The translations under genes were made by a program, and so were the position numbers. Under the pieces are notes generated by a model that searched no databases, was not told the DNA's origin, and saw only the letters and a program-made list of their open reading frames with translations. Below are positions 1 through 64,000 of a stretch of 64,000 bases of DNA, one piece after another. Source of the DNA: an uncultured Acholeplasmatales bacterium (GTDB taxonomy: Bacteria > Bacillota_I > Bacilli_A > Acholeplasmatales > Anaeroplasmataceae); the NCBI GenBank assembly GCA_944324805.1, contig CALUXS010000002.1, positions 62,001-126,000 on the forward strand. The letters run 5' to 3'. Numbering within the stretch: position 1 is the first letter of the stretch; every line of letters starts with the position of its first letter.

Positions 1-252
1 ATCTTTGCTATGGTCCATAGACCAGATAGGTTAGTAGAAATCATTGAAACCTTAAGAAAATATAAGCTTGAGCCTAAAAGAATACAATTTGTTCATCCAA
101 AGAAGGATAAAGCCTGTAATCATTTATTGATAGAGGCAGTTAGAGATGGTAAGCCTGGTAGTTTGAAGGTTTTAGAACCATTAGTTGTTTATAATGATGA
201 TAATAAATGGACAAATAAAATTTTAAAAATATATAACTATGAGGAGGACTAA
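1..252 (+). CDS. trmN6: tRNA1(Val) adenine-N6-methyltransferase, C-terminal part (truncated by window edge)
   Basis: Only the last 83 codons are present; the reading frame is open from base 1, so the start lies upstream. The tail FAMVHRPDRLVEI followed by KYKLEPKRIQFVHP and a KPGSLKVLEPLVVY ending is characteristic of the YabB/TrmN6 family, SAM-dependent enzymes that methylate N6 of A37 in tRNA-Val. The catalytic NPPY-type motif would be in the missing N-terminal part. Position just upstream of rsmI and metG agrees with the Bacillus yabB-yabC-metS order. The family call is firm; the exact tRNA substrate is inferred from family knowledge. Confidence 0.85.
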   Translation: MFAMVHRPDRLVEIIETLRKYKLEPKRIQFVHPKKDKACNHLLIEAVRDGKPGSLKVLEPLVVYNDDNKWTNKILKIYNYEED

Positions 253-255
253 GTT

Positions 256-663
256 ATGTTTTTAAGTTATTTAAATCGTAAGGAAAAATTAAAATTTTTA
301 GATTTGGCAATCTATATGGTTGACATTGATGGTGAGCCAACAGTGGTTGAAAAAAGAATCCTTACTAAAATGTTTGCTGAAGTTGAAGATGTAAGGGAGG
401 AATATACTTTCCAAAAAACTGGTACTATTGATGATACAATTGACTTTTTTGTTCAATGTAATCCAGTTGTAAAAAATATAGTTTACCTAAATTTAGTTAC
501 AATTTCTATGGAAGATGATTTATACAATACATCAGAATTATTATTCCTTGAAGATTTACAAACTAAATTTGGTATTACAGCTGAAAAACGTAGAGATTTA
601 ATTTCTATTGTTTATGCAGAGCGCGATTTGCGTGAGCGTGCTTCACGTATTATTAAGGATTAA
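256..663 (+). CDS. TerB-like helical protein of unknown function
   Basis: This 135-residue acidic, mostly helical protein has the opening pattern LNRKEKLKFLDLA...DGEPTVVEKRIL, which resembles the TerB/tellurite-resistance fold (a helical metal-binding module with an internal DG..xxE). I see no signal peptide or membrane segment. It starts three bases after the trmN6 stop and its TAA overlaps the rsmI start by one base (TAATG), so all three genes are translationally coupled. In Bacillus the same slot usually holds the GIY-YIG protein YazA. The TerB assignment is by pattern only and the function is unknown. Confidence 0.7.
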   Translation: MFLSYLNRKEKLKFLDLAIYMVDIDGEPTVVEKRILTKMFAEVEDVREEYTFQKTGTIDDTIDFFVQCNPVVKNIVYLNLVTISMEDDLYNTSELLFLEDLQTKFGITAEKRRDLISIVYAERDLRERASRIIKD

Positions 664-1502
664 TGCGTAAACTTAGCTTTTCAGGTAGCCCTATTTTATA
701 TCTTGTAGCTACTCCTATTGGAAATCTAGAGGATATAACATATAGGGCTATTCGTATTTTAAAAGAAGTTAAAAAAATATATGCTGAGGATACTAGAAAT
801 TCTTCAGTATTGTTGAGACATTATGATATTAAGACGCCACTAGAAAGTTACCATGAATTCAATCAAGAGGAAAAAAGTGAAGCAATAATAAATTATATCT
901 TAGAAGGAAATGATGTGGCAATTATATCTGATGCAGGACTACCTGTAATTTCTGATCCAGGATTTAAGCTTATTGATTTGGCAGTTAAAAATGATATTTC
1001 TGTTGTTACTATTCCGGGACCATCAGCCGGTATAAGTGCATTTGTTGCTAGTGGTTTAGCAACACCTTTTATGTTTTATGGGTTTTTAAAGCCAAAACAA
1101 GAGCAAAGAAGAAAAGAACTAAATGAATTAAAATACAATAAGGCAACTTTGATATTTTATGAAGCACCACATAGAATATGTGATACTTTAAAAGATATTA
1201 TTAGTGTTTTTGGTAATCGAAAAGCTGTATTGGCTCGTGAATTGACTAAAAAATTTGAAGAATATGTAAGAGGAGATTTAGAAGAAATTTTAAGTCTTGC
1301 TCCTGAATTAAAAGGAGAGATGGTTTTATTAGTCGAAGGTTATAAGGAAGAAATGATAGAAAGTGATCCATTTAAACTTATAGAAGAGCAAATAACCTTA
1401 GGACTTAAGGCTAATGAAGCAATTAAAGAAGTTGCTAGAATGTTAAATTTAAACAAAAAAGAACTTTATAAAGATTATTTAAACTATAAAGAAGGTAAGT
1501 AG
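663..1502 (+). CDS. rsmI: 16S rRNA (cytidine-1402 2'-O)-methyltransferase RsmI
   Basis: The 279-residue protein carries the tetrapyrrole-methylase-like fold signature of RsmI: ATPIGNLEDITYRA near residue 16, EDTRNSSVLLRHY, SDAGLPVISDPG, PGPSAGISAFVASGL, then EAPHRI and ARELTKKFEEY. It methylates the 2'-OH of C1402 in the decoding centre of the 30S subunit using SAM. Length fits the family (about 280-290). The ATG overlaps the previous stop (TAATG), so translation is probably by coupling. The last codons form the left arm of a weak hairpin. Confidence 0.95.
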   Translation: MRKLSFSGSPILYLVATPIGNLEDITYRAIRILKEVKKIYAEDTRNSSVLLRHYDIKTPLESYHEFNQEEKSEAIINYILEGNDVAIISDAGLPVISDPGFKLIDLAVKNDISVVTIPGPSAGISAFVASGLATPFMFYGFLKPKQEQRRKELNELKYNKATLIFYEAPHRICDTLKDIISVFGNRKAVLARELTKKFEEYVRGDLEEILSLAPELKGEMVLLVEGYKEEMIESDPFKLIEEQITLGLKANEAIKEVARMLNLNKKELYKDYLNYKEGK

Positions 1503-1520
1503 TCAAAACAATGGCTACTT
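1497..1520 (+). terminator. weak hairpin after rsmI
   Basis: AAGTAGTC pairs with GGCTACTT (one T-G wobble) around an 8-base loop, overlapping the rsmI stop codon. The following tract ATTTCGTTTATAATT is only moderately T-rich, so termination may be partial. Confidence 0.35.
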
Positions 1521-1533
1521 ATTTCGTTTATAA

Positions 1534-1562
1534 TTGATTTATTATTATTATTCTTGTATAAT
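1534..1562 (+). promoter_or_regulatory. sigma-A type promoter for metG
   Basis: TTGATT, 17-base spacer, TATAAT. The predicted start of transcription is only about 18 bases before the GTG of metG, leaving no room for a T-box leader. Confidence 0.6.
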
Positions 1563-1586
1563 TATTTGCGATAGGAGATGTAAATC

Positions 1587-3518
1587 GTGAAAAAACCATT
1601 TTATTTATCAACAGCAATTGCATATACTTCTTCAAAACCTCATATTGGAAATGTCTATGAGGCAATATTAGCAGATGCAATTTGTCGCTATAAAAGAAAA
1701 CAAGGCTTTGATGTTTATTTTCAAACAGGAACAGATGAGCATGGTCAAAAAATTGAATTAAAAGCTAAAGAAAAAAATATTGCTCCTCAAGAGTATGTTG
1801 ATCATATTGCTTCTGAAATTGAAAAAACATATAAGTTGATGAATGTAAGCTTTGATCATTTTGTTAGAACAACTAATAAGGATCATGAGAAAGTAGTTGC
1901 TAAGGCTTTCGAAAAGTTATTAGCAAAGGGTGATATTTATAAGGGATATTATGAAGGATGGTATTGCGTAAGCTGTGAATCATTCTTTACTGAAAAAGAT
2001 TTAGTAGATGGCTGCTGCCCTGATTGTGGAGCTAAAGTCACAAGAGAAAAGGAAGAGGCATACTTTTTGAAGCTTGCTCCATATCAAGCTAAACTAGTAG
2101 AATACATAAAAACTCATCCTGATTTTATTCAGCCAGAATCACGTAAAAATGAGATGCTAAATAATTTCTTAAAAGAACCATTACCAGATTTATGTGTTTC
2201 TAGAACATCTTATACATGGGGCGTTAAGGTTAGTAGTGATCCTAAGCATGTCATTTATGTATGGATTGATGCACTATTAAATTATTTAACAGGGCTTGGA
2301 TATGATGTGGATGAAAAAAATAGTCCAATGGTAGAAAAATACTGGCCATGTGATGTTCATTTAATTGGTAAAGATATTTTGCGGTTCCATACAATATATT
2401 GGCCAATAATTTTAATGGCTCTTGATATGCCATTACCAAAACAAGTATTTGGTCATCCATGGATTTTAATGAACCATGGAAAGATGAGTAAATCAAAGGG
2501 AAATGTTATTTACGCAGATGATTTAGTAAACTTGTTTGGCGTTGATGCTGTTAGATACTATGTATTACATGAAATTCCATTTGCACAAGATGGTAATATT
2601 ACATATGAATTAGTAACTGAAAGAAATAACTCTGATTTAGCAAATATTCTTGGTAATCTTGTTAATAGAACTATTGCAATGGGACATAAGTATTTCTCTG
2701 GAAATATAGTAAAGTCATCAGCTAGTTTAAATGAAACTTCAGATTTATTGAAAACAGCTTTAGATACTAAAGAAGCATACTTTGCTCATATGGATAAACT
2801 AAAGGTAGCTGATGCAATAGAGGATGTAATGACTTTATTACGTCGTGCAAATAAGTACATTGATGAAACTGCACCTTGGGCACTAGCTAAGGATGAAAGT
2901 AAAAAGAACGAATTAAATGAAGTGCTTTACTCACTACTAGAGGTTATTCGTTTTGCAGCTATTTTATTAGAAAATATTATGCCTGAAACTTCTAAAGAAA
3001 TATATAGACAATTAAATAATAATAACACAAATTATGAAGAGCTAGAATTCGGATTAGTTCCTTCTTATAGTTTGAATGAGGCTAAGGTATTATTTAAGCG
3101 TTTAGATGTAAATAAGGATGTTCTTGAGAAGGTTCTAGCAAAAGAAGAAGCACCTAAGGCTGAAGTTAAAAAGGAAGAAACTCCTAAAAAAGAGCTAATA
3201 ACTATTGATGATTTCGATAAAATTGAACTAGTAGTAGGACAAATTTTAGAGGCTAAGGTACATCCTAATGCTTCTAAGCTTTTAGTCTTCAAAGTTGATA
3301 TTGGAACTGAGGTAAGACAAATTGTTTCAGGAATTGCCAAATTTTATAAGCCTGAGGAATTAATTGGTAAAAAAGTTTGTGTTGTTAAAAATTTGAAACC
3401 AATTAAGTTAAGAGGAGAAGAATCTTGTGGTATGCTATTATGTGCTAGTGACAAGGATGATACAAAACTTGAACTATTAAATATAAATACGCTAAATCCA
3501 GGAGATATAATTTGCTAG
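1587..3518 (+). CDS. metG: methionyl-tRNA synthetase with C-terminal tRNA-binding domain
   Basis: The 643-residue class I synthetase charges tRNA-Met with methionine. Seen: nucleotide-binding HIGN at residues 19-22, KMSKS at about 299-303, a zinc knuckle with CVSC and CCPDCG around residues 130-150, the anticodon-binding helical region, and a C-terminal OB-fold (about 535-643, from IDDFDKIELVVGQI to the end) of the EMAP/Trbp111 type used for dimerisation. A Lys/Glu/Pro-rich linker precedes the OB domain. The start is GTG, placed 9 bases after AGGAG; an in-frame ATG just upstream is followed directly by TAA. It has its own promoter. Confidence 0.97.
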   Translation: MKKPFYLSTAIAYTSSKPHIGNVYEAILADAICRYKRKQGFDVYFQTGTDEHGQKIELKAKEKNIAPQEYVDHIASEIEKTYKLMNVSFDHFVRTTNKDHEKVVAKAFEKLLAKGDIYKGYYEGWYCVSCESFFTEKDLVDGCCPDCGAKVTREKEEAYFLKLAPYQAKLVEYIKTHPDFIQPESRKNEMLNNFLKEPLPDLCVSRTSYTWGVKVSSDPKHVIYVWIDALLNYLTGLGYDVDEKNSPMVEKYWPCDVHLIGKDILRFHTIYWPIILMALDMPLPKQVFGHPWILMNHGKMSKSKGNVIYADDLVNLFGVDAVRYYVLHEIPFAQDGNITYELVTERNNSDLANILGNLVNRTIAMGHKYFSGNIVKSSASLNETSDLLKTALDTKEAYFAHMDKLKVADAIEDVMTLLRRANKYIDETAPWALAKDESKKNELNEVLYSLLEVIRFAAILLENIMPETSKEIYRQLNNNNTNYEELEFGLVPSYSLNEAKVLFKRLDVNKDVLEKVLAKEEAPKAEVKKEETPKKELITIDDFDKIELVVGQILEAKVHPNASKLLVFKVDIGTEVRQIVSGIAKFYKPEELIGKKVCVVKNLKPIKLRGEESCGMLLCASDKDDTKLELLNINTLNPGDIIC

Positions 3519-3519
3519 C

Positions 3520-4392
3520 ATGAAAAATAAAATTTATGATGATGCATTCCGTGTATTTATCGTTATAATTACGGCAGTTTTATACTGCTTAGGATTAATT
3601 TGGTTTTTAGAGCCTGCTGGTATTTATTCTGCAGGTGCGACAGGTCTTGGTCAGATTATTAAAAAGTTAGTAGATAACGTAGTTGTTATTCCACTTGGTG
3701 TTTATACCTTTATCTTGAATTTTCCATTATTCATTTATGGATGGAAAAAGGTTTCGCGTAGATTTTCTATCTATTCTATTCTATCAGTAGTTGTTCAATC
3801 TATCTTTACTATGGGATGGTTACCTGTTGTTGACTTTGGCTTAGATCCTACAACTAATCAGCTTACATATGCCATAATTGGTGGTTTGATTACTGGTGTA
3901 GCATGTGGTGTTGCTCTACGCTTTGGTACATCTACCGGAGGATTGGATATTTTAGGTCAAGTATTAGCAATTGAAAAGAACATTTCGATTGGTGTATTTA
4001 CAATGATTGCGAATGTTGCTATTGCAATTGTTGGTGGTGCATTTGTTTCTAATTCATGGCCAATTGCAATGTATTCATGTATTAGAATTATTCTAAGTAG
4101 TATTGCAATTGATAAGATTCACACAGCATATAATTATGTTAAATTAAATATTATATCAAATCAAGTTGATGATATGCTTAAAGAATTATTAGCTATGCAT
4201 AGAGGATGTACTATGATTCCTGTTCAAGGCGCTTATTCTAGACAAGCTAAATATGATTTAATAATGGTAATTAGTGCCTACGAGCTTGAAAAAGCTGTTG
4301 GAATAGTTAAAAAATATGATAGTAAATCATTTATTATAGTTGAACCAGTTAAACATTTATATGGAAACTATGTTCGTAAATCAATAATTTAA
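3520..4392 (+). CDS. YitT family membrane protein (DUF161/DUF2179)
   Basis: The 290-residue protein has five or so hydrophobic helices in its first 180 residues, with the conserved YSAGATGLGQII and RFGTSTGGLDILGQ glycine-rich segments of the YitT family, followed by a soluble C-terminal DUF2179 domain of about 80 residues (from MLKELLAMHRGCTMIPVQGAYS). Members are integral membrane proteins of unsettled function, possibly transporters gated by the cytosolic domain. It begins one base after the metG stop, so it is probably co-transcribed with metG, and it is followed by a strong terminator. Confidence 0.9.
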   Translation: MKNKIYDDAFRVFIVIITAVLYCLGLIWFLEPAGIYSAGATGLGQIIKKLVDNVVVIPLGVYTFILNFPLFIYGWKKVSRRFSIYSILSVVVQSIFTMGWLPVVDFGLDPTTNQLTYAIIGGLITGVACGVALRFGTSTGGLDILGQVLAIEKNISIGVFTMIANVAIAIVGGAFVSNSWPIAMYSCIRIILSSIAIDKIHTAYNYVKLNIISNQVDDMLKELLAMHRGCTMIPVQGAYSRQAKYDLIMVISAYELEKAVGIVKKYDSKSFIIVEPVKHLYGNYVRKSII

Positions 4393-4413
4393 GGGGATTT
4401 TTAATCCCTTTTT
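4391..4413 (+). terminator. rho-independent terminator after the yitT-like gene
   Basis: GGGATT pairs with AATCCC around a TTT loop, extended by AA/TT pairs, followed by TTTTT. It overlaps the stop codon. Confidence 0.75.
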
Positions 4414-4437
4414 ATTATGCTTATAAAGTGCTATAAT
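4409..4437 (+). promoter_or_regulatory. possible promoter for the gene at 4455
   Basis: A perfect TATAAT at 4432-4437 with only a poor -35 (TTTTTA at 4409) in the preceding terminator tail. The predicted leader would be only about 10 bases, which favours the GTG start at 4455 over starts further upstream. Confidence 0.35.
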
Positions 4438-4454
4438 GAAAATAGGTGATGGTT

Positions 4455-5198
4455 GTGGAAAATTTATTTTTATATTTTAACAAAAACATAAAGGCGCGCT
4501 ATATTACTTTGCTTAAAAATATTAAGTATCGTAGTAATTCATTTTATGATTCTTATATTTCACTAGCAGAACAGTTGATTAGAAGTATCTCAACTAAAGA
4601 AATTAAAGGCTCATTACATAATTTACTAAATGATAATGAACTTAAAAATATTATTTTTAATGATTATTTAGTTAGTAAAGAAACATATAATAAATTACTT
4701 GATTATGGTAATAAAATTAATAGTCATAAACATCGGTTAGAAAAAGAAATAACTATAGAAAATGTTTTATCATACATGAATGTATTGTATGATTTAGTCT
4801 TACAAATTGCTAAAAAAGATAATATATTGATACCAAGTTACAATGAGGATTTTTTTGTTGATTTGTTTAATAAAGGAATTAGAGAAAATGAAAATTTACA
4901 AAATGAACTAGCTATTTTAAAAAGAGAATTAGCATTAAAAGATTACAAGGAGGAAATACCTCTTGAACAATTTAATGAATTGTCATTAATAGATAAAAAT
5001 TATTATTTAGAAAGGGCAGTTAATAGTTTAAAAAGTATAAAATTAACCACTCTTGAAGAAAAATTAAATAAATCATTAGAAATGCTACTAAATTTGAACG
5101 AGAGTATAAAAGAAAACAGAAGCTTATCTAAAGCAATTGCCAAAATGATAGGCGGTAATCTAGACTATTTTATGGAAAAGGAAGAAAACTCTAAATAA
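4455..5198 (+). CDS. uncharacterised helical protein, possibly DUF4145-like
   Basis: I do not recognise this 247-residue protein with confidence. It is Lys/Glu/Asn/Leu-rich and predicted almost wholly helical, with no signal peptide or membrane helix. A segment LLDYGNKINSHKHRLE followed by a hydrophobic helix resembles the GN.xxH pattern of DUF4145/HEPN-like regions found beside or inside restriction and toxin proteins; the remainder looks like coiled coil (about residues 145-175 and 200-235). The GTG start at 4455 is preferred because AGGTGAT lies 4 bases upstream, the same spacing as in front of cysS and the Sel1 gene; ATG at 4449 is an alternative. Confidence 0.65.
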   Translation: MENLFLYFNKNIKARYITLLKNIKYRSNSFYDSYISLAEQLIRSISTKEIKGSLHNLLNDNELKNIIFNDYLVSKETYNKLLDYGNKINSHKHRLEKEITIENVLSYMNVLYDLVLQIAKKDNILIPSYNEDFFVDLFNKGIRENENLQNELAILKRELALKDYKEEIPLEQFNELSLIDKNYYLERAVNSLKSIKLTTLEEKLNKSLEMLLNLNESIKENRSLSKAIAKMIGGNLDYFMEKEENSK

Positions 5199-5209
5199 AA
5201 TAATGAATA

Positions 5210-5238
5210 TAGACAAAAAACAATAATGCTTGTATAAT
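5210..5238 (+). promoter_or_regulatory. promoter for the first XRE regulator
   Basis: TAGACA, 17-base spacer, TATAAT. The -10 lies where a naive open reading frame would start (TTG at 5230), which shows that the true start codon is further downstream. Confidence 0.65.
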
Positions 5239-5248
5239 CTAAATAGAG

Positions 5249-5292
5249 ACCCCTGGAGCATGGCGTTAGCTCAGCAAAGGGGGAATCTAAGG
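5249..5292 (+). promoter_or_regulatory. structured leader that can hide the ribosome binding site
   Basis: In the short leader, CCCCT (5250-5254) is complementary to AGGGG (5279-5283), which is the ribosome binding site of the following gene, and an inner GAGC/GCTC stem can form between them. The pairing would mask the Shine-Dalgarno sequence. This is inference from complementarity; no known riboswitch class is recognised. Confidence 0.4.
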
Positions 5293-5499
5293 ATGACACT
5301 TGCTGAGTTAGCAGGAAAGAATCTACGGGCATTAATTGAAATGCACAATCTTACACAAGAAAAAGCCGCAATTCTAATTGGAGTTGAGGAAAGAACGTTA
5401 AGACGTTACCTTAAAGATGGTATTGATAAAATCAGTACTTTAGAAGCAATTGCGAATGCATTTCATGTTGATGTTGTAACTACTCTTCTTAAAAGATGA
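5293..5499 (+). CDS. small XRE-family helix-turn-helix protein, copy 1
   Basis: The 68-residue protein is little more than one Cro/C1-type helix-turn-helix: LTQEKAAILIGVEERTLRRY (about residues 20-39) followed by DGIDKISTLEAIANAFHVDV. It is probably a DNA-binding regulator. Start ATG 5293 is chosen because the alignment with its neighbour at 5604 begins there (TLAxxAGK), the site GGGGG sits 9 bases upstream, and longer starts run into the promoter. It is transcribed alone: own promoter, and a terminator that overlaps its last codons. The target is unknown. Confidence 0.8.
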   Translation: MTLAELAGKNLRALIEMHNLTQEKAAILIGVEERTLRRYLKDGIDKISTLEAIANAFHVDVVTTLLKR

Positions 5500-5510
5500 G
5501 TAGTTTTTTT
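5478..5510 (+). terminator. terminator of XRE copy 1
   Basis: AACTACTC pairs with GAGTAGTT, followed by a run of seven T. The left arm lies inside the coding sequence. Confidence 0.8.
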
Positions 5511-5544
5511 ATTTTTTCTGGACATTTTCAGCCCTATTATTAAA

Positions 5545-5574
5545 TTGTAATCAAATATAAAATTAAAATATACA
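5545..5574 (+). promoter_or_regulatory. promoter for XRE copy 2
   Basis: TTGTAA, 18-base spacer, TATACA. It lies in an AT-rich stretch so the assignment is moderate. Confidence 0.45.
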
Positions 5575-5603
5575 ATGGTTACGGATGGGGGAGTGATTCT
5601 TTA

Positions 5604-5819
5604 GTGGAGAAGGAAACCCTTGCAAAGCAGGCTGGGAAAAGATTTAAGGAATTAATAAGAAAAAGAAAAATTACACAAGAAAAAGCTGCAAGTATGCTAT
5701 CAGTAGATGAAAAAACGATAAGAAGATGGATTAAAGATGGTATAGATAGACTATCTACTTTAGAATTAATAGCAGAGAAATTTGATGTTGATGTTATTGA
5801 AACTTTTTTGGAAAGTTAG
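5604..5819 (+). CDS. small XRE-family helix-turn-helix protein, copy 2
   Basis: The 71-residue paralogue of the preceding gene shares ITQEKAASMLSVDEKTIRRW, KDGIDRLSTLELIAEKFDVDV and the same length, about half the residues being identical by eye. GTG start with GGGGGAG about 10 bases upstream. It also has its own promoter and terminator, so the pair are two independent transcription units rather than an operon, presumably from a local duplication. Likely a DNA-binding regulator; ligand and operator are not visible. Confidence 0.8.
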   Translation: MEKETLAKQAGKRFKELIRKRKITQEKAASMLSVDEKTIRRWIKDGIDRLSTLELIAEKFDVDVIETFLES

Positions 5820-5844
5820 GACAAAAAATGCCCTAACTTTTTTA
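5812..5844 (+). terminator. terminator of XRE copy 2
   Basis: AAAGTTAGG pairs with CCTAACTTT around a loop of about 11 bases, followed by TTTTTT. It includes the stop codon. Confidence 0.8.
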
Positions 5845-5889
5845 TTATATAAGTTATAAAATATTATTGAAAAGGAGGAGGTTATATTT

Positions 5890-6285
5890 ATGAAACCTGA
5901 TTATATAGCAAGAAAAAGTGCAATTGGGAGTGGAGGTTTATTTTGGTGTATTTTATTTTGTTGGCTAATAATTCCAATTTTAATTTGGATATTTAAGGTT
6001 ATTAGTGCAAAATATAAGACTGTAGAATTTTATGATAATAAAGTTATTGTTAGAAGTGGGGTTATTAGTAAAAGTGAACGTCAATCTGCTCTTACAAATA
6101 TAATGGCAGTATCATATAGTCAAAGTATTGGTGGTAGAATATTTAATTATGGTAATGTAAGAGTAGATGTAGTAGGACGCTTTGATGTTGACCTAAATGC
6201 AATTAAAGATCCTAAAGGCTTAAAAAATTATTTAGAACATAGAATAGCTGATTCATCTAACTTAAAACAATTAGTAACAGATTAG
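5890..6285 (+). CDS. bacterial PH-domain membrane protein (bPH_2, YdbS-like)
   Basis: The 131-residue protein has a hydrophobic helix at about residues 18-40 (GLFWCILFCWLIIPILIWIF) and then a bacterial PH (bPH_2/DUF304) domain with KTVEFYDNKVIVRSGVISKSE and NIMAVSYSQSIGGRIFNYGN. Family members are membrane-anchored with the PH-like barrel in the cytoplasm; their function is poorly defined. A strong AGGAGGAGG site precedes the ATG. It is separated from the lipoprotein gene by only 11 bases, suggesting co-expression. Confidence 0.85.
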   Translation: MKPDYIARKSAIGSGGLFWCILFCWLIIPILIWIFKVISAKYKTVEFYDNKVIVRSGVISKSERQSALTNIMAVSYSQSIGGRIFNYGNVRVDVVGRFDVDLNAIKDPKGLKNYLEHRIADSSNLKQLVTD

Positions 6286-6296
6286 AGGTAGAAAAT

Positions 6297-8306
6297 ATGA
6301 AAAAATGCTTTGCTTTCTGTATTTTTATTTTTTCACTAATATTTTTATCTAGTTGTAATAATGAGCAAACAAATCCTAGTACTGATAAAAAGGAATTTGA
6401 AATACAATTTGTTGTTGAAGGTGAAATAGTACAAACGAGCACAGTAAAAGAAGGAGAGATTCCAAAATATTTAGGACCTACTCCAACTAAAGAAGCAACA
6501 AAGGAATATTCTTATACCTTTTCTGATTGGACACCTAAAATTGAACCAGCAAATAAAAATCAAACATATAATGCTTTATTTGAGGAAAGTAGAAATCAAT
6601 ATGAGGTTTGCTTTTATGATTTCAATGGTAAATTATTAGACAAAGTGTCTTACTATTATAATGAGATACCAACTTATACATATGAACCAGAAGATACTAA
6701 AGAATGGGATTATGAGTTTTATGGTTGGGGTTTATCAATGAATTCTGATGATATAACAGATTTAATGCCTGTCGAAGGAAATATTTCTTATTATGCGAAG
6801 GTTACTTTTAAAAAGCAAGTATATAATATAAGCTTCGTAACTAATGGAGGTAGTGAGTTATTACCTTTAGAACTAAATTATGGAGATATTTTAAATTTAG
6901 ATGAAATAAAACCAACTAGGGATGGTTATCATTTTGTTGGTTGGTGCTTAGATGAAAACTTATCAATTAAGGCAGATTCAAATATTGAGATTAATCAGGA
7001 CTTGACTTTATATGCTGCTTGGAATGAGAAAGTTGATATTCTTTCTTATCTAAAGGCATTATTAAGTGGCTATCAAATGAGTCCGTATAGTTTTTTACCA
7101 GAAACATTATTGCCAAATTATAATCCAAATCTTGTAGATAGTTCAACTATAGCATATGATTTTACAAAATTTGTTAATGTAGATGATATTGTTTATGGGG
7201 GATTTGGTGAACAATGGGCAATGGTATTAGATAATTTAGAACAATCAATGAATTTTTATAACCTATTAAGCGTTGTAGATTCGTTATCTACAACTGCCAT
7301 TACCGCATTTGAAAGTTATCTAGATAAAAATCCAGCTGATACAGCTAATTATGAATTCGAGGATGGTATTTATACTATAACTATAATTTTTGAAAATGAT
7401 ATAATGAGTTTCGGTATTTCATATGAAGGTAATTTCCCTATTTTTGGTGAGCAAAAGTTAGAACTTTTACTAAGTTATGATGTGAATACAGGTGAAAGGA
7501 TAGGAAGAATTGAACTTGGTGCAGCTAATGTTATTAAATATGAGGTTAAAGGGAATTCATATACTTTTGCTATTAAGTATCTAGGAATTAGAAGAGCATA
7601 TTTCAATATTAATAAAGATGCAAATAATAATGTAAGTGGTCATATCTATGAATTTATTGAGTTAAGTGATAAAACATTATCTAGTAGTGCAGCAGATTTT
7701 TATATTAATGAAGAATATGCATCAGTAGTTGGTAATAAAGCAAGTGGTATAATTGGCTTCACAGGAGTAATAAATGAGCTTTATGATGTTACGACTGGTA
7801 AAATGCAAGGGTATGAGGTAAGAGAAATATTAGATGTTGCAGGAATAAATGTTACTTATAATACCCTTTGGTTCAATCTTGATGAATTAAAAGGAATTAA
7901 CACCATTAAGGTCTTAGACGGTACATCGTCTCTTAACAAAAATGATATCTATGTAAATGGTAATGATAAAATTTTTGCTATTAAAGAATGTGGTGGTTTA
8001 AGTTTAAAAGCAAAATCAAGACGATATGATATTGAGATGAGAAAAAATTATCTATATACCTATGATTCATCTTTAGATGAATATACTAGGGTAGAAGTTG
8101 AAATACCAATGTTATTTGTTCAAGCTGAATATCTAGAAGAATTAGAAAATGACATTGAAAATAAAAATGCTTATCTAGATGTTAAGCTTAGTACTAATCA
8201 AGGTATAATATCGAAGATACAAGATGATTATGCTAAATTAATAGATGTTTTTTTAAATAATAAAGAAAACATTACTGCTGATGATATTTTAGATTATATT
8301 AGTTAA
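6297..8306 (+). CDS. large surface lipoprotein with InlB-type B repeats
   Basis: The 669-residue protein begins with a lipoprotein signal (hydrophobic stretch then LSSC, Cys at residue 20), so it should be lipid-anchored outside the membrane. Residues about 30-100 and 105-165 are degenerate repeats, and about 170-238 is a clear InlB B-repeat (Listeria-Bacteroides repeat), ending with GYHFVGWCLD and LTLYAAWNEK. The remaining approximately 430 residues are beta-rich and I do not recognise them. Such repeats are common in surface adhesins of gut Firmicutes. It follows the PH-domain gene by 11 bases and is closed by a strong terminator. Confidence 0.85.
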   Translation: MKKCFAFCIFIFSLIFLSSCNNEQTNPSTDKKEFEIQFVVEGEIVQTSTVKEGEIPKYLGPTPTKEATKEYSYTFSDWTPKIEPANKNQTYNALFEESRNQYEVCFYDFNGKLLDKVSYYYNEIPTYTYEPEDTKEWDYEFYGWGLSMNSDDITDLMPVEGNISYYAKVTFKKQVYNISFVTNGGSELLPLELNYGDILNLDEIKPTRDGYHFVGWCLDENLSIKADSNIEINQDLTLYAAWNEKVDILSYLKALLSGYQMSPYSFLPETLLPNYNPNLVDSSTIAYDFTKFVNVDDIVYGGFGEQWAMVLDNLEQSMNFYNLLSVVDSLSTTAITAFESYLDKNPADTANYEFEDGIYTITIIFENDIMSFGISYEGNFPIFGEQKLELLLSYDVNTGERIGRIELGAANVIKYEVKGNSYTFAIKYLGIRRAYFNINKDANNNVSGHIYEFIELSDKTLSSSAADFYINEEYASVVGNKASGIIGFTGVINELYDVTTGKMQGYEVREILDVAGINVTYNTLWFNLDELKGINTIKVLDGTSSLNKNDIYVNGNDKIFAIKECGGLSLKAKSRRYDIEMRKNYLYTYDSSLDEYTRVEVEIPMLFVQAEYLEELENDIENKNAYLDVKLSTNQGIISKIQDDYAKLIDVFLNNKENITADDILDYIS

Positions 8307-8309
8307 GCT

Positions 8310-8332
8310 AAGGGCATTTAAATGCCCTTTTT
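8310..8332 (+). terminator. terminator after the InlB-repeat lipoprotein
   Basis: A 20-base perfect palindrome (AAGGGCATTT mirrored) followed by TTT. An apparent upstream start codon for the next gene at 8322 falls inside it and is therefore rejected. Confidence 0.75.
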
Positions 8333-8334
8333 AA

Positions 8335-8363
8335 TTGCTAATTATCAAAAAAGAAGCTATAAT
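8335..8363 (+). promoter_or_regulatory. promoter for the 76-residue membrane protein
   Basis: TTGCTA, 17-base spacer, TATAAT. It may also serve the DUF1538/P-II genes downstream by read-through of the hairpin at 8623. Confidence 0.6.
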
Positions 8364-8381
8364 ATAAGAAGAGGTGATACT

Positions 8382-8612
8382 ATGACATTTGATAAGGCTT
8401 TTAAGAAGCAACCAAGATTAATTCAGATTTTACTTTTGTTAATTCCTGTAGTTAATTGGGTCACAGAAATTCTTGTAAGAACAAGTGCTTTAATTCATCA
8501 GCGAAATCTAAAAACAGTTATTGGTTTTGTTTTAGGTTTATTTTTAGGTTTTGCTTTTGGTTGGGTTGATTTAATTTGGTGTTTATTATTTAAACACTTG
8601 ATTTTCCAATAA
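8382..8612 (+). CDS. small membrane protein of unknown function
   Basis: The 76-residue protein has a basic, amphipathic start (MTFDKAFKKQPRLIQ), one hydrophobic helix LLLLIPVVNWVTEILV, a short loop rich in basic residues, and a second long hydrophobic segment (about residues 44-73). Start ATG 8382 is preceded by GAGGTGAT at 3 bases; the longer start overlaps a terminator. I do not recognise the family. It is the first gene after a promoter and sits just upstream of the DUF1538/P-II unit, so a link with that transporter-like system is possible but unproven. Confidence 0.7.
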   Translation: MTFDKAFKKQPRLIQILLLLIPVVNWVTEILVRTSALIHQRNLKTVIGFVLGLFLGFAFGWVDLIWCLLFKHLIFQ

Positions 8613-8622
8613 GGATTAAAGC

Positions 8623-8656
8623 AGAGGATTTGTTTTACAAATCCTCTTTATTTTTT
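8623..8656 (+). terminator. strong hairpin terminator or attenuator before the DUF1538 gene
   Basis: AGAGGATTTGT pairs perfectly with ACAAATCCTCT (11 base pairs, TTT loop), followed by TTATTTTTT. The ribosome binding site of the next gene begins only 3 bases after the T-run and I see no promoter in between, so it could act as an attenuator. Confidence 0.8.
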
Positions 8657-8673
8657 GTAAGGAGTTGATAAGG

Positions 8674-10203
8674 GTGAATTTACTATTGAAAAAAATACGA
8701 GATGGCTTTATTTCTATTTTGCCGATCTATCTCATAATAATTATTATAAATTTTACTAACTATTTAGAACTAAGTCTTATTGAATTAGTCACATTTTCAA
8801 TTTGCTCTATTCTAGCTGCAGTTGGTATCGGTTTTTTTAATGTTGGTGCCGATCTTGCAATGACACCAATGGGAAAAATAAGTGGTTCTGGTTTAACAAA
8901 GCAAGGTAAAGCAAGTATATTATTAATAATTGCCTTTCTTTTAGGCTTTTTTGTTACAATAGCTGAACCTAATTTACAAGTTCTTGGCAATCAAGTTAAA
9001 TCATTAATATCCCCATGGGTTTTAATTTTGGCTATTGCATTAGGCGTTGGAATATTTTTGGTAGTTGCAATCCTAAGAATAATCTTTAGGTTAAATTTAG
9101 CTAAGCTTTTACTATTCTTATATTTTGTTGCATTTTCATTAGTGATTTTAGTTATATATAAAGGAAATGGTAATTTACTAGCTTTAGCTATGGACTCTGG
9201 TGGTGTTACTACAGGACCTATTACTGTTCCTTTTATGATGGCCATTTGTATAGGTATATCCTCTGTTATTTCTAGAAAGAGTGATAAGGAAATGAGCTTC
9301 GGTTTAATAGGACTATCATCGATAGGATCTATTATTATTGTTTTAGGAATAAGCCTTTTTATTAATGGAAATTCATCAGATTTTGTGATTGGTGATTATG
9401 AGCTAAAACAAAATTTTTTGATGGTGATATTGGAAAATATATTGACATCACTTAAGGATGTTTCATTATCACTATTATTAATAAGCTTATTTTTTATAAT
9501 TTGTAATTTTTTATTTTTTCATTTACCAAAAAGAAAATTATATAGCCTAGGAATTGGTGTTCTTTATACGCTTGTGGGATTAGTATTATTTCTAGGAGCT
9601 GTTAATGCAGGATTTATGCCATTAGGTTATAAAATAGGTGAAAGTTTAGCCGCAAACAAAACAATAATTTTAGGTTTTAGCTTTATTTTGGGTGCTTTGA
9701 CGGTTGTAGCAGAACCAGCAATTCATGTTTTAAATAGTCAGGTAGAAGAAATAACAGGTGGTATTTTAAGAAAAAGAACAATGCTAATTGGTCTAATGAT
9801 TGGCGTTGGAATATCACTTATGCTATCAATACTAAGAATAATTTATCATTTTGATATTATGTACTATTTGATACCTGGTTTTGGTATTTGCTTGTTACTT
9901 ACTTTTTTTATACCAAAAGTTTATACGGCAATTGCTTTTGATTCTGGTGGTGTTGCAGCAGGCGCATTAACTTCCGGCTTCATTTTACCACTAGCTGTAG
10001 GAGCTACAGTTGTTTTACAAGGAGAAGGAAGTGTTTTAACAGATTCATTTGGAATTGTCGCAATGGTTGCATTAACACCTGTTCTTGTAATAGAATTTTT
10101 AGGCTTAATAGCAATTATTAACAATAAGAGAAGAATTAAAAAGCAAGTAGAAAAAATGATTTCTAAAAAAGATGAAATTATAATTAGATTTGAGGTGCGA
10201 TAA
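8674..10203 (+). CDS. DUF1538 two-repeat membrane protein
   Basis: The 509-residue integral membrane protein is an internal duplication. Repeat 1 (about 1-245) and repeat 2 (about 255-490) each contain a motif like AEPNLQVLGNQV / AEPAIHVLNSQVEE and later MDSGGVTTGPITVPF / FDSGGVAAGALTSGF, signatures of DUF1538. About twelve hydrophobic segments are visible. The inverted-repeat style and conserved acidic/Gly motifs suggest a transporter; the substrate is unknown. GTG 8674 is chosen because AAGGAG ends 9 bases before it, whereas TTG 8665 abuts the site. Its stop overlaps the next gene by one base, and two P-II-like genes follow. Confidence 0.85.
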   Translation: MNLLLKKIRDGFISILPIYLIIIIINFTNYLELSLIELVTFSICSILAAVGIGFFNVGADLAMTPMGKISGSGLTKQGKASILLIIAFLLGFFVTIAEPNLQVLGNQVKSLISPWVLILAIALGVGIFLVVAILRIIFRLNLAKLLLFLYFVAFSLVILVIYKGNGNLLALAMDSGGVTTGPITVPFMMAICIGISSVISRKSDKEMSFGLIGLSSIGSIIIVLGISLFINGNSSDFVIGDYELKQNFLMVILENILTSLKDVSLSLLLISLFFIICNFLFFHLPKRKLYSLGIGVLYTLVGLVLFLGAVNAGFMPLGYKIGESLAANKTIILGFSFILGALTVVAEPAIHVLNSQVEEITGGILRKRTMLIGLMIGVGISLMLSILRIIYHFDIMYYLIPGFGICLLLTFFIPKVYTAIAFDSGGVAAGALTSGFILPLAVGATVVLQGEGSVLTDSFGIVAMVALTPVLVIEFLGLIAIINNKRRIKKQVEKMISKKDEIIIRFEVR

Positions 10204-10589
10204 TGATAAATAGAATTCAAAAGAAAAAAAATAATGATGAGACACCTAAAAAATTATTTTTATTAATTTCAATTTTACCACATAATAAAAGATCACTTTT
10301 AATGGATATTATAGAAGAGTTTGAGGTAAATTATCATATATCACTTTTTGGTAGAGGCGTGGCAGATGAAAAGGTAAAAGAAATGTTAGGCTTGAATGAT
10401 AATCATAGAGATATATTATTAAGTATTATCCGTGAGGATAAGGTTAAGGATTGTATTGCAAAAGTTGAAGACAAATTGACAACATTAAAAGCTGGTGGTA
10501 TTGCTTTCGCAATTCCTTTTGAAAGTATAATTGGAGTGAAAAACTATTTATTTTGTGCTAATTTAGGAGGCTTGAAAAATGGAAAATAA
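10203..10589 (+). CDS. P-II-like regulatory protein 1
   Basis: The 128-residue protein has a basic extension of about 20 residues and then the ferredoxin-like pattern of the P-II superfamily: KKLFLLISILPHNKRSLLMDII, SLFGRGVA, DILLSIIREDKVKDCIAKVE and GGIAFAIPFESIIG. P-II proteins are trimers that bind nucleotides and dock on transporters or enzymes. The classical T-loop tyrosine motif is not apparent. Start overlaps the DUF1538 stop (TAATG) and its end overlaps the next P-II-like gene by 11 bases, so the three products are probably made in fixed proportion. Assignment by pattern and context. Confidence 0.75.
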   Translation: MINRIQKKKNNDETPKKLFLLISILPHNKRSLLMDIIEEFEVNYHISLFGRGVADEKVKEMLGLNDNHRDILLSIIREDKVKDCIAKVEDKLTTLKAGGIAFAIPFESIIGVKNYLFCANLGGLKNGK

Positions 10590-10917
10590 TTTAGTATTAA
10601 TAGTGGCAATTGTTAATAATGGTTATGCTGAAGATTTAGTTGAATTAGCAAAATCAAAGGGTGCAAAGGGAGCAACTATTATAAATGGAACAGGTAGTGT
10701 TCGTCCTGAGGCAGAAAAATTATATGGAATTACTATTCATCCCGAAAAAGAGATTATTTTTCTAACTGTAATAGAAAAAATAAGCAGTAGAATATTAAAA
10801 TCTATCTACGAGAGTTTTGGTTCAACTAGCCTAGCACAAGGAGTAGCATTTACGCTTCCTATTAGCTATGCTACATCTAATTTAGAGTCGCAATATTTAA
10901 CAAAAGAAAATGATTAG
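10579..10917 (+). CDS. P-II-like regulatory protein 2
   Basis: The 112-residue protein fits the P-II fold: LVLIVAIVNNGYAEDLVELA, then GAKGATIINGTGSVRPEAEK (matching the family's GA.GGTII.GRGT block), IHPEKEIIFLTVIEK and QGVAFTLPISYAT. It would bind nucleotide at the subunit interface. It probably forms homo- or heterotrimers with P-II-like protein 1 to control the DUF1538 membrane protein. ATG start lies within the end of the previous gene. No terminator is visible before the rplM promoter. Confidence 0.8.
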   Translation: MENNLVLIVAIVNNGYAEDLVELAKSKGAKGATIINGTGSVRPEAEKLYGITIHPEKEIIFLTVIEKISSRILKSIYESFGSTSLAQGVAFTLPISYATSNLESQYLTKEND

Positions 10918-10937
10918 TAAAAAAAATTAAAAAAATA

Positions 10938-10966
10938 TTGCTTTTTATTTAAAATTAATGTAAAAT
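10938..10966 (+). promoter_or_regulatory. promoter for rplM-rpsI
   Basis: TTGCTT, 17-base spacer, TAAAAT, followed by a leader of about 60 bases. Confidence 0.65.
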
Positions 10967-10969
10967 ACA

Positions 10970-11033
10970 CAATGGTACATTTTTAAAATTTTATATCCAC
11001 ATTGCCCTTAATAAATTTAAGGAGGAAAACAAA
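10970..11033 (+). promoter_or_regulatory. probable ribosomal protein L13 leader
   Basis: The untranslated leader of rplM contains CAATG (10970) complementary to CATTG (11000-11004) and a hairpin CCTTAA/TTAAGG (11006-11022) whose right arm takes in the first bases of the AAGGAGG ribosome binding site. Firmicutes are known to carry an L13-responsive leader here (the L13_leader family). The match to that family is inferred from position and layout, not from a covariance search. Confidence 0.45.
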
Positions 11034-11468
11034 ATGAAAACATTTATGGCAAACAATCAAACAGTTCAACACGATTGGTATCTTGTTGATGCAAGTGGCT
11101 TAACATTAGGTCGTTTAGCTACTCAAGTTGCTTCTTTATTAAAAGGAAAGCACAAACCTATTTATACTCCACATGTAAATTGTGGTGACAATGTTATCGT
11201 AATTAACGCTGACAAGATTAAATTAACTGGTAACAAGTGGCAAGATAAGTTATATCGTAATCACTCTGAATACAATGGTGGTTTACGTACTTTAACTGCA
11301 CAAGAAGTTATGACAAAATATCCTACTAGAATGGTAGAATATGCAATTTGTGGTATGTTACCTCATACAAAATTAGGTAACGTTCAACGTAAACAATTAT
11401 ATGTTTATGCTGGTTCTGAACATCCACATGCTGCACAAAAACCAGTAAAATTTGAGATTAAGGCGTAA
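11034..11468 (+). CDS. rplM: 50S ribosomal protein L13
   Basis: The 144-residue protein matches L13 throughout: WYLVDASGLTLGRLATQVAS, LKGKHKPIYTPHVNCGDNVIVINA, YAICGMLPHTKLGNVQ and a C-terminal YAGSEHPHAAQKP. L13 is an early assembly protein of the large subunit binding domains of 23S rRNA. Length is typical. Strong ribosome binding site AAGGAGG 7 bases before the ATG. rpsI follows 15 bases later, the universal rplM-rpsI pair. Confidence 0.98.
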   Translation: MKTFMANNQTVQHDWYLVDASGLTLGRLATQVASLLKGKHKPIYTPHVNCGDNVIVINADKIKLTGNKWQDKLYRNHSEYNGGLRTLTAQEVMTKYPTRMVEYAICGMLPHTKLGNVQRKQLYVYAGSEHPHAAQKPVKFEIKA

Positions 11469-11483
11469 GGAGGAGTATAGAAT

Positions 11484-11879
11484 ATGGCAAAATTAGTACA
11501 ATATTTAGGTACAGGTCGTCGTAAGAGTTCTGTAGCTAGAGTAATCTTAAGACCAGGTAAAGGTGAATTCACAGTTAACGGTCGTACATTTGAAGATTAT
11601 ATTCCTTCAGCTGCTACTCGTTTAGACGTATTACAACCACTTGAATTAACTGAATCAGTTGATAAGTTTGATATTATTGTTAATGTTTTTGGTGGCGGTA
11701 TGACAGGTCAAGCTGGTGCTATCCGTTTAGGTATCACTCGTGCTTTATTAGAAGTTAATGCTGATTACCGTGCAACTTTAAAACCTGCTGGTTTAATTAC
11801 ACGTGATCCACGTGCTAAAGAACGTAAGAAGTATGGTTTAAAGAAAGCTCGTCGTGCAAGCCAATTCTCAAAACGTTAA
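11484..11879 (+). CDS. rpsI: 30S ribosomal protein S9
   Basis: The 131-residue protein has the S9 hallmarks: [14 protein letters not shown] at the start, [19 protein letters not shown] in the middle, and the basic tail ending QFSKR that reaches the P-site tRNA in the decoding region. AGGAG precedes the ATG. Second gene of the rplM-rpsI operon, closed by a strong terminator. Confidence 0.98.
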
Positions 11880-11913
11880 TAGATGTTTTAGATTTTACAG
11901 ATATAAAAGAAAT

Positions 11914-11953
11914 AAGGTATGGAATTTTCTCGGGTTCCATACCTTTATTTTTT
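11914..11953 (+). terminator. terminator after rplM-rpsI
   Basis: AAGGTATGGAA pairs with TTCCATACCTT (11 base pairs, 10-base loop) followed by TATTTTTT. Confidence 0.9.
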
Positions 11954-11955
11954 AG

Positions 11956-11984
11956 TTGAAAAAATAGCAAAAGATATTTATAAT
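11956..11984 (+). promoter_or_regulatory. promoter for the GH28-like gene
   Basis: TTGAAA, 17-base spacer, TATAAT. Confidence 0.65.
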
Positions 11985-12008
11985 TAACCTAAAGGTGGAG
12001 GAAAAAAT

Positions 12009-13325
12009 ATGAATATTAATTTTGCTGATTATAAGCCAGTAGGGGATGGCTTAGTAAATGATGGTGTTTTACTAAATAAAGCTATTAGAGATTGTAATGC
12101 TTCAGGAGGTGGCATTGTAACTATTCCGGGTAAGAAAACTTATCTAGTTGGTTCAATAGAAATTCTAAGCAATGTTACACTTTTTTTAGAAGAAGATGCA
12201 ATATTGAAAGCAAGCTCTAATCTTAATGATTTTTATGACATAAAAATAAAAAGAGATAGCAATCTATATATTCCGTCATGGGAAAATTGTGAATATGACG
12301 GTAAACCATCTCAATATTTTATATATGCTGTTGGTGCAACAAATATTGGAATTCTAGGCGATGGTAAGATAGATGGAAATGAAGAAATTTTTTATGGAAA
12401 AGTAACTAAATGGCATATTGAGGGTGCATTTTATCCAAGAATACCATTAGTATATTTTGAAAATTGTAATAATATTAAAATTAAAAATGTAACTTTCCAA
12501 AATAGTGGTTTTTGGACAACACACTTAGTTGGTTCTAGAGACATCTTAATTGAAAACTTGACAATTGATAATAATTTAAGAATGACAAATTGTGATGGAA
12601 TAGATCCTGACCATTGTCAAAATGTTGTTATTAGAAATTGTAAAATCAAAGGTGCTGATGATTCTATTGTTTTTAAAACAACCGAAGCTTTCAAAAATTA
12701 TGGGAATTGTGAGAATATTTTAGTTGAAAATTGTGATTTAATGTCAACAAGTGCTGCTATAAAATTCGGAACAGAAAGTGTATCAGATTTTAAAAATATA
12801 ACTGTAAGAAATTGTCGTATTCATGGTACTAATAGAGGAATATCATTAATGCTAAGAGATGAAGGATCAATTGAAAATGTAAAGTTTGAAAATATTTCAA
12901 TTGAAACTAGAAGATTTTCTCCTACTCACTGGTGGGGAAGAGGTGAGCCTATTGCCATTACAGCTTTAAAAAGAAAAGAAAATACAGTCTTAGGAAGTAT
13001 AAAAAATATTTCATTTAAAAACATTTCTACATCTGGAGAAAATGGTATATTTGTATATGGTGATGATTTAAATTCCATTTCAAATATCAAATTTGAAAAT
13101 ATAATTATTGGCCTTAAAAGAGTTACAGATTGGCCTTTAGACACACATGATTTACGTCCTTCATATAAATATGGTGAAATTCCTGGCGATTTAAACACTA
13201 TTTACTTGAAGAATGCCTCTGAAATAGAATTCGTTAATTTGGTAGAAAATGTCGATGAGAATATCAAAAATGTAATAAAAAATGCACATTTTATTGAGAA
13301 TTGTAAAAATTTATATCTAAAATAA
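12009..13325 (+). CDS. glycoside hydrolase family 28-like (polygalacturonase-type) protein
   Basis: The 438-residue protein is a right-handed beta-helix. After an N-terminal pectate-lyase-3-like segment (NDGVLLNKAIRDCNASGGG) it has the GH28 acidic motifs NCDGIDPDHC (about residue 196) and GADDSIVF (about 216) that supply the three catalytic aspartates, then repeated coils such as NITVRNC, NVKFENISIET and NIKFENIII. The usual GHG histidine position reads SAAIKFGTES, a variant seen in some bacterial GH28-like proteins. No signal peptide, so it probably acts in the cytoplasm on oligosaccharides, perhaps pectin- or rhamnogalacturonan-derived. Own promoter; strong GGTGGAGG site. The exact substrate is unknown. 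Confidence 0.85.
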   Translation: MNINFADYKPVGDGLVNDGVLLNKAIRDCNASGGGIVTIPGKKTYLVGSIEILSNVTLFLEEDAILKASSNLNDFYDIKIKRDSNLYIPSWENCEYDGKPSQYFIYAVGATNIGILGDGKIDGNEEIFYGKVTKWHIEGAFYPRIPLVYFENCNNIKIKNVTFQNSGFWTTHLVGSRDILIENLTIDNNLRMTNCDGIDPDHCQNVVIRNCKIKGADDSIVFKTTEAFKNYGNCENILVENCDLMSTSAAIKFGTESVSDFKNITVRNCRIHGTNRGISLMLRDEGSIENVKFENISIETRRFSPTHWWGRGEPIAITALKRKENTVLGSIKNISFKNISTSGENGIFVYGDDLNSISNIKFENIIIGLKRVTDWPLDTHDLRPSYKYGEIPGDLNTIYLKNASEIEFVNLVENVDENIKNVIKNAHFIENCKNLYLK

Positions 13326-13354
13326 TTGCATACATAAATAAAAAATGCGATAAT
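13326..13354 (+). promoter_or_regulatory. promoter for the FakA-fragment gene
   Basis: TTGCAT, 17-base spacer, GATAAT, directly after the GH28-like stop codon. Confidence 0.5.
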
Positions 13355-13376
13355 AAGATAAGAGGAGGTAGTGGAA

Positions 13377-13628
13377 ATGCTCGAATATCGTTATGATACA
13401 CAATTGTTAATAGAGGGTGAAGATTTATCAGAAGATGCTATTATTGATTATTTCACACAAAATTTTAAAGGTGATTGTTTATTAGCAGTTGGCGATGAAG
13501 AATTAATAAAAATTCATTATCATACAAATGAACCATGGAAGGTTTTAGAATATTGTCGTACTCTTGGTGAGATATATGACATTGTTGTTGAAGATATGGA
13601 TCGTCAAGCGCGAGGGTTAAAAGGATAG
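13377..13628 (+). CDS. stand-alone fatty-acid kinase FakA/DAK-type domain
   Basis: This 83-residue protein aligns by eye to the middle domain of FakA (YloV-type, DhaL-like) proteins: LEYRYDTQLLIEGEDL, then GDCLLAVGDEELIKIHYHTN and PWKVLEYCRTLGEIYDI. In FakA that domain follows the kinase domain and helps present the DegV-type (FakB) acyl carrier. Here it is a free-standing gene with its own promoter and terminator. ATG 13377 is chosen because GAGGAGGT lies 7 bases upstream; GTG 13371 is too close. A DegV/FakB-like partner is encoded at 57436. A complete FakA is probably elsewhere; the role of the single domain is unknown. Confidence 0.75.
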   Translation: MLEYRYDTQLLIEGEDLSEDAIIDYFTQNFKGDCLLAVGDEELIKIHYHTNEPWKVLEYCRTLGEIYDIVVEDMDRQARGLKG

Positions 13629-13629
13629 T

Positions 13630-13661
13630 AAACTGGTTTTATAACCAGTTTTCTTTTTTTT
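13630..13661 (+). terminator. terminator after the FakA-fragment gene
   Basis: AAACTGGTT pairs with AACCAGTTT around a 4-base loop, followed by a long T-rich run. Confidence 0.85.
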
Positions 13662-13707
13662 TAGCTTATATTCACATTTTTTTCTTTTCTGTTTTTGCTT
13701 ATTATAG

Positions 13708-13713
13708 TATAAT
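13708..13713 (+). promoter_or_regulatory. possible -10 element for uppS
   Basis: A TATAAT lies 27 bases before the uppS start, but no good -35 at proper spacing is visible. The overlapping second TATAAT at 13714 is an alternative. Confidence 0.35.
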
Positions 13714-13734
13714 TATAATAATGAGGTGAAACTA

Positions 13735-14472
13735 ATGAGCAATATAGTTATTGATATGAATAATATTCCTAAGCATATTGCTTTGATTCTTGATGGAAAT
13801 GGTAGATGGGCTAAAAAAAGGATGCTACCAAGAAATCTAGGACATAGAAAAGGAGCTTTTAATATTGCTGATATTGCTAAAGAGGCATCAGCTTTAGGTA
13901 TAAAGGTTATGAGTTGCTATTGCTTTTCGACAGAAAATTGGAATCGTCCAAAGCAAGAGGTAGATTATTTAATGCAAGTACCTATTAAGTACTTTAAACG
14001 CTATAAGGAAAAAATTGAAAATTCAGATATAAAAGTAATTTTTAGTGGTAGAAGAGATCGTGTACCAAGTAATCTTTTAACTACGATGGAAGAAATAGAA
14101 AAGATAACTAGCAATCACGAGGGATTAATTCTTAATTTATGTTTTGATTATGGCTCTCATGATGAGATTATAAATGCAGCAAAGAAACTAGCGATTGCTG
14201 TTAAAAATGGGGAAATTTCAGTAGATCAAATTGATGAAAAAATGTTTGAAAAAAATCTATATACTAAGGATTTGCCACCAGTTGATTTATTAATAAGAAC
14301 AAGTGGTGAAGAAAGAATTAGTAATTATTTACTTTGGCAAATTGCTTATGCTGAATTCTATTTTACCCCTGTTTTATGGCCTGACTTTGATGCAAAAGAG
14401 TTAGAAAAGGCTATTATTAGCTATCAAGGTAGAACAAGACGCTTTGGTGGTCTAAAGGAGGAAGAAAAATGA
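13735..14472 (+). CDS. uppS: isoprenyl transferase (undecaprenyl diphosphate synthase)
   Basis: The 245-residue cis-prenyltransferase adds isopentenyl units to farnesyl diphosphate to make the C55 lipid carrier of cell-wall synthesis. Seen: LDGNGRWAKKR with catalytic Asp20, LGHRKG, STENWNRP, and the C-terminal LIRTSGEERISNYLLWQ and FYFTPVLWPDF blocks. ATG 13735 is preferred since GAGGTGA lies 5 bases upstream and would overlap the GTG at 13726. First gene of the uppS-cdsA-dxr-rseP-galE unit, overlapping cdsA by 4 bases (ATGA). Confidence 0.96.
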   Translation: MSNIVIDMNNIPKHIALILDGNGRWAKKRMLPRNLGHRKGAFNIADIAKEASALGIKVMSCYCFSTENWNRPKQEVDYLMQVPIKYFKRYKEKIENSDIKVIFSGRRDRVPSNLLTTMEEIEKITSNHEGLILNLCFDYGSHDEIINAAKKLAIAVKNGEISVDQIDEKMFEKNLYTKDLPPVDLLIRTSGEERISNYLLWQIAYAEFYFTPVLWPDFDAKELEKAIISYQGRTRRFGGLKEEEK

Positions 14473-15416
14473 AACAAAGAACTATAACTGGGATTTTGAT
14501 TTTAGCTATTTTTTTGCCGTTAATCGTTGTTAGTTCACTTTTTCCTATCTTTCAATTTATGATGATAATTCTATGTGGAGTTGCATCATGGGAAATGATT
14601 AGAATGTATGAAACGGAGAAAAAATTTTCTCCTTATATGAAAGTTGTTATTATGTGCTGTTCAATAGTTTTATATTTAGCAGCACTTGTTGAATGGGATC
14701 CGAAGTCTATAGCTGGACAAGGATTAAGTATGTTCAATATTAATCTTGAATTTTTACCTACAACTATAATTGTTGTTTTAGTTCTTTTTGCTTGTACAGT
14801 TTTTTCGGAAAATTTCGATGGAACTGATGTAGGTAAGGCGGTTACTACAGTTTTATACACTGGTATTGGTTTTTCGTCTATTACTATTTTAAGATCAATT
14901 GGAACTAGATTTATTGTTTATTTGTTTATTATTACTGTATTAACAGATGTTTTTGCATATTTTACAGGTATGCTTCTTGGAAAACATAAAATGGCACCTA
15001 AAATTAGTCCTAAAAAGACGTGGGAAGGAGCATTTGGTGGAACTATTGTTGCTTCAATAATTGGTTGCTGCTTTTCTTTATTTTATGGTGTGCTCTTTGG
15101 TGATTTCTTTGGTCCTGCAAAAGAAACTTTATTAGATGGTATTATTAATATTGAAAAAATTGGTACAGTTGGAGTTGTTTTGATTTTAATTATTTTGACA
15201 ATCTTAACTTCAATTATTAGTCAAATTGGTGATTTAGTCGCATCAAGATTGAAAAGAACTTATGGTATAAAAGATTTTGGAAGCTGTTTTCCTGGTCATG
15301 GTGGTGTCTTAGATCGTCTTGATTCAGCTTTATTTGCTTCAATGTTTTTACTATCTATTATTAAAATATTAAATTACTTATTGCCTCTTGCCCAAGGCCC
15401 AAGCTTATTAGGATAA
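14469..15416 (+). CDS. cdsA: phosphatidate cytidylyltransferase
   Basis: The 315-residue polytopic membrane enzyme makes CDP-diacylglycerol from phosphatidic acid and CTP. The C-terminal family signature is visible as SQIGDLVASRLKR, then KDFGSCFPGHGGVLDRLDS; PKISPKKTWEGAFGG lies upstream. Eight or so hydrophobic helices. Overlaps uppS by 4 bases and dxr by 1 base, implying coupled translation. Slightly longer than the Bacillus protein (about 270), the extra length being in the N-terminal half. Confidence 0.95.
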   Translation: MKQRTITGILILAIFLPLIVVSSLFPIFQFMMIILCGVASWEMIRMYETEKKFSPYMKVVIMCCSIVLYLAALVEWDPKSIAGQGLSMFNINLEFLPTTIIVVLVLFACTVFSENFDGTDVGKAVTTVLYTGIGFSSITILRSIGTRFIVYLFIITVLTDVFAYFTGMLLGKHKMAPKISPKKTWEGAFGGTIVASIIGCCFSLFYGVLFGDFFGPAKETLLDGIINIEKIGTVGVVLILIILTILTSIISQIGDLVASRLKRTYGIKDFGSCFPGHGGVLDRLDSALFASMFLLSIIKILNYLLPLAQGPSLLG

Positions 15417-16555
15417 TGAAGGATTTATATATTCTTGGTGCTTGTGGGTCAATTGGTACACAAACATTAGATATTATTGCCAACTACCCTAATGAGTTTC
15501 GGGTAGTTGGTCTTTCTTTAGGAAGAGATTTAAAGCTAGGGCAAGAGCTTATTGATAAATTTCATCCTGAAATAGTTTGTGTTAGAGAAAAATCTCATAT
15601 TAACCAAATTAGGACTAATGCAAAGATTTGTTATGGCGATGCAGGATTAATCGAAATTGCTCAATATAAAAGTAGTAATGAAGAGGTTTTGGTAAATGCG
15701 CTAGTAGGAAGTTCAGGATTAAAGCCAACAATTGCCGCTATAAAGGCTAAAAAAAACATTGCTTTAGCCAATAAGGAAACTTTAGTTATGGCGGGAGAAA
15801 TAATAAATAAACTAGTAAAAGAAAATGATGTTTATTTACATCCGATTGATAGTGAGCATTCAGCTATTTGGCAATGTATAAGAGGAGAAGATAGGTCCGA
15901 TATTAAAAGACTTATAATAACTGCTTCAGGAGGTTCTTTTAGAGATAAGAAAAGAGAAGAATTAATTGATGTTACAAAAGAGGATGCATTAAAGCACCCG
16001 AATTGGAAAATGGGAGCTAAAATTACGATTGATAGCGCATCTATGATGAATAAAGGCTTTGAGGTTATTGAGGCACATTTTCTTTTTGATATACCTTATG
16101 ATAATATCTCTACAGTAATGCATCGTGAAAGTATAGTTCATTCTTTAGTTGAATTTAATGATACATCTATAAAAGCAAATCTAGGAACTCCTGATATGCG
16201 TATTCCAATTTTATATGCTTTGTCTTATCCTAGACATGTTAAAACCAAAAATTTAACTGATCTTATGCTTGAAGGGAAAACATTACACTTTGAAACTTTA
16301 AGTCAAGAGAGATTCCCTCTTTTAGCATATGCATATGAAGCAGGTAAAAAGGGCGGATTTTATCCTGTTGCGTTAAATGCTGCAAATGAAGCCGCGGTTT
16401 ATTTATTTTTACAAGACAAAATAAAGTTCTTAGATATTGAGAAAATAGTTTATGAATATATTAACAAAGATTATTCTAATATTGATTACAATATAGATGA
16501 AATAATAGAATTAGATAAAAAGATTCAAACGGAAATAAAAAGGAGATTTGTATAA
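15416..16555 (+). CDS. dxr: 1-deoxy-D-xylulose 5-phosphate reductoisomerase
   Basis: The 379-residue enzyme converts DXP to MEP with NADPH and a divalent metal, the second step of the non-mevalonate isoprenoid pathway. Seen: NADPH site LGACGSIGTQTLDII, ALANKETLVMAGE, metal/substrate residues in PIDSEHSAIWQC and TIDSASMMNKGFEVIEA, and MHRESIVHSLVE. Starts on the cdsA stop (TAATG). It supplies precursors for the neighbouring uppS reaction. Confidence 0.97.
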   Translation: MKDLYILGACGSIGTQTLDIIANYPNEFRVVGLSLGRDLKLGQELIDKFHPEIVCVREKSHINQIRTNAKICYGDAGLIEIAQYKSSNEEVLVNALVGSSGLKPTIAAIKAKKNIALANKETLVMAGEIINKLVKENDVYLHPIDSEHSAIWQCIRGEDRSDIKRLIITASGGSFRDKKREELIDVTKEDALKHPNWKMGAKITIDSASMMNKGFEVIEAHFLFDIPYDNISTVMHRESIVHSLVEFNDTSIKANLGTPDMRIPILYALSYPRHVKTKNLTDLMLEGKTLHFETLSQERFPLLAYAYEAGKKGGFYPVALNAANEAAVYLFLQDKIKFLDIEKIVYEYINKDYSNIDYNIDEIIELDKKIQTEIKRRFV

Positions 16556-16556
16556 A

Positions 16557-18269
16557 ATGTTTTTGGCACTTACAGGATTTTGGTTGATTGTTGTATCTTT
16601 AATCGCCTTTATAATCATTTTGGGTCTAATTATAGTTTTGCATGAATTTGGTCATTTTTTGGTTGCTAGAAAGTCAGGTATTACATGTCATGAATTTTCT
16701 ATAGGTATGGGACCTGCAATTTATAAACATCAATTTACTAATACATTATTTTGCATTAGAGCTATTCCGATTGGTGGTTATGTTTCTATGGCTGGAGAAG
16801 AAATGACAGAAGAAACCATTAAGAAGGATATGAAAATTGGTCTAATACTTGATGGTGATTTAGTTACAAAAATTAATCTTGATTATAATATGCATGCTGA
16901 TATTAAGGGTGAAGTTGTTGATCGTGATTTACATGATAAAGATGGCAACGGAATGTATATTACAATTAAAGATGACTCAACAGGAGAGGTAAAAACATTT
17001 CAAGTAAAGGAAAAGGCTCTTTATGTTTTAGATGGTAAAAATACTCTTCAGGTTACTCCATATAAAGAATGTTTCGATTCAAAATCACTTGGTAAAAGAT
17101 TTTTAACTTTGTTTGCTGGGCCATTTATGAATTTTGTACTAGCAATTGTTATCTATTTTATTTATTTTTGCTGTGTTGGTGTTCCTAATTATAATAGTAA
17201 TATAATTGGCGATGTTGGCTATGGTTATGCTGGATATAACTATTTAGTAAGTGGTGATGAAATCGTTAGTGTCAATGGCGTTAATGTTTCTAGTTGGGAA
17301 GAGTTTGAGATTGAACTAGATAAATATAATGCTAGTTTTCCTACAAGTGTAAAAATAGGCTATATGCATGATGGAGTTTTAGTTGAAGAAAATATAGAAT
17401 ATTCAATTATTATAAATTCTCTTGGTCTTAGTAATTTACAAAATGAAGAATATAAATATCCGGAAGGCTTAAATTCTGGTGCTATTGTTGGTAATGTTAG
17501 TTTAAGATATCGTGATGATAAAAATAAGGGTGAATATCCTTTATCCAGTGGTGATGTTATTACTAAAATGCGAGTTGACAAATATATCTCTAGCGGATAT
17601 ACTACAAGAGGAGAAGAAATTACGATTAATAGTTGGCAAGACATTGTTGATAATTTAAAAGATGTTGATATTGCTGACGTTTATTTTGAGTATTATTCGC
17701 TAGAAAAGGCGAAGACAAACGATGATCCATATGTAAAGCTAGAAGACAGTGCACCTTTGCAAACATGGGGAGATGAAACACTTAACAATCAAAGAATTGA
17801 AAAAATTTCTTTGAAATTAGGAATTTCACCAACTTATCACTTTTCATTAGGTGGAGTATTAGCTTCTACATTTAAAGGCTTTTGGAGTGATTTCACTTTA
17901 ATCTTTAGGACATTAAAGCTATTAATAGCTCCAAGTGGAATTAGACAAGTTGGGGTTTCAGATTTATCAAGCGTTGTTGGTATTTTTGATATGATTACAA
18001 CGATGGTAAAAAATGGCTTTTTACCTTTGTTAGCTTTTGCCGCTATGCTTTCAGTTAATATTGGTATTGTGAACTTATTGCCAATTCCTGCTCTTGATGG
18101 TGGAAGAATTGTTTTCTTAGGTTATGAACTTGTGACTAGAAGAAAACCAAATAAACGTTTTGAAGTTATTTTAAACAATGTATTCTTTATTCTTTTAATG
18201 ATTCTTTTCGTATATGTAACCATGAATGACATTAGTCGTTTAGGTTTCATTATAAATAAAATAATATAA
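16557..18269 (+). CDS. rseP: site-2 intramembrane zinc metalloprotease RseP/RasP
   Basis: The 570-residue protease has HEFGH at residues 29-33 in the first membrane helix, a second core helix after GPFMNF (about residue 190), and NLLPIPALDGGR (about 504-516) with the third metal ligand. The central extracytoplasmic part (about 210-420) holds a PDZ-type domain and is longer than in Bacillus RasP (about 420 residues in total); an additional insertion lies at about 75-170. RasP cleaves anti-sigma factors, signal peptides and FtsL. ATG 16557 with AGGAG 11 bases upstream is preferred over TTG 16548. Confidence 0.93.
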   Translation: MFLALTGFWLIVVSLIAFIIILGLIIVLHEFGHFLVARKSGITCHEFSIGMGPAIYKHQFTNTLFCIRAIPIGGYVSMAGEEMTEETIKKDMKIGLILDGDLVTKINLDYNMHADIKGEVVDRDLHDKDGNGMYITIKDDSTGEVKTFQVKEKALYVLDGKNTLQVTPYKECFDSKSLGKRFLTLFAGPFMNFVLAIVIYFIYFCCVGVPNYNSNIIGDVGYGYAGYNYLVSGDEIVSVNGVNVSSWEEFEIELDKYNASFPTSVKIGYMHDGVLVEENIEYSIIINSLGLSNLQNEEYKYPEGLNSGAIVGNVSLRYRDDKNKGEYPLSSGDVITKMRVDKYISSGYTTRGEEITINSWQDIVDNLKDVDIADVYFEYYSLEKAKTNDDPYVKLEDSAPLQTWGDETLNNQRIEKISLKLGISPTYHFSLGGVLASTFKGFWSDFTLIFRTLKLLIAPSGIRQVGVSDLSSVVGIFDMITTMVKNGFLPLLAFAAMLSVNIGIVNLLPIPALDGGRIVFLGYELVTRRKPNKRFEVILNNVFFILLMILFVYVTMNDISRLGFIINKII

Positions 18270-18281
18270 GGGGTTAAAGAA

Positions 18282-19298
18282 ATGAAAAAAGTTTTAGTAA
18301 CAGGTGGAGCTGGATATATTGGCTCTCATACTGTAGTAGCATTGGTTGAAGCTGGATATGAGCCGATTATTGTGGACAATTTTTATAACGCGAGTCCAAA
18401 GGTAATTGACAGACTAGAGCTTATTACAAAGAAAAAAATTAAATGCTACAACGTAGATTGCTGTGATGCTTCAAAACTAGATGAAGTATTTAAAGAGGTT
18501 AAGCCACATGCAGTTATTCATTTTGCGGGCTATAAGGCAGTAGGTGAAAGTGTAAGCAAGCCTTTGATGTATTATGATAATAATTTGACATCACTTTTAA
18601 AAGTTTTAGAGTGTATGGTTAAATATGAAGTAAAGAATTTAGTTTTCTCATCTTCAGCAACTGTTTATGGTGATCCAAAGAGTGTCCCTATTTATGAAGA
18701 TTTTCCTTTACACGTAACTAATCCATATGGTAGAACAAAGCTTATGATTGAGGAAATCTTAACTGATTTTGCTAAAGTAAATCCTGATTTTAGAATTGCA
18801 TTATTGCGTTATTTTAATCCAATCGGTGCCCATGAAAGTCATTTAATAGGTGAAGATCCAAATGGTATTCCTAATAATTTAGTTCCATACATTACTCAAG
18901 TATGTATTGGTAAACTTGCTAAATTACGTGTATTTGGTAATGATTATAAAACACACGATGGAACCGGTGTTCGTGATTATATTCATGTTTGCGATTTAGC
19001 ATTAGGTCACGTGTTAACTTTAAAACGTCTTGATGAGGTAACAGATTCTCTATATATTTATAATCTTGGTACTGGTAAAGGAAGCAGTGTGTTAGATGTT
19101 TTACATACAATGGAAAAGGTTGTAGGTCATCCAATTGCCCACGAAATTGTTGCACGTCGTCCTGGTGATATTGATGCATGCTATGCATCACCTGAAAAGG
19201 CCTTTAAAGAACTAGGTTTTAAAGCAAAATATGATTTATATGATATGTGCAAAAGTGCTTGGGAGTTCCAAGAAAATAATCCTGATGGAATAAAATAA
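18282..19298 (+). CDS. galE: UDP-glucose 4-epimerase
   Basis: The 338-residue short-chain dehydrogenase-type enzyme interconverts UDP-glucose and UDP-galactose. Seen: NAD site VTGGAGYIGSHT at the start, DNFYNASP, FSSSATVYGDP, catalytic Tyr/Lys in NPYGRTKLMIEE, and the GARESH-like GAHESHLIGEDPNGIPNNL block typical of GalE. It follows rseP by 12 bases, so it is likely in the same transcript. Provides UDP-galactose for envelope glycans. Confidence 0.96.
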   Translation: MKKVLVTGGAGYIGSHTVVALVEAGYEPIIVDNFYNASPKVIDRLELITKKKIKCYNVDCCDASKLDEVFKEVKPHAVIHFAGYKAVGESVSKPLMYYDNNLTSLLKVLECMVKYEVKNLVFSSSATVYGDPKSVPIYEDFPLHVTNPYGRTKLMIEEILTDFAKVNPDFRIALLRYFNPIGAHESHLIGEDPNGIPNNLVPYITQVCIGKLAKLRVFGNDYKTHDGTGVRDYIHVCDLALGHVLTLKRLDEVTDSLYIYNLGTGKGSSVLDVLHTMEKVVGHPIAHEIVARRPGDIDACYASPEKAFKELGFKAKYDLYDMCKSAWEFQENNPDGIK

Positions 19299-19307
19299 TT
19301 AATTTTT

Positions 19308-19335
19308 ACATCCTACTAGTGTAGGATGTTTTTTT
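19308..19335 (+). terminator. terminator after galE
   Basis: ACATCCTAC pairs with GTAGGATGT around TAGT, followed by TTTTTT. Confidence 0.9.
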
Positions 19336-19368
19336 ATTTTCATTGCTTACATTAAGTTTTTAATTTCC

Positions 19369-19397
19369 TTGTTTTTTAATAGTAAAAGCGTTATAAT
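19369..19397 (+). promoter_or_regulatory. promoter for pgi
   Basis: TTGTTT, 17-base spacer, TATAAT, 22 bases before the GTG start. Confidence 0.6.
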
Positions 19398-19419
19398 TGT
19401 AATAAAGGAGGCAGATATT

Positions 19420-20751
19420 GTGAGTGTTATTAGTTTAGATATTTCCTTAACAAAATCTTTTTATACTGAAAAAGAATATGAAGAAATGGCTAAGGAAGTT
19501 TTAGAAGCTCAAAGTGTTTTGGAGAGTAGAAAGGGAGCAGGCAATGATTTTTTAGGTTGGTTAGATTTACCAATGGCCTATGATCATAGAGAAGTTTGTC
19601 GTATTAAACAAGCAGCAGGGAGAATTCAAGAAAATTCTGATGTATTGTTAGCGGTTGGAATTGGGGGATCTTATTTAGGTGCTAGAAGTGCTATTGAAAT
19701 GTTCAAACCATATTTTGGACATAAGGGATGTGAGGTTATTTTCGTAGGTAATCATATTAGCGGAAGCTATATGAACGAACTATTAGAATACCTTAATGGA
19801 AAAGATTACTCAATAAATGTAATTTCTAAATCAGGTACAACTACAGAGCCTGCAATTGCTTTTAGAATTTTACAACAAGCATTAATTGATAAATATGGTA
19901 AAGAAGAGGCTAAACGTCGTATTTATGCAACTACAGATAAAGCAAGAGGTGCATTAAAGACATTAGCTGATGCAGAAGGATATGAAACATTTGTTGTTCC
20001 TGATGACGTTGGTGGAAGATTTAGTGTATTAACTCCTGTTGGTTTACTTCCAATTGCAGCATCAGGCGTAGACATTGATGCAATGCTTCAAGGTGCTAAA
20101 GACGCTTATTTAGAAATTGGTGGAGCACATACAGTTGAAAGTAATATTGCATTGCAATATGCATTAGTTAGAAATTTATTATATCGTAAAGGTAAGAAAA
20201 TTGAATTATTAGTTAATTACGAGCCACGCTTAGCATACTTTAGTGAGTGGTGGAAACAATTATTTGGAGAGTCTGAAGGTAAAGATAAAAAAGGAATTTA
20301 TGTAGCTTCAGCAAGCTTTACTACAGATTTACATTCATTAGGACAAATGATTCAAGACGGTGAACGTACTTTATTTGAGACAGTTGTTGCTGTTGATAAG
20401 GCTCCTAGCGATGTAAAAATTTTAGAAGATAAAGCAAATCTAGATGGTCTTAATTTCTTAGCTGGTAAAACAATGAATGAAGTTAATAAAGTTGCTATGC
20501 AAGGAACTATGATAGCACACGTTGATGGTGGAGTTCCTAATATGAAACTTACCTTAGATGAGTTAACTCCAAGAACTTACGGTTATTTAGTATATTTCTT
20601 TGAATATGCATGTGGTATTAGTGCATATACCTTAGGTGTAAATCCATTTAATCAACCTGGTGTTGAAGCATACAAAAAGAATATGTTTGCTCTTTTAGGT
20701 AAACCAGGATATGAACAGTTGCGTGAAGAATTACTAAAAAAGCTTAAATAA
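19420..20751 (+). CDS. pgi: glucose-6-phosphate isomerase
   Basis: The 443-residue glycolytic enzyme interconverts glucose-6-phosphate and fructose-6-phosphate. Two SIS folds with [17 protein letters not shown] and [17 protein letters not shown]; the family signatures [18 protein letters not shown] and [10 protein letters not shown] are clear. Length matches the Bacillus-type enzyme (450). GTG 19420 is chosen because AAGGAGG is 9 bases upstream and the open frame further upstream overlaps the promoter. Transcribed alone between its own promoter and terminator. Confidence 0.97.
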
Positions 20752-20764
20752 TTAAGTAATTTTT

Positions 20765-20804
20765 AAACCCATGATTGAAAAAAATCGTGGGTTTTATTTT
20801 TTTT
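20765..20804 (+). terminator. terminator after pgi
   Basis: AAACCCATGATT pairs with AATCGTGGGTTT (one wobble) and is followed by a T-rich run. Confidence 0.85.
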
Positions 20805-20953
20805 AAATTTGTTTTTTCGCATGAATATAATTCACAAAAAAATATGAAAACGGCATATAAATTCTTTCATTTTAACACTTGCTAGACAAAAAAAAGTTTA
20901 CTAAAAAGTCAATAGTTTTAGTGAAAATTTTGTTGGGAAAATTTTGGGCGATT

Positions 20954-20985
20954 TAGTTGAAATGTCAACTATTTAGTGGTATCAT
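20954..20985 (+). promoter_or_regulatory. nrdD promoter region with inverted repeat
   Basis: TAGTTGA and TCAACTA form an inverted repeat (20954-20971, 4-base centre) that covers the -35 TTGAAA (20958) of a candidate promoter; after a 16-base spacer comes the extended -10 TGG-TATCAT (20980-20985). A related element GTCAA...TTTTAGTG occurs further upstream near 20911. I do not see the usual NrdR box. Operator function is inference. Confidence 0.4.
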
Positions 20986-21019
20986 TCAAGCATTATAAAA
21001 CGTTAGATAGGGTGAGATT

Positions 21020-23152
21020 ATGAATTTAAGTAGTGTTGAGATTGTAAAAAAAGATGGTACATTAGAATATTTTAAAGCTGAAAAAATTAAGGTTGCAGTA
21101 AAAAAATCTGCTAGCCGTGTTTTAGTAAAATTTACAGAAGATGATCTTGCTAGAATAATCGATTATGTCGTTAAACAAATAGAAGAAAACAACCTAACAA
21201 AAATAAATATTTTAGATATGCATAACATTGTTGAAGGAGCATTAGAGGAGACTTTCCCTCAAGTAGCAAAGAGTTATCGTGATTATAGAAATTATAAGCA
21301 GGATTTCGTACATATGTTAGATGAGGTATATAGTAAAAGCCAAAGTATTATGTATATTGGTGATAAAGAAAATAGTAATACCGATAGTGCGCTTGTTTCT
21401 ACTAAAAGAAGTTTAATTTATAATCAATTAAACAAAGAGTTATACAAAAAGTTTTTCTTAAATGTTGAAGAATTACAAGCTATTAATGATGGTTATATTT
21501 ATATACATGATATGTCAGCACGCCGCGATACTATGAATTGTTGTTTGTTTGATGTTGAGCACGTTTTAAAAGGTGGCTTTGAGATGGGTAATATTTGGTA
21601 TAATGAACCAAAAACTCTTGATGTTGCTTTTGACGTAATAGGAGACTTAGTATTATCAACAGCAGCTCAACAATATGGTGGTTTTACAGTTCCTGAGATT
21701 GATAAAATTTTAGATGGATATGCAGAAAAATCATATATTAAATACTACACTAAATATATAAGCTTAGGAATTAAAGATGAAAAAGCAAAAGAATGTGCTT
21801 TAGAAGATGTTAGAAATGATTTTAGACAAGGTTGGCAAGGTCTTGAATATAAGTTTAATACAATAGGTTCTAGTCGTGGTGATTATCCATTTATTACTAT
21901 TACTTTAGGACTTGGTACAACGCGTTTTGCTAAAATGGCTACTATTGAATGTCTTAAAGTAAGAAGAGGCGGTCAAGGAAAGAAAGGTCGTAAACGTCCT
22001 GTTTTATTCCCTAAAATTGTATTCTTATATGATGAAAACCTTCATAGTGAAGGTAAAGTAAATGAAGATGTATTTAACGAGGGTGTATTGTGCTCTTCAA
22101 AAACTATGTATCCTGATTGGTTAAGCTTGACTGGTGAAGGATACGTTGCTGAAATGTATAAGAAATATGGTAAGGTTGTTTCACCAATGGGTTGTAGAGC
22201 ATTCTTATCGCCTTGGTACGAACGTGGAGGCATGGAGCCTGCGGATGAAAATGATAAACCAGTATTTGTTGGTCGTTTTAACATTGGAGCTATTAGTTTA
22301 CATTTGCCTATGATATTAGCTAAGGCACGTAAGGAAAGTAAGGATTTTTATGAGGTTTTAGACTACTATTTAGGTTTGATTAGAGGTCTTCATATTAGAA
22401 CATATAATTATTTAGGTGAAATGAAAGCTTCTACTAATCCTTTAGGATATTGTCAAGGTGGTTTTTATGGTGGACATTTAGCTCCTAATGATAAAATTAA
22501 ACCTATTTTAAAGGCAATGACAGCTTCATTTGGTTATACAGCTTTAAATGAGTTACAAGAATTATATAATGGAAAGTCTTTAGTAGAGGATGGAAATTTT
22601 GCTATTGAGGTTCTTGAGCATATTAACAATAAGATAAATGAATATAAGAAGGAAGATCATATTTTATATGCTATATATGGTACACCTGCAGAAAGCTTAT
22701 GTGGCTTACAAATAACTCAATTTAGAAAAAAATATGGTATAATCGAAGATGTTTCTGATCGTCCTTATGTTTCAAATTCATTTCATTGCCATGTAACTGA
22801 AAATATTACACCTATTCAAAAACAAGATTTAGAAAGACGTTTTTGGAATTTATCTAACGGTGGAAAAATTCAGTACGTAAAATATCCAATTGACTATAAT
22901 ATTGGTGCGATTAAAACATTAATTAGAAGAGCTATGAAATATGGCTTTTATGAGGGAGTAAATTTATCATTAGCATATTGTGAGGATTGTGGCCATCAGG
23001 AATTAAATATGGATGTATGTCCAAAGTGTGGCTCAACAAATTTAACAAAAATTGAAAGAATGAATGGTTATTTGTCATACTCACGAGTTGCTGGTGATAC
23101 TAGATTAAATGAAGCTAAAATGGCAGAAATAAAAGAGAGGAAGAGTATGTAG
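21020..23152 (+). CDS. nrdD: anaerobic (class III) ribonucleoside-triphosphate reductase
   Basis: The 710-residue glycyl-radical enzyme reduces NTPs to dNTPs without oxygen. An N-terminal ATP-cone (about 1-95, VEIVKKDGTLEYFKAEKI) gives allosteric control; the catalytic barrel follows; a zinc site is formed by C654/C657 and C667/C670; the radical glycine lies in RMNGYLS at Gly683. Length fits NrdD. SD GGGTGAG is close to the ATG. It begins the nrdD-nrdG-dut unit; the activase NrdG starts one base after its stop. Indicates growth without oxygen. Confidence 0.97.
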   Translation: MNLSSVEIVKKDGTLEYFKAEKIKVAVKKSASRVLVKFTEDDLARIIDYVVKQIEENNLTKINILDMHNIVEGALEETFPQVAKSYRDYRNYKQDFVHMLDEVYSKSQSIMYIGDKENSNTDSALVSTKRSLIYNQLNKELYKKFFLNVEELQAINDGYIYIHDMSARRDTMNCCLFDVEHVLKGGFEMGNIWYNEPKTLDVAFDVIGDLVLSTAAQQYGGFTVPEIDKILDGYAEKSYIKYYTKYISLGIKDEKAKECALEDVRNDFRQGWQGLEYKFNTIGSSRGDYPFITITLGLGTTRFAKMATIECLKVRRGGQGKKGRKRPVLFPKIVFLYDENLHSEGKVNEDVFNEGVLCSSKTMYPDWLSLTGEGYVAEMYKKYGKVVSPMGCRAFLSPWYERGGMEPADENDKPVFVGRFNIGAISLHLPMILAKARKESKDFYEVLDYYLGLIRGLHIRTYNYLGEMKASTNPLGYCQGGFYGGHLAPNDKIKPILKAMTASFGYTALNELQELYNGKSLVEDGNFAIEVLEHINNKINEYKKEDHILYAIYGTPAESLCGLQITQFRKKYGIIEDVSDRPYVSNSFHCHVTENITPIQKQDLERRFWNLSNGGKIQYVKYPIDYNIGAIKTLIRRAMKYGFYEGVNLSLAYCEDCGHQELNMDVCPKCGSTNLTKIERMNGYLSYSRVAGDTRLNEAKMAEIKERKSM

Positions 23153-23153
23153 T

Positions 23154-23657
23154 ATGCGTTATCATAATATAACTAAAGATGATATGCTAAACGGTTATGG
23201 TATGCGTGTTGTTCTTTGGGTTGCTGGATGTAATCATCATTGCCCAGGCTGCCATAATCCTATTACGCATGACATCAATGGTGGTATTTTATTTGATGAG
23301 AGTGCAAAAGAAGAACTTTTTAGAGAACTTGAAAAGGATTATATTGATGGAATTACCTTTAGTGGTGGTGATCCCCTTCATCCATTAAATCAAGATGAAA
23401 TTGGAGTTTTGATTGCTGAAATAAATGCTAAGTTTCCTACTAAAACTAAATGGTTATATACAGGATATAAATTTGAAGATATTTCTTCTTTATCATTTAT
23501 ACCTTTACTTGATGTAATATGTGATGGACGTTTTGAGAAGGACAAGTTTGATCCTCAGCTTCATTGGGTTGGTAGTAGTAATCAAAGAGTTATTGATGTG
23601 AAAAAAACTATAGCAGAAAGAAGAATAATTTTATTTGAAGATGAGGCGATTGACTAA
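23154..23657 (+). CDS. nrdG: anaerobic ribonucleotide reductase activating protein (radical SAM)
   Basis: The 167-residue radical-SAM enzyme installs the glycyl radical on NrdD. Its [4Fe-4S] cluster ligands are C26, C30 and C33 in GCNHHCPGCHNP (the CxxxCxxC motif), followed by the glycine-rich FSGGDPLHP SAM-binding strand. Length and motif order are typical of NrdG. It starts one base after nrdD and its stop overlaps the dut start (TAATG). Confidence 0.96.
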   Translation: MRYHNITKDDMLNGYGMRVVLWVAGCNHHCPGCHNPITHDINGGILFDESAKEELFRELEKDYIDGITFSGGDPLHPLNQDEIGVLIAEINAKFPTKTKWLYTGYKFEDISSLSFIPLLDVICDGRFEKDKFDPQLHWVGSSNQRVIDVKKTIAERRIILFEDEAID

Positions 23658-24136
23658 TGAATAGAGTTGCAAAATTTGAAAAAGTTTCCTTAAATGAATT
23701 TTTAAAAACAGGACTTACAAGTGAAGTATATGAAGACATAAAATTGCCTAAAAGAGCAACTGCATATAGTGCAGGTTATGATTTTTATGCTCCATTTGAC
23801 TTTGAGCTTAACCCTGGTGAGGGAATTAAAATTCCTACAGGCATAAGATGTCAAATGGCATCTGATTATGTTTTACTTCTTTTCCCAAGAAGCAGTTTAG
23901 GCTTTAAGTACCGTTTACAATTAGATAATACAGTTGGAGTTATTGATGCTGATTATTATAACGCTTTAAACGAGGGACATATTTTTATTAAACTAACTAA
24001 TGATAGTAAGGATAAAAAGTTAGAAGTAAAAAAAGGTGATGGAATAGCCCAAGGAATTTTTATGAGTTATGGCATTACATACGATGATGAAGCTAATGAA
24101 ACTAGAATAGGTGGCTTTGGAAGCACTAATAAATAG
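23657..24136 (+). CDS. dut: dUTP diphosphatase (dUTPase)
   Basis: The 159-residue trimeric-type dUTPase hydrolyses dUTP to dUMP. Motif 1 appears as AGYDFYAP, motif 2 as PRSSLGFK, motif 3 as LDNTVGVIDADYYN with the catalytic Asp, and motif 5 as RIGGFGSTNK at the C-terminus. An N-terminal extension of about 30 residues precedes motif 1. Coupled to nrdG by a one-base overlap, so nucleotide reduction and dUTP removal are made together. A Dcd-like activity is less likely given the complete dUTPase motif set. Confidence 0.93.
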   Translation: MNRVAKFEKVSLNEFLKTGLTSEVYEDIKLPKRATAYSAGYDFYAPFDFELNPGEGIKIPTGIRCQMASDYVLLLFPRSSLGFKYRLQLDNTVGVIDADYYNALNEGHIFIKLTNDSKDKKLEVKKGDGIAQGIFMSYGITYDDEANETRIGGFGSTNK

Positions 24137-24158
24137 ACAAGTTTAGACTTGTCTTTTT
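24135..24158 (+). terminator. terminator after dut
   Basis: AGACAAGT pairs with ACTTGTCT around TTAG, followed by TTTTT. The hairpin overlaps the stop codon. Confidence 0.75.
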
Positions 24159-24180
24159 GAACTTTTAGGAGGTTATATTC

Positions 24181-25440
24181 TTGAAATTAAAAAGTATACT
24201 ATTAGACATTTTAAGATTAGTAATAATTGGCTTAATAATCGGCTTATTTATTTCGTTCTATCAGTTTTTAGCTCATGAAGTTATATTATGGGGTGGATAC
24301 TTATTTAATAAAAGCACAACAACATGCTTTGTAATAGCATTTTTAGTTACTTTGACTTATTTCATAAATTTGATGCTAATAAATAAAATAATACCTGGGT
24401 ATAGTGGCAGTGGTATTCCTGCTTTTGAAGGTTATCAAGCAGGATGGTATAAAATAAATCCGATAAAAATGCTAATTATGATTTTTATTAACTCCTTATC
24501 TGCATTTTTTGCTGGTTTTCCATTAGGTGGCGAAGGACCTTCTATTAGTATTAGTGGTTCAATAGGTATGATTATAAATAAAATTTTTAAAAAGGAAGAT
24601 AAAATTGCTGTAGCAGCAAGTACAGGCGCAGGTTTTAGTACTGCCTTTTTGGCTCCTATAGCAGGCTTTATATATCTAATAGAAGAAAACAAAGAAATAT
24701 TTGGATATAAATTACTTATAAAGGGTTTAGTTATTATAGCAGTATCTTATTTTGTTGGTATTTATGTTTATGACCATAACTTGCTTCCTATAGATGTAAA
24801 TGTTGAATTACCTTTTAAATATTCATATATTTTATTAGTTGTTATTATAATGAGTATTATAGGAGCTAAAATGTTTTTGTTTTCGGTAGTTTTTTTTAAG
24901 GATTTTAGTAAAAAACATAAATGGTTTAATTATTTATTGCCATTAATATTGTTTTTATTTATAATGTTAAGAAGATATTTCCCAATTAGTGTTGGTAGTG
25001 GAAGCTTTATTTTAGACAATGATTTGTTAGATGTTTCATTATGGATTTTACTAATTGTTCTTGTTATAAGAACTGTTACAACAGGAGTTTGTAATTCATC
25101 ACTTACATCTGGTGGCTTGACATTGCCAATGCTTGCAATGGGAGTATTAATTGGAAAAATAGTTACTCATTTTTTTGGTTTATTCATTCCAGATGCATTA
25201 AATTATAGTAGTATTTTTGAGGTTTGTGGTATGGCTATTGTATTTGCTATTGTATGTAATGCGCCATTAACGGCACTATTACTAGGACTAAAAGTATCAA
25301 GTGTATCTACATTCATTTTGCCATTAGGAATATCTATATTGTTGGCTTTTACTGCCATCAAAATTTTTAAACAGGAAAGTGTGTATCGTTTATTAGAAAA
25401 AAGATTACCAGGTTATTCTGATGAAGGAGAAAAGATATAA
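24181..25440 (+). CDS. ClC-family chloride channel / transporter
   Basis: The 419-residue polytopic membrane protein has the ClC selectivity motifs in order: GSGIPAFEG (GSGIP), PLGGEGPSISI (the GxEGP gating-glutamate motif), GAGFSTAFLAPIAGFIYLIEE and GGLTLPMLAMG (GxFxP-like). It lacks a cytosolic CBS pair. Bacterial members exchange chloride or fluoride with protons; which ion applies here is not clear. TTG start with AGGAGG 8 bases upstream. No separate promoter is seen after the dut terminator, so partial read-through is possible. Confidence 0.9.
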   Translation: MKLKSILLDILRLVIIGLIIGLFISFYQFLAHEVILWGGYLFNKSTTTCFVIAFLVTLTYFINLMLINKIIPGYSGSGIPAFEGYQAGWYKINPIKMLIMIFINSLSAFFAGFPLGGEGPSISISGSIGMIINKIFKKEDKIAVAASTGAGFSTAFLAPIAGFIYLIEENKEIFGYKLLIKGLVIIAVSYFVGIYVYDHNLLPIDVNVELPFKYSYILLVVIIMSIIGAKMFLFSVVFFKDFSKKHKWFNYLLPLILFLFIMLRRYFPISVGSGSFILDNDLLDVSLWILLIVLVIRTVTTGVCNSSLTSGGLTLPMLAMGVLIGKIVTHFFGLFIPDALNYSSIFEVCGMAIVFAIVCNAPLTALLLGLKVSSVSTFILPLGISILLAFTAIKIFKQESVYRLLEKRLPGYSDEGEKI

Positions 25441-25956
25441 ATGGAATTTTTTGATGCTTTAGATAAAAATGGCGAGCATTTAGGATATCAGGTCTTGCGT
25501 GGAAATAAGGTAAGTCATGATGTATATTTAGGAATTGTAACAATAGTGGTTGTTAATAATGAAAAAGAAATTTTAGTTACTAAAAGAGCTAAAAATAAGG
25601 TTGCTGGTCTTATGTGGGAAATTACTGGTGGAGGTATTCAGGCTGGGGAAAGTCCTAAAGAAGCAGCCATAAGAGAATTAAGAGAAGAAACAGGAATAGT
25701 TATTGATTCATCTATGCTTTTAAACTTAGATTGTGAATCAAACTGGCCATTTATTTGTAATAGCTTTGTGGTTATTTTAAATAATAAGCCAACTATAAAA
25801 TTAGATTATAATGAAACGATTGATTATCGTTGGTTAAATTTAGATGATTTTTTTACTTTTGTAACGGGAAAAGATTTTGTTCTAGATATTGGAAAAAGAA
25901 TAATTAGACATCAAGAGCAAATATTAGAAAAAATAAATAATCATCAATATAAATAG
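25441..25956 (+). CDS. Nudix hydrolase
   Basis: The 171-residue protein has a full Nudix box: GGGIQAGESPKEAAIRELRE then ETGI (GX5EX7REUXEEXGU), with metal-binding glutamates. The N-terminal FFDALDKNGEHLGYQVLRG pattern resembles the IPP-isomerase-like/YfcD subgroup of Nudix enzymes. The substrate, a nucleoside diphosphate derivative or similar, cannot be read from sequence. ATG follows the ClC stop with no gap, indicating coupled translation. Confidence 0.9.
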   Translation: MEFFDALDKNGEHLGYQVLRGNKVSHDVYLGIVTIVVVNNEKEILVTKRAKNKVAGLMWEITGGGIQAGESPKEAAIRELREETGIVIDSSMLLNLDCESNWPFICNSFVVILNNKPTIKLDYNETIDYRWLNLDDFFTFVTGKDFVLDIGKRIIRHQEQILEKINNHQYK

Positions 25957-26014
25957 TTGTTTTTTTATAGTAAATTTGCTAGTATAAATAATACATAAAG
26001 GAGTTTGATTATTT

Positions 26015-26326
26015 ATGGATATCAAAGAAAAGGTACACTATATCGTTTCACATATGCTTGATTTTTTATTTTGTGAGTTTGATGATGTGAATATAGAAAT
26101 AAAAAGTGAGCCTAATCGATATTTAATCTTATTCAAGGTTGAATCAATAGATGAGGAACTAAGAACAAAACTTTTAAGACTATTAAAGCAAGGCGTCACA
26201 AACTATTCTTATCGTTTTGAAACATTAAGTAAATTAGAAGATGTAACAAATTATATTGATGATGTAAGGATGGAAACAACAGATGAAGAAACTAAAATCT
26301 TGCTTGTTACAAATAACGAGGAATAG
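26015..26326 (+). CDS. hypothetical 103-residue acidic protein
   Basis: I do not recognise this protein. It is acidic, alpha/beta in appearance (MDIKEKVHYIVSHMLDFLF helix, strand NRYLILFKVESI, helix LRTKLLRLLKQG, strand YSYRFETL), without signal or membrane segments. AAAGGAG precedes the ATG by 11 bases, and a TATAAA at 25983 may be a -10 element. Its last 44 bases overlap the PAP2 gene in another frame. Confidence 0.65.
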   Translation: MDIKEKVHYIVSHMLDFLFCEFDDVNIEIKSEPNRYLILFKVESIDEELRTKLLRLLKQGVTNYSYRFETLSKLEDVTNYIDDVRMETTDEETKILLVTNNEE

Positions 26327-26996
26327 ATTTTTTAAAGAAATATTAGGAGCTTTAATTGGCTTTTTGGTATTCATAATAATGGCAGTTATTGTTAAAACTC
26401 AAAGTGGCATTCCAAGTTTAGATGTTGCAGTTAGAGATTTTGCATATAATGTTAGAGGCGAAAAAGGTGGCTTTTTATATTGGTTTTTTAGAATTGTTAC
26501 AGAGTTTGGTTTTGTTTATGTAATAATTTTTATTTTTTGTGTATTTGCTGTTTTTACAAGAATTGATTTAAGATGTGCAGTTTTAGGTTTTGGGTCAATT
26601 ATCAATTATCTAGCAAATGAAGTAGTGAAGCAAATATATCAAAGAGAACGTCCTATTGAAAGTATGCGTTGGATGTTTGAGGCTTCAACTTCCTTTCCAT
26701 CAGGTCATTCAATGACTTCAATGTATTTTTATTCTTTACTAGCGTATTTTACATATAGAAGTTGGAGAGCTAGTAAAAAACAAAAAATATTAGTTGTTTG
26801 TTTGGCGTACTTGGCAGTTTTTTTGGTGGGATTATCTAGAATAATGCTTGGTGTTCATTATTTCACTGATGTTTTAGGTGGCTTTGGTCTAGGCTTTGCA
26901 CTTTCAATGATTAGTATTATTATATTTAAAGTATTGAATGATAAGGGTTATAAATTTTTAAGCAAATATATTATTAAAGAACCAAAATTAAAATAG
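26283..26996 (+). CDS. PAP2-family membrane phosphatase
   Basis: The 237-residue membrane protein has all three acid-phosphatase motifs of the PAP2 superfamily: KQIYQRERP (KX6RP), FPSGHS (PSGH) and SRIMLGVHYFTD (SRX5HX3D), with six hydrophobic helices. Such enzymes dephosphorylate phosphatidic acid, phosphatidylglycerophosphate or undecaprenyl diphosphate outside the membrane; given the envelope-lipid genes elsewhere in the window, lipid-carrier recycling is plausible. ATG 26283 lies inside the previous gene, suggesting coupling. Confidence 0.92.
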   Translation: MKKLKSCLLQITRNRFFKEILGALIGFLVFIIMAVIVKTQSGIPSLDVAVRDFAYNVRGEKGGFLYWFFRIVTEFGFVYVIIFIFCVFAVFTRIDLRCAVLGFGSIINYLANEVVKQIYQRERPIESMRWMFEASTSFPSGHSMTSMYFYSLLAYFTYRSWRASKKQKILVVCLAYLAVFLVGLSRIMLGVHYFTDVLGGFGLGFALSMISIIIFKVLNDKGYKFLSKYIIKEPKLK

Positions 26997-27026
26997 GATT
27001 CGGTTTGACCGAATCCTATTTTTTAT
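26990..27026. terminator. bidirectional terminator between convergent units
   Basis: AAAATAGGATTCGGT pairs perfectly with ACCGAATCCTATTTT (15 base pairs, TTG loop) with T-runs on both strands, serving PAP2 on + and the activase operon on -. Confidence 0.93.
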
Positions 27027-28258
27027 AATCTTTCTTTTGCTATAGCAAGCATAAGTTTAATACGATTTTCTTGATTTACTTTAGTAGCAGATGGATCATA
27101 ATCAATTGCTACTATATTTGCATCAGGATGAATCTCTTTAATTTTTTTCATAACGCCTTTACCACAAATATGGTTAGGAAGACATCCAAATGGTTGAGCA
27201 CAAATGATATTTTCATAACCAGTCTCTACTAGTTCCATCATCTCGGCAGTTAAAAGCCAACCTTCACCCATTTTTGTACCATGAGATAAAACTCCGTTAG
27301 AAAGCTCCTTTGTTTCAGAAAAGTACTTCATAGGTGTAATTTTAGTTTTCTCTAAAGCTTTTATCATTAACTTTTCACGTCTTTTTAAATAATAGATTAA
27401 AAAGCGAGATACAAGACTTTTAGTAATTCCACTACCATAAAATTCATGATCATAAATACTATTATATAAGCAGTAGAAGATAAAACCATATAAACCAGGA
27501 ACCATTACCTCTGCTCCTTGTTCTAATAAGAAATTTTCAAGGTGATTATTTCCAAGACCAGCATATTTAATGTATATTTCACCGACAATTCCTACTTTTG
27601 GAGCTTTTTTATTTGTATCTAAATAGATATTGTCATAATCCCTAGCAATTAAATTAAGATTTTTCTTTATAGAATGGAAGCTTAAACCTTTATTATTATC
27701 AATTTCATCACTAAGCTTTTGAACCCAATAATCAGTTAATTCTTTTGTTTGTCCTTGTTTAATTTCATAAGTTTGACATTTATTTCTAATATACATTAAA
27801 AAATCACCGTAAGTCATAGCTGCAACTACTTTCTTAATTAATGTATAATTTAATTTTAAGCCACTATCTTTTTCAAGATTGCTAGCATTTAGACTTATTA
27901 CAGGAACCTGAGGATATCCTGCTTTAACTAAAGCTTTACGTAACAAATGAATATAATTAGATGCTCTACATCCTCCACCTGTTTGTGTTATCAAAAGAGC
28001 TACTTTATCTACATCATTTCTATGGTTTAATGCATCAATAAATTGCCCAATTACTAATAATGCAGGATAGCAAGTATCATTATGGACATATTTTAATCCC
28101 TCTTCAACGACACTAGCACCTTCATTATGTAATACCTCAACATTGTATCCACAGCCTCTTAAAGCATTTTCAAATAGGCGCATATGGATGTCAAGCATAT
28201 TAGGAATTAAAATAGTATGAGTTTTTCTCATTTCAGCCGTAAAACGTGGATAATCCAT
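27023..28258 (-). CDS. 2-hydroxyacyl-CoA dehydratase-related protein (COG3581-like)
   Basis: The 411-residue protein resembles the D-component-like C-terminal module of the activase-related family (COG3581): HTILIPNMLDIHMRLFENAL, NDTCYPALLVIGQFIDAL, TQTGGGCRASNYIHLLRKAL and QPFGCLPNHICGKGVMKKI, with conserved cysteines suited to an iron-sulfur cluster. Its ATG overlaps the stop of the 971-residue gene by one base (TAATG on the minus strand). In many Firmicutes the two are one polypeptide of about 1400 residues. Role in reductive activation of a low-potential iron-sulfur enzyme is inference. Confidence 0.85.
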   Translation of the reverse strand: MDYPRFTAEMRKTHTILIPNMLDIHMRLFENALRGCGYNVEVLHNEGASVVEEGLKYVHNDTCYPALLVIGQFIDALNHRNDVDKVALLITQTGGGCRASNYIHLLRKALVKAGYPQVPVISLNASNLEKDSGLKLNYTLIKKVVAAMTYGDFLMYIRNKCQTYEIKQGQTKELTDYWVQKLSDEIDNNKGLSFHSIKKNLNLIARDYDNIYLDTNKKAPKVGIVGEIYIKYAGLGNNHLENFLLEQGAEVMVPGLYGFIFYCLYNSIYDHEFYGSGITKSLVSRFLIYYLKRREKLMIKALEKTKITPMKYFSETKELSNGVLSHGTKMGEGWLLTAEMMELVETGYENIICAQPFGCLPNHICGKGVMKKIKEIHPDANIVAIDYDPSATKVNQENRIKLMLAIAKERL

Positions 28259-31173
28259 TATTTCGTACCTCCTTCTTGCTCATCTAGGGCACTGAATAAG
28301 GAACGTAAACGGATTTTTACAGCTCCTAGATTAGTAATTTCATCAATTTTTATTTGTGTATAAATTTTATCATTTCGTTCAAGAATTGATTTAACCTCAT
28401 CAGTAGTAATAGCATCTAAACCACAACCAAAGCTTACTAATTGGATTAATTCAAAATCTTTTTTAGAGGCAACATATTTAGCAGCATCATATAATCTAGC
28501 ATGATAAGTCCATTGATTTAATACATTAACACTAGATTTTGGTGTTAGATGGCTGATGCTTTCTTCAGTTACTATTGCAACATCAAAGCTGGCAATTAAT
28601 TTATCAATGCCATGATTAATTTCCGGATCTATATGATATGGTCTACCACAAAGAACAACGATTCTTTTCTTTTCTATTTGAGCAGTAGTTATTATTTCAT
28701 CTGCTTTTTTTCTTAAATAGGCTAGATAAGAAGAATATTCTTGATAAGCCTTATCTGCAGCTTCTTTATATTCCTTTTTCTTAATATCCTTAAAATATTT
28801 TGAAAGAATAGTAGGAATTTTCTTGATAAATAATTCTTTGTTATGGATACCAATAAAGTCACAAATAAAAGTGATTTTATCAATTGCCTTTACATTGTTT
28901 TCTATAGTTTCAGGGTAGTAAGCAACGATAGGGCAATTAAAATGATTGTCTCCTTTACCTTCATCAATATTATAACTCATACAAGGATAGAAGATTGTTT
29001 TCTCACCATTATTTATTAATGTTTCAATATGTCCGTGAACAAGTTTTGCAGGATAACAAACAGTATCTGATGGTATAGTATGTTGTCCTAAAGTATATGT
29101 CTTATTTGTAGAAAAACCACTATTAACTACTTCAAATCCTAGACTTGTGAAGAAAGTATACCAAAATGGCCAAAGCTCATAAATATTTAGGGCTAATGGT
29201 AAAGCTATTCTACCGCGTTTTCCTTTTACAGGTTTATAGCTTAATAATTTTTCTTTTATAGTATCATATAGATTTAGATTTGTATTACTCACCTTTTTAG
29301 TTACAGGCTTTTCACACTTATTACCACTAATAAACTTATTGTTATTTCCGAAAGTATTTACAGTAAGTAAGCAGTGATTAGGACATAATCCACAATTGAA
29401 ATTTCTTGTTTCATGTTTAAAGGCTTTTATTTCATCAAAAGTTAGGCAAGTAGATTTAGCTAGATTTAAACTTTTAGCATATAAAGCAGCACCATATGCC
29501 CCCATAACACCTGATATATTAGGGCAAACAACCTCTAGGTCTAGTTCTCGTTCAAAGGCCCTTAATACAGCTTCATTATAGAATGTTCCACCTTGTACGA
29601 CGATATGCTTGCCTAGTGTTTTAGCATTAGTAGCTCTTATTACTTTATAAATTGCGTTTTTAACAACACTTATAGATAGACCAGCTGAAATATTATCAAT
29701 TGTAGCTCCATCTTTTTGTGCCTGCTTAACAGAAGAATTCATAAATACTGTACATCTTGATCCTAAATCGACAGGCTTTTTAGCCATTAATCCTAGTTTT
29801 GCAAATTCTTCAATAGAATATCCTAAAGCATTTGCAAAGGTTTGTAAAAATGAACCACATCCAGATGAACAAGCTTCATTTAAAAAAATGTTAGAAATAG
29901 TTTGATGTTCTATTTTAAAGCATTTAATATCTTGACCACCAATGTCAATTATAAAATCGACATTAGGCATAAATTTTCTTGCAGCATAGAAATGAGCCAT
30001 TGTTTCTACTAAGCCACCATCTAAATTGAAGGCATTTTTTACTAAGTCTTCACCATAGCCTGTTGATGCTGAGCCCTTAATGTTTAATGTAGGATACTTA
30101 CTATAAAGCTCGATGAAAATTTCTTTTATTAATTGGACTGGGTTCCCCTTGTTTGGTAAGTATTTTGTAAAACGAATATTTAAGTCTTCATCCATTAATA
30201 AAAATTTTAGTGTTGTTGAACCACTATCTATACCTAGATAAAGAGGGCCATTATAGCCATCAAGTGAGTAGGTAGGAACAAAGGCTTTTTTATGTCTTTC
30301 TCTAAATTCTTTTAATTCATTTTCATTTGCAAACAATGGTGAGTTAAATGAATATGTAGTTTTATTTGAAAAACTTTCGATTTTTTTAAGTGTTTCACTT
30401 ATATTTATTTTTTCCTTTGCACAAAGACTAGCGCCTATTGCAACATAGTATAAAGAGTTTTCAGGACAAATACCTTTAACATTTAAAGCATTATCAAATG
30501 CACGTTGTAATTCAGTTAAGAAAGTTAAAGGTCCTCCTAAATAAGCAATATTACCTTTTATTTCCCTACCTTGTGCAAGTCCACCAATAGTTTGATTTAC
30601 GACTGCTTGGAAAATTGAGGCAGCAATATCACTTTTAGATGCTCCTTGATTAAGTAATGGTTGTATATCTGTTTTGGCAAATACCCCACAACGAGAAGCG
30701 ATAGAATATATTTTTTGATGATCTTTAGCAACGCCGTTGATTTCAGTTATATCCACATTTAAAAGAGTTGCCATTTGATCGATAAAAGCACCTGTACCAC
30801 CAGCGCATGAACCATTCATTCTTACTTCCATACCATCTGTAAGAAATAAAATTTTGGCGTCCTCTCCACCTAATTCTATAATACAGTCTGTTCCTGGAAT
30901 TAAGGTGTTAGCTGCAACTCTAGTAGCATAAACCTCCTGTACAAACGGAATACCAACTCCCTCAGCAAGCCCCATTCCTGCTGAACCTGATATAGCAACT
31001 GGAGTTTCATTAGTTATAAAGCCATTATTTAATAAATAATTTAATTTTTCAATGACATTATCTTTGATATGTGAATAATGTCGTTTGTAATCAGAGTATA
31101 ATATTTTGTTATTTTCATCAATAACGATACTTTTTATGGTAGTAGAACCAATATCTAATCCTAATCTATTCAT
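28258..31173 (-). CDS. acyl-CoA dehydratase activase (two BadF/HgdC-type ATPase domains + DUF2229)
   Basis: The 971-residue protein has two ASKHA-fold ATPase domains: the first (about 1-265) with LGLDIGSTTIKSIVID-like start, NGSCAGGTGAFIDQ and ASRCGVFAKTDIQ; the second (about 310-575) with LGIDSGSTTLKFLLMD, ACSSGCGSFLQTF and GSRCTVFMNSSVKQ. The two Cys in each hold a shared [4Fe-4S] cluster in HgdC homologues. A CGLCPNHC motif near 595 and a DUF2229 module (about 645-900) follow. HgdC-type proteins use ATP to push electrons to low-potential dehydratases or double-cubane proteins. Divergent promoter at 31209-31237. Confidence 0.88.
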   Translation of the reverse strand: MNRLGLDIGSTTIKSIVIDENNKILYSDYKRHYSHIKDNVIEKLNYLLNNGFITNETPVAISGSAGMGLAEGVGIPFVQEVYATRVAANTLIPGTDCIIELGGEDAKILFLTDGMEVRMNGSCAGGTGAFIDQMATLLNVDITEINGVAKDHQKIYSIASRCGVFAKTDIQPLLNQGASKSDIAASIFQAVVNQTIGGLAQGREIKGNIAYLGGPLTFLTELQRAFDNALNVKGICPENSLYYVAIGASLCAKEKINISETLKKIESFSNKTTYSFNSPLFANENELKEFRERHKKAFVPTYSLDGYNGPLYLGIDSGSTTLKFLLMDEDLNIRFTKYLPNKGNPVQLIKEIFIELYSKYPTLNIKGSASTGYGEDLVKNAFNLDGGLVETMAHFYAARKFMPNVDFIIDIGGQDIKCFKIEHQTISNIFLNEACSSGCGSFLQTFANALGYSIEEFAKLGLMAKKPVDLGSRCTVFMNSSVKQAQKDGATIDNISAGLSISVVKNAIYKVIRATNAKTLGKHIVVQGGTFYNEAVLRAFERELDLEVVCPNISGVMGAYGAALYAKSLNLAKSTCLTFDEIKAFKHETRNFNCGLCPNHCLLTVNTFGNNNKFISGNKCEKPVTKKVSNTNLNLYDTIKEKLLSYKPVKGKRGRIALPLALNIYELWPFWYTFFTSLGFEVVNSGFSTNKTYTLGQHTIPSDTVCYPAKLVHGHIETLINNGEKTIFYPCMSYNIDEGKGDNHFNCPIVAYYPETIENNVKAIDKITFICDFIGIHNKELFIKKIPTILSKYFKDIKKKEYKEAADKAYQEYSSYLAYLRKKADEIITTAQIEKKRIVVLCGRPYHIDPEINHGIDKLIASFDVAIVTEESISHLTPKSSVNVLNQWTYHARLYDAAKYVASKKDFELIQLVSFGCGLDAITTDEVKSILERNDKIYTQIKIDEITNLGAVKIRLRSLFSALDEQEGGTK

Positions 31174-31208
31174 TAGCTAACCACCCTTCATAATTTTTTT
31201 ACTTTAGA

Positions 31209-31237
31209 ATTATATTATACAAAGTATAATAAGTCAA
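31209..31237 (-). promoter_or_regulatory. promoter of the activase operon with internal palindrome
   Basis: On the minus strand: TTGACT, 17-base spacer, TATAAT. The spacer is almost filled by a perfect palindrome, ATTATAC-AAA-GTATAAT (31214-31230), a likely repressor or activator site. Confidence 0.65.
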
Positions 31238-31268
31238 TTTATTAAGTTTGAAAAATAAATAAAAAAAG

Positions 31269-31297
31269 GTTGTTAAAAACTACGAGATAAGGTATAA
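31269..31297 (+). promoter_or_regulatory. promoter for the GLUG lipoprotein gene
   Basis: TTGTTA, 17-base spacer, TATAAT; divergent from the activase promoter about 50 bases away. Confidence 0.65.
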
Positions 31298-31360
31298 TAA
31301 GCAATGCGTATAGATTTTTTTAGTTCTACATAACTATAGCTATATATTTTGGAGGTATTT

Positions 31361-33085
31361 ATGAAAAATTTGAAAAAAATCGTTGTTGGCGTTTTAGCAC
31401 TAGTTCTTACGTTGACACTAGTTGGTTGTAAAAGAAAACTAGATGGTGTTAACACAAGAATGGTTATTACAGCTAGAAGAGATAAAATAAGTGTTGTTGC
31501 TGAATTTGTTGATAGTGATGAAAGAATTTTTGACTCAATTACACCAACAGTTTACTTATATGAGATGGATGGTAATAAAGAGGGCGATGAAGTAAGCTCT
31601 AAATCTATGTCTATAAGTGAAGGAACTGATGTTGGTATTAATACAACATCAAGCGAAGTTGTTTTTGAGGATTTAGAAGAAGAAACTAGCTACAAGGTAG
31701 TGTTAAAGGCTACTAGCGATGGTTATTCTTATGAGTTAGACTCTCAAATCGTAACAACTAATGATTTAGGTTCAAGTGAAGAAACAGCAATTCCAATTTC
31801 TTCAGTTGAGGAATTCTTAGACATTCGTTATGATAGAGATGGTTATTTCAAATTAACAAGCGATATTGATTTTAATGGTGATGGAACAGAACCATATGAT
31901 TTAACTGCCATGTTTACATCTTCTTCAAATTCATTTAATGGTCAAATTGATGGTGATAACCATACAATAAGTGGATTTAAGATTGTTTCAAACAACCAAT
32001 ATAATGGTTTAGTTGGATATAATGATGGAGTAATTAAAAATTTAAATATTGAAGATGCAAGCATTGAAACAAATAGAACATCTGAAGTAAATACAGGTTT
32101 AATTGCTGGATATAATAATGGCACAATTAGTAATTGCAAAATTAATAATTCACAAGTTATCGTTAAGTCAACTGCATATAGTTTAACATATCCTTTATAT
32201 GCTGGTATGATTACTGGTACAGTTGCAGGAGATAGTACAAATATTTCTGTTGATAATTGTGAGGTTACTAATTCAAAAATTGAAGTTAGTGCAGTTCATA
32301 GAGCAACTGTTGGTGGTTTGATTGGTAGAGTTGTAGCTCCAAAAACAATTCGTTTAGGTCAAACTATTGAAAATAATATTATTAAAGATTCTGAGGTTAT
32401 CGTTTCACAAGAAAATAAAACAACAACTTCTAATGACATTATATTAAATGTTGGTGGCTTTGTTGGTTCAACTGCTCGTACAATTAGTAATGGTATTGCT
32501 AATGTAAATATTACAGTTAGAACTAAAAAGTCTGATAATGCTACCTATGAAAAAGGCTTAAAAGTTTACACTTTAAATGTTGGTGGCTTTGCTGGTGAAA
32601 CTTTGGCTAATAGTAGAGGCGTTAGCTTAAATAATGTGGCTTTTGATGGTTCTATTTTAATCGAGGGTAATAAGATAAATGATACAGATCTTACTACTAA
32701 TGCAGCTTATGAAACAAATGTTGGTGGTTTGATAGGAGCTATGAATGGTATTATAGTGAAAAATGGCGTTGTACGTTTAAATGAATTAACTATTAAAGCC
32801 ATTGAAAAATTACCAGAAGCTACTGAAGAAGGTGAAAAACTTCCTACATATTCAGTTAAATATGGTATGATCATTGGTATTCCAAATACTGATTTAGTAT
32901 ATGTAGCTAACGAAGATGAATCTCAAAGTGGAAAGATTAATTTAATCAATGTTATTAATTTAAGCAATCCAGCTACAAAAACAACTGTAACTGGCGTTGA
33001 ATCAATAATAAGTGAAACTGCTTCTAATCCTTCAGAAAGTTTAAATGGATTTGACAAATTTATTTCTGATTATTTTAATAAATAA
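31361..33085 (+). CDS. surface lipoprotein with GLUG-type beta-helical repeats
   Basis: The 574-residue protein has a lipoprotein signal with lipobox LVGC (Cys at residue 23), a short fibronectin-like segment (about 35-125), then repeated units of the GLUG kind: YNGLVGYNDGVIKNLNI, NTGLIAGYNNGTISNCKI, VGGLIGRV, VGGFVGS, VGGFAGE and VGGLIGAM, suggesting a beta-solenoid. Anchored to the outer face of the membrane; probably adhesive or structural. ATG 31361 is chosen with GGAGGT 4 bases upstream; the TTG at 31349 overlaps that site. Transcribed alone. Confidence 0.85.
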   Translation: MKNLKKIVVGVLALVLTLTLVGCKRKLDGVNTRMVITARRDKISVVAEFVDSDERIFDSITPTVYLYEMDGNKEGDEVSSKSMSISEGTDVGINTTSSEVVFEDLEEETSYKVVLKATSDGYSYELDSQIVTTNDLGSSEETAIPISSVEEFLDIRYDRDGYFKLTSDIDFNGDGTEPYDLTAMFTSSSNSFNGQIDGDNHTISGFKIVSNNQYNGLVGYNDGVIKNLNIEDASIETNRTSEVNTGLIAGYNNGTISNCKINNSQVIVKSTAYSLTYPLYAGMITGTVAGDSTNISVDNCEVTNSKIEVSAVHRATVGGLIGRVVAPKTIRLGQTIENNIIKDSEVIVSQENKTTTSNDIILNVGGFVGSTARTISNGIANVNITVRTKKSDNATYEKGLKVYTLNVGGFAGETLANSRGVSLNNVAFDGSILIEGNKINDTDLTTNAAYETNVGGLIGAMNGIIVKNGVVRLNELTIKAIEKLPEATEEGEKLPTYSVKYGMIIGIPNTDLVYVANEDESQSGKINLINVINLSNPATKTTVTGVESIISETASNPSESLNGFDKFISDYFNK

Positions 33086-33093
33086 CAAAATGG

Positions 33094-33121
33094 GGGAGCT
33101 TTTTTAAGCTCCCTTTCTCTT
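33094..33121 (+). terminator. terminator after the GLUG lipoprotein
   Basis: GGGAGCTT pairs with AAGCTCCC around TTTT, followed by TTTCTCTT. Confidence 0.75.
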
Positions 33122-33142
33122 AATAAATGATAGGTGATAGAT

Positions 33143-34471
33143 ATGAGTTTAAGATTTTATAATTCTTTGACTAATAAAGTAGAAGAATTTATTCCTAATA
33201 ATGAAAAAGAAGTTAAAATGTATGTTTGTGGACCAACAGTTTATAACTATATTCATATAGGAAATGCTAGACCAGTTGTTTTTTATGATTTAGTAAAAAG
33301 ATATTTAGAATTTTTAGGTTATAAAGTAACATACGCTTCTAATATTACAGACGTTGATGATAAAATAATTAACAAGGCTATTGAGGAAAATAAAACAGAA
33401 AAAGAGATTGCTTCTTTTTATGAAAATGCATATTTTGATGCTGTTAATAAATTAGGTTCGAAAAGACCTGATTTAGTTCCTCATGCTACAGATTATATTA
33501 ATGAAATGCAAACATTCATTCAAAGCTTAGAAGAAAAAGGCTATGCATATAATGTTGATGGAAATGTGTATTTTAGAATAAGTAAAATTGATGATTATGG
33601 CTGCTTATCAAATCAAGCAAAGGAAGAATTGACTGAAGGTGCTAGAGTTGATGTTGATTTAGCTAAGGAAAATCCATTGGATTTTACTCTTTGGAAAAAA
33701 ACTGATGCTGGTATAAAGTGGGATTCTCCTTTTGGATTAGGTCGTCCTGGTTGGCATACAGAATGTGTTGTTATGAATCATAAACTTTTTGGAGATTCAA
33801 TTGATATTCATGGTGGAGGTATGGATTTGAAATTCCCTCATCACGAAAATGAAATTGCTCAAAGCGAAGCACTTTATCATAATCACCTTGCTAAGTATTG
33901 GCTACATGTAGGAAGAGTTGATTTAAAGGGCGTAAAAATGAGTAAATCATTAGGCAATGTTATTTATGTAAAGGATCTTAATACAGCAAAGGATTATATG
34001 GTTTTAAGAATGCTATTATTATTCTCACCATATAGATCAATAATTAACTATAGTGAAGAATTACAAGGACAATACTCTAAGTTATATGACAAGTGGCAAA
34101 GAGCCTTGAAGCAAACTAAATATTTTTTAGAAGCTAATGATATTAAAACATTAAATGTTAATGAAGAAATAATTGAACGTTTTAAAGAATATATGGATAA
34201 TGATTTTAACGTACAAAATGTTTTAATGCTAATGGAAGAATTAGTAAAAGAAATAAATCAAAATTATCGTTCAAAGGATTATGAGAAGCTTGCATTAAAT
34301 GTTAATACTTTTGTTAAGCTACTTGATGTATTAGGAATTGATTTTAGTCTTCAAGAATTAACTCCAGAAATGAAGGAAATCTATCATTTGTGGGATGTTG
34401 CACGTGCAAATAAAGACTTTGCAAATGCTGACAAGTATAGAGTTATGTTAGTAGAAAAAGGAATTTTATAA
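33143..34471 (+). CDS. cysS: cysteinyl-tRNA synthetase
   Basis: The 442-residue class I enzyme charges tRNA-Cys. Seen: CGPTVYNYIHIGNARP with the HIGH-type HIGN and a zinc-ligand Cys, GRPGWHTECVVM and FPHHENEIAQSE with the remaining zinc ligands, and KMSKS at about residue 265. ATG 33143 is placed 4 bases after AGGTGAT; GTG 33134 would overlap that site. First gene of a cluster ordered as in Bacillus (cysS-mrnC-rlmB-sigH-rpmG-secE-nusG). The stop overlaps mrnC (TAATG). Confidence 0.97.
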   Translation: MSLRFYNSLTNKVEEFIPNNEKEVKMYVCGPTVYNYIHIGNARPVVFYDLVKRYLEFLGYKVTYASNITDVDDKIINKAIEENKTEKEIASFYENAYFDAVNKLGSKRPDLVPHATDYINEMQTFIQSLEEKGYAYNVDGNVYFRISKIDDYGCLSNQAKEELTEGARVDVDLAKENPLDFTLWKKTDAGIKWDSPFGLGRPGWHTECVVMNHKLFGDSIDIHGGGMDLKFPHHENEIAQSEALYHNHLAKYWLHVGRVDLKGVKMSKSLGNVIYVKDLNTAKDYMVLRMLLLFSPYRSIINYSEELQGQYSKLYDKWQRALKQTKYFLEANDIKTLNVNEEIIERFKEYMDNDFNVQNVLMLMEELVKEINQNYRSKDYEKLALNVNTFVKLLDVLGIDFSLQELTPEMKEIYHLWDVARANKDFANADKYRVMLVEKGIL

Positions 34472-34863
34472 TGGAAATAAATCAATATAATGGTATGACA
34501 TTAGCTTATATTGGTGATGCAATATATGAATTATGCATAAGACAATATGTATTAAATTCTAATGAGACTAAGGTTAAGCAATTGCATAAAAAGGTAACTA
34601 AACTTGTTAATTCATCTGCTCAAGCAAAATTTATTCATTATTTATTAAATAAAAATATTCTTACAGATGAAGAAAAAAATATTTATTTACGAGGAAGGAA
34701 TGCAAAAGTTAATTCTAACCGCAAAAATGTTGATTTAGCGATATATCATGAGGCAACAGGATTTGAAGCTTTATGTGGATATTTGTATTTATTGAATAGG
34801 AAAGAAAGATTAGATTATATTATAAAGCTAATTTTAAGTGAGGAGGAAGAACATGGCTTTTAA
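34471..34863 (+). CDS. mrnC: mini-ribonuclease III
   Basis: The 130-residue protein is the stand-alone RNase III catalytic domain lacking a dsRNA-binding domain: LAYIGDAIYELCIRQYVL holds the signature acidic residues, and YLRGRNAKVNS is the conserved basic stretch. MrnC trims the ends of 23S rRNA precursors. Overlaps cysS by one base and the P-type ATPase gene by 11 bases. Gene order cysS-mrnC is the Bacillus order. Confidence 0.95.
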   Translation: MEINQYNGMTLAYIGDAIYELCIRQYVLNSNETKVKQLHKKVTKLVNSSAQAKFIHYLLNKNILTDEEKNIYLRGRNAKVNSNRKNVDLAIYHEATGFEALCGYLYLLNRKERLDYIIKLILSEEEEHGF

Positions 34864-37800
34864 GAAAAAGACAATTCTTAGCGAAGATGAAAATGTAATT
34901 GATGAAGAATTATCTGAAACTACTGAAGATCTTGTTGAAGAAAAATTAGAGGTAGAAGATAGTGAAGCTGAAGAAGAAACTAAGGTTAATGAAAAACTTG
35001 AAAAGTCTCTCTTAAAAAAACAAGCTAAGGAAGAAAAAAATAAGGAAAAGCAAAAAGAAAAGCTTAAAAAACAACGTTTAAAAGAAATAAAAAATGGCGG
35101 TAATGTAAATATTGTTCGCTACGAACCTGATATTAATGTTGGTTTAACAGATGAACAAGTTCAAAATCGTTTAGATGAAGAGCTTAATAATAAATCACAT
35201 ATGGGCTCAACTAAATCAATTAAAAAAATCATTTTTACTAATGTTTTTACCTTCTTTAATATTTTGACATTAGCAATTGCTGGCTGGTTAGTTTCTATTA
35301 AGGCATTTACTGATTTATTCTTTATGGTTATTGTTACTGCAAATGTTGTAATAGGAATTATCCAAGAAATTAAAGCTAAAAATATAATTGACAAGTTATC
35401 GCTTCTTTCTGCTCCTACAGCTAATGTAGTTAGAGAATCTAGTGAAAAGGAAATAGCTGTAACAGACATTGTTTTAGATGATATATTATTATTATCTTCA
35501 GGAAAGCAAATTCCATCTGATAGTATAGTTGTTGATGGTAGCGTAGAAGTTAATGAATCGCTATTAACAGGTGAAAGTGATGCGATAGTAAAGAAGCCTG
35601 GCGATACTTTATTTTCTGGTTCATTTGTTGTAAGTGGAACATGTAGAGCAAGAGTAGATAAGGTTGGTAAGGATAATTATATTGAGCAATTATCTTCAGA
35701 GGCTAAATTATATAAAAAGCCAAAGTCTGATTTATTACGCTCATTAAATATTATTATCTTAGTGATGGCTTTTATAATAATTCCTATTGGTGCTGTACTA
35801 TTTTATATGCAATTTGTTAGAAATGGTATAGACTATTATACAGCTGTTCGTAAAACAGCAGGTGCTATGATAGGTATGATTCCATCAGGATTATACTTGT
35901 TATCTTCAGTTGCTTTAGCAGTTGGTGTTATTAGATTAGCTCAAAACAAAGTAATGGTACAAGAGTTATATTGTATTGAAATGCTAGCGCGTGTAAATGT
36001 TTTATGTTTAGATAAAACAGGTACTATTACTGATGGAACAATGAGTGTTAAAAATATTATTGAGTTCAATAATGTTGCAGGTTTATCAACGAAAAATGTT
36101 ATAAGTGCTATGCTAAATGCACTTAATGAGAGTAATTTAACTTCAGTTGCATTAGAAGAAAAATTTGGTCGAGCGAAGCGAATAAAATATAAAGAGACAA
36201 TTCCTTTTTCTAGTCAAAGGAAGTTTAATGCCGTTACTTTTGAAAGATTAGGTACATTTATTTTGGGTGCTCCTGAATTTGTAATGAAGGATAAATATCC
36301 TACTGTAAAGAAGGAAGTTGAGCATTATGCATCATTAGGATATCGTGTTTTATTATTGGCTCATAAGGCTGGTAATATTGAAAATGGTGTATTACCAAAT
36401 GATCCAATCGAAGTAGTTTCAATGATTTTAATTGAAGACAATATTAGACCAGATGCAATTAAGACAATTAGTTACTTTAAGCAAAGTGGAGTTGAAGTTA
36501 AAGTAATTTCTGGTGATAATCCTTTAACAGTTTCTAAAATTAGTGAAAGAGCTGGTATTGAGAATGCTAGTGAATATATATCACTTGATGGAATGAAAGA
36601 CGAAGATGTTATTAGAGCTGCAACTAAATACACAGTATTTGGACGTGTCTCTCCTGCACAAAAGCGTCTATTAGTTAGAACTTTAAAGGAAGCTGGTAAG
36701 ACTGTCGCTATGACTGGTGATGGTGTTAATGATATTTTGGCTCTTAAGGAAGCTGATTGCTCTATAGCTGTCGCATCAGGTAGTGAGGCTGCTCGTAATG
36801 TTAGCCATCTAGTTTTACTAGATTCAAACTTTGATTCAATGCCAAAGGTTGTTGCTGAAGGTAGAAGAGTTATTAATAATGTTTCTGGTGTAGCTTGTTT
36901 GTTCTTAACTAAAACTATCTTTAGTTTCTTATTAGCAATTCAAGCAATTAATAGTGGTGGTGTTTATCCAATTAGTACTAATCAGTTGATTATGATTGAC
37001 TTTTTAGTTACTGGTATGCCTTCATTCTTCTTAGTACTTGAGCCTAATAATAAAGAGGTTGATGGTAGGTTTATTACGAATATTTTAAAAGGTGCGATTC
37101 CGGGTGCGGTGGCAATTCTTATATCTTCTTATCTAGCATTTGCTTTAGTTTCGTACCAGGGCTTAGATTTCTTAACTTCATCAACTATTATTGTTATAAT
37201 GGCAACTCACACATGTCTAATGGTATTATTTAAAGTATGTCGTCCGTTTAATTTATTACATAAGGCAATTTGCGGAACCTCTTATACTTTGTTTGTTTTA
37301 CTAATTATCTTTGCGCCAAATTTCTTTGAGTTTAGACCTATATTCAAATTTATGGAATATTACTCAGATAGTATAGTTACAAAATCTTTAGCTGAAACTC
37401 CAAGTATTGCAATTAGTGAAGATTGGTATTATGTATTAGATGGTCAGATGACTGATACTCCTGCTAAGGTTGATTCTACTCAATTTATTACTACCGCTTC
37501 TAGTGATGGTTATTTAATTATTGATGGTACACAAACTGAATGGAAGATTCCAACTCCAATTTTAAGTGCTGATGAAAATAACATTTTATACTTAAAAGGA
37601 TATGCAACAAATATTGCTAAGTTTGTTACTCCTGAAGTTGATTTAAGTTTAGACATTAAATCAGACGGAACTGTTACTATTAATAAGGTAGATGTTGCAA
37701 GTGGTCAAATAATCGGCCATTATGAAATTGCTGATTATACTATCTTACCTACTGTACGTTTAAATAATGATAAGATTGTCATAGCTGGATACAATTATGA

Positions 37801-38437
37801 CTTTGATGGAAAAGAAATAACAAGTATTGAGGCAATTAAAGAAGAAGATGGAACATATGTTCTAGGAATTAATGGTACAAAATTCCTTTATGCAACTGAT
37901 GATGGTAATATGGTCCCTTATAAATTAGATGTTCCAGCAATTAGTTATAACGCAGAAGATAAGATTGTTCTTGGTGGCGAAGCTACTCAATATAACATTA
38001 CTGAAGACTTGGGTGTTTCTGGTTTAGGTGAATTAACTGAAGAAGACATTACAATTAGAGGTAGTTCATATTTAGTTAAAGGTAAATCTACTAATTGTAC
38101 TATTGAGACTCCTGATATTGAAGCATCAGTTGCAGGTAGATATGTAATTGATGGTAGATACACTACCTTTGAAGCAGAACAAATTGGTGGAGATACTTCA
38201 ACTGAACTTAATTTTACAGAGGATGGCTACTTGACTATTAACAATGTAGTAACTGATTATAAGGTTAAGATTCAAGAGACAGTTGGAGGAACTGTACAAA
38301 GATTATCAATTCCTGCCTTACTTATTTTATTTACATTATGTTTACTTGCTTCTCCTTTAATGCGTTTATTACAATCTATTGTTCCTTGGATTAAAAGAGC
38401 ATATCATAATGTACAATATCTAATCTCAAAATTCTAA
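34853..38437 (+). CDS. P-type cation-transporting ATPase with large extracytoplasmic beta-repeat domain
   Basis: The 1194-residue protein has an acidic/Lys-rich N-terminal tail (about 1-85), actuator motif LLTGES (about 238-242), phosphorylation motif DKTGT at Asp387, and hinge MTGDGVND (620-627). TM4 reads IPSGLYLL (P344) rather than the PEGL of Ca2+ pumps, matching an uncharacterised branch; ion unknown. TM9 (about 805-828) and TM10 (about 1152-1174) are separated by some 320 residues containing about nine degenerate strands-with-turn repeats such as YLIIDGTQTEWKI, IVLGGEATQYNI, YLVKGKSTNCTI and YVIDGRYTTFEA, expected outside the cell. ATG 34853 with GAGGAGG upstream. It interrupts the otherwise conserved mrnC-rlmB junction. 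Confidence 0.9.
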   Translation: MAFKKKTILSEDENVIDEELSETTEDLVEEKLEVEDSEAEEETKVNEKLEKSLLKKQAKEEKNKEKQKEKLKKQRLKEIKNGGNVNIVRYEPDINVGLTDEQVQNRLDEELNNKSHMGSTKSIKKIIFTNVFTFFNILTLAIAGWLVSIKAFTDLFFMVIVTANVVIGIIQEIKAKNIIDKLSLLSAPTANVVRESSEKEIAVTDIVLDDILLLSSGKQIPSDSIVVDGSVEVNESLLTGESDAIVKKPGDTLFSGSFVVSGTCRARVDKVGKDNYIEQLSSEAKLYKKPKSDLLRSLNIIILVMAFIIIPIGAVLFYMQFVRNGIDYYTAVRKTAGAMIGMIPSGLYLLSSVALAVGVIRLAQNKVMVQELYCIEMLARVNVLCLDKTGTITDGTMSVKNIIEFNNVAGLSTKNVISAMLNALNESNLTSVALEEKFGRAKRIKYKETIPFSSQRKFNAVTFERLGTFILGAPEFVMKDKYPTVKKEVEHYASLGYRVLLLAHKAGNIENGVLPNDPIEVVSMILIEDNIRPDAIKTISYFKQSGVEVKVISGDNPLTVSKISERAGIENASEYISLDGMKDEDVIRAATKYTVFGRVSPAQKRLLVRTLKEAGKTVAMTGDGVNDILALKEADCSIAVASGSEAARNVSHLVLLDSNFDSMPKVVAEGRRVINNVSGVACLFLTKTIFSFLLAIQAINSGGVYPISTNQLIMIDFLVTGMPSFFLVLEPNNKEVDGRFITNILKGAIPGAVAILISSYLAFALVSYQGLDFLTSSTIIVIMATHTCLMVLFKVCRPFNLLHKAICGTSYTLFVLLIIFAPNFFEFRPIFKFMEYYSDSIVTKSLAETPSIAISEDWYYVLDGQMTDTPAKVDSTQFITTASSDGYLIIDGTQTEWKIPTPILSADENNILYLKGYATNIAKFVTPEVDLSLDIKSDGTVTINKVDVASGQIIGHYEIADYTILPTVRLNNDKIVIAGYNYDFDGKEITSIEAIKEEDGTYVLGINGTKFLYATDDGNMVPYKLDVPAISYNAEDKIVLGGEATQYNITEDLGVSGLGELTEEDITIRGSSYLVKGKSTNCTIETPDIEASVAGRYVIDGRYTTFEAEQIGGDTSTELNFTEDGYLTINNVVTDYKVKIQETVGGTVQRLSIPALLILFTLCLLASPLMRLLQSIVPWIKRAYHNVQYLISKF

Positions 38438-38441
38438 ATTT

Positions 38442-38486
38442 AAAAGATAACGGGTATAATTTTTAATATTCGTTATCTTTTTTTTA
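38442..38486 (+). terminator. terminator after the P-type ATPase
   Basis: AAAAGATAACG pairs with CGTTATCTTTT (11 base pairs, 18-base loop), merging into a T-run. Confidence 0.85.
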
Positions 38487-38493
38487 TTATTTA

Positions 38494-38502
38494 TGATATA
38501 AT
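38494..38502 (+). promoter_or_regulatory. extended -10 promoter for rlmB
   Basis: TGA-TATAAT forms an extended -10; the -35 region is poor (TATCTT at 17 bases). Confidence 0.5.
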
Positions 38503-38533
38503 TTTTTTGAAAGATGTAGGAAGAGGTATCAAT

Positions 38534-39232
38534 ATGATTAAGATTTATGGTAAAAATTGTGTTACAGAGGCGATTAAAGCTAATGCTCCTATTAAGAAGC
38601 TTTTTTTCCTAAAGGATAATAATAAGGATGGCTATTTAAAGGACTTAGCTATAAAAAAGGGCATTGCCTTTGAAATGCAAACTAAAGAGTTCATGCAAAA
38701 AACATTTGGTAGCCATCATCAAGGTTATGGTGCATATCGTGAAGATTATAAAAACTATGATCTTAATTATGTGATAGATTTAGTAAAAAATAATAAGAGA
38801 GTTCTAATTTTAGATGGCGTTGCTGATCCACAAAATTTTGGAGCAATAATTAGAAGTGTAGATGCTTTTGGCTTTGATGCTATTGTGCTAGGTAATAATA
38901 GAAGTGTTCCGATTACTGAAGTTGTTGCTCATGTTTCTACAGGAGCTATTGAATATGTTCCAATTATCTATGTCAATAGTTTAAATACAGCTATTTTAAA
39001 ATTAAAGGAAGCAAATTTTTGGATTGTAGGAACTGATGCTTCAGCTAATATGCTCGTATCACAAATAGATAAAGATAGAAATTTAGCTATTATTATTGGC
39101 TCGGAAGGCTTTGGTATGTCAAAAACATTAGTTAAAGCTTCTGATTATATCGTGAAAATTCCTATGGTTGGACATGTTAATTCTCTTAATGCATCTGTAA
39201 GTGCTGGTATTTTATTAGCAAGTTTAATGTAA
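38534..39232 (+). CDS. rlmB: 23S rRNA (guanosine-2251-2'-O)-methyltransferase, SPOUT family
   Basis: The 232-residue TrmH-family enzyme has the N-terminal substrate-binding region (YGKNCVTEAIKANAPIKKLF) and the knotted SPOUT SAM-binding motifs ILDGVADPQNFGAIIRS, IIGSEGFGMS and IPMVGHVNSLNASVSAGI. It is the counterpart of Bacillus YacO. ATG 38534 follows GGAAGAGGT; the longer frame start is not supported by a ribosome site. The Bacillus neighbour yacP (NYN nuclease) is missing; the sigma factor gene follows by 11 bases. Confidence 0.93.
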   Translation: MIKIYGKNCVTEAIKANAPIKKLFFLKDNNKDGYLKDLAIKKGIAFEMQTKEFMQKTFGSHHQGYGAYREDYKNYDLNYVIDLVKNNKRVLILDGVADPQNFGAIIRSVDAFGFDAIVLGNNRSVPITEVVAHVSTGAIEYVPIIYVNSLNTAILKLKEANFWIVGTDASANMLVSQIDKDRNLAIIIGSEGFGMSKTLVKASDYIVKIPMVGHVNSLNASVSAGILLASLM

Positions 39233-39243
39233 GGAGTATAAAA

Positions 39244-39774
39244 ATGTTATATCAAGGTTGGAATGACTATGAACTGCTTTATTTAATTAAAGAAGGTAGT
39301 GAGAAGGCATTAAACCTTATGTACATTAAATATGAGAAATTTATAATTTATAAGGCAAGAAGTTGTGGCTTTAGAGGTTTTGATTTAGATGATTGTATTC
39401 AGGAAGGTTATATTTTACTTACAACTGCCATCAAAAAATTTAAAGGTGAGTATAATAAAACCTTTTGTAAATATTTTGAAATTATTTTGTTAAGGCATTT
39501 TTGGCGCTTAAGAAGTAAAGAGCAAATTGAATATGTTCATTTTGATTTTGCTAATACTAGGGCGGATTATTGTCTAAAGGAATTTGTTTCAGAATGGAAA
39601 AAGGCGCTACCCCCATTACAAGGCGTTATTTATGAAGAAATTTATTATTTTCACACACCAATAGATGAATTGGCAAATAAATTGGGCCTGAAAAAAACGC
39701 AAATTTATTATGAATTGAAAAAAATACGTGATTTTATGAATGAAGAGTTTGACTTATTGCCTAAAAAAATGTAA
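39244..39774 (+). CDS. sigma-70 family factor, SigH-like
   Basis: The 176-residue protein shows region 2 ([20 protein letters not shown], then [20 protein letters not shown]) and region 4 with a helix-turn-helix ([20 protein letters not shown]). Length and position immediately before rpmG-secE-nusG match sigH/spo0H of Bacillus, which directs stationary-phase and competence genes. The sequence is divergent, so whether it responds to the same signals is unknown. AAGGAG 7 bases upstream of the ATG. Confidence 0.85.
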
Positions 39775-39809
39775 AATTATATAGACACTTTCAAAGGTGG
39801 TTTTTTAAT

Positions 39810-39959
39810 ATGAGAAAAAAAGTGATTTTAGTATGTGAGGAATGCTTAAGTAGAAACTATACTACTACAAAAAATCCTCAAAAGGATTCTACTAGATTAG
39901 AAATAAAAAAGTATTGTCCTAGATGTAACAAGTATACTATACATAAAGAAACTAAATAA
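39810..39959 (+). CDS. rpmG: 50S ribosomal protein L33
   Basis: A 49-residue gene: [20 protein letters not shown] at the start and [17 protein letters not shown] at the end. The two CxxC pairs (CEEC and CPRC) show the zinc-binding form of L33. AAAGGTGG lies 9 bases before the ATG. Placement between sigH-like and secE is exactly that of rpmGB in Bacillus. Confidence 0.95.
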
Positions 39960-39973
39960 AAAGGAAAGATATT

Positions 39974-40384
39974 ATGGCAATTAAACAAAAAAAAGAAGAA
40001 AAACAAAGTAAATTGATGGAAATTCTATCAAAGGACTATCGTTGGGAAAATTATGTATTCTTCGTAGTCTCTTTGTTAGTATTATTATTAGGTATTTTAA
40101 TATTAACAGGAACGTTAACAATCAATAGTGATGCTATTATTATTGGTTCATTCCCAACTACTTTTGCATGGATTTTAGTTGTTGTTGGTTCATTAACATT
40201 AATTTATGCAGTTTATCCATTTTTTAAACCAGCACTTCCAGAAATTAAAAAAATTAGCTGGTTAAAGGGTAAAAAGTATTTTGGTAATGTGTTACGTGTA
40301 TTCACATTCATAATCATATTTGCTTTGCTATTCTTATTATATGATATGTTTATAACAGAAATTTTAGCTAAGATTATGGGGTAG
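39974..40384 (+). CDS. secE: preprotein translocase subunit SecE, three-helix form
   Basis: The 136-residue protein ends with the essential SecE core: PEIKKISWLKGKKYFGNVLR amphipathic segment and the helix FIIIFALLFLLYDMFI. Two further hydrophobic helices (about 25-47 and 57-80) precede it, as in E. coli, whereas Bacillus SecE is about 60 residues with one helix. SecE clamps SecY in the protein-export channel. Next to nusG as in most bacteria. Confidence 0.9.
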   Translation: MAIKQKKEEKQSKLMEILSKDYRWENYVFFVVSLLVLLLGILILTGTLTINSDAIIIGSFPTTFAWILVVVGSLTLIYAVYPFFKPALPEIKKISWLKGKKYFGNVLRVFTFIIIFALLFLLYDMFITEILAKIMG

Positions 40385-40390
40385 GTATTT

Positions 40391-40942
40391 ATGAGTAAGC
40401 GTTGGTATGTAGTACAAACTTATTCAGGTTTTGAAAATTCAGTTCGTGAGGATCTTGAAAGCCGTAAAGATAGTATGGGTTTACAAAACAAGATATATCA
40501 AGTTTTAGTACCTGAAGAAGAAGTTGAAGTTGTAGATAAGAAAAATGTTAAGAAAACAAAATTAGTTAAAATGTTTCCAGGCTATATTTTCCTAGAAATG
40601 GAAGTAGATGGCGAAATTGATAATGATACATGGTATGTAATACGTAACACTCAAAAGGTTACAGGTTTCCTTGGATCTTCTGGTGGTGGTACTAAACCAG
40701 TTCCAATTCCTCAAGATGAGATGAATCGTATTCTTCAAAAAATCGGTAAGCTTGAAGCTGCTAAGTTTGATATCCATGTTGGTGATAGTGTGGAAATAGT
40801 TAGTGGAATCTTTGCTGGTCAAGTTGGAGTTGTTTCTTCTATAAATGAAGAGAAGGAAGAGTTAGTAGTAATGATTGAAATGTTTGGTGGTCGTGCTACT
40901 CCAAATGAACTTAAATTTACAGATGTAAAGAAGATTGGATAA
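40391..40942 (+). CDS. nusG: transcription termination/antitermination factor NusG
   Basis: The 183-residue protein has the NGN domain (KRWYVVQTYSGFENSVREDL, MFPGYIFLEME, WYVIRNTQKVTGFLGSSGG) and a C-terminal KOW domain (GDSVEIVSGIFAGQVGVVSS). It binds RNA polymerase to control pausing and couples it to ribosomes or Rho. Follows secE by 6 bases. Confidence 0.97.
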   Translation: MSKRWYVVQTYSGFENSVREDLESRKDSMGLQNKIYQVLVPEEEVEVVDKKNVKKTKLVKMFPGYIFLEMEVDGEIDNDTWYVIRNTQKVTGFLGSSGGGTKPVPIPQDEMNRILQKIGKLEAAKFDIHVGDSVEIVSGIFAGQVGVVSSINEEKEELVVMIEMFGGRATPNELKFTDVKKIG

Positions 40943-40943
40943 T

Positions 40944-41171
40944 ATGCTTACAAAAAAGAAAAGGTTAATTGTAATAGTTTTTGGTGCTTTAGTCTTAGAT
41001 GATATTTGCAAAATAATAGATTGTTCCTTAAAGCTAGATGAATTTAATTACGAGTTTTATGGTTTTCTATATTCTATCATTAATGGTAAGGTTGTAATAC
41101 ATTTAGCTTTTATCTATTTATTAATAGTATTGTTAGTATATTTTTGTCTTAATTTTTTCAAAGAAGAGTAG
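40944..41171 (+). CDS. small membrane protein of unknown function
   Basis: The 75-residue protein has a basic start (MLTKKKR), a hydrophobic helix IVIVFGALVLDDICKII, and a long second one (about 47-70, VVIHLAFIYLLIVLLVYFCL). It begins one base after the nusG stop, so expression would rely on coupling as no separate ribosome site is apparent. A strong terminator starts at its stop codon. It separates nusG from rplK, which are normally adjacent. Family not recognised. Confidence 0.6.
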   Translation: MLTKKKRLIVIVFGALVLDDICKIIDCSLKLDEFNYEFYGFLYSIINGKVVIHLAFIYLLIVLLVYFCLNFFKEE

Positions 41172-41197
41172 ATGCTAGAAATAGCATCTTTTTTTTG
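41171..41197 (+). terminator. terminator ending the sigH-like to nusG unit
   Basis: AGATGCTA pairs with TAGCATCT around GAAA, followed by seven or more T. Confidence 0.88.
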
Positions 41198-41208
41198 AAA
41201 TTAACTAT

Positions 41209-41237
41209 TGCAATTAGTTTATCTATTTGTTATAATG
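41209..41237 (+). promoter_or_regulatory. promoter for rplK-rplA-rplJ-rplL
   Basis: TTGCAA, 17-base spacer, TATAAT. Confidence 0.7.
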
Positions 41238-41260
41238 TATAAGCACGTGTATGTACGTGA

Positions 41261-41287
41261 GTGGGAGGAGTAAATCCGTTTGACCAC
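41261..41287 (+). promoter_or_regulatory. putative L1-binding leader element 1
   Basis: GTGGGAGGA ... AATCC ... GACCAC in the rplK leader can fold as an outer GTGG/CCAC stem and an inner GGA/TCC stem with asymmetric internal loops. A 27-base copy with the same layout precedes rplA. L1 is the known autogenous repressor of the L11-L1 operon, so an L1 site is likely. Confidence 0.55.
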
Positions 41288-41314
41288 ATCATTGAAAGAA
41301 GGAGGAAACTAGAG

Positions 41315-41740
41315 ATGGCTAAGAAGGTAGTAAAAGTTGTAAAATTACAAATTCAAGCCGGCAAAGCTAATCCAGCGCCACCAGTTGGTCCAGCACTAGG
41401 ACAAGCAGGCGTTAATATCCCAGGCTTTTGTTCTCAATTCAATGAACAAACTAAAGATAAAATGGGATATGTATTACCAGTTGTAATTTCTGTCTATGAG
41501 GATCGTTCATTTACATTCGTTGTAAAAACACCACCTGCATCAGACTTATTAAAGAAGGCAGCTGGAATTGAGAAAGGTTCCGACAATTCTAAGAAGAATA
41601 CGGTAGCTACAATCTCAAAACAAAAGGCAATGGAAATTGCACAAATGAAAATGCCAGACTTAAATGCTAATGACATTGAAGCGGCTACAAAAATCATCGC
41701 AGGTACTGCAAAAAACATGGGTATCGTTGTCGAAGATTAA
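41315..41740 (+). CDS. rplK: 50S ribosomal protein L11
   Basis: The 141-residue protein matches L11: [20 protein letters not shown] at the start, [17 protein letters not shown], and [18 protein letters not shown]. It forms the GTPase-associated centre with 23S rRNA. ATG 41315 gives the standard length and has AAGGAGG 9 bases upstream; an open frame extending to 41261 overlaps the leader element and is rejected. Confidence 0.97.
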
Positions 41741-41775
41741 TTATGTTTTAAGGTTGTTTGAAACAGCCTAAATTT

Positions 41776-41802
41776 GTGGGAGGAAAATCCCGCTTATACC
41801 AC
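41776..41802 (+). promoter_or_regulatory. putative L1-binding leader element 2
   Basis: Second copy: GTGGGAGGA ... AATCCCG ... ATACCAC, with 18 or so of 27 positions identical to the element before rplK and the same pairing scheme. It lies 9 bases before the AGGAGG of rplA. Confidence 0.55.
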
Positions 41803-41819
41803 ATTTTAGGAGGATAAAT

Positions 41820-42521
41820 ATGAAGAGAGGAAAAAAATACTTAGAAGCTGCCAAATTAGTTGATAGCGCAAAAGTATATGATGCTATTGAAGCATTAAGC
41901 TTAGCTTGCAAAACTTCAACTACAAAATTTGATGCTGCTGTTGACGTAGTATTCCGCTTAAACTTAGATCCACGTAAGGCTGAACAAAATATTCGTGGCG
42001 CTATCGTTTTACCTAATGGTACTGGTAAAACTCGCCGTGTTTTAGTTTTATGCCGTGGTGCTAAACAAGCAGAAGCTCAAGCTGCAGGTGCAGATTACGT
42101 TGGCGATAGCGAATACATCCAAAAGATCAACCAAGGTTGGTTTGATTTCGATGTTATCGTAGCTACTCCAGATATGATGGGTGAGTTAGGACGTTTAGGA
42201 CGTGTATTAGGACCTAAAGGTTTAATGCCAAACCCAAAAACTGGTACTGTAACTATGGATGTTGCTAAAGCTGTAGCAGAAATCAAAAATGGTAAGGTTG
42301 AATATAGACCTGATAAGGTTGGTAATATTCACATGACTATTGGTAAAGTGTCATTTGGTCCTGAAAAGCTTGCTCAAAACTTAAAGGTTGTTTATGACAC
42401 ATTAACTAAGGTTCGCCCTTCAACTGTAAAAGGAACTTACATTAAGAATGTATCTGTTGCATCTACAATGGGTCCTGGTGTTAAGTTAAACCCTGATACA
42501 ATTATGGCTGCTAATAAATAA
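41820..42521 (+). CDS. rplA: 50S ribosomal protein L1
   Basis: The 233-residue protein matches L1: [59 protein letters not shown] and [13 protein letters not shown]1 forms the mobile stalk that helps E-site tRNA leave, and represses its own mRNA. Length is typical. Confidence 0.98.
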
Positions 42522-42525
42522 TTTT

Positions 42526-42643
42526 ACCAAAGACAGTAGGTGTGCTTAGGCACTTAATTTCTACCGAGGTAGTATAGAATTGATTTTATTAAATCTTCTT
42601 GCTATTTCGGTAAGAAGATTTTAAAATTTTATGGAGGTGTCAC
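42526..42643 (+). ncRNA. ribosomal protein L10 leader with attenuator hairpin
   Basis: The rplJ leader opens with CCAAAGACAGTAGGTG and continues with CTTAATTTCTACCGAGG, the conserved blocks of the L10_leader family that binds the L10(L12)4 complex. Downstream, AAATCTTCTT (42591) pairs with AAGAAGATTT (42612-42621), followed by TTAAAATTTT, a candidate transcription attenuator. Confidence 0.75.
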
Positions 42644-43138
42644 ATGAACAGTTCAATTGAACAAAAGAAAAGTGAAGTTGCTGAATTAGTGGCTAAAATC
42701 CAAGAATCTAAAGCAGTTGTTGCTTTTAAATATCAAGGATTAACAGTAGACAAGTTCATGCAATTACGTCGTGCGATGCGTGCTAATGGCTGTGAAGTTA
42801 AAATTGTTAAGAACAATATTTCACGTCGTGCTGCTAACGAATGCGGTTATGAAGCATTAGCAGAAGCATTAGCTGGTCCTGTTGCTATGATTTTCTCTAA
42901 AGATGACGTAGTAGCTCCAGCAAAACAAATCTTCAAATTCGCTGATGACAACAAATGTGTTGAAGTTGTTAAAGGTGTTGTTGATGGTGATATTTACGAA
43001 TTTGATAAATTAGAAGCTTTATCAAAGTTACCATCTTACGAAACATTATTAACTCAATTAGCTGCTGGTATGTTAGGTACTGTACGTCAGTTAGCAATTG
43101 GTTTAAATATGTTAGTAGAAAAACAAGAAGCCGAATAA
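42644..43138 (+). CDS. rplJ: 50S ribosomal protein L10
   Basis: The 164-residue protein matches L10: [40 protein letters not shown] and [14 protein letters not shown]. It is the base of the L7/L12 stalk. ATG with GGAGGTG 5 bases upstream. Followed by rplL 31 bases later. Confidence 0.97.
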
Positions 43139-43169
43139 AATATATTTATTATCTAGGAGGAAAATTACA

Positions 43170-43544
43170 ATGGCTAAATTAACTAAAGAAACTTTTATTG
43201 AATCATTAAAAGAAATGACTATTCTTGAAATTAAAGAATTAGTAGACGCTATGAAAGAAGAATTCGGTATTGATCCATCTGCAGTTGCTGCTGCTCCTGC
43301 TGCTGGTGCTGCTGGTGCTGCTGCTGCTGAAAAGACTGAATTCGATGTAATCTTAAAGTCAGCTGGTGCTGCTAAATTAGGTGTAATTAAAGTTGTTAAG
43401 GAAATCACTGGTTTAGGATTAAAAGAATCTAAAGAATTAGTTGATAATGCACCAAAACCAATTAAAGAAAAAGTAAGCAAGGCTGAAGCTGAAGAAATTC
43501 AAAAGAAGTTAACTGAAGCTGGTGCTGAAGTAGAAGTTAAGTAA
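43170..43544 (+). CDS. rplL: 50S ribosomal protein L7/L12
   Basis: The 124-residue protein has the N-terminal dimerisation helices ([20 protein letters not shown]), an Ala-rich flexible hinge and the C-terminal factor-binding domain ([40 protein letters not shown]). It recruits translation GTPases. Strong AGGAGG site. Confidence 0.98.
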
Positions 43545-43558
43545 TTAACTTTATAAAT

Positions 43559-43585
43559 GAGCTTAGGTTATCCTAAGCTTTTTTC
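43559..43585 (+). terminator. hairpin terminator after rplL
   Basis: AGCTTAGG pairs with CCTAAGCT around TTAT, followed by TTTTTTC. The upstream ATG at 43557 for the next gene lies at the edge of this hairpin. Confidence 0.75.
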
Positions 43586-43592
43586 TTTAAAT

Positions 43593-44183
43593 ATGAGTCA
43601 CTATTATGATCATGAGGTTAAGGTTTCATCAGCACCACAAACTTTTAACCTTGAATTTAAAAATGAAAAATTTATTTTTCAAACCGATAATGGGGTTTTC
43701 TCTAAAAAGTATATAGATTTTGGGACCTATGTCCTATTAAAAAATTATGTTTCTAACGATATTGATGGTCCTATTTTAGATATGTGTTGTGGCTATGGGC
43801 CGGTTGGAGTCATTCTTGGTAAGCTGACAACTAAGGAAATATATATGACTGAGATAAATGAAAGAGCTTATGAGCTTGCAAAGAAAAATCTAGAAATCAA
43901 TAATGTTTCTGCTAAAATATATTGTGGAGATTTGTATGAAAGTCTTCCTAATATTAACTTTTCAGAAATAATTGTAAATCCACCAATTAGAGCAGGTAAA
44001 AAGACAGTTTTTGCCATCTATGATGGTGCATTAGAAAGGTTAGTTCCTAATGGTTCTTTATGGGTTGTTATTCAAAAGAAACAAGGAGCAGATTCAACTA
44101 AAAAATATTTAACAGATTTATTTACAAAAGTTGAAGTTATCTCTAAGGAAAAAGGCTATCAAATTATTAGATGTATTAAATAA
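43593..44183 (+). CDS. class I SAM-dependent methyltransferase, RsmC/YbxB-type
   Basis: The 196-residue protein is the counterpart of Bacillus ybxB, which lies between rplL and rpoB: MSHYYDHEVKVSS and FQTDNGVFSKKYIDFG at the start, SAM motif ILDMCCGYGPVGVIL, and the target-base motif EIIVNPPIRAG. It probably methylates guanine in 16S rRNA (RsmC-like). ATG 43593 is chosen by homology, since YbxB proteins begin with a similar H-Y-Y stretch; no ribosome binding site is visible there or at ATG 43557. Confidence 0.88.
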   Translation: MSHYYDHEVKVSSAPQTFNLEFKNEKFIFQTDNGVFSKKYIDFGTYVLLKNYVSNDIDGPILDMCCGYGPVGVILGKLTTKEIYMTEINERAYELAKKNLEINNVSAKIYCGDLYESLPNINFSEIIVNPPIRAGKKTVFAIYDGALERLVPNGSLWVVIQKKQGADSTKKYLTDLFTKVEVISKEKGYQIIRCIK

Positions 44184-44208
44184 AAGAGGGAAACCTCTTT
44201 TATTTTTA
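44181..44208 (+). terminator. terminator before rpoB
   Basis: TAAAAGAGG pairs with CCTCTTTTA around a GAAA tetraloop, followed by TTTTTACTTTTTTTT. Confidence 0.88.
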
Positions 44209-44237
44209 CTTTTTTTTAAAAAAAGTTAATTGCAATA

Positions 44238-44266
44238 TTGACTATTTTACACTTTGCCTTTATAAT
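44238..44266 (+). promoter_or_regulatory. strong promoter for rpoB-rpoC
   Basis: TTGACT, 17-base spacer, TATAAT: near-consensus. A 9-base repeat TGCAATATT flanks it (44231 and 44274). Confidence 0.82.
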
Positions 44267-44272
44267 ATTAAA

Positions 44273-44336
44273 ATGCAATATTAGTGGGGGTAGTGCGCCT
44301 TTTATCCCCATATTGACTTGTTGAAGGGGTGGATTT
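44273..44336 (+). promoter_or_regulatory. rpoB leader with mutually exclusive pairings
   Basis: In the leader, TCCCCA (44305-44310) can pair either with the upstream GGGGG (44286-44290) or with AGGGGT (44325-44330), which is the rpoB ribosome binding site. The two pairings exclude each other, an arrangement suited to translational control. No ligand or known family is recognised. Confidence 0.4.
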
Positions 44337-47300
44337 ATGAATTATAAAGTTGTTCAATATGGTAAAAAATCTGAACGTAGAAATTATTCAAAAATTAGAA
44401 CTGATGTTGATATTCCTGATTTAGTTGAAATCCAAACTAAGTCTTTTGATCATTTTGTTAATGTTGGTTTAAAAGAGTTATTTGCTGATGTATCTCCAAT
44501 TTCTTCATATAAAGAAGAGTTGAAGATTTATTTTGACGACTATCATTTTGAAGATGCAAAATATGATATCGTTGAATCTAAGTTACGTGATATTAACTAT
44601 TCACGTCCACTTAAGGTTAAAGTACGTTTAGAAAAAACCGCAACAGGTGAGCAAATTGAACGTGAGTTATTTATGGGTGATATCCCTTATATGACTCCTG
44701 TAGGTACTTTTATTATTAATGGTGCTGAGCGTGTTGTTATTTCCCAAATTGTACGTTCATCAGGTGTTTATTATTCTAAAGAAGTAGATAAAAAGACTGG
44801 TGAAGTTAAATATGCAGGCCAAATTATTCCTACACGTGGTGCATGGATTAATTATGAGATGGGTAGCCGTGATGTATGGTATGCTGAATTAGATCGTTCT
44901 AAGAAAATCCCATTAACTACTGTTTTACGTGCTTTTGGTTTAGACACTAATGAGAAAATTATTGCTTTGTTCGGTGAAGATGAACATTTCACTGCAACAT
45001 TTGAAAAAGATGATTCTACAGACAAAGATGATGCAGTACGTAAAGTATATGCAAAATTAAGAATCGGTGAGGAAAATGTTCCTGCTGATGGTGCTAGACA
45101 CACTATTCAAGATCGTTTATTTAATGATAAACGCTATGACCTTCAAAAGGTTGGTCGTTATAAATACAATATTAAGTTGGATATTTTCCAACGTGCAAAA
45201 GGCTTAACTTTGGCTCGTGATGTAATCGCAAAAGAGGATATTTTTGATGACGAGACAGGTGAGTTAGTTGCACAAGCTGGTGAATTAATCGCTTCTAAAG
45301 GTGCAATTATTGAAGGCGAAGTATTAGAAACATTAAAGGCAAAGCGTGCGGCTTTACGTGAGGTTGTTGATTTAGGCAATACTTTATGTGATGACCCAAT
45401 TTGTGAATTTTTATATGTTTATTCACCAAAATCTGAACAAGAAGTTAAACTTATAGGAAATGATCCTAGAGAAACAGCCCTACATATCACTATGTCAGAT
45501 ATTATGGCTTCTTTCTCATATTATTTCAATTTATATAAAGGTATTGGTACTTTAGATGATATCGATCATTTAGGTAATCGTCGTTTACGTTTGATAGGCG
45601 AATTATTGAAAAATCAATTTAGAATTGGTTTTTCTAAGCTTGAGAAAAATATCGTTGATCGTATGTCAACAGTTGATATCAATGAAGCTACCCCTGAAAG
45701 TTTAATTAATATTAAACCTTTAACATCTTCATTAAAAGAATTCTTTGGTTCAAGCCAATTATCACAATTTATGGATCAAATTAATCCTCTTGCTGAAATT
45801 ACTCAAAAACGTCGTATTTCTGCATTAGGTACTGGTGGTATTGCCCGTGATAGAGCTGGTGTTGAGGTTCGTGACGTTCATAATTCACATTATGGTAGAA
45901 TGTGTCCTATTGAGACACCAGAAGGACCTTCAATTGGTCTTATCACTTCATTAGCAACTTATGCTAAAGTTAATGAATACGGCTTTATTGAATCTCCATA
46001 CTTTGTTGTTAAGAAAGATGAAAATGGTAGAAAGTATGTTTCTACTGATATTGAATATTTATCTGCTGATCGTGAAGATGGCGTTGTAATTGCATCTGCT
46101 TCAACTAAACTTGATGAAGCTGGTCATATTATTGAAGAAAAAGTAATCGGTAGACGTGATGGTGAAACTGAAATCGTTGACCCTGAAGAGGTTGATTACA
46201 TGGATGTTTCTCCAAAACAAATCGTTTCTGTTGCTGCTGCCTGCGTTCCATTCCTAGAGCATGATGATGCTACTCGTGCACTAATGGGTGCTAACATGCA
46301 ACGTCAAGCTGTTCCTATTATTAACCCAGAAAGCCCAATTGTTGGTACTGGTATGGAATATCGTGCTGCAAAGGATAGCGGTAGTGCTTTAATAGCTCGT
46401 ATGCCTGGTGTTGTTCAATATGTTGATGCTAAACGTATTGTAGTAAGAGAAGATAGTGGTGAGTTATATACTTATCATTTATATCAATTCTTACGTTCAA
46501 ATAGTGCAACAGCTATTATGCAACGTCCTATTGTAGAAGCTGGTGAAAGAATTGAACGTGGTGACATTATTGCTGATGGTCAATCTATGAAAAATGGTGA
46601 GTTAGCTTTAGGTCGTAATGTTCGTGTTGCTTTCATGACATGGGATGGTTATAACTATGAAGATGCTGTTATCATGAGCGAAAAGATGGTTTATGATGAT
46701 GTTTATACATCATTACATATTGATGAATTCCAAATTGAGGCTCGTGATACTAAGTTAGGTAAGGAAGAATTTACTACCGAATTACCTAATGTTAGTGAAG
46801 AGATGATTCGTCATCTAGATGCTAATGGTATTGTTATCCCTGGTACAGAAGTTAAAGAAGGAGATATTTTAGTTGGTAAAATTACTCCAAAGGGTGTAAG
46901 TGAGCCAACTCCTGAAGAAAAACTATTATTAGCTATCTTCGGTGAAAAGTCTCGTGAGGTAAGAGATACTTCATTAAAGGTTCCTCATGGTGGTGGCGGT
47001 ATTGTTCAATCAATCCAACACTATAAGAAATCTAATGGTGATGAATTAGCACCTGGTGTTAATGAAGTTGTTCGTGTATATATCGTTCAAAAACGTAAGA
47101 TTAAAGTTGGTGACAAGATGGCTGGTCGTCATGGTAATAAAGGTGTTATTTCAAATATTTTACCTTTAGAAGATATGCCATTTACAGCAGATGGTCATCC
47201 AATTGATATTATGTTAAATCCTCAAGGTGTTCCTTCTCGTATGAATATCGGTCAGGTGTTAGAACTTCATTTAGGTATTGCAGCTAAAAAGCTTGGTTGC

Positions 47301-47861
47301 AAGGTTGCTACTCCTGTATTTGATGGTGCAACTATCGAGGATATTCAACAAATGATGAAGGATGCTAATTTACCTGATGATGGTAAAGAAACATTATATG
47401 ATGGACGTAATGGTGAACCATTTGAAAACAAGGTTAACGTTGGTATTATGTATTTCGTTAAGTTAAGTCATATGGTTGATGATAAATTACATGCTCGTTC
47501 AGTTGGTCCATATACATTAGTTACTCAACAACCAATGGGTGGTAAAGCTCAAAATGGTGGTCAACGTTTCGGTGAGATGGAGGTTTGGGCTTTAGAAGCT
47601 TATGGTGCATCTCATACTTTACAAGAAATGTTAACTGTTAAGTCTGATGATTTAGTTGGACGTAATAAGGTATTTAGAGCTATTACTGATGGTACTCCAA
47701 TCCCTGAGCCATCAATTCCAGAATCATTTAGAGTATTAACTCGTGAATTACAATCTTTAGGTATTCATGTTGAGTTAATTAACGAAAATGGTGAGGATGA
47801 GGCAAATCAATCAATAGTTGATTTGAATGTCGAAGACTATATTTCTAAATTCGGTGCCTAA
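44337..47861 (+). CDS. rpoB: DNA-directed RNA polymerase beta subunit
   Basis: The 1174-residue subunit has the conserved rifampicin-region segments [19 protein letters not shown] and [12 protein letters not shown], then [14 protein letters not shown], the active-site [15 protein letters not shown] and [20 protein letters not shown] near the C-terminus. Length is close to the Bacillus protein (about 1190). Own promoter; rpoC follows after 14 bases. Confidence 0.99.
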
Positions 47862-47875
47862 TAAGGAGGGTCATT

Positions 47876-50800
47876 ATGGCAAAACATTATCAATATATTA
47901 AAATCGGTTTGGCTTCTCCAGAAGAAATCTTATCATGGAGTCATGGTGAAGTAAAAAAGCATGAAACTATAAATTATCGTACCCTAAAACCAGAGCCAGA
48001 AGGATTATTCTGTGAGAAAATATTTGGCCCTATGAAAGATTATCAATGTGCTTGTGGTAAGTCAAAGCGCAGCACTGATAAGGGTAAAGTTTGTGAGAAA
48101 TGTGGTGTTGAATTAACAGAATCACGTGTAAGACGTGAACGTTTAGGACATATTGTTCTTGCTAGTCCTGTTGTTCATACTTGGTTCTTAAAGAATTCTC
48201 CATCTCCACTTGCTATTTTATTAGATATAAAAAATAAAGATTTAGAGAGTATCGTATACTTTGCATCTTATATTGTTATTGACCCAGGCAAGACTCCACT
48301 TGCTAAAAAAGAAATATTAGATGAAGCTAGATATTCTGAAATGTATGAAAGATATGGTAATGCCTTTGTTGCTTTAACAGGTGCAGAAGCCATTAAAAAG
48401 TTATTACAAGAAATTGATTTACAAGCTGAAGAACAAAAATTAAGAAAGAGCTTAAAATCTACATCTAAACAACGTCGTGATAGCGTAATTAAACGTCTAG
48501 AAATTGTAGAGTCTTTCTTAAATTCTACAAATAAACCTGAATGGATGATTCTATCAGTATTACCAGTTATACCACCTGATTTACGTCCTATGGTTCAACT
48601 TGATGGTGGTAGATTTGCTACAACAGATTTAAATGATTTATATCGTCGTATTTTAAACCGTAACAATCGTTTAAAGAAGCAAATTGAACAAGGTGCGCCA
48701 CACTTAATTACTAAGAACGAAAAACGTATGTTACAAGAAGCTGTTGATGCTTTAATTGATAACTCAAAACGTGGTAAAAAAGCAGTTGTTGAAAAGAATC
48801 ATCATTTAAAGAGCTTATCAGATATGTTACGTGGTAAGCAAGGTCGTTTCCGTCAAAACTTACTTGGTAAACGTGTTGATTATTCAGGTCGTTCAGTTAT
48901 CGTTGTAGGACCAAGCTTAAAGATGTATCAATGTGGTATACCACGTGAAATGGCATTAACATTGTTTAAGCCATTTGTTATCCGTGAGCTTGTACGTCAT
49001 AATCAATTATCTGTCCCTGCAGCTAAGAAAACTTGTGAACGTCAAGATGATATCGTTTGGAAATATCTAGAAGAGGTTGTAAGAGAGCATCCTGTATTAC
49101 TTAACCGTGCCCCTACACTTCACCGTTTAGGTATTCAAGCGTTTGAGCCAGTTTTAATTGAAGGTAAGGCTATTCGTCTTCACCCATTAGTATGTACAGC
49201 ATTTAATGCCGACTTCGATGGTGACCAAATGGCTGTTCACGTTCCTCTTTCTGTAGAAGCACAAGCAGAAGCACGTTTATTAATGCTTGCATCTAATAAC
49301 ATCCTTAACCCTAAAGATGGAAAACCAGTTGTTACTCCTTCTCAAGATATGGTTTTAGGTAACTATTATCTAACTATTGAAAGAAGTGGATTAGCAAGTG
49401 AAGGTCATTTCTTCAAGGATTATGATGAAGCATATATGGCATATAAGAACAATGAAATTACACTACATACACGTATTTTCGTTGATCCAAGCTATTTACC
49501 TGTAACTAGATATGCTAGTGCTCCTAAAGGTTCATATCTATTTACTACAATGGGAAAAATGATTTTTAACTCAATCATTCCTGATGATTTCCCATATTTA
49601 AATGAACCAACAGAGGATAACTTAATCAATGTTACTCCTGCTAAATATTTCTTTAATCCAAAAACTGATAATTATGCTGATTTCTTAGCACATGAAGAGG
49701 TTGCTCCATTTAAGAAAAAATATTTAGCTAGAATTATTGCTGAAGTATTTAAGAAATATCAAATTACTGAAACTAGTGCGATGTTAGACCGTCTAAAGGA
49801 TTTAGGATTCCATTATTCAACTAAGTCTGGTATTACTATTTCTATGGCCGACGTTCTTGATTATAAGGGCAAGGAAGCTAGAATTAAGCAAGCTGATCAA
49901 AAGATTGATGCTATTCAAGAGGCATTTGAGCTTGGTTTATTAACAGATAGTGAACGTAAGAACAAAGTAAAGGAAGAATGGAACACAGCTCGTAATGAGA
50001 TTGAAAAAGGTGTTTGGTCTGAACTTCAAAAGCATCGTGATAATGCGATTTTCATGATGGCTGACTCTGGTTCTCGTGGTTCTTCATCTAACTTTGCACA
50101 GCTTGCTGGTATGCGTGGTTTGATGAGTAACACTGCTGGTGAGGCTATTGAGGTTCCTGTTAAGGCTAACTTCCGTGAAGGTCTATCAGTATCTGAATTC
50201 TTTATTTCTACCCATGGTGCTCGTAAGGGTTCTACTGATACAGCGTTAAAAACAGCTGAATCAGGTTATTTAACTCGTCGTCTAGTAGACGTTTCTCAAG
50301 ATGTTATCATTTCTCGTGTTGATTGTGGCACAGAAAAAGGTATGTGGCTTGGTGACGTATTAGGAGATGACGGAAAGGTAATTTTACCAGTTCATGAACG
50401 TGCTATTGGCCGTTATGCTGCAGCTGATATTGTTACTGAAAATGGTGAAGTATTATGTCATCGTAACGAAATGGTTGACGAGGATATTGCCCTAAGAATT
50501 AAAGAGGCAGGATTAAAGAAGCTTTATTTAAGAACTAACTTAACATGTAATTGTACAAATGGTGTATGTATGAAGTGTTATGGACGTAACCTAGCTACAA
50601 ATAAGGTTGTTGAGGTTGGTGAGGCAGTTGGTGTTGTTGCTGCTCAATCAATCGGTGAGCCAGGTACACAGTTAACAATGCGTACATTCCATACCGGTGG
50701 TGTTGCTTCAACAGCTGATATCACTCAAGGTTTGCCACGTGTTCAAGAACTATTTGAGGCTCGTAAGCCTAAAGGTAAAGCTACAATTTCTGAGATTGAT

Positions 50801-51601
50801 GGTATTGTTAAATCAATTGAAAGAACAAAATCAGGTTTAGTTATAACTATTGCAAATGATGAAGAAACTGTTGATTATACAGTTGAAGTTACATCTGAAC
50901 TTCTTGTTAAAGAGGGAAATGAAGTTAAACGTGGCGATCGTTTAATGAAGGGTCCTATCTCTCCTAAGGAGTTATTAAGAGTAAAAGATGCTGAAGCAGT
51001 TCAAAAATATATTGTTGAAGAAGTTCAAAAGGTTTATCGTAGCCAAGGTGTTGAAATTTCTGATAAGCATATCGAAATTATTGTACGTCAAATGATGCGT
51101 AAGCTTTATGTAATTCAAGAAGGTTCTTCTAATTTACTTCCTGGTCGTGATGTTTCAATAGAAGAATTCAAGAAGGCTACTCAACAATCATTACAAGTTG
51201 GTGGTTCATTACCAAAGGCAAGACCAGTGCTATTAGGTATTACTAAAGCAGCTCTTGCATCTAACTCATTCTTATCTGCATGTTCATTCCAAGAGACTAC
51301 TCGTATCCTAACTGCAGCTGCTATTCGTTCTAAGAAGGATGAATTAATTGGCTTAAAGGAAAATGTAATCATTGGTGGATTGATTCCTGCTGGTACAGGT
51401 GTTTTACATGATGTAGAGTTTAATTGTGAACATCGTCCTGTTGAAGAAAAAGATGAAGATTTAGAAGATATTAATCTTAATGATGAAGCAGATAATACTG
51501 ATGATTTAGAGGAAGATGATAATCTTGAATCTTTAGATGATAACTTCGATAATGAAGTTGATGATGATTTCGATGCTGATTTTGAGGCCGAAAACGAATA
51601 A
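47876..51601 (+). CDS. rpoC: DNA-directed RNA polymerase beta' subunit
   Basis: The 1241-residue subunit has the N-terminal zinc finger (CACGKSKR...VCEKCG), the catalytic [12 protein letters not shown] triad, the second zinc site [11 protein letters not shown] and the [20 protein letters not shown] block. After the usual end around residue 1185 there is an unusually acidic tail of about 55 residues composed mainly of Asp, Glu, Asn and Leu. Strong AAGGAGGG site. Confidence 0.99.
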
Positions 51602-51609
51602 TATTAAGT

Positions 51610-51658
51610 AAAAGGGTTGATGTCTACTTTTAGTAGACCTTAATCCTTTTTATTTTTG
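51610..51658 (+). terminator. terminator after rpoC
   Basis: An 18-base-pair hairpin (one mismatch, two wobbles) built on GTCTAC/GTAGAC and AAAAGG/CCTTTT, followed by TATTTTT. Confidence 0.9.
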
Positions 51659-51687
51659 TTGTCAGTATAAAAAAAATTTGATAGAAT
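51659..51687 (+). promoter_or_regulatory. promoter for the Sel1-repeat gene
   Basis: TTGTCA, 17-base spacer, TAGAAT. Confidence 0.62.
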
Positions 51688-51716
51688 AATATTGTTAGAT
51701 TGGTTAGGTGATACTA

Positions 51717-52841
51717 ATGAATTCGGATTCACGCTATAATGATGCAATATTATTAGCTAAAAATAAAGAATATGTTGAGTCGTTTAATTTATTTAAAGAC
51801 TTGGCAGTAGAAGGCAATATTAAAGCTATGACAAATTTAGGCTTATGCTATTTATATGGCAATGGTGTTGAACAAAATGCTAATTTGGGATTTGATTGGT
51901 TAAGTCAAGCAGCGATAAGACAGGATGAAGATGCCTATTACTATGTTGGCTATTGTTATGAGATGGGATATGGTGTACCACAAAACGATACACAAGCTAT
52001 ACTATGGTATAAGACAGGGGCTAAAGCTGGACAAACAAAAGCAATGGTTGCTTTAGGGAAAGTATTGCTAAATACTGATATTAAACAAGCTACTTATTGG
52101 TTTTTGGAGGCTGCAAAATTAAATGATGTAAAAGCAATGCTAAAATTAGCAAAATTAAATGAGAATAAAGACAACGAAGAAATGTTAAATTGGTTGCTTA
52201 AGGCTGCACGCTTAGGAAATGGCTATGCTAATTATAAGTTAGGAAAATATTATTATTTCAATGATAGCGCCAAAAACGAAACATTAGCGGAACTATATTT
52301 GATGCAAGCAGCTGAACTTGGATATATAGATTCATATATTCTTCTTGGTAAGGGCTTTTTAACTGGTGTTGGATTAAAGAAAAATGCTAAAAAAGCTTTT
52401 AGTTATTTAAAAAAAGCATACCAAAATGGAAATGAAGAGGCGATAATCCTATTGGCAGATTGCTACTATCAGGGGATAGGAACAAAGAAGGATGCTTTAG
52501 AAGCCAAAAGAATTCTGGAATTAGCAGTTAGAGATAATAATAGCAATGCTATGGTAAAATTAGCAGATTATTGTTCAGATTTAAATGAAAATTCCTTTTA
52601 TGATCCCTTTGTTGCAAGATTTTGGTATGAAAAAGCAGGAATTTTAGGTAATCAAATCGGTATGATAAAAAATGCCCAATGTTACGAAAATAAGTTTGGT
52701 ACTAATAAGGTTGATTTAGATGAGGCTTACTATTGGTATGAAAAGGCAAGCCTAGCAGGAAATCTAGAGGCAACTGAAAAATTAAAGGATTTTAAAAAAA
52801 CAATATTTGGACATTATAAATTAAAAAAGAAGAGGAAATAA
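51717..52841 (+). CDS. Sel1-like repeat protein
   Basis: The 374-residue protein is made of about nine Sel1-type TPR-like repeats of roughly 36 residues, e.g. AMTNLGLCYLYGNGVEQNA, AYYYVGYCYEMGYGVPQND and AIILLADCYYQGIGTKKDA. Such solenoids mediate protein-protein contacts. No signal peptide, so it is probably cytoplasmic. ATG 51717 lies 4 bases after AGGTGAT; the GTG at 51708 overlaps that site. The partner is unknown; it stands alone between a promoter and a terminator. Confidence 0.9.
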   Translation: MNSDSRYNDAILLAKNKEYVESFNLFKDLAVEGNIKAMTNLGLCYLYGNGVEQNANLGFDWLSQAAIRQDEDAYYYVGYCYEMGYGVPQNDTQAILWYKTGAKAGQTKAMVALGKVLLNTDIKQATYWFLEAAKLNDVKAMLKLAKLNENKDNEEMLNWLLKAARLGNGYANYKLGKYYYFNDSAKNETLAELYLMQAAELGYIDSYILLGKGFLTGVGLKKNAKKAFSYLKKAYQNGNEEAIILLADCYYQGIGTKKDALEAKRILELAVRDNNSNAMVKLADYCSDLNENSFYDPFVARFWYEKAGILGNQIGMIKNAQCYENKFGTNKVDLDEAYYWYEKASLAGNLEATEKLKDFKKTIFGHYKLKKKRK

Positions 52842-52856
52842 TTCCTCTTTTGTATT
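52830..52856 (+). terminator. terminator after the Sel1-repeat gene
   Basis: AAGAGGAA pairs with TTCCTCTT around a 4-base loop, followed by TTGTATTT; moderate T-run, so read-through into nfo is possible. Confidence 0.65.
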
Positions 52857-52882
52857 TATATAAATAATTCGGAGGTATTAAT

Positions 52883-53719
52883 ATGTTAAAAATAGGATGT
52901 CATTTATCAATAAGCAAAGGATTAACTAACGCAGCGAAAGAAACTGTAAAAATAGATGGAAATACATTCCAATATTTTAGTAGAAATCCACAAGGATTTA
53001 AGGCTAAAGAATGGGACGAAAAGGATTACCAAAATTTTTTGAGTTATTCTAGTGAACATAATCTTGTTAGACCTTTAGTGCATGCTCCTTATACTTTAAA
53101 CTGTTGTAGTAGTAAGCTAGAAGTAAGAGAATTAGCACAAATGATTTTAAAAAGTGATATTGAACGTTTAGAAAAATTTCCTGATGCTCTTTATAATTTT
53201 CATCCTGGTGCACATACAGGTCAAGGGGTAGAAAAAGGAATAGAATTGATAGCAGAATGCTTAAATAGTATTGTTAAGCCAGAACAAAAAACAACTATCT
53301 TACTAGAATTGATGGCTGGTAAAGGAACAGATTTAGGAAGAAGCTTTGAAGAAATAAAAGCTATTTTAGATTTGTTAGAATATAAAGAGAAATATGGAGT
53401 ATGCTTAGACACATGTCACGTATTTGCTGCGGGATATGATATAGTAAATGATTTAGATAATGTTTTAGATGAATTTGATAGAATTATAGGGCTTGAAAAG
53501 CTTAAAGCAATCCACCTTAATGACTCAAAAATGCCATTTAAAAGTTTTAAGGATCGTCATGCTGCTTTAGGAGAGGGTGAAATTGGTCTAGAGGCAATAA
53601 TTAGAATAATAAATAATCCAAGATTAAAGGATTTACCTTTTTACTTAGAAACACCTCATGATACTTTAGAAGGTTATGCAAAAGAGATTGCTATCCTAAA
53701 AGAAAATTATAAATGGTAA
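52883..53719 (+). CDS. nfo: endonuclease IV (apurinic/apyrimidinic)
   Basis: The 278-residue TIM-barrel enzyme cuts DNA at abasic sites. Zinc-ligand motifs are clear: VHAPYTLN, FHPGAHTGQG, LLELMAGKGTDLG, GVCLDTCHVFAAGYDI, IHLNDSK with DRHAALGEGEIG, and FYLETPHD. Length matches Nfo. CGGAGGT lies 9 bases before the ATG. No promoter is visible after the preceding weak terminator. Confidence 0.97.
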   Translation: MLKIGCHLSISKGLTNAAKETVKIDGNTFQYFSRNPQGFKAKEWDEKDYQNFLSYSSEHNLVRPLVHAPYTLNCCSSKLEVRELAQMILKSDIERLEKFPDALYNFHPGAHTGQGVEKGIELIAECLNSIVKPEQKTTILLELMAGKGTDLGRSFEEIKAILDLLEYKEKYGVCLDTCHVFAAGYDIVNDLDNVLDEFDRIIGLEKLKAIHLNDSKMPFKSFKDRHAALGEGEIGLEAIIRIINNPRLKDLPFYLETPHDTLEGYAKEIAILKENYKW

Positions 53720-53746
53720 AATTACTCCCTTTGTGCAAATAATTCC

Positions 53747-53775
53747 TTAAAATCAAAGATAAAATGTGCTATTAT
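53747..53775 (+). promoter_or_regulatory. possible promoter for the ABC exporter pair
   Basis: TTAAAA, 17-base spacer, TATTAT; weak -35. The leader would be about 65 bases. Confidence 0.35.
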
Positions 53776-53811
53776 ATAAAAATAATAATTTTGATATTTT
53801 TAGTGGGAAGG

Positions 53812-53834
53812 GATTAATTATTCTTTAATTAATC
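53812..53834 (+). promoter_or_regulatory. perfect inverted repeat before the ABC exporter genes
   Basis: GATTAATTA and TAATTAATC (9 base pairs, TTCTT loop) end 2 bases before the AGGTGAT ribosome site. It could be a repressor operator or an RNA hairpin; the sequence does not decide. Confidence 0.4.
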
Positions 53835-53846
53835 ATAGGTGATGAG

Positions 53847-55595
53847 ATGATAGCTTTTATTAAGAGTATGCTTTGGTTTGTTAAGAAAAATTGGTATTTT
53901 TATGCATTAATTGCTATTGTAGGAATTTTAGTCTCATTAGTAAATCTATTACCTGCTCGTATTATTTCTGCTTTAACTGCAGGAATTGATAACGATACCT
54001 TGACAAAGGATTTCTTGATTAAAAATATTTTACTATCGTATGTATTTATTATGCTTTTGATTTATGCAGTCTCAACAACTAAAAGAGTTTTACAAAATAG
54101 ACTTAAAGTTAGACTATTTTATGCTCTTCAGGTTAGATATATGGAAAATATTTTAGTTCAAGATGCCACTTTCTTTGAAAGATTTCAATCTGGTGATTTA
54201 TTAACTAGAGCTTTAGGTGATGTTAAGGCAGTAAATTTTAGCGGGTCAAATAGACTTTTAAATATTTTCTTAGAAGCAGTTACGATAATTGTTACTTTTG
54301 TGGCAATGTTGTTCATTGATCCACTATTAACTATTTTTGCTGTTATACCTTTGCCAATAATTTTCTTTTTTAATTTTTATTTAAAGAAAAAGGTAAAAAG
54401 AAATTGGCGTAGAGTAAGAGAAAAATCATCTTTGATGGGAAATGTAATATTAGAAAGTATCACAAATGTTAGAACCATTAGAGCATTTTCAAAGGAAGAA
54501 GAAAACTACGAAAAAAATTTAAAATATTCTAATGATGTTTATCAAGTAGAAAAGAGTAATCTAAAACTTAATGTAGTTTTTCAGCCAGTTTTTGATAGTA
54601 TTGTTGCAGTCTCAACAATAATTGCATATGCGGTTGGTAGCTATTACATTTTATCAAAGGGTTTTGAGGTTAATAAGTTTGTTCAATTTACAATTTATCT
54701 ATCAATGTTTGCTTCTCCATTAACAAATATTGGTAATTTACTTAATAACTTTTATCAAAGCTTAATATCTGCTGATCGTTTAAATGAGGTATATGATGCA
54801 AAATCAAAGGTAATTGATAGCCCTAAGGCCGCACCATTAAATAAAATTCATCAAATCGAATTCAAAAATTTTTCTTTCAAGTATGATGGTGATAAATATA
54901 ACTCATTAACGGATATTGATTTAACTATTTATGAGGGTGAAACAATTGGTATTGTAGGAAAGACAGGTAGTGGCAAATCAACATTAGTTAGACAACTTGT
55001 AAGACAATTACCAATATGTAGTGGGCAGCTTTTTATAAATGGTAAGAGTGTAGAAAACTTTAAGCAAGAAACAGTACGTGAACGAGTTAGTTATGTTCCT
55101 CAGGAGCATATTTTGTTTAGTAGAAGTGTTTATCAAAATGTTGCCTTAGGCTCTAATTTGGCCTCTTCTGAAGATGAGATTAGACATGCAATAGAATTGG
55201 CAGATTTTGAAAAAGATATATCAGCATTACCATATGGTTTAGATACAATAGTAGGTGAATATGGAGTTACACTATCAGGCGGACAAAAGCAAAGATTAGC
55301 TATTGCTCGTGCATTTTTGAAGAACTCAGATATTCTGGTATTAGATGATTCCTTAAGTGCAGTAGATGGAAAAACAGAAGCTAATATCATAAATAGTTTG
55401 CAAAAATATCGTAAAGGTAAGACAAATATAATTGTTGCCCATCGTTTATCAGCAGTTATGAAGGCAGATTTAATTATTGTACTTGATCAAGGTCAGATTG
55501 TTGAACGTGGAACTCATGAAGAATTAATGGCTAAAAAAGGCTGGTATTATGAGCAATTTATGAGTCAACAAATGGACGAAAAGGAGGAGAAGTAA
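53847..55595 (+). CDS. ABC exporter, half-transporter A (degenerate Walker B)
   Basis: The 582-residue protein is a type IV ABC exporter: six membrane helices (about 1-310) then the ATPase with GIVGKTGSGKSTLV (Walker A), VPQEHILF (Q-loop), LSGGQKQRLAIARA (signature) and IVAHRLS (H-loop). The Walker B ends LVLDDSLSAVD: Asp replaces the catalytic Glu, as in one half of heterodimeric exporters such as YheI/BmrC or LmrC. Its partner follows one base after the stop. Likely multidrug or lipid export. Confidence 0.93.
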   Translation: MIAFIKSMLWFVKKNWYFYALIAIVGILVSLVNLLPARIISALTAGIDNDTLTKDFLIKNILLSYVFIMLLIYAVSTTKRVLQNRLKVRLFYALQVRYMENILVQDATFFERFQSGDLLTRALGDVKAVNFSGSNRLLNIFLEAVTIIVTFVAMLFIDPLLTIFAVIPLPIIFFFNFYLKKKVKRNWRRVREKSSLMGNVILESITNVRTIRAFSKEEENYEKNLKYSNDVYQVEKSNLKLNVVFQPVFDSIVAVSTIIAYAVGSYYILSKGFEVNKFVQFTIYLSMFASPLTNIGNLLNNFYQSLISADRLNEVYDAKSKVIDSPKAAPLNKIHQIEFKNFSFKYDGDKYNSLTDIDLTIYEGETIGIVGKTGSGKSTLVRQLVRQLPICSGQLFINGKSVENFKQETVRERVSYVPQEHILFSRSVYQNVALGSNLASSEDEIRHAIELADFEKDISALPYGLDTIVGEYGVTLSGGQKQRLAIARAFLKNSDILVLDDSLSAVDGKTEANIINSLQKYRKGKTNIIVAHRLSAVMKADLIIVLDQGQIVERGTHEELMAKKGWYYEQFMSQQMDEKEEK

Positions 55596-55596
55596 G

Positions 55597-57384
55597 ATGG
55601 CACAAAAAGAGAAACTAGCTTATGGTAAAACTACTCTTTTAAAGAAAACTCTTCCTTATGTTAAAAGAGAATGGAAGACATTTATAATTGCAGTTATTTT
55701 AGTATTTGTCATTGCTTTTTTAACGACATATACTCCACTTATTACTAAGAGTGTAATAGATGATTATATTTTAAATACAACCATTTCGAATGATGAAAAA
55801 TATGCTGCAATTAGAAATCTATTAATACAATATGGAATTCTTACGGTTGTACTAGTATTATCACGTTATTTTATGCAATATTTTCAAACACTTACAGCTA
55901 TGAATATAGAACTTAACTTGCGTAATGATGCAATAAGAAAAATTGATTTTTTACCAGTTGATTATTATTCGTTAGAACCAGATGGAAAAATTGTTGCGAA
56001 AATAACTTCTGATTCTAATGGCGTACGTGTTTTCTTTCAAACAATGTTTTCAATCGGACAAGCTTTAGTTAATATAGTCGTTGTTTATTTTGGTATTATT
56101 CGTTTGATGCCAGAACTTGGATTAATTTTATTAGTTTTAGTACCAATTTTATTAGTTTGGGTTACAATATATAGAAGAAGAGTTCATGGTTATTATCAAG
56201 ATTTAAGAGAAACAGGCTCAAGAATTACAGGTAAGCTAAACGAATTAATTACAGGTGCTTTGATAATTCAAGATTTCAATCAAGAAGAAGCTATGCTTGA
56301 TGATTATAAGAGCTTAGTTAAACGCTATAATTATAATGACAAAAAAGCAAATACAGTTGCTGCTTACTTTGGTTGGGAATTGTTGATATTAATTAAAAGA
56401 GCAGCAGAAGTATCAATTTTAGTATACTTTGGTTTTAAATATTTAAATTTAGGTAGCAGTGCCGTAACAATTGGTTTAGTAACAACATTCACTGATTATT
56501 TAACTAGAATGATAAACCCAGTTAATACTATCTTTAATAATTTAAATGAACTTGAAGATTCTTTAGTTGGTGCTAATAGAGTATATTTGTTTATGGATGA
56601 GAAAAATGATACTAGAACAAGTGATGGCAATGAAGCACCAAATGAAATCGAAGGTTCAGTTAACTTTAAAGATATTTGGTTTTCATATGTTCCTGGCAAA
56701 CCAGTTTTAAAAGGAATTAATTTAGATGTTAAGGCTGGTAAAACAATTGGTATTGTTGGACATACTGGTAGTGGAAAATCATCACTAATGAATTTATTAC
56801 TTGCGTATAATGATTATGATAGTGGTTCATTAGAGGTTGATGGAGTAGATATAAAAACCTATAATAAACAATCATATCGCAAAAATATAGGAATTGTTTT
56901 ACAAACTCCTGCTTTGTTTGCAGGTACAATTAAATCTAACTTAACAATGGAAAGAGATATTTATTCAGATGAAGAAATTGAAAAGGTATTGATTGAAGTT
57001 GGTGGAGAAGAACTATTAAGAAAATCAGATTTAGGCATTTATGCTCCTATTAGCTTTAGAGGAGAAAATTTAAGTTTAGGAGAGAAGCAATTAATATCAT
57101 TTGCACGTATTTTACTTCGTAATCCTAAAATATTAGTTCTAGATGAAGCAACTGCTAATATTGATACTGAAACAGAAATAAAAATAAAAGAAGCTATGAA
57201 TGTAGTTAGTAAAAATAGAACAACCTTTATCATTGCTCATCGTCTTTCAACCATTAAGGATGCTGATGAAATAGTAGTACTAAATGATGGAATAATTGTA
57301 GGACGTGGTTCGCATCAATCACTTTATGAGGATTGTGCAGTATATAAGGATATGTATGATTCACAATTTAAAAATTATAAATAG
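55597..57384 (+). CDS. ABC exporter, half-transporter B (degenerate signature)
   Basis: The 595-residue partner has six membrane helices and an ATPase with GIVGHTGSGKSSLM, LQTPALFAGT, canonical Walker B LVLDEATANID and IIAHRLST. Its signature reads LSLGEKQLISFAR instead of LSGGQ. Combined with the Asp in half A, this gives one catalytic and one degenerate ATP site, the expected asymmetry of a heterodimer (YheH/BmrD-like). AAGGAGGAG precedes the ATG, within the end of half A. Confidence 0.93.
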   Translation: MAQKEKLAYGKTTLLKKTLPYVKREWKTFIIAVILVFVIAFLTTYTPLITKSVIDDYILNTTISNDEKYAAIRNLLIQYGILTVVLVLSRYFMQYFQTLTAMNIELNLRNDAIRKIDFLPVDYYSLEPDGKIVAKITSDSNGVRVFFQTMFSIGQALVNIVVVYFGIIRLMPELGLILLVLVPILLVWVTIYRRRVHGYYQDLRETGSRITGKLNELITGALIIQDFNQEEAMLDDYKSLVKRYNYNDKKANTVAAYFGWELLILIKRAAEVSILVYFGFKYLNLGSSAVTIGLVTTFTDYLTRMINPVNTIFNNLNELEDSLVGANRVYLFMDEKNDTRTSDGNEAPNEIEGSVNFKDIWFSYVPGKPVLKGINLDVKAGKTIGIVGHTGSGKSSLMNLLLAYNDYDSGSLEVDGVDIKTYNKQSYRKNIGIVLQTPALFAGTIKSNLTMERDIYSDEEIEKVLIEVGGEELLRKSDLGIYAPISFRGENLSLGEKQLISFARILLRNPKILVLDEATANIDTETEIKIKEAMNVVSKNRTTFIIAHRLSTIKDADEIVVLNDGIIVGRGSHQSLYEDCAVYKDMYDSQFKNYK

Positions 57385-57410
57385 CATTTTCTATCAAAAT
57401 GTGATATAAT
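57382..57410 (+). promoter_or_regulatory. promoter for the degV-like gene
   Basis: TAGCAT, 17-base spacer, and an extended -10 TGA-TATAAT. Confidence 0.5.
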
Positions 57411-57435
57411 TAGAAAAAATGAAAAGGAGAATTAT

Positions 57436-58314
57436 ATGAAAAAGACAGGTGTAATTGTTTGTAGTAATGCTGCATTAGACTATATACCACACGAAGAATA
57501 TATTCCAATTTTTAGATCTGTTGTTATATTTGGAGAAAACGAGAAATATGATGATTATACAGAAATAAAGGCTAATGATTTTTATGAGCGTTTAGAAAAG
57601 GATAAATCTAGTTTCCCTCATACTGCCTTTGTATCCCCAGGAAGAATGGAAGAAATTTTTGATGAAATGAAATCTAAGGGCTATGAACGCGTTTTATGTA
57701 TTTTGATTTCTAGTGAGTTATCAAGTTTATGTAAAACTGTTCGTTTAGTAGCTGAAGAATACGAAGGATTAGAAATTGAGGTATATGATTCATGTACAAT
57801 TGCATATCCTCAAGCATTAATGGGCTTAATAGCTGCAAGAATGTTCAATGAAGGTAAGGATATGCCTGAGGTTTTAGAAAAATTAGATTATATCCGCGAT
57901 CATAATCATTTATTATTTGCTGTTGAAACACTAGAATATTTAATTAAAAATGGTCGTTTATCTAAATTTGCTGGTACTTTTGCTAAAATGTTATCAATTA
58001 AACCATTGTTACATTTGACAAAAACAGGTAAGGTAGAAACATTAGAAACTATTAGAACCTCTAAAAAGGCTAGAGATAGAATGATTGATTTATTCTTAGA
58101 AGAGGTTAAAGATAAAAATATCTTACCATGTATTATTCATGCTAATGCTAAAGAAGAAGTAATTTCTTATTTGAAAGAAAGAGTTTTAGAGGCTCATCCT
58201 GAATATAAGGATATAAATGTGTATCCTCTTACTCCTGTTGTAGGTGCTCATGCCGGACCTGGAACTATATGCTTAGGATACATTGAAATAGATGGCATAA
58301 AAGATGTTTTATAA
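57436..58314 (+). CDS. DegV family fatty-acid-binding protein (FakB-like)
   Basis: The 292-residue protein fits the DegV family: an N-terminal domain with CSNAALDYIP, TAFVSPGRMEEIFDEM and VLCILISSELSSLCKT, then YDSCTIAYPQALMG, LEYLIKNGRLS and, at the end, VGAHAGPGTICLGYIEIDG. DegV/FakB proteins bind a fatty acid and present it to FakA for phosphorylation. The conserved S/T-rich ligand contacts are partly altered. A FakA-type domain fragment is encoded at 13377. Confidence 0.9.
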   Translation: MKKTGVIVCSNAALDYIPHEEYIPIFRSVVIFGENEKYDDYTEIKANDFYERLEKDKSSFPHTAFVSPGRMEEIFDEMKSKGYERVLCILISSELSSLCKTVRLVAEEYEGLEIEVYDSCTIAYPQALMGLIAARMFNEGKDMPEVLEKLDYIRDHNHLLFAVETLEYLIKNGRLSKFAGTFAKMLSIKPLLHLTKTGKVETLETIRTSKKARDRMIDLFLEEVKDKNILPCIIHANAKEEVISYLKERVLEAHPEYKDINVYPLTPVVGAHAGPGTICLGYIEIDGIKDVL

Positions 58315-58322
58315 TGTAAATT

Positions 58323-58350
58323 AGAAAAGGAGCCTTCCTTTTCTTTTTTA
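58323..58350 (+). terminator. terminator after the degV-like gene
   Basis: AGAAAAGGA pairs with TCCTTTTCT around GCCT, followed by TTTTTT. Confidence 0.85.
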
Positions 58351-58367
58351 TTAATCTATGCTAAAAT
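58339..58367 (+). promoter_or_regulatory. possible promoter for the aro operon
   Basis: TTTTCT, 17-base spacer, extended -10 TGC-TAAAAT; the -35 overlaps the preceding terminator. Confidence 0.4.
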
Positions 58368-58389
58368 TATAGCTAAATGAGGTGTTAAA

Positions 58390-59394
58390 ATGAATTTAGA
58401 AATAGAAGGAAGTAAAATTACTATAGCAGATGATTTAGCGCTTTTAGATAAGTTTTTATCTAATTTCTCAATTAAAGATAAAATATATATTATAACAGAT
58501 AAAAATGTATATAATTTATATAATGATAAAATTAGAAAAGCTATTAATCTTGAAGTTAATTTTATAGTTTTAGAAGCTGGTGAAAAAACTAAGAATATTG
58601 ATAGTATTTTAGAGATAGTAACAAAACTACTAGAGCTTGGAATTAGAAGAAATGATTATATTATTGGTTTAGGTGGCGGTGTAATTTGTGATATGACTGG
58701 CTTTGCTGCTAGTATTTTATATCGTGGTATTCCTCATATTTTAATACCTACAACTCTTTTAGCAGATGTAGATGCATCAGTGGGAGGAAAAACAGGAGTT
58801 GATTTTTTAGATAGAAAAAATATTTTAGGAAGCTTTTATACACCTAAGGGAATTTATATTAGTACATCTTTTTTAAATACACTACCTAAAGAAGAAATTG
58901 CTAGTGGGTATGGTGAAATTTTTAAATATGCTTTTTTAGAAAATACATCTATTTTACAACTCTTGAAGGATAAGGCTGATTTGAAAATTATTATTTTAAA
59001 GTGTCTTCAAATTAAGCAAAGCTATGTAGAAAGTGATTTTAAAGATCAAGGGAAAAGAATGATGCTAAATTTAGGACACACATTTGGCCATTTAGTAGAA
59101 TTAGATAAAAACTTACTACATGGTATAGCTGTTTTAGCTGGGTTAAAGATGATTTTTTGTTTAGAGAAAGACTTAGGAATTATAGATAATAGTTTCTTAT
59201 TAGATTTAGAAAAACTTGCAAAAACTTATGATGTTCCTTTATATACATTTGATTATAAAGATTATCTAGATAAAATCTTTACGGATAAAAAGAATTTACA
59301 AGGAGTCCTACATTTAATTTTTGTAAATGAAGGCGGAGCATATATATATAAAACAACAAGGGAGGATCTTTATGCCAAAATTAAAAATGAATAA
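58390..59394 (+). CDS. aroB: 3-dehydroquinate synthase
   Basis: The 334-residue NAD- and metal-dependent enzyme makes 3-dehydroquinate from DAHP. Seen: GLGGGVICDMTGFAASILYR, PTTLLADVDASVGGKTGVDF, GYGEIFKYAFL and LNLGHTFGHLVE with the metal histidines. Slightly shorter than usual (about 355). It opens the aroB-aroA-aroQE-aroC operon in which every gene overlaps the next. Confidence 0.95.
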   Translation: MNLEIEGSKITIADDLALLDKFLSNFSIKDKIYIITDKNVYNLYNDKIRKAINLEVNFIVLEAGEKTKNIDSILEIVTKLLELGIRRNDYIIGLGGGVICDMTGFAASILYRGIPHILIPTTLLADVDASVGGKTGVDFLDRKNILGSFYTPKGIYISTSFLNTLPKEEIASGYGEIFKYAFLENTSILQLLKDKADLKIIILKCLQIKQSYVESDFKDQGKRMMLNLGHTFGHLVELDKNLLHGIAVLAGLKMIFCLEKDLGIIDNSFLLDLEKLAKTYDVPLYTFDYKDYLDKIFTDKKNLQGVLHLIFVNEGGAYIYKTTREDLYAKIKNE

Positions 59395-60607
59395 GTGTGA
59401 AGGTGTTGTTACTATTCCTGCCTCAAAAAGTATTAGTCACCGTGCACTAATTTGTGCATGTCTTGCTGATGGTTCTTCTGAAATTAAAAATGTAACTTTT
59501 TCAAAGGATATTTTAGCTACAATTGACTGCTTAAGAAATTTAGGGCAAGAAATAATTATTAATAATGATAGTATAGTTGTTATTCCACATAAAATTTTAA
59601 AAAAAGGAAACTTAAATGCTAATGAATCGGGCTCAACATTACGTTTTATGATTCCTTTGTTACTTATGCAAGATGAACAAATAACCATAACAGGAGAGAA
59701 TCATTTAAAAAAACGTCCTATTTCGGATTATTTTCCTATATTTGAGCAAAATGATGTTGAGTATAGTTATAATGGTGAATTGCCTTTAAAGCTAAAGGGA
59801 AAACTAAAACCTGGAAAATATGTAATGAATGGCAACGTTTCAAGTCAGTTTATTAGTGGAATGCTTTTTGCTTTACCACTTTTAGATGGTGATTCAACGA
59901 TTATTTTAAAAAATGAGTTAGAATCTGTTTCATATGTTGATATGACAATAGAAGTTTGTAAATTTTTTGGAGTAACAATTGAAAAAATTAAGGAAGGCTA
60001 TTTTATTCGCGGCAAACAAAAATATTTAGCAAGAAATTATACGATTGAGGGTGACTTTTCACAATCAGCCTTTTTCCTTGTTATGAATGCCTTAGGAGCT
60101 AAACTAGAACTAAAAGGATTGGTTGAAAGTCATCTTCAAGGAGATGAAAGAATCTTAGATATTTTAAGAGGTTTTGGAGTATCATTTGATTCTAGATACA
60201 TGATAGAAAAAATTGATTTAAAGCCTCAAGTGGTTTCTTTAAAGAATGAACCTGATTTAGCACCGGTATTAGCGCTATTTGCAACTAGTATTCCTGGGAA
60301 AACTATATTTAAGGATTTAGCACGATTAAAATATAAGGAATGTGATCGCTTATTAGCCACAAAGGCCTTATTAGAGGCATTAGGGGCTAATGTTGTAGCA
60401 GGAGAGGATTATTTAGAAATTGAAGGTGGAAATAAGCTACATGAAGGCTTTATTAATACGTATAATGATCATCGTATTTTAATGACTGCTGCAGTTAGTA
60501 CCTTAATTGTAAAAAAGGTTGAGGTAGATTCTTTAGAGCCTGTAAAAAAATCTTTCCCAAATTTCTTTGAAATATATAAACAAATTGGTGGTGAGGTAGA
60601 TGAATAA
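59372..60607 (+). CDS. aroA: 3-phosphoshikimate 1-carboxyvinyltransferase (EPSP synthase)
   Basis: The 411-residue enzyme transfers enolpyruvyl from PEP to shikimate-3-phosphate. Seen: IPASKSISHRALICACLADG, ANESGSTLRFMIPLLL, GNVSSQFISGMLFALPLLDG, EGDFSQSAFFLVMNALGA, RLKYKECDRL and YNDHRILMTAAV. ATG 59372 follows GGGAGG by 6 bases and gives the standard N-terminus; the upstream in-frame ATG at 59327 would add 15 residues of poor fit. Overlaps aroB by 23 bases. Confidence 0.96.
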   Translation: MPKLKMNKCEGVVTIPASKSISHRALICACLADGSSEIKNVTFSKDILATIDCLRNLGQEIIINNDSIVVIPHKILKKGNLNANESGSTLRFMIPLLLMQDEQITITGENHLKKRPISDYFPIFEQNDVEYSYNGELPLKLKGKLKPGKYVMNGNVSSQFISGMLFALPLLDGDSTIILKNELESVSYVDMTIEVCKFFGVTIEKIKEGYFIRGKQKYLARNYTIEGDFSQSAFFLVMNALGAKLELKGLVESHLQGDERILDILRGFGVSFDSRYMIEKIDLKPQVVSLKNEPDLAPVLALFATSIPGKTIFKDLARLKYKECDRLLATKALLEALGANVVAGEDYLEIEGGNKLHEGFINTYNDHRILMTAAVSTLIVKKVEVDSLEPVKKSFPNFFEIYKQIGGEVDE

Positions 60608-61637
60608 GCTTGAGGAAGCTCGCAAAAAAATTAATGAAGCAGATGAGATGATTAGAAAAGCGTTCGAAGAAAGAATGAAGGCAGTAGAGGATGTCATAAG
60701 CTATAAAAAAGAAAATAATTTACCAATTTTTGATGCTAAAAGAGAAGATGAAGTTATAAAAAGAAATTTATTAGAAATAAAAAATTCTAATTATCGTAGC
60801 TATTATGAAGAACTTTTACGTTTAATGTTAGACCTATCAAAAGATTATCAAGGAAAATTAATAAAAAAAAGATATGGTCTAGTTGGTAAAAGTTTAAAAC
60901 ATTCTTTGTCACCACTTATTCATCAAAGCTTTTTTGAACATTTTAATATTGATGGTTTTTATGAACTTATTGAAATAGAAGAAAACGAAGTTGAAAAGGT
61001 AGTTAAAGATTTAAGAAACCAAAAATATGTAGGAATAAATATAACGATACCTTATAAAACAAGCTTTTTACCTTATTTAGATTATTTAGATGAGAATGCT
61101 AAAGCAATTGGAAGTATTAATACAATAAAGGTTAAAAATGGTAAGCTCTATGGCTATAATACTGATTATGACGGGTTCTTGTATTTGTTAAAAAAAGCAA
61201 ACATAAATCCTAAAGGTTTAGATTGCTATATACTTGGAACTGGCGGGGCAAGCCTTGCATGTAAAAAGGTGTTACTAGACTTAGGTGCTAAAAGTGTAAA
61301 TAGAGTTTCAAGAAGTCAAAAAATGGAAGCTATTTCTTATGAAGAATTAGCAACGAGAAATATCGATTTATTAGTAAATGCAACTCCTGTAGGAATGTAT
61401 CCTTTAGTCAATGATTCGCCACTAAATGAAAATATAATAAAAAATACAAAATTAGGAATTGATTTAATTTACAATCCTGTGCAAACAAAATTTTTAAAAG
61501 AACTAAAAAGTAATTTTAATGGTTTACCAATGCTTTTGTATCAGGCCTATAAAGCTGAGGAAATATGGCAGGACTCATCATTTCAATATGAGGATTGGTT
61601 AGAGGAAGTGGGTGAAAAAATTGAATCGCTTTGGTAA
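60600..61637 (+). CDS. aroE: fused chorismate mutase (AroQ-type) - shikimate dehydrogenase
   Basis: The 345-residue protein joins two activities. Residues 1-85 look like an AroQ-type helical chorismate mutase: EEARKKINEADEMIRKAFEE, RMKAVEDVISYKKENN and PIFDAKREDEVIKRN align with the three-helix domain, including the expected Arg and Lys. Residues about 90-345 are shikimate dehydrogenase: GLVGKSLKHSLSPLIHQ, NITIPYKTSF with catalytic Lys, YNTDYDGF, NADP site GTGGASLACKKVL and NATPVGMYP. It overlaps aroA by 8 bases and aroC by 26. The mutase activity is inferred from the pattern. Confidence 0.88.
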   Translation: MNKLEEARKKINEADEMIRKAFEERMKAVEDVISYKKENNLPIFDAKREDEVIKRNLLEIKNSNYRSYYEELLRLMLDLSKDYQGKLIKKRYGLVGKSLKHSLSPLIHQSFFEHFNIDGFYELIEIEENEVEKVVKDLRNQKYVGINITIPYKTSFLPYLDYLDENAKAIGSINTIKVKNGKLYGYNTDYDGFLYLLKKANINPKGLDCYILGTGGASLACKKVLLDLGAKSVNRVSRSQKMEAISYEELATRNIDLLVNATPVGMYPLVNDSPLNENIIKNTKLGIDLIYNPVQTKFLKELKSNFNGLPMLLYQAYKAEEIWQDSSFQYEDWLEEVGEKIESLW

Positions 61638-62607
61638 TATATTTCAGGTTCAAATTTTTGGTGCTTCGCATGGAGAAGAAGTTGGCGTATTATTAGACGG
61701 AGTACCCGCAGGTATATCTTTAAGTGTTGAAGATTTTAAAAATGATATTGATAGAAGAAGACCAATAGGTAAGGCAGGCACACCAAGAAGTGAAGCTGAT
61801 ATACCACAAATAAAATCTGGTCTTTTTAATGGATATACAACCGGAGCACCACTTTTAATTAGTTTTTTAAATTCTAATACAAGAAGTAATGACTATAGTA
61901 ATCTACTAGATATTCCTCGTCCTTCACATGCAGATTTTGTCGCAAATGCTAAATATCATGGTTTTCAAGATTATAGAGGTGGAGGAACATTTAGCGGACG
62001 TCTTACAGTTGGTTTAGTTGCTGCAGGGGTAGTAGCAAATAAAATCTTTCCTATTGAAATAAAAAGTGAAATTACGTCATTAAATGGTTGCTATGATAAA
62101 GATAAATTTGAGCAAATAATAAGTGATGCAAGAGCTTCTTTAGATAGTGTTGGCGGAACTATTAAAATCACTATTAATAACTTGCCTATTGGCTTAGGAG
62201 AACCATATTTTGATTCTCTTGAATCTATGCTTGCACATGCATTATTCTCTGTTCCTGCCATAAAGGGTGTATCTTTTGGTAGTGGATTTGAGGGTTGTGC
62301 ATTAAAAGGTAGTGAATACAATGATTTAATTGTTGATAAAAAAGGAACTACAAAGACTAACAATAATGGTGGTATTAATGGTGGTATTTCTAATGGTAAT
62401 CCAATTATAATAAATATTGCAGTTAAGCCTACACCTTCTATTAGCATTAACCAAGAGACATTTAATTTTAAAGAAAATAGGCTAGATAATTTAGTTATAA
62501 AGGGAAGACACGATGCAGCTATTATTATGCGTGCTAGTGTAGTATTAGAGGCAATGTGCAAAATTACATTGGCTGATTTATATTTAAGGAGTAAAATTTA
62601 TGATTAG
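61612..62607 (+). CDS. aroC: chorismate synthase
   Basis: The 331-residue FMN-dependent enzyme converts EPSP to chorismate. Seen: FGASHGEEVGVLLDG, RRRPIGKAGTPRSEADIP, RPSHADFVANAKYHG then DYRGGGTFSGRLT, and GRHDAAIIMRASVVLEAM. Somewhat shorter than average (about 360-390). GTG start lies within the end of aroE after GAGGAAG; TTG 61621 is an alternative. Its stop overlaps the next gene by 8 bases. Confidence 0.95.
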   Translation: MKKLNRFGNIFQVQIFGASHGEEVGVLLDGVPAGISLSVEDFKNDIDRRRPIGKAGTPRSEADIPQIKSGLFNGYTTGAPLLISFLNSNTRSNDYSNLLDIPRPSHADFVANAKYHGFQDYRGGGTFSGRLTVGLVAAGVVANKIFPIEIKSEITSLNGCYDKDKFEQIISDARASLDSVGGTIKITINNLPIGLGEPYFDSLESMLAHALFSVPAIKGVSFGSGFEGCALKGSEYNDLIVDKKGTTKTNNNGGINGGISNGNPIIINIAVKPTPSISINQETFNFKENRLDNLVIKGRHDAAIIMRASVVLEAMCKITLADLYLRSKIYD

Positions 62608-63862
62608 AAAGCATATATATGATACTTTAGAGGCAGAAAATGAGGCCAAACGTTGTTTGAGTTGTAAGAATCCTCTATGTGAGACAGGCTGCCCAATTAA
62701 AAATCATATCCGTGATTTTATCAAAGAAATTAAAAATAAAGATTTAACTAAGGCGGGACAAATAGTATTTGAAAATTCTAATTTAGCATTTATTTGTAGT
62801 TTAGTATGTCCTCATGAAAATAATTGTATGGGTCATTGTGTCTTAAATAGAGCCAATAAGCCAATTAATGTAGGTGCATTAGAGGCATACATCGCTAAAA
62901 ATGTAACATATAATTATAGTTTAAAGCCAAGTAATGGTAAGAAAGCTTTAATAGTAGGTTCAGGTCCTGCCGGTATTTATGCAGCAATAGAACTAAAGAA
63001 AAATGGATTTAGCGTCACATTAGTTGAAGCATCTAATCATATTGGTGGTGTTTTAAGCTATGGAATTCCTAATTATCGCTTACCAAACGATAATTTAGAA
63101 AGAATAGAAAAGATGCTAGCCGATTTAAAAGTAGAAATAAAATTAAATACTTTTATGAATGAGGATTCTATATTGTTAGAAAAGGATAATTATGATTATA
63201 TTCTTCTAGCTTGTGGATTAACAAAATCGCGTGATGCTAATCTAGGAAGTAATGATAGAATTATTGATGCATTAAAGCTTTTAAAGGAATACAATTTAAA
63301 AACGCGATATAATGAAGGTATGTTGCCAAATGTTTATGGTAAAGTAGCAGTTGTAGGAGCAGGTAATGTAGCAATGGATGCTTCTAGGGTACTAAGAAGA
63401 TTAGGTTGCGATGTAGATGTTTTATATAGACGCTCAAGGGAAGAAGCCCCTGCAACAAAAGAAGAAATAGCTTTAGCAGAAGATGAGGGAGTAAGATTTA
63501 ATTTTTTACAAAATCCAGTTGAGGCTAAATTAGTCGATGATAAACTTGAATTAAAAATGGAAAAAATGACTTTAGGAGAACCAGATTCAAGTGGTAGAAG
63601 AAGACCTGTTTCTACAAATGAATTTTTTAACCTTAGATTTGATTTTGTAGTAAAAGCAATAGGGCAAATACCTGATAGTGATTTGGCTTTCACAAAAATA
63701 AATGTAGATCATGGCTATATAATTACTAACGATTTTTATGAGACTAATATCGAAAATATTTATGCTCTAGGTGATCTGACATTAGGTGCAAAAACAGTAG
63801 TTGAAGCTTGTGTTAGTGCTAAATGTGCAGTTGAAAATATTATATCAAAGGAAAATATATAG
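62600..63862 (+). CDS. GltD-like NAD(P)H flavoprotein (glutamate synthase small-subunit family)
   Basis: The 420-residue protein has an N-terminal ferredoxin-like Cys-rich domain (CLSCKNPLCETGCPI and ICSLVCPHENNCMGHC), an FAD site GSGPAGIYAAIELKKNG with SYGIPNYRLP, an NADP-type site VVGAGNVAMDASRVLRRLG, and a C-terminal IYALGDLTLGAKTVVEA. It belongs to the GltD/PreT/NfnB family that passes electrons from NAD(P)H to a partner. No glutamate-synthase large subunit is nearby, so the partner is unknown. Overlap with aroC indicates co-translation with the chorismate operon. Confidence 0.9.
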   Translation: MIRKHIYDTLEAENEAKRCLSCKNPLCETGCPIKNHIRDFIKEIKNKDLTKAGQIVFENSNLAFICSLVCPHENNCMGHCVLNRANKPINVGALEAYIAKNVTYNYSLKPSNGKKALIVGSGPAGIYAAIELKKNGFSVTLVEASNHIGGVLSYGIPNYRLPNDNLERIEKMLADLKVEIKLNTFMNEDSILLEKDNYDYILLACGLTKSRDANLGSNDRIIDALKLLKEYNLKTRYNEGMLPNVYGKVAVVGAGNVAMDASRVLRRLGCDVDVLYRRSREEAPATKEEIALAEDEGVRFNFLQNPVEAKLVDDKLELKMEKMTLGEPDSSGRRRPVSTNEFFNLRFDFVVKAIGQIPDSDLAFTKINVDHGYIITNDFYETNIENIYALGDLTLGAKTVVEACVSAKCAVENIISKENI

Positions 63863-63869
63863 TTTAAAT

Positions 63870-63897
63870 AAAGTGCTTTTTAGAGCACTTTTTTATT
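63870..63897 (+). terminator. terminator after the aro operon
   Basis: AAAGTGCT pairs with AGCACTTT around a 6-base loop, followed by TTTTTT. Confidence 0.85.
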
Positions 63898-63956
63898 TTA
63901 ATGAACAATTGTTATAAAAAATACGCATATTTGTAATATTTTTTCTAATAAATATG

Positions 63957-63971
63957 TGGTATAGTTATAAT
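63957..63971 (+). promoter_or_regulatory. -10 region for a gene at the right edge
   Basis: TGG-TATAGT (extended -10) overlaps the start of a second TATAAT (63966-63971). The -35 is unclear. Confidence 0.4.
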
Positions 63972-63990
63972 AACTGGGGGGTATAATTTA

Positions 63991-64000
63991 GTGAATGTCT
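63991..64000 (+). CDS. possible gene start cut by the window edge
   Basis: GTG at 63991 is preceded by GGGGGG (63976-63981) at 9 bases, the same G-rich site used by the two XRE genes, and by promoter-like elements. Only three codons are in the window, so no product can be named. Confidence 0.3.

Follow-up and report, generated by a model that had tools for sequence, protein, structure and literature searches.

A three-gene unit encoding a DUF1538 membrane protein and two P-II-like proteins, a candidate P-II-gated cation/proton antiporter of an uncultured Acholeplasmatales bacterium

Three overlapping genes at 8674-10917 of the window (the whole stretch of 64,000 nucleotides analysed here) encode a membrane protein with tandem DUF1538 repeats together with two different P-II-like proteins, which we name P-II-A (second gene of the unit) and P-II-B (third gene). 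We consider it probable that they form a P-II-gated cation/proton antiporter, in which P-II-A docks on the tail of the antiporter, P-II-B senses a ligand, and the two occur as a 1:1 pair. The open reading frames and their overlaps of 1 and 11 bases were found as an earlier sequence-only reading of this DNA had described them: the TAA stop of the DUF1538 gene ends at 10203, where the ATG of P-II-A starts, and the ATG of P-II-B at 10579 lies inside the P-II-A gene, which ends at 10589. As judged by eye, the Shine-Dalgarno spacing was better for the GTG at 8674 than for the upstream TTG at 8665. Since the unit is conserved in other genomes, the three-gene arrangement is more than chance. The features of the unit are as follows.

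8623-8647, forward strand: terminator-like hairpin just upstream of the DUF1538/P-II unit (consensus scan)
8674-10203, forward strand: tandem DUF1538 membrane protein (UmpAB-like), 509 amino acids, GTG start, about 14 predicted spans (PF07556)
About 8731-9357, forward strand: first DUF1538 repeat (family search of the own genome, converted to window coordinates)
About 9481-10110, forward strand: second DUF1538 repeat (family search of the own genome, converted to window coordinates)
10171-10191, forward strand: C-terminal tail motif of the antiporter, DEIIIRF (DDxQIIxF-type in relatives), predicted to be cytosolic (locus comparison, positive-inside count)
10203-10589, forward strand: P-II-A, divergent P-II-like protein, 128 amino acids, with a charged N-terminal extension and a C-terminal helix (AlphaFold2 model, fold matches, homology to P-II-B)
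10545-10562, forward strand: C-terminal motif of P-II-A, YLFCAN (YxFLxN in relatives; alignment of antiporter-linked A proteins)
10579-10917, forward strand: P-II-B, P-II-like protein, 112 amino acids, keeping a GAxGxT strand motif and lysine 57 (sub-threshold PF00543 match, family-level matches, residue counts)

Linkage of DUF1538 and P-II genes across genomes

The proposal of a transporter controlled by neighbouring P-II proteins, as made from the sequence alone, depended on their co-occurrence in other genomes, and this was nearly perfect in the sampled phylum. When 392 genomes were searched with DUF1538 and P-II-B profiles, DUF1538 was detected in 95 and a P-II-B match in 107; 94 genomes contained both and 284 neither. 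The single genome with DUF1538 and no P-II-B match was G169, a partial match with an E-value of 3.4e-09. P-II-B was matched in 13 of the 297 genomes that lacked DUF1538, of which nine matches were weak (E 3.5e-05 to 3.8e-09, eight in one family) and four strong (genomes G018, G179, G191, and G195).

The neighbourhoods of DUF1538 were read in 94 of the 95 genomes. Including those of the best 80 of 588 relatives, P-II genes adjoined DUF1538 at all 183 loci with readable flanking DNA, namely 88 tabulated loci, 80 loci from a contig scan, eight further loci of the phylum, and seven plasmid records. Of the 89 tabulated loci, one is truncated within DUF1538 by the end of its contig; each of the remaining 88 had adjoining P-II open reading frames on the same strand, arranged as DUF1538-A-B (61 loci), as DUF1538 with a fused P-II pair (22), or otherwise (5, two of them with split DUF1538 genes). 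The contig-scan loci, being the best matches, are biased towards the window; they carry the labels Bacillota, Bacteroidota, and Fibrobacter MAGs, taken as labelled, and in two of them the contig ends after A. Seven of nine matching plasmid records were counted, the other two being near-copies, and their annotation already lists an adjacent 'P-II family nitrogen regulator' without comment.

The linkage extended to Clostridia and to two plasmid lineages of Alphaproteobacteria, which constituted the entire sample of Pseudomonadota. The plasmids of Methylocystis and Chelativorans carry two separate DUF1538 genes followed by a single P-II gene, with no tail motif, indicating that the two-P-II scheme is not required for function everywhere. 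The gene order of the window is reversed at another locus (L077:4040-6388), where two split DUF1538 genes come after three genes of the P-II-like kind. DUF1538-like matches were also present in six short, unannotated records labelled as phage (OR847559, MT835770, and four others), which are likely mislabelled bacterial DNA.

The DUF1538 membrane protein

Membership of the membrane protein in DUF1538 was clear from PF07556, which scored 372.4 bits against a gathering cut-off of 22.6 and matched two stretches, so that both DUF1538 units lie in one polypeptide. The sequence-only reading had called it a transporter of unknown substrate. This description is outdated, because UmpAB of Halomonas zhaodongensis, a heterodimer of two DUF1538 proteins, is an antiporter that exchanges Na+ (Li+, K+) for H+ in a pH-dependent manner (PMC5484666). 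Judging from this family relationship, the window protein is probably a sodium/potassium-proton exchanger whose two DUF1538 units would act together. Its scores with UmpA (NF041627, 138 bits) and UmpB (NF041628, 119.2 bits) were far under the equivalog cut-offs of 490 and 500, respectively; it is thus a member of the UmpAB family and at most a putative functional equivalent, with antiport and its ions as predictions for this protein.

An AlphaFold2 model of the protein, based on 59 sequences, had a pLDDT of 92.1 and a pTM of 0.90. Although the fold was confidently modelled, neither a convincing solved structural relative nor a known transporter fold was obtained with Foldseek (best E 0.036, TM 0.12) or VIA-align (best Z 5.0 over 128 residues), a result that is neither proof nor disproof of a new fold. 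Across the 59 sequences E98, P99, and D423 were invariant, and D174 and E347 nearly so; two Asp and one Glu are reported as common to UmpA and UmpB homologs (PMC5484666). With about 14 spans assigned by us from the model helices, 20 Lys and Arg residues were counted inside and 4 outside, and this positive-inside count indicates that both ends of the protein are cytosolic and that its two halves are inverted. The protein would be pictured as a monovalent cation/proton antiporter made of two inverted seven-helix halves in one polypeptide.

The P-II pair might instead control a DUF1538 transporter for a substrate other than Na+, Li+, or K+, such as a metal or an anion (bicarbonate, for instance), the UmpAB annotation being misleading. 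Three points fit such a substrate: known transporters have P-II partners that respond to carbon and nitrogen status, the scores lie below the UmpA/UmpB equivalog cut-offs, and the model has no solved relative from which a substrate could be inferred. However, acidic residues (E98, D423, D174, and E347) are kept in both halves, in line with the UmpA/UmpB residues, and the family member that has been measured is a cation/proton antiporter (PMC5484666); we regard the other substrates as rather unlikely.

Fold and conserved residues of the P-II-like proteins

Both small proteins had been claimed to be P-II folds, and a structure search that could have denied this returned matches of the P-II type. 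P-II-B alone reached 21 bits with PF00543, below the gathering cut-off of 25, while 27 of its 29 relatives matched this family at E<=0.01, and the family profile of P-II-B picked up P-II proteins with solved structures, the best at E 4.8e-06. No Pfam match was obtained for P-II-A itself, and 10 of its 32 relatives matched PF00543. The assignment of P-II-A comes from its homology to P-II-B, the two families being aligned by hhalign with a probability of 98.9 and an E-value of 1.4e-17, and from an AlphaFold2 model (82 sequences, pLDDT 85.3, pTM 0.74) with the strand-helix order of P-II. In a Foldseek search with this model, all 22 matches at E<=0.001 were P-II or P-II-like proteins or Thermus proteins of the P-II family, with SbtB, PstA, and GlnB/GlnK among them; by VIA-align, CutA1 (Z 11.6, rmsd 3.0, 102 aligned) was tied with a P-II-like protein (Z 11.5). 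The model thus places P-II-A in the P-II superfamily fold.

Residue conservation differed between the two proteins. The strand motif was kept in P-II-B (G28 in 159, G31 in 160, and T33 in 154 of 161 proteins) and lost in P-II-A (G28 in 30 and T33 in 22 of 154, Gly falling outside the six commonest residues at position 31), and for this reason P-II-A may not be a sensor at all; two sensors for different nucleotides had been one suggestion of the sequence-only reading. Lysine 57 was common to both, as Lys in 160 of 161 B proteins and as Lys or Arg in 153 of 154 A proteins. Another position, which from the family alignment we take to correspond to the ATP-phosphate-binding lysine of GDGK in classical GlnB/GlnK, was Ile, Val, Leu, or Met in 373 of 375 P-II domains: in all 161 B and all 154 A proteins, and in 29 of 30 each of the second (FC, one Cys) and first (FN, one Phe) domains of fused proteins. 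The GDGK lysine is therefore absent in both P-II-A and P-II-B.

The expectation that this would not be ordinary nitrogen control was borne out. We rejected classical nitrogen control on three grounds: a P-II match below threshold, a substituted ATP lysine, and no further P-II match anywhere in the genome. Between residues 33 and 57 of P-II-B, the stretch presumed to include the counterpart of the conserved T-loop Tyr of classical GlnB/GlnK, no position was Tyr in the majority of proteins; 37 of 161 B proteins and 88 of 154 A proteins had some Tyr there. A diadenylate cyclase is present in the same genome, and c-di-AMP is accordingly one possible ligand among the adenine nucleotides.

Replacement of the ATP lysine in nearly all domains, and the leading Z score of P-II-A with CutA1 chains, would also be expected if both proteins were fixed, CutA-like structural subunits of the transporter and not sensors. 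Against this, P-II-B keeps its conserved Gly, Thr, and Lys positions, as a ligand pocket would, and the P-II-like fold neighbours SbtB and PstA bind nucleotides according to the titles of their PDB entries. The structural role thus seems very improbable, and we retain P-II-B as the putative sensor.

Tail motif, fusions, and putative mechanism

At 143 of 147 loci where A and B are separate genes, the antiporter ended with a variable linker followed by a DDxQIIxF-type motif. The four remaining loci, kept out of the tail-positive count, were inspected by eye and consisted of three near-variants (L037, L038, L171) and one broken frame (L181). The motif was also present at both loci cut off after A, at none of the four loci whose P-II domains are all B-type, and at 10 of the 30 fused loci, where it followed the type of the first half: it was found at 10 of the 12 loci whose first half is A-type and at none of the 18 whose first half is not. 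Two A-type loci (L042 and L092) had no tail motif. On a DUF1538 tree of 83 loci built without the tail, the A type changed once and the tail twice, giving one independent contrast; the tail and the A-type P-II arose once, together, on one branch. Because this is a single independent event, the association does not count statistically as evidence of co-evolution.

P-II-A carries a C-terminal motif of its own. In 149 antiporter-linked A proteins, YxFLxN showed Phe at alignment position 115 in 121 and Asn or Asp at position 118 in 126, and a stricter pattern was matched by 111. It was kept in none of five orphan A proteins, three of which are close relatives and one of which (L207) is very divergent.

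Natural fusions of A and B, invariably with A as the first half, were found at 30 loci. On a weakly resolved tree of 116 domains, all 30 second halves fell on the B side, and 12 of the 30 first halves grouped with A, the other 18 forming a group of their own. The fusion state required at least three changes on the DUF1538 tree, which means that fusion recurred or was reversed. This recurrent fusion points to an A:B stoichiometry of 1:1, which would suit a stack of two trimers (A3B3) no less than the mixed trimer that the sequence-only reading had suggested as one option.

In the mechanism that we favour, the two paralogous P-II-like proteins would control the antiporter by direct contact. P-II-A would be the docking subunit on the DDxQIIxF-type cytosolic tail, perhaps through its own YxFLxN helix. 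P-II-B, with its Gly/Thr strand and invariant lysine, would be the sensing subunit and would read a small ligand, most likely of the adenine nucleotide or cyclic dinucleotide class. A and B would work in a 1:1 ratio, in the simplest case as two stacked trimers, and would gate ion exchange in the manner of GlnK with AmtB and of SbtB with SbtA. Retention of the unit in relatives suggests that the sensors may turn the exchanger on and off.

Orphan pairs speak most strongly against A and B acting exclusively with the antiporter. Four genomes have an A+B pair but no DUF1538 match; in them the pair (L203, L204, L205, L206) outlived the antiporter or never needed it. At L203 and L204 it adjoins genes resembling RluD and RsmI (names assigned by eye). 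A divergent A/B-like pair at L207:3692-4376 is immediately followed by genes for an ABC ATPase and a permease, which by eye resemble FetA/FetB. Orphan pairs and a pair beside ABC-transporter-like genes imply that A+B can serve something else. Hence one could suppose that the A-B complex acts on other targets, such as a transporter or an enzyme, and that its linkage to DUF1538 reflects shared physiology with no direct contact. This appears improbable, as all but one of the DUF1538 genomes hold a P-II-B partner, the genes of the unit overlap or abut, and the C-terminal motif of A is lost in the orphans.

P-II proteins gate ammonium and bicarbonate transporters; SbtA is a bicarbonate transporter and SbtB its P-II-like regulator. 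The window unit shares with SbtA-SbtB the combination of a membrane transporter with a P-II-like protein, and SbtB (PDB 7egk) was among the top fold matches of P-II-A. In contrast, SbtB is a single kind of subunit whereas the window unit has two P-II paralogs, and for DUF1538 no convincing match to the fold of a solved transporter was obtained. AmtB-GlnK is likewise an operon-linked transporter and P-II, but its transporter is of another family and the window P-IIs lack the classical ATP lysine.

To our knowledge, neither PstA nor PotN has a DUF1538 partner. The window P-IIs resemble PstA (PDB 4wk1) and PotN (PDB 7o4x), Gram-positive P-II-like proteins outside nitrogen control, in fold; membership in PstA was rejected, as the window proteins gave no PstA-family Pfam match at E<=1. 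As proposed for the window, a gene of the P-II family, PII-NG of Geobacter, shares an operon with a proton/cation antiporter, of the CzcABC-type cation efflux kind, but that system is a metal efflux pump of another family with a single P-II (PMC7726332). Halomonas UmpAB resembles the window protein in having two homologous seven-helix units of the DUF1538 family, which are needed together there, and conserved acidic residues; it is encoded by two separate genes, and a term search of PMC5484666 found no mention of P-II, whereas in the window both units are fused in one gene, the tail is conserved, and two P-II genes follow.

Transporters paired with P-II proteins are already known, as are antiporters of the DUF1538 family. 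Term searches of titles and the beginnings of abstracts in the collection of published papers searched found neither the DUF1538/P-II pairing, nor the obligate two-P-II form, nor the tail motif. It is possible, though less likely than not, that the unit is the first P-II-gated cation/proton antiporter of its kind, with an unsolved inverted-repeat fold, an obligate A3B3, A as adaptor, and B as sensor. If the linkage holds, direct metabolic gating by P-II would extend to pH and ion homeostasis; if the two-protein A3B3 reading is true, signalling by a nucleotide or second messenger would be coupled to such homeostasis in Bacillota of the gut and in other bacteria. Because the two different P-II domains form an obligate pair and have been fused repeatedly, the unit also poses the structural question of how paired units assemble into a protein of threefold symmetry, and the tail motif is a short peptide open to binding tests.

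No sodium or c-di-AMP riboswitch was matched by Rfam in the window stretch at E<=1 or, at the gathering score, in 26 further loci. A fluoride riboswitch at L097:6539-6610 lies just downstream, not upstream, of a DUF1538 and fused P-II unit. The hairpin at 8623-8647 ends about 27 bases before the GTG and leaves little room for a promoter, and in the same-genus relatives L064, L080, and L081 a hairpin is also close upstream of DUF1538. It possibly serves attenuation, or is merely the terminator of the upstream gene; attenuation as a general feature was rejected, since a simple scan found a hairpin at only 13 of 83 loci. Upstream of the unit, 6297-8306 encodes a lipoprotein-like protein of 669 amino acids that carries a Listeria-Bacteroides repeat (PF09479, 65 bits). 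Elsewhere in the window, GC skew dropped to -0.03 at 28001-32000, compared with about +0.16 to +0.28 in the remainder, perhaps owing to genes on the other strand or to an insert.

Follow-up and report, generated by a model that had tools for sequence, protein, structure and literature searches.

The window analysed here, a stretch of 64,000 nucleotides, carries on its forward strand a gene for a P6/CtpE-like P-type ATPase of 1194 aa (34853..38437, stop codon included). Judging by the sequence, the gene starts at the ATG at 34853, which is preceded by an AGGAGG-type ribosome binding site on the same strand (approximately 34841..34846); a GTG at 34838 was dropped in favour of this ATG with AGGAGG in front. 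Its neighbours, also on the forward strand, are an mrnC-like gene upstream (34471..34863), whose product we take to be mini-ribonuclease III and whose 3' end overlaps the ATPase start, and a downstream gene (38507..39232) for what is presumably an rlmB-like rRNA methyltransferase. With gene names that we assigned by recognising the sequences, the order cysS-mrnC-ATPase-rlmB-sigma-like-secE-nusG is the same around orthologs with a long and with a short TM9-TM10 loop. Since the gene is intact and syntenic in many genomes, we reject an assembly artefact or a chance open reading frame as its origin. The conserved neighbours of the ATPase are housekeeping genes, and no gene was found that would be a partner for the repeat array described below. 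The N-terminal cytoplasmic region (34853..35224, + strand) begins with about 85 strongly charged, K/E-rich residues (34853-35110), an extension that reaches up to ~180 aa in relatives.

A P6-like pump core

The pump core, TM1 to TM9, occupies 35225..37336 on the forward strand and contains TGES (35567), IPSGL in TM4 (35879), DKTGT (36011), GDGVND (36716), FLTK in TM5 (36902) and MIDFLVTG in TM6 (36992). Membership of the P-type ATPase superfamily is clear from the E1-E2 ATPase and HAD hydrolase domains (PF00122, 4e-43; PF00702, 5e-22; TIGR01494, 259 bits against a cut-off of 62.3) together with TGES, DKTGT and GDGVND. For none of the characterised transport classes (H+, Ca2+, Mg2+, K+, heavy metal) did the protein reach the NCBIfam cut-off, the best-scoring class being ATPase-IIIA_H with 261 bits against a cut-off of 615.5.

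A P6 class, defined by PEGL in TM4 and by replacement of the TM6 Asp with Ile, has been proposed in a review for CtpE and its homologs (PMC10654040), and for CtpE of Mycobacterium, Ca2+ uptake and a VPEGL motif have been described (PMC5615198). Among the uncharacterised bacterial P-type ATPases these P6 ATPases make up family 23, for which Firmicutes and Tenericutes members have been reported (PMC5615198, PMC10654040). The TM6 Asp of Ca2+ pumps is replaced in all 14 sequences that we compared, by Thr in the window protein, by Ile in most and by Val or Leu in some. In TM4, however, the window protein and most of its order have IPSGL rather than PEGL; a second long-loop family (f19, see below) has PAGL, and PEGL is found in other members of the phylum that share the pump core. 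Relative to the Ca2+ ligands of SERCA, the window pump has E309 replaced by S, N768 by T, E771 by S, N796 by D, T799 by V and D800 by T, while a TM5 Lys that aligns with SERCA S767 is also present in the PEGL-bearing relatives. Given a replaced TM6 Asp alongside IPSGL in TM4, we call the pump P6-like, meaning either a member of the P6 (CtpE-like) ATPases or a closely related variant, and make no claim to a Ca2+ substrate; the comparison with CtpE is by description, the core tree having placed relatives from within the phylum only.

Like CtpE, the window pump is a ten-helix HAD pump without the TM6 Asp of Ca2+ pumps, but CtpE has ~791 aa and VPEGL, whereas the window pump has IPSGL and ~320 residues between TM9 and TM10. 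It shares domain order and motifs with the SERCA and LMCA1 Ca2+ pumps, from which it differs in the substituted Ca2+ ligands; its closest solved relatives by sequence are the lmo0841 entries. Across the P6-like pumps of the phylum, the TM4 motif varies (PEGL, PSGL, PAGL, PLGL, PRGL), and this variation beside a fixed TM5 Lys suggests that the transported ion may have been altered.

An outward insert between TM9 and TM10

The 1194-aa protein has exactly ten hydropathy peaks of at least 1.35, the final two at aa 813-831 and 1151-1169. Between TM9 and TM10 the hydropathy maximum is 0.56, so that no hidden helix is present, and the chain leaves the membrane for ~320 residues (aa ~830-1149; window ~37340-38299). 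Hydropathy and the ten helices thus agree with the preliminary description, which had noted such an excursion at 37400-38310; its start was set slightly late, while its end fits. As an annotated feature the insert covers aa 825-1149 (37325..38299, + strand), including the last residues of TM9, and is followed by TM10 (core aa 1151-1169) with a positively charged cytoplasmic tail (38303..38434, + strand).

Because TM9 begins on the cytoplasmic side, the ~320-residue segment lies outside the cell. Its composition is acidic, with 52 acidic and 23 basic residues (net charge about -29; -11 to -41 in relatives), and the TM8-TM9 loop and the C-terminal tail are basic; hydropathy and charge therefore both place the segment outside rather than in the cytoplasm. 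The remaining outside loops of the pump have 4-15 residues. No standard ATPase-family domain covers the segment in Pfam, NCBIfam or PDB, and the array had no match in Pfam, NCBIfam, PHROGs or PDB sequences.

The insert is an array of degenerate hairpin units

The insert consists of about ten degenerate beta-hairpin units of ~25 residues each. The six motifs quoted in the preliminary description were all found, at aa 860, 887, 1038, 1073, 1097 and 1126 (window positions 37430, 37511, 37964, 38069, 38141 and 38228); of its nine degenerate units the repeats themselves hold, though the count is nearer ten, with four or five strong. A matrix for a unit of 21 residues, with the inserts of another bacterial family (f19) as its sole training set, scored the window array at z=9.9, a value equalled by none of 300 shuffles, and gave z=2.5-12 over 31 homologs of the window's family, at least 3.9 in 30 of the 31 arrays.

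All units lie on the forward strand. The array opens with unit 1 (IAISEDWYYVLDGQMTDTPAK, 37406..37468, matrix score 18.8 bits), unit 2 (TTASSDGYLIIDGTQTEWKIP, 37490..37552, score 5.7) and unit 3 (LSADENNILYLKGYATNIAKF, 37562..37624, score 8.6). Three weak units follow: unit 4 (LDIKSDGTVTINKVD, 37631..37693, score -11.9), placed on predicted strands, unit 5 (PTVRLNNDKIVIAGYNYDFDG, 37748..37810), assigned by eye, and unit 6 (AIKEEDGTYVLGINGTKFLYA, 37832..37894, score -10.7). Unit 7 (ISYNAEDKIVLGGEATQYNIT, 37940..38002, score -6.9) draws on structure prediction, and the weak unit 8 (DITIRGSSYLVKGKSTNCTIE, 38045..38107) is a predicted hairpin assigned by eye. Unit 9 (IEASVAGRYVIDGRYTTFEAE, 38117..38179, score 6.6) and unit 10 (LNFTEDGYLTINNVVTDYKVK, 38207..38269, score 16.9) complete the array. 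Conservation in the array is highest in the units closest to the membrane, and a GGxV motif before TM10 is conserved as well.

An AlphaFold model of the array, of moderate confidence (pLDDT 71, pTM 0.58), shows a row of short hairpins at the units. The full-length model is poor (pTM 0.34), so its use was limited to secondary structure, as a loose check. No known global fold for the array model was found in PDB or viral structures; the fold matches obtained there, apparent beta-propellers included, were rejected with TM-scores near 0.1.

Long and short orthologs share one locus

The pump core was found in 152 of the 160 genomes of the window's order, many of the comparison genomes being fragmentary assemblies. 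The array profile matched 49 genomes of the order, all in the window's family, from which 54 genomes were searched. Eight relatives in named metagenome-assembled genomes, mostly labelled Acholeplasmatales/Anaeroplasmataceae, all carry an array, of 304-398 aa. Orthologs outside the family mostly have 780-935 aa and a short loop, and one member of the family itself (G142) has the short TM9-TM10 loop FDFTPFFAIPGSDFVPLELSS, in which the empty insertion site is visible.

The array diverges faster than the rest of the protein, with 41-43% identity among close relatives against ~75% for the core, and its length spans ~270 to ~490 aa, with little change in the core or in the remaining outside loops. 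Nonetheless, 23 columns are invariant across nine aligned arrays. In the core TM helices, long and short orthologs are conserved about as well as the long ones are among themselves.

A few sequences were set aside when forms were assigned. G126 was rejected as a short form, its frame running off the contig, and two proteins were rejected as long forms: G021 (1017 aa), with its extra length in an N-terminal extension, and G047 (1065 aa), with its extra length in an in-frame run-on into rlmB-like sequence. The latter (L054/L073) reads ATPase and rlmB-like sequence in one frame, possibly a fusion of neighbouring genes. In another genome (G157, L063/L075) the ATPase is tandemly duplicated at the syntenic locus.

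A second occurrence in the class

A survey of the class identified f19, a family belonging to another order, with ORFs of 1149-1184 aa (G320, G391, G350, G262) in which the extra residues also lie between TM9 and TM10; fragments from G385 and G315 have the insert there as well. The f19 units are clearer than those of the window (GYWxINGxxTxIKA; e.g. GYWIINGIETNVKA) and number up to eight per insert, and a third family of the class (G214) has about two. In a core tree built without the insert, the long forms of the window's family and of f19 are separate, and an AU test covering these two long groups, on a tree that left out G047, rejected a single clade of long forms (p-AU 7e-5). The insert thus has at least two separate occurrences in related bacteria; strictly, the tree would fit either independent gains or an ancient single gain that was then lost many times. 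Among the matches listed for the phylum sample there was no further P6-like ORF above 1000 aa, and the open literature searched contained no report of large TM9-TM10 inserts.

Kinship with surface-protein repeats

Profile-profile comparison linked the array of the window's family to the f19 insert (probability 96.7, E 3.4e-10, values somewhat inflated by repetition). The f19 insert in turn matched Pfam DUF4988 (PF16378; 28.7 bits, E 1.3e-6, with a second f19 match at 5e-4), as did a lipoprotein from the window's own genome (E 6e-5), all matches seen staying under the curated cut-off of 30 bits. The window array follows the unit pattern of these f19 inserts and shares with DUF4988 the pattern G-[YW]-W-x-[IL]-N-G-x-x-T-x-[IV]-x-A; it differs in having no match to the PF16378 model and in that its units sit inside a pump. 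The window units thus resemble DUF4988, and the repeat type as such is already known.

The lipoprotein just mentioned has a signal peptide and carries the array-type unit together with Flg_new repeats (L157; G000, contig C11, ~52928): it shows two WY[IV]DGVDT units, and repeats of the collagen-flanked type besides. The unit also occurs on lipoproteins and amidase-like proteins in other genomes. This presence on secreted proteins supports the outside location independently, and from hydropathy with its ten helices, charge and this kinship we conclude that the insert is extracytoplasmic. Topology and charge, hairpin prediction and the secreted lipoprotein of the same genome together bear out the earlier suggestion of a beta-repeat ectodomain on an ion pump.

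Further proteins with the unit deserve mention in their own right. In four f19 proteins (L136, L141, L144, L150), presumably amidase-like going by their motifs, the unit is embedded in the enzyme region, much as the array is inserted in the pump. An open frame in G133 (L139/L151, contig C4, ~69443-73510), reported as 12,480 aa and with an array-type unit, is probably a giant surface protein.

Possible roles of the array

Binding to the cell wall had been among the suggested functions. The window's genome (G000) and its sisters G119 and G122 lack MraY and the PF00905 penicillin-binding transpeptidase and keep the array, while both genes are present elsewhere in the family (G137, G115, G110, G116, G142); array-bearing genomes occur among walled and wall-gene-less members alike. 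Since the array is retained in genomes without peptidoglycan-synthesis genes, wall binding does not hold as its general role. The absence of MraY and transpeptidase from the window's genus, and their presence elsewhere in the family, amount to wall loss within the family.

The role that we consider most likely, ahead of gating and with about even confidence, is that the pump carries the array as a surface-exposed tether or as an appendage for binding. A cation pump of the P6 (CtpE-like) type, chromosomal and otherwise ordinary, has gained, in its outward TM9-TM10 loop, a ~ten-unit beta-hairpin array of the type that bacteria of this class use in secreted surface proteins. Exposed in this way, the array may bind or organise glycans, other surface proteins or host matrix, which would position or anchor the pump, while ions would be transported just as they are by orthologs with a short loop. 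In known ten-helix, SERCA-like pumps TM9-TM10 is remote from the route of the ions, and the loop would therefore be a permissive site for a passenger domain. The moderate fold model, the housekeeping neighbours and the position of the best-conserved units nearest the membrane speak against an appendage, and the strong conservation of those units could reflect contact with the pump. On the other hand, core helices and other outside loops that are unchanged in the presence of the array argue against tight coupling. This bears on the idea, raised in the preliminary description, of a sensor or gate in which pump activity responds to a ligand or to ions that the array binds outside. In favour of this, the array is covalently part of the pump, its negative charge could gather cations, and the membrane-proximal units and GGxV are conserved; yet TM4-TM6 and the other outside loops show no matching change between long and short orthologs, array length varies freely, and no ligand-binding domain was recognised in the database searches described above. 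We regard gating as unlikely, and a receptor through which an outside ligand or ion switches the P6-like pump, with one-protein sensor-pumps having evolved more than once, as the most doubtful of the readings considered.

Outside beta-type subunits are attached to the P-type pump in the Na,K-ATPase, CDC50 and KdpC systems (PMC10654040), and by analogy the array might be a built-in beta subunit that acts from outside in the stabilisation or maturation of the pump. The likeness lies in the outside mass on a P-type pump, and conserved units adjoining the membrane and retention in nearly all of the window's family are in keeping with it; but those partners are separate subunits, whereas here the insert is in frame and without sequence similarity to beta subunits, syntenic short orthologs do without it, and the short remaining outside loops offer little for docking. 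We consider this improbable, slightly more so than gating. A near-neutral expansion, in which repeats grew in a permissive loop with no specific function, would account for the degenerate units, the rapid divergence, the wide range of array lengths and the two-unit version in another family. It has to contend with an array that nearly all genomes of the family keep in an intact frame, with the invariant columns, and with long forms in at least two separate groups, and it too seems unlikely, if marginally less so than the other alternatives.

Significance

The usual picture of a bacterial P-type pump is that of a bare ten-helix machine whose outside loops are short. With an array inserted in an outward loop, and again in related bacteria, the pump described here seems to serve at the same time as a protein exposed on the surface: walled and wall-less lineages have repeatedly acquired, at one loop, a large outside domain built of a surface-protein type of repeat. 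The findings flag a poorly known pump family with a TM4 motif unlike the Ca2+ signature and mark TM9-TM10 as a tolerant insertion site, and the long and short orthologs at one gene position constitute natural experiments on the effect of an outside domain on its pump.
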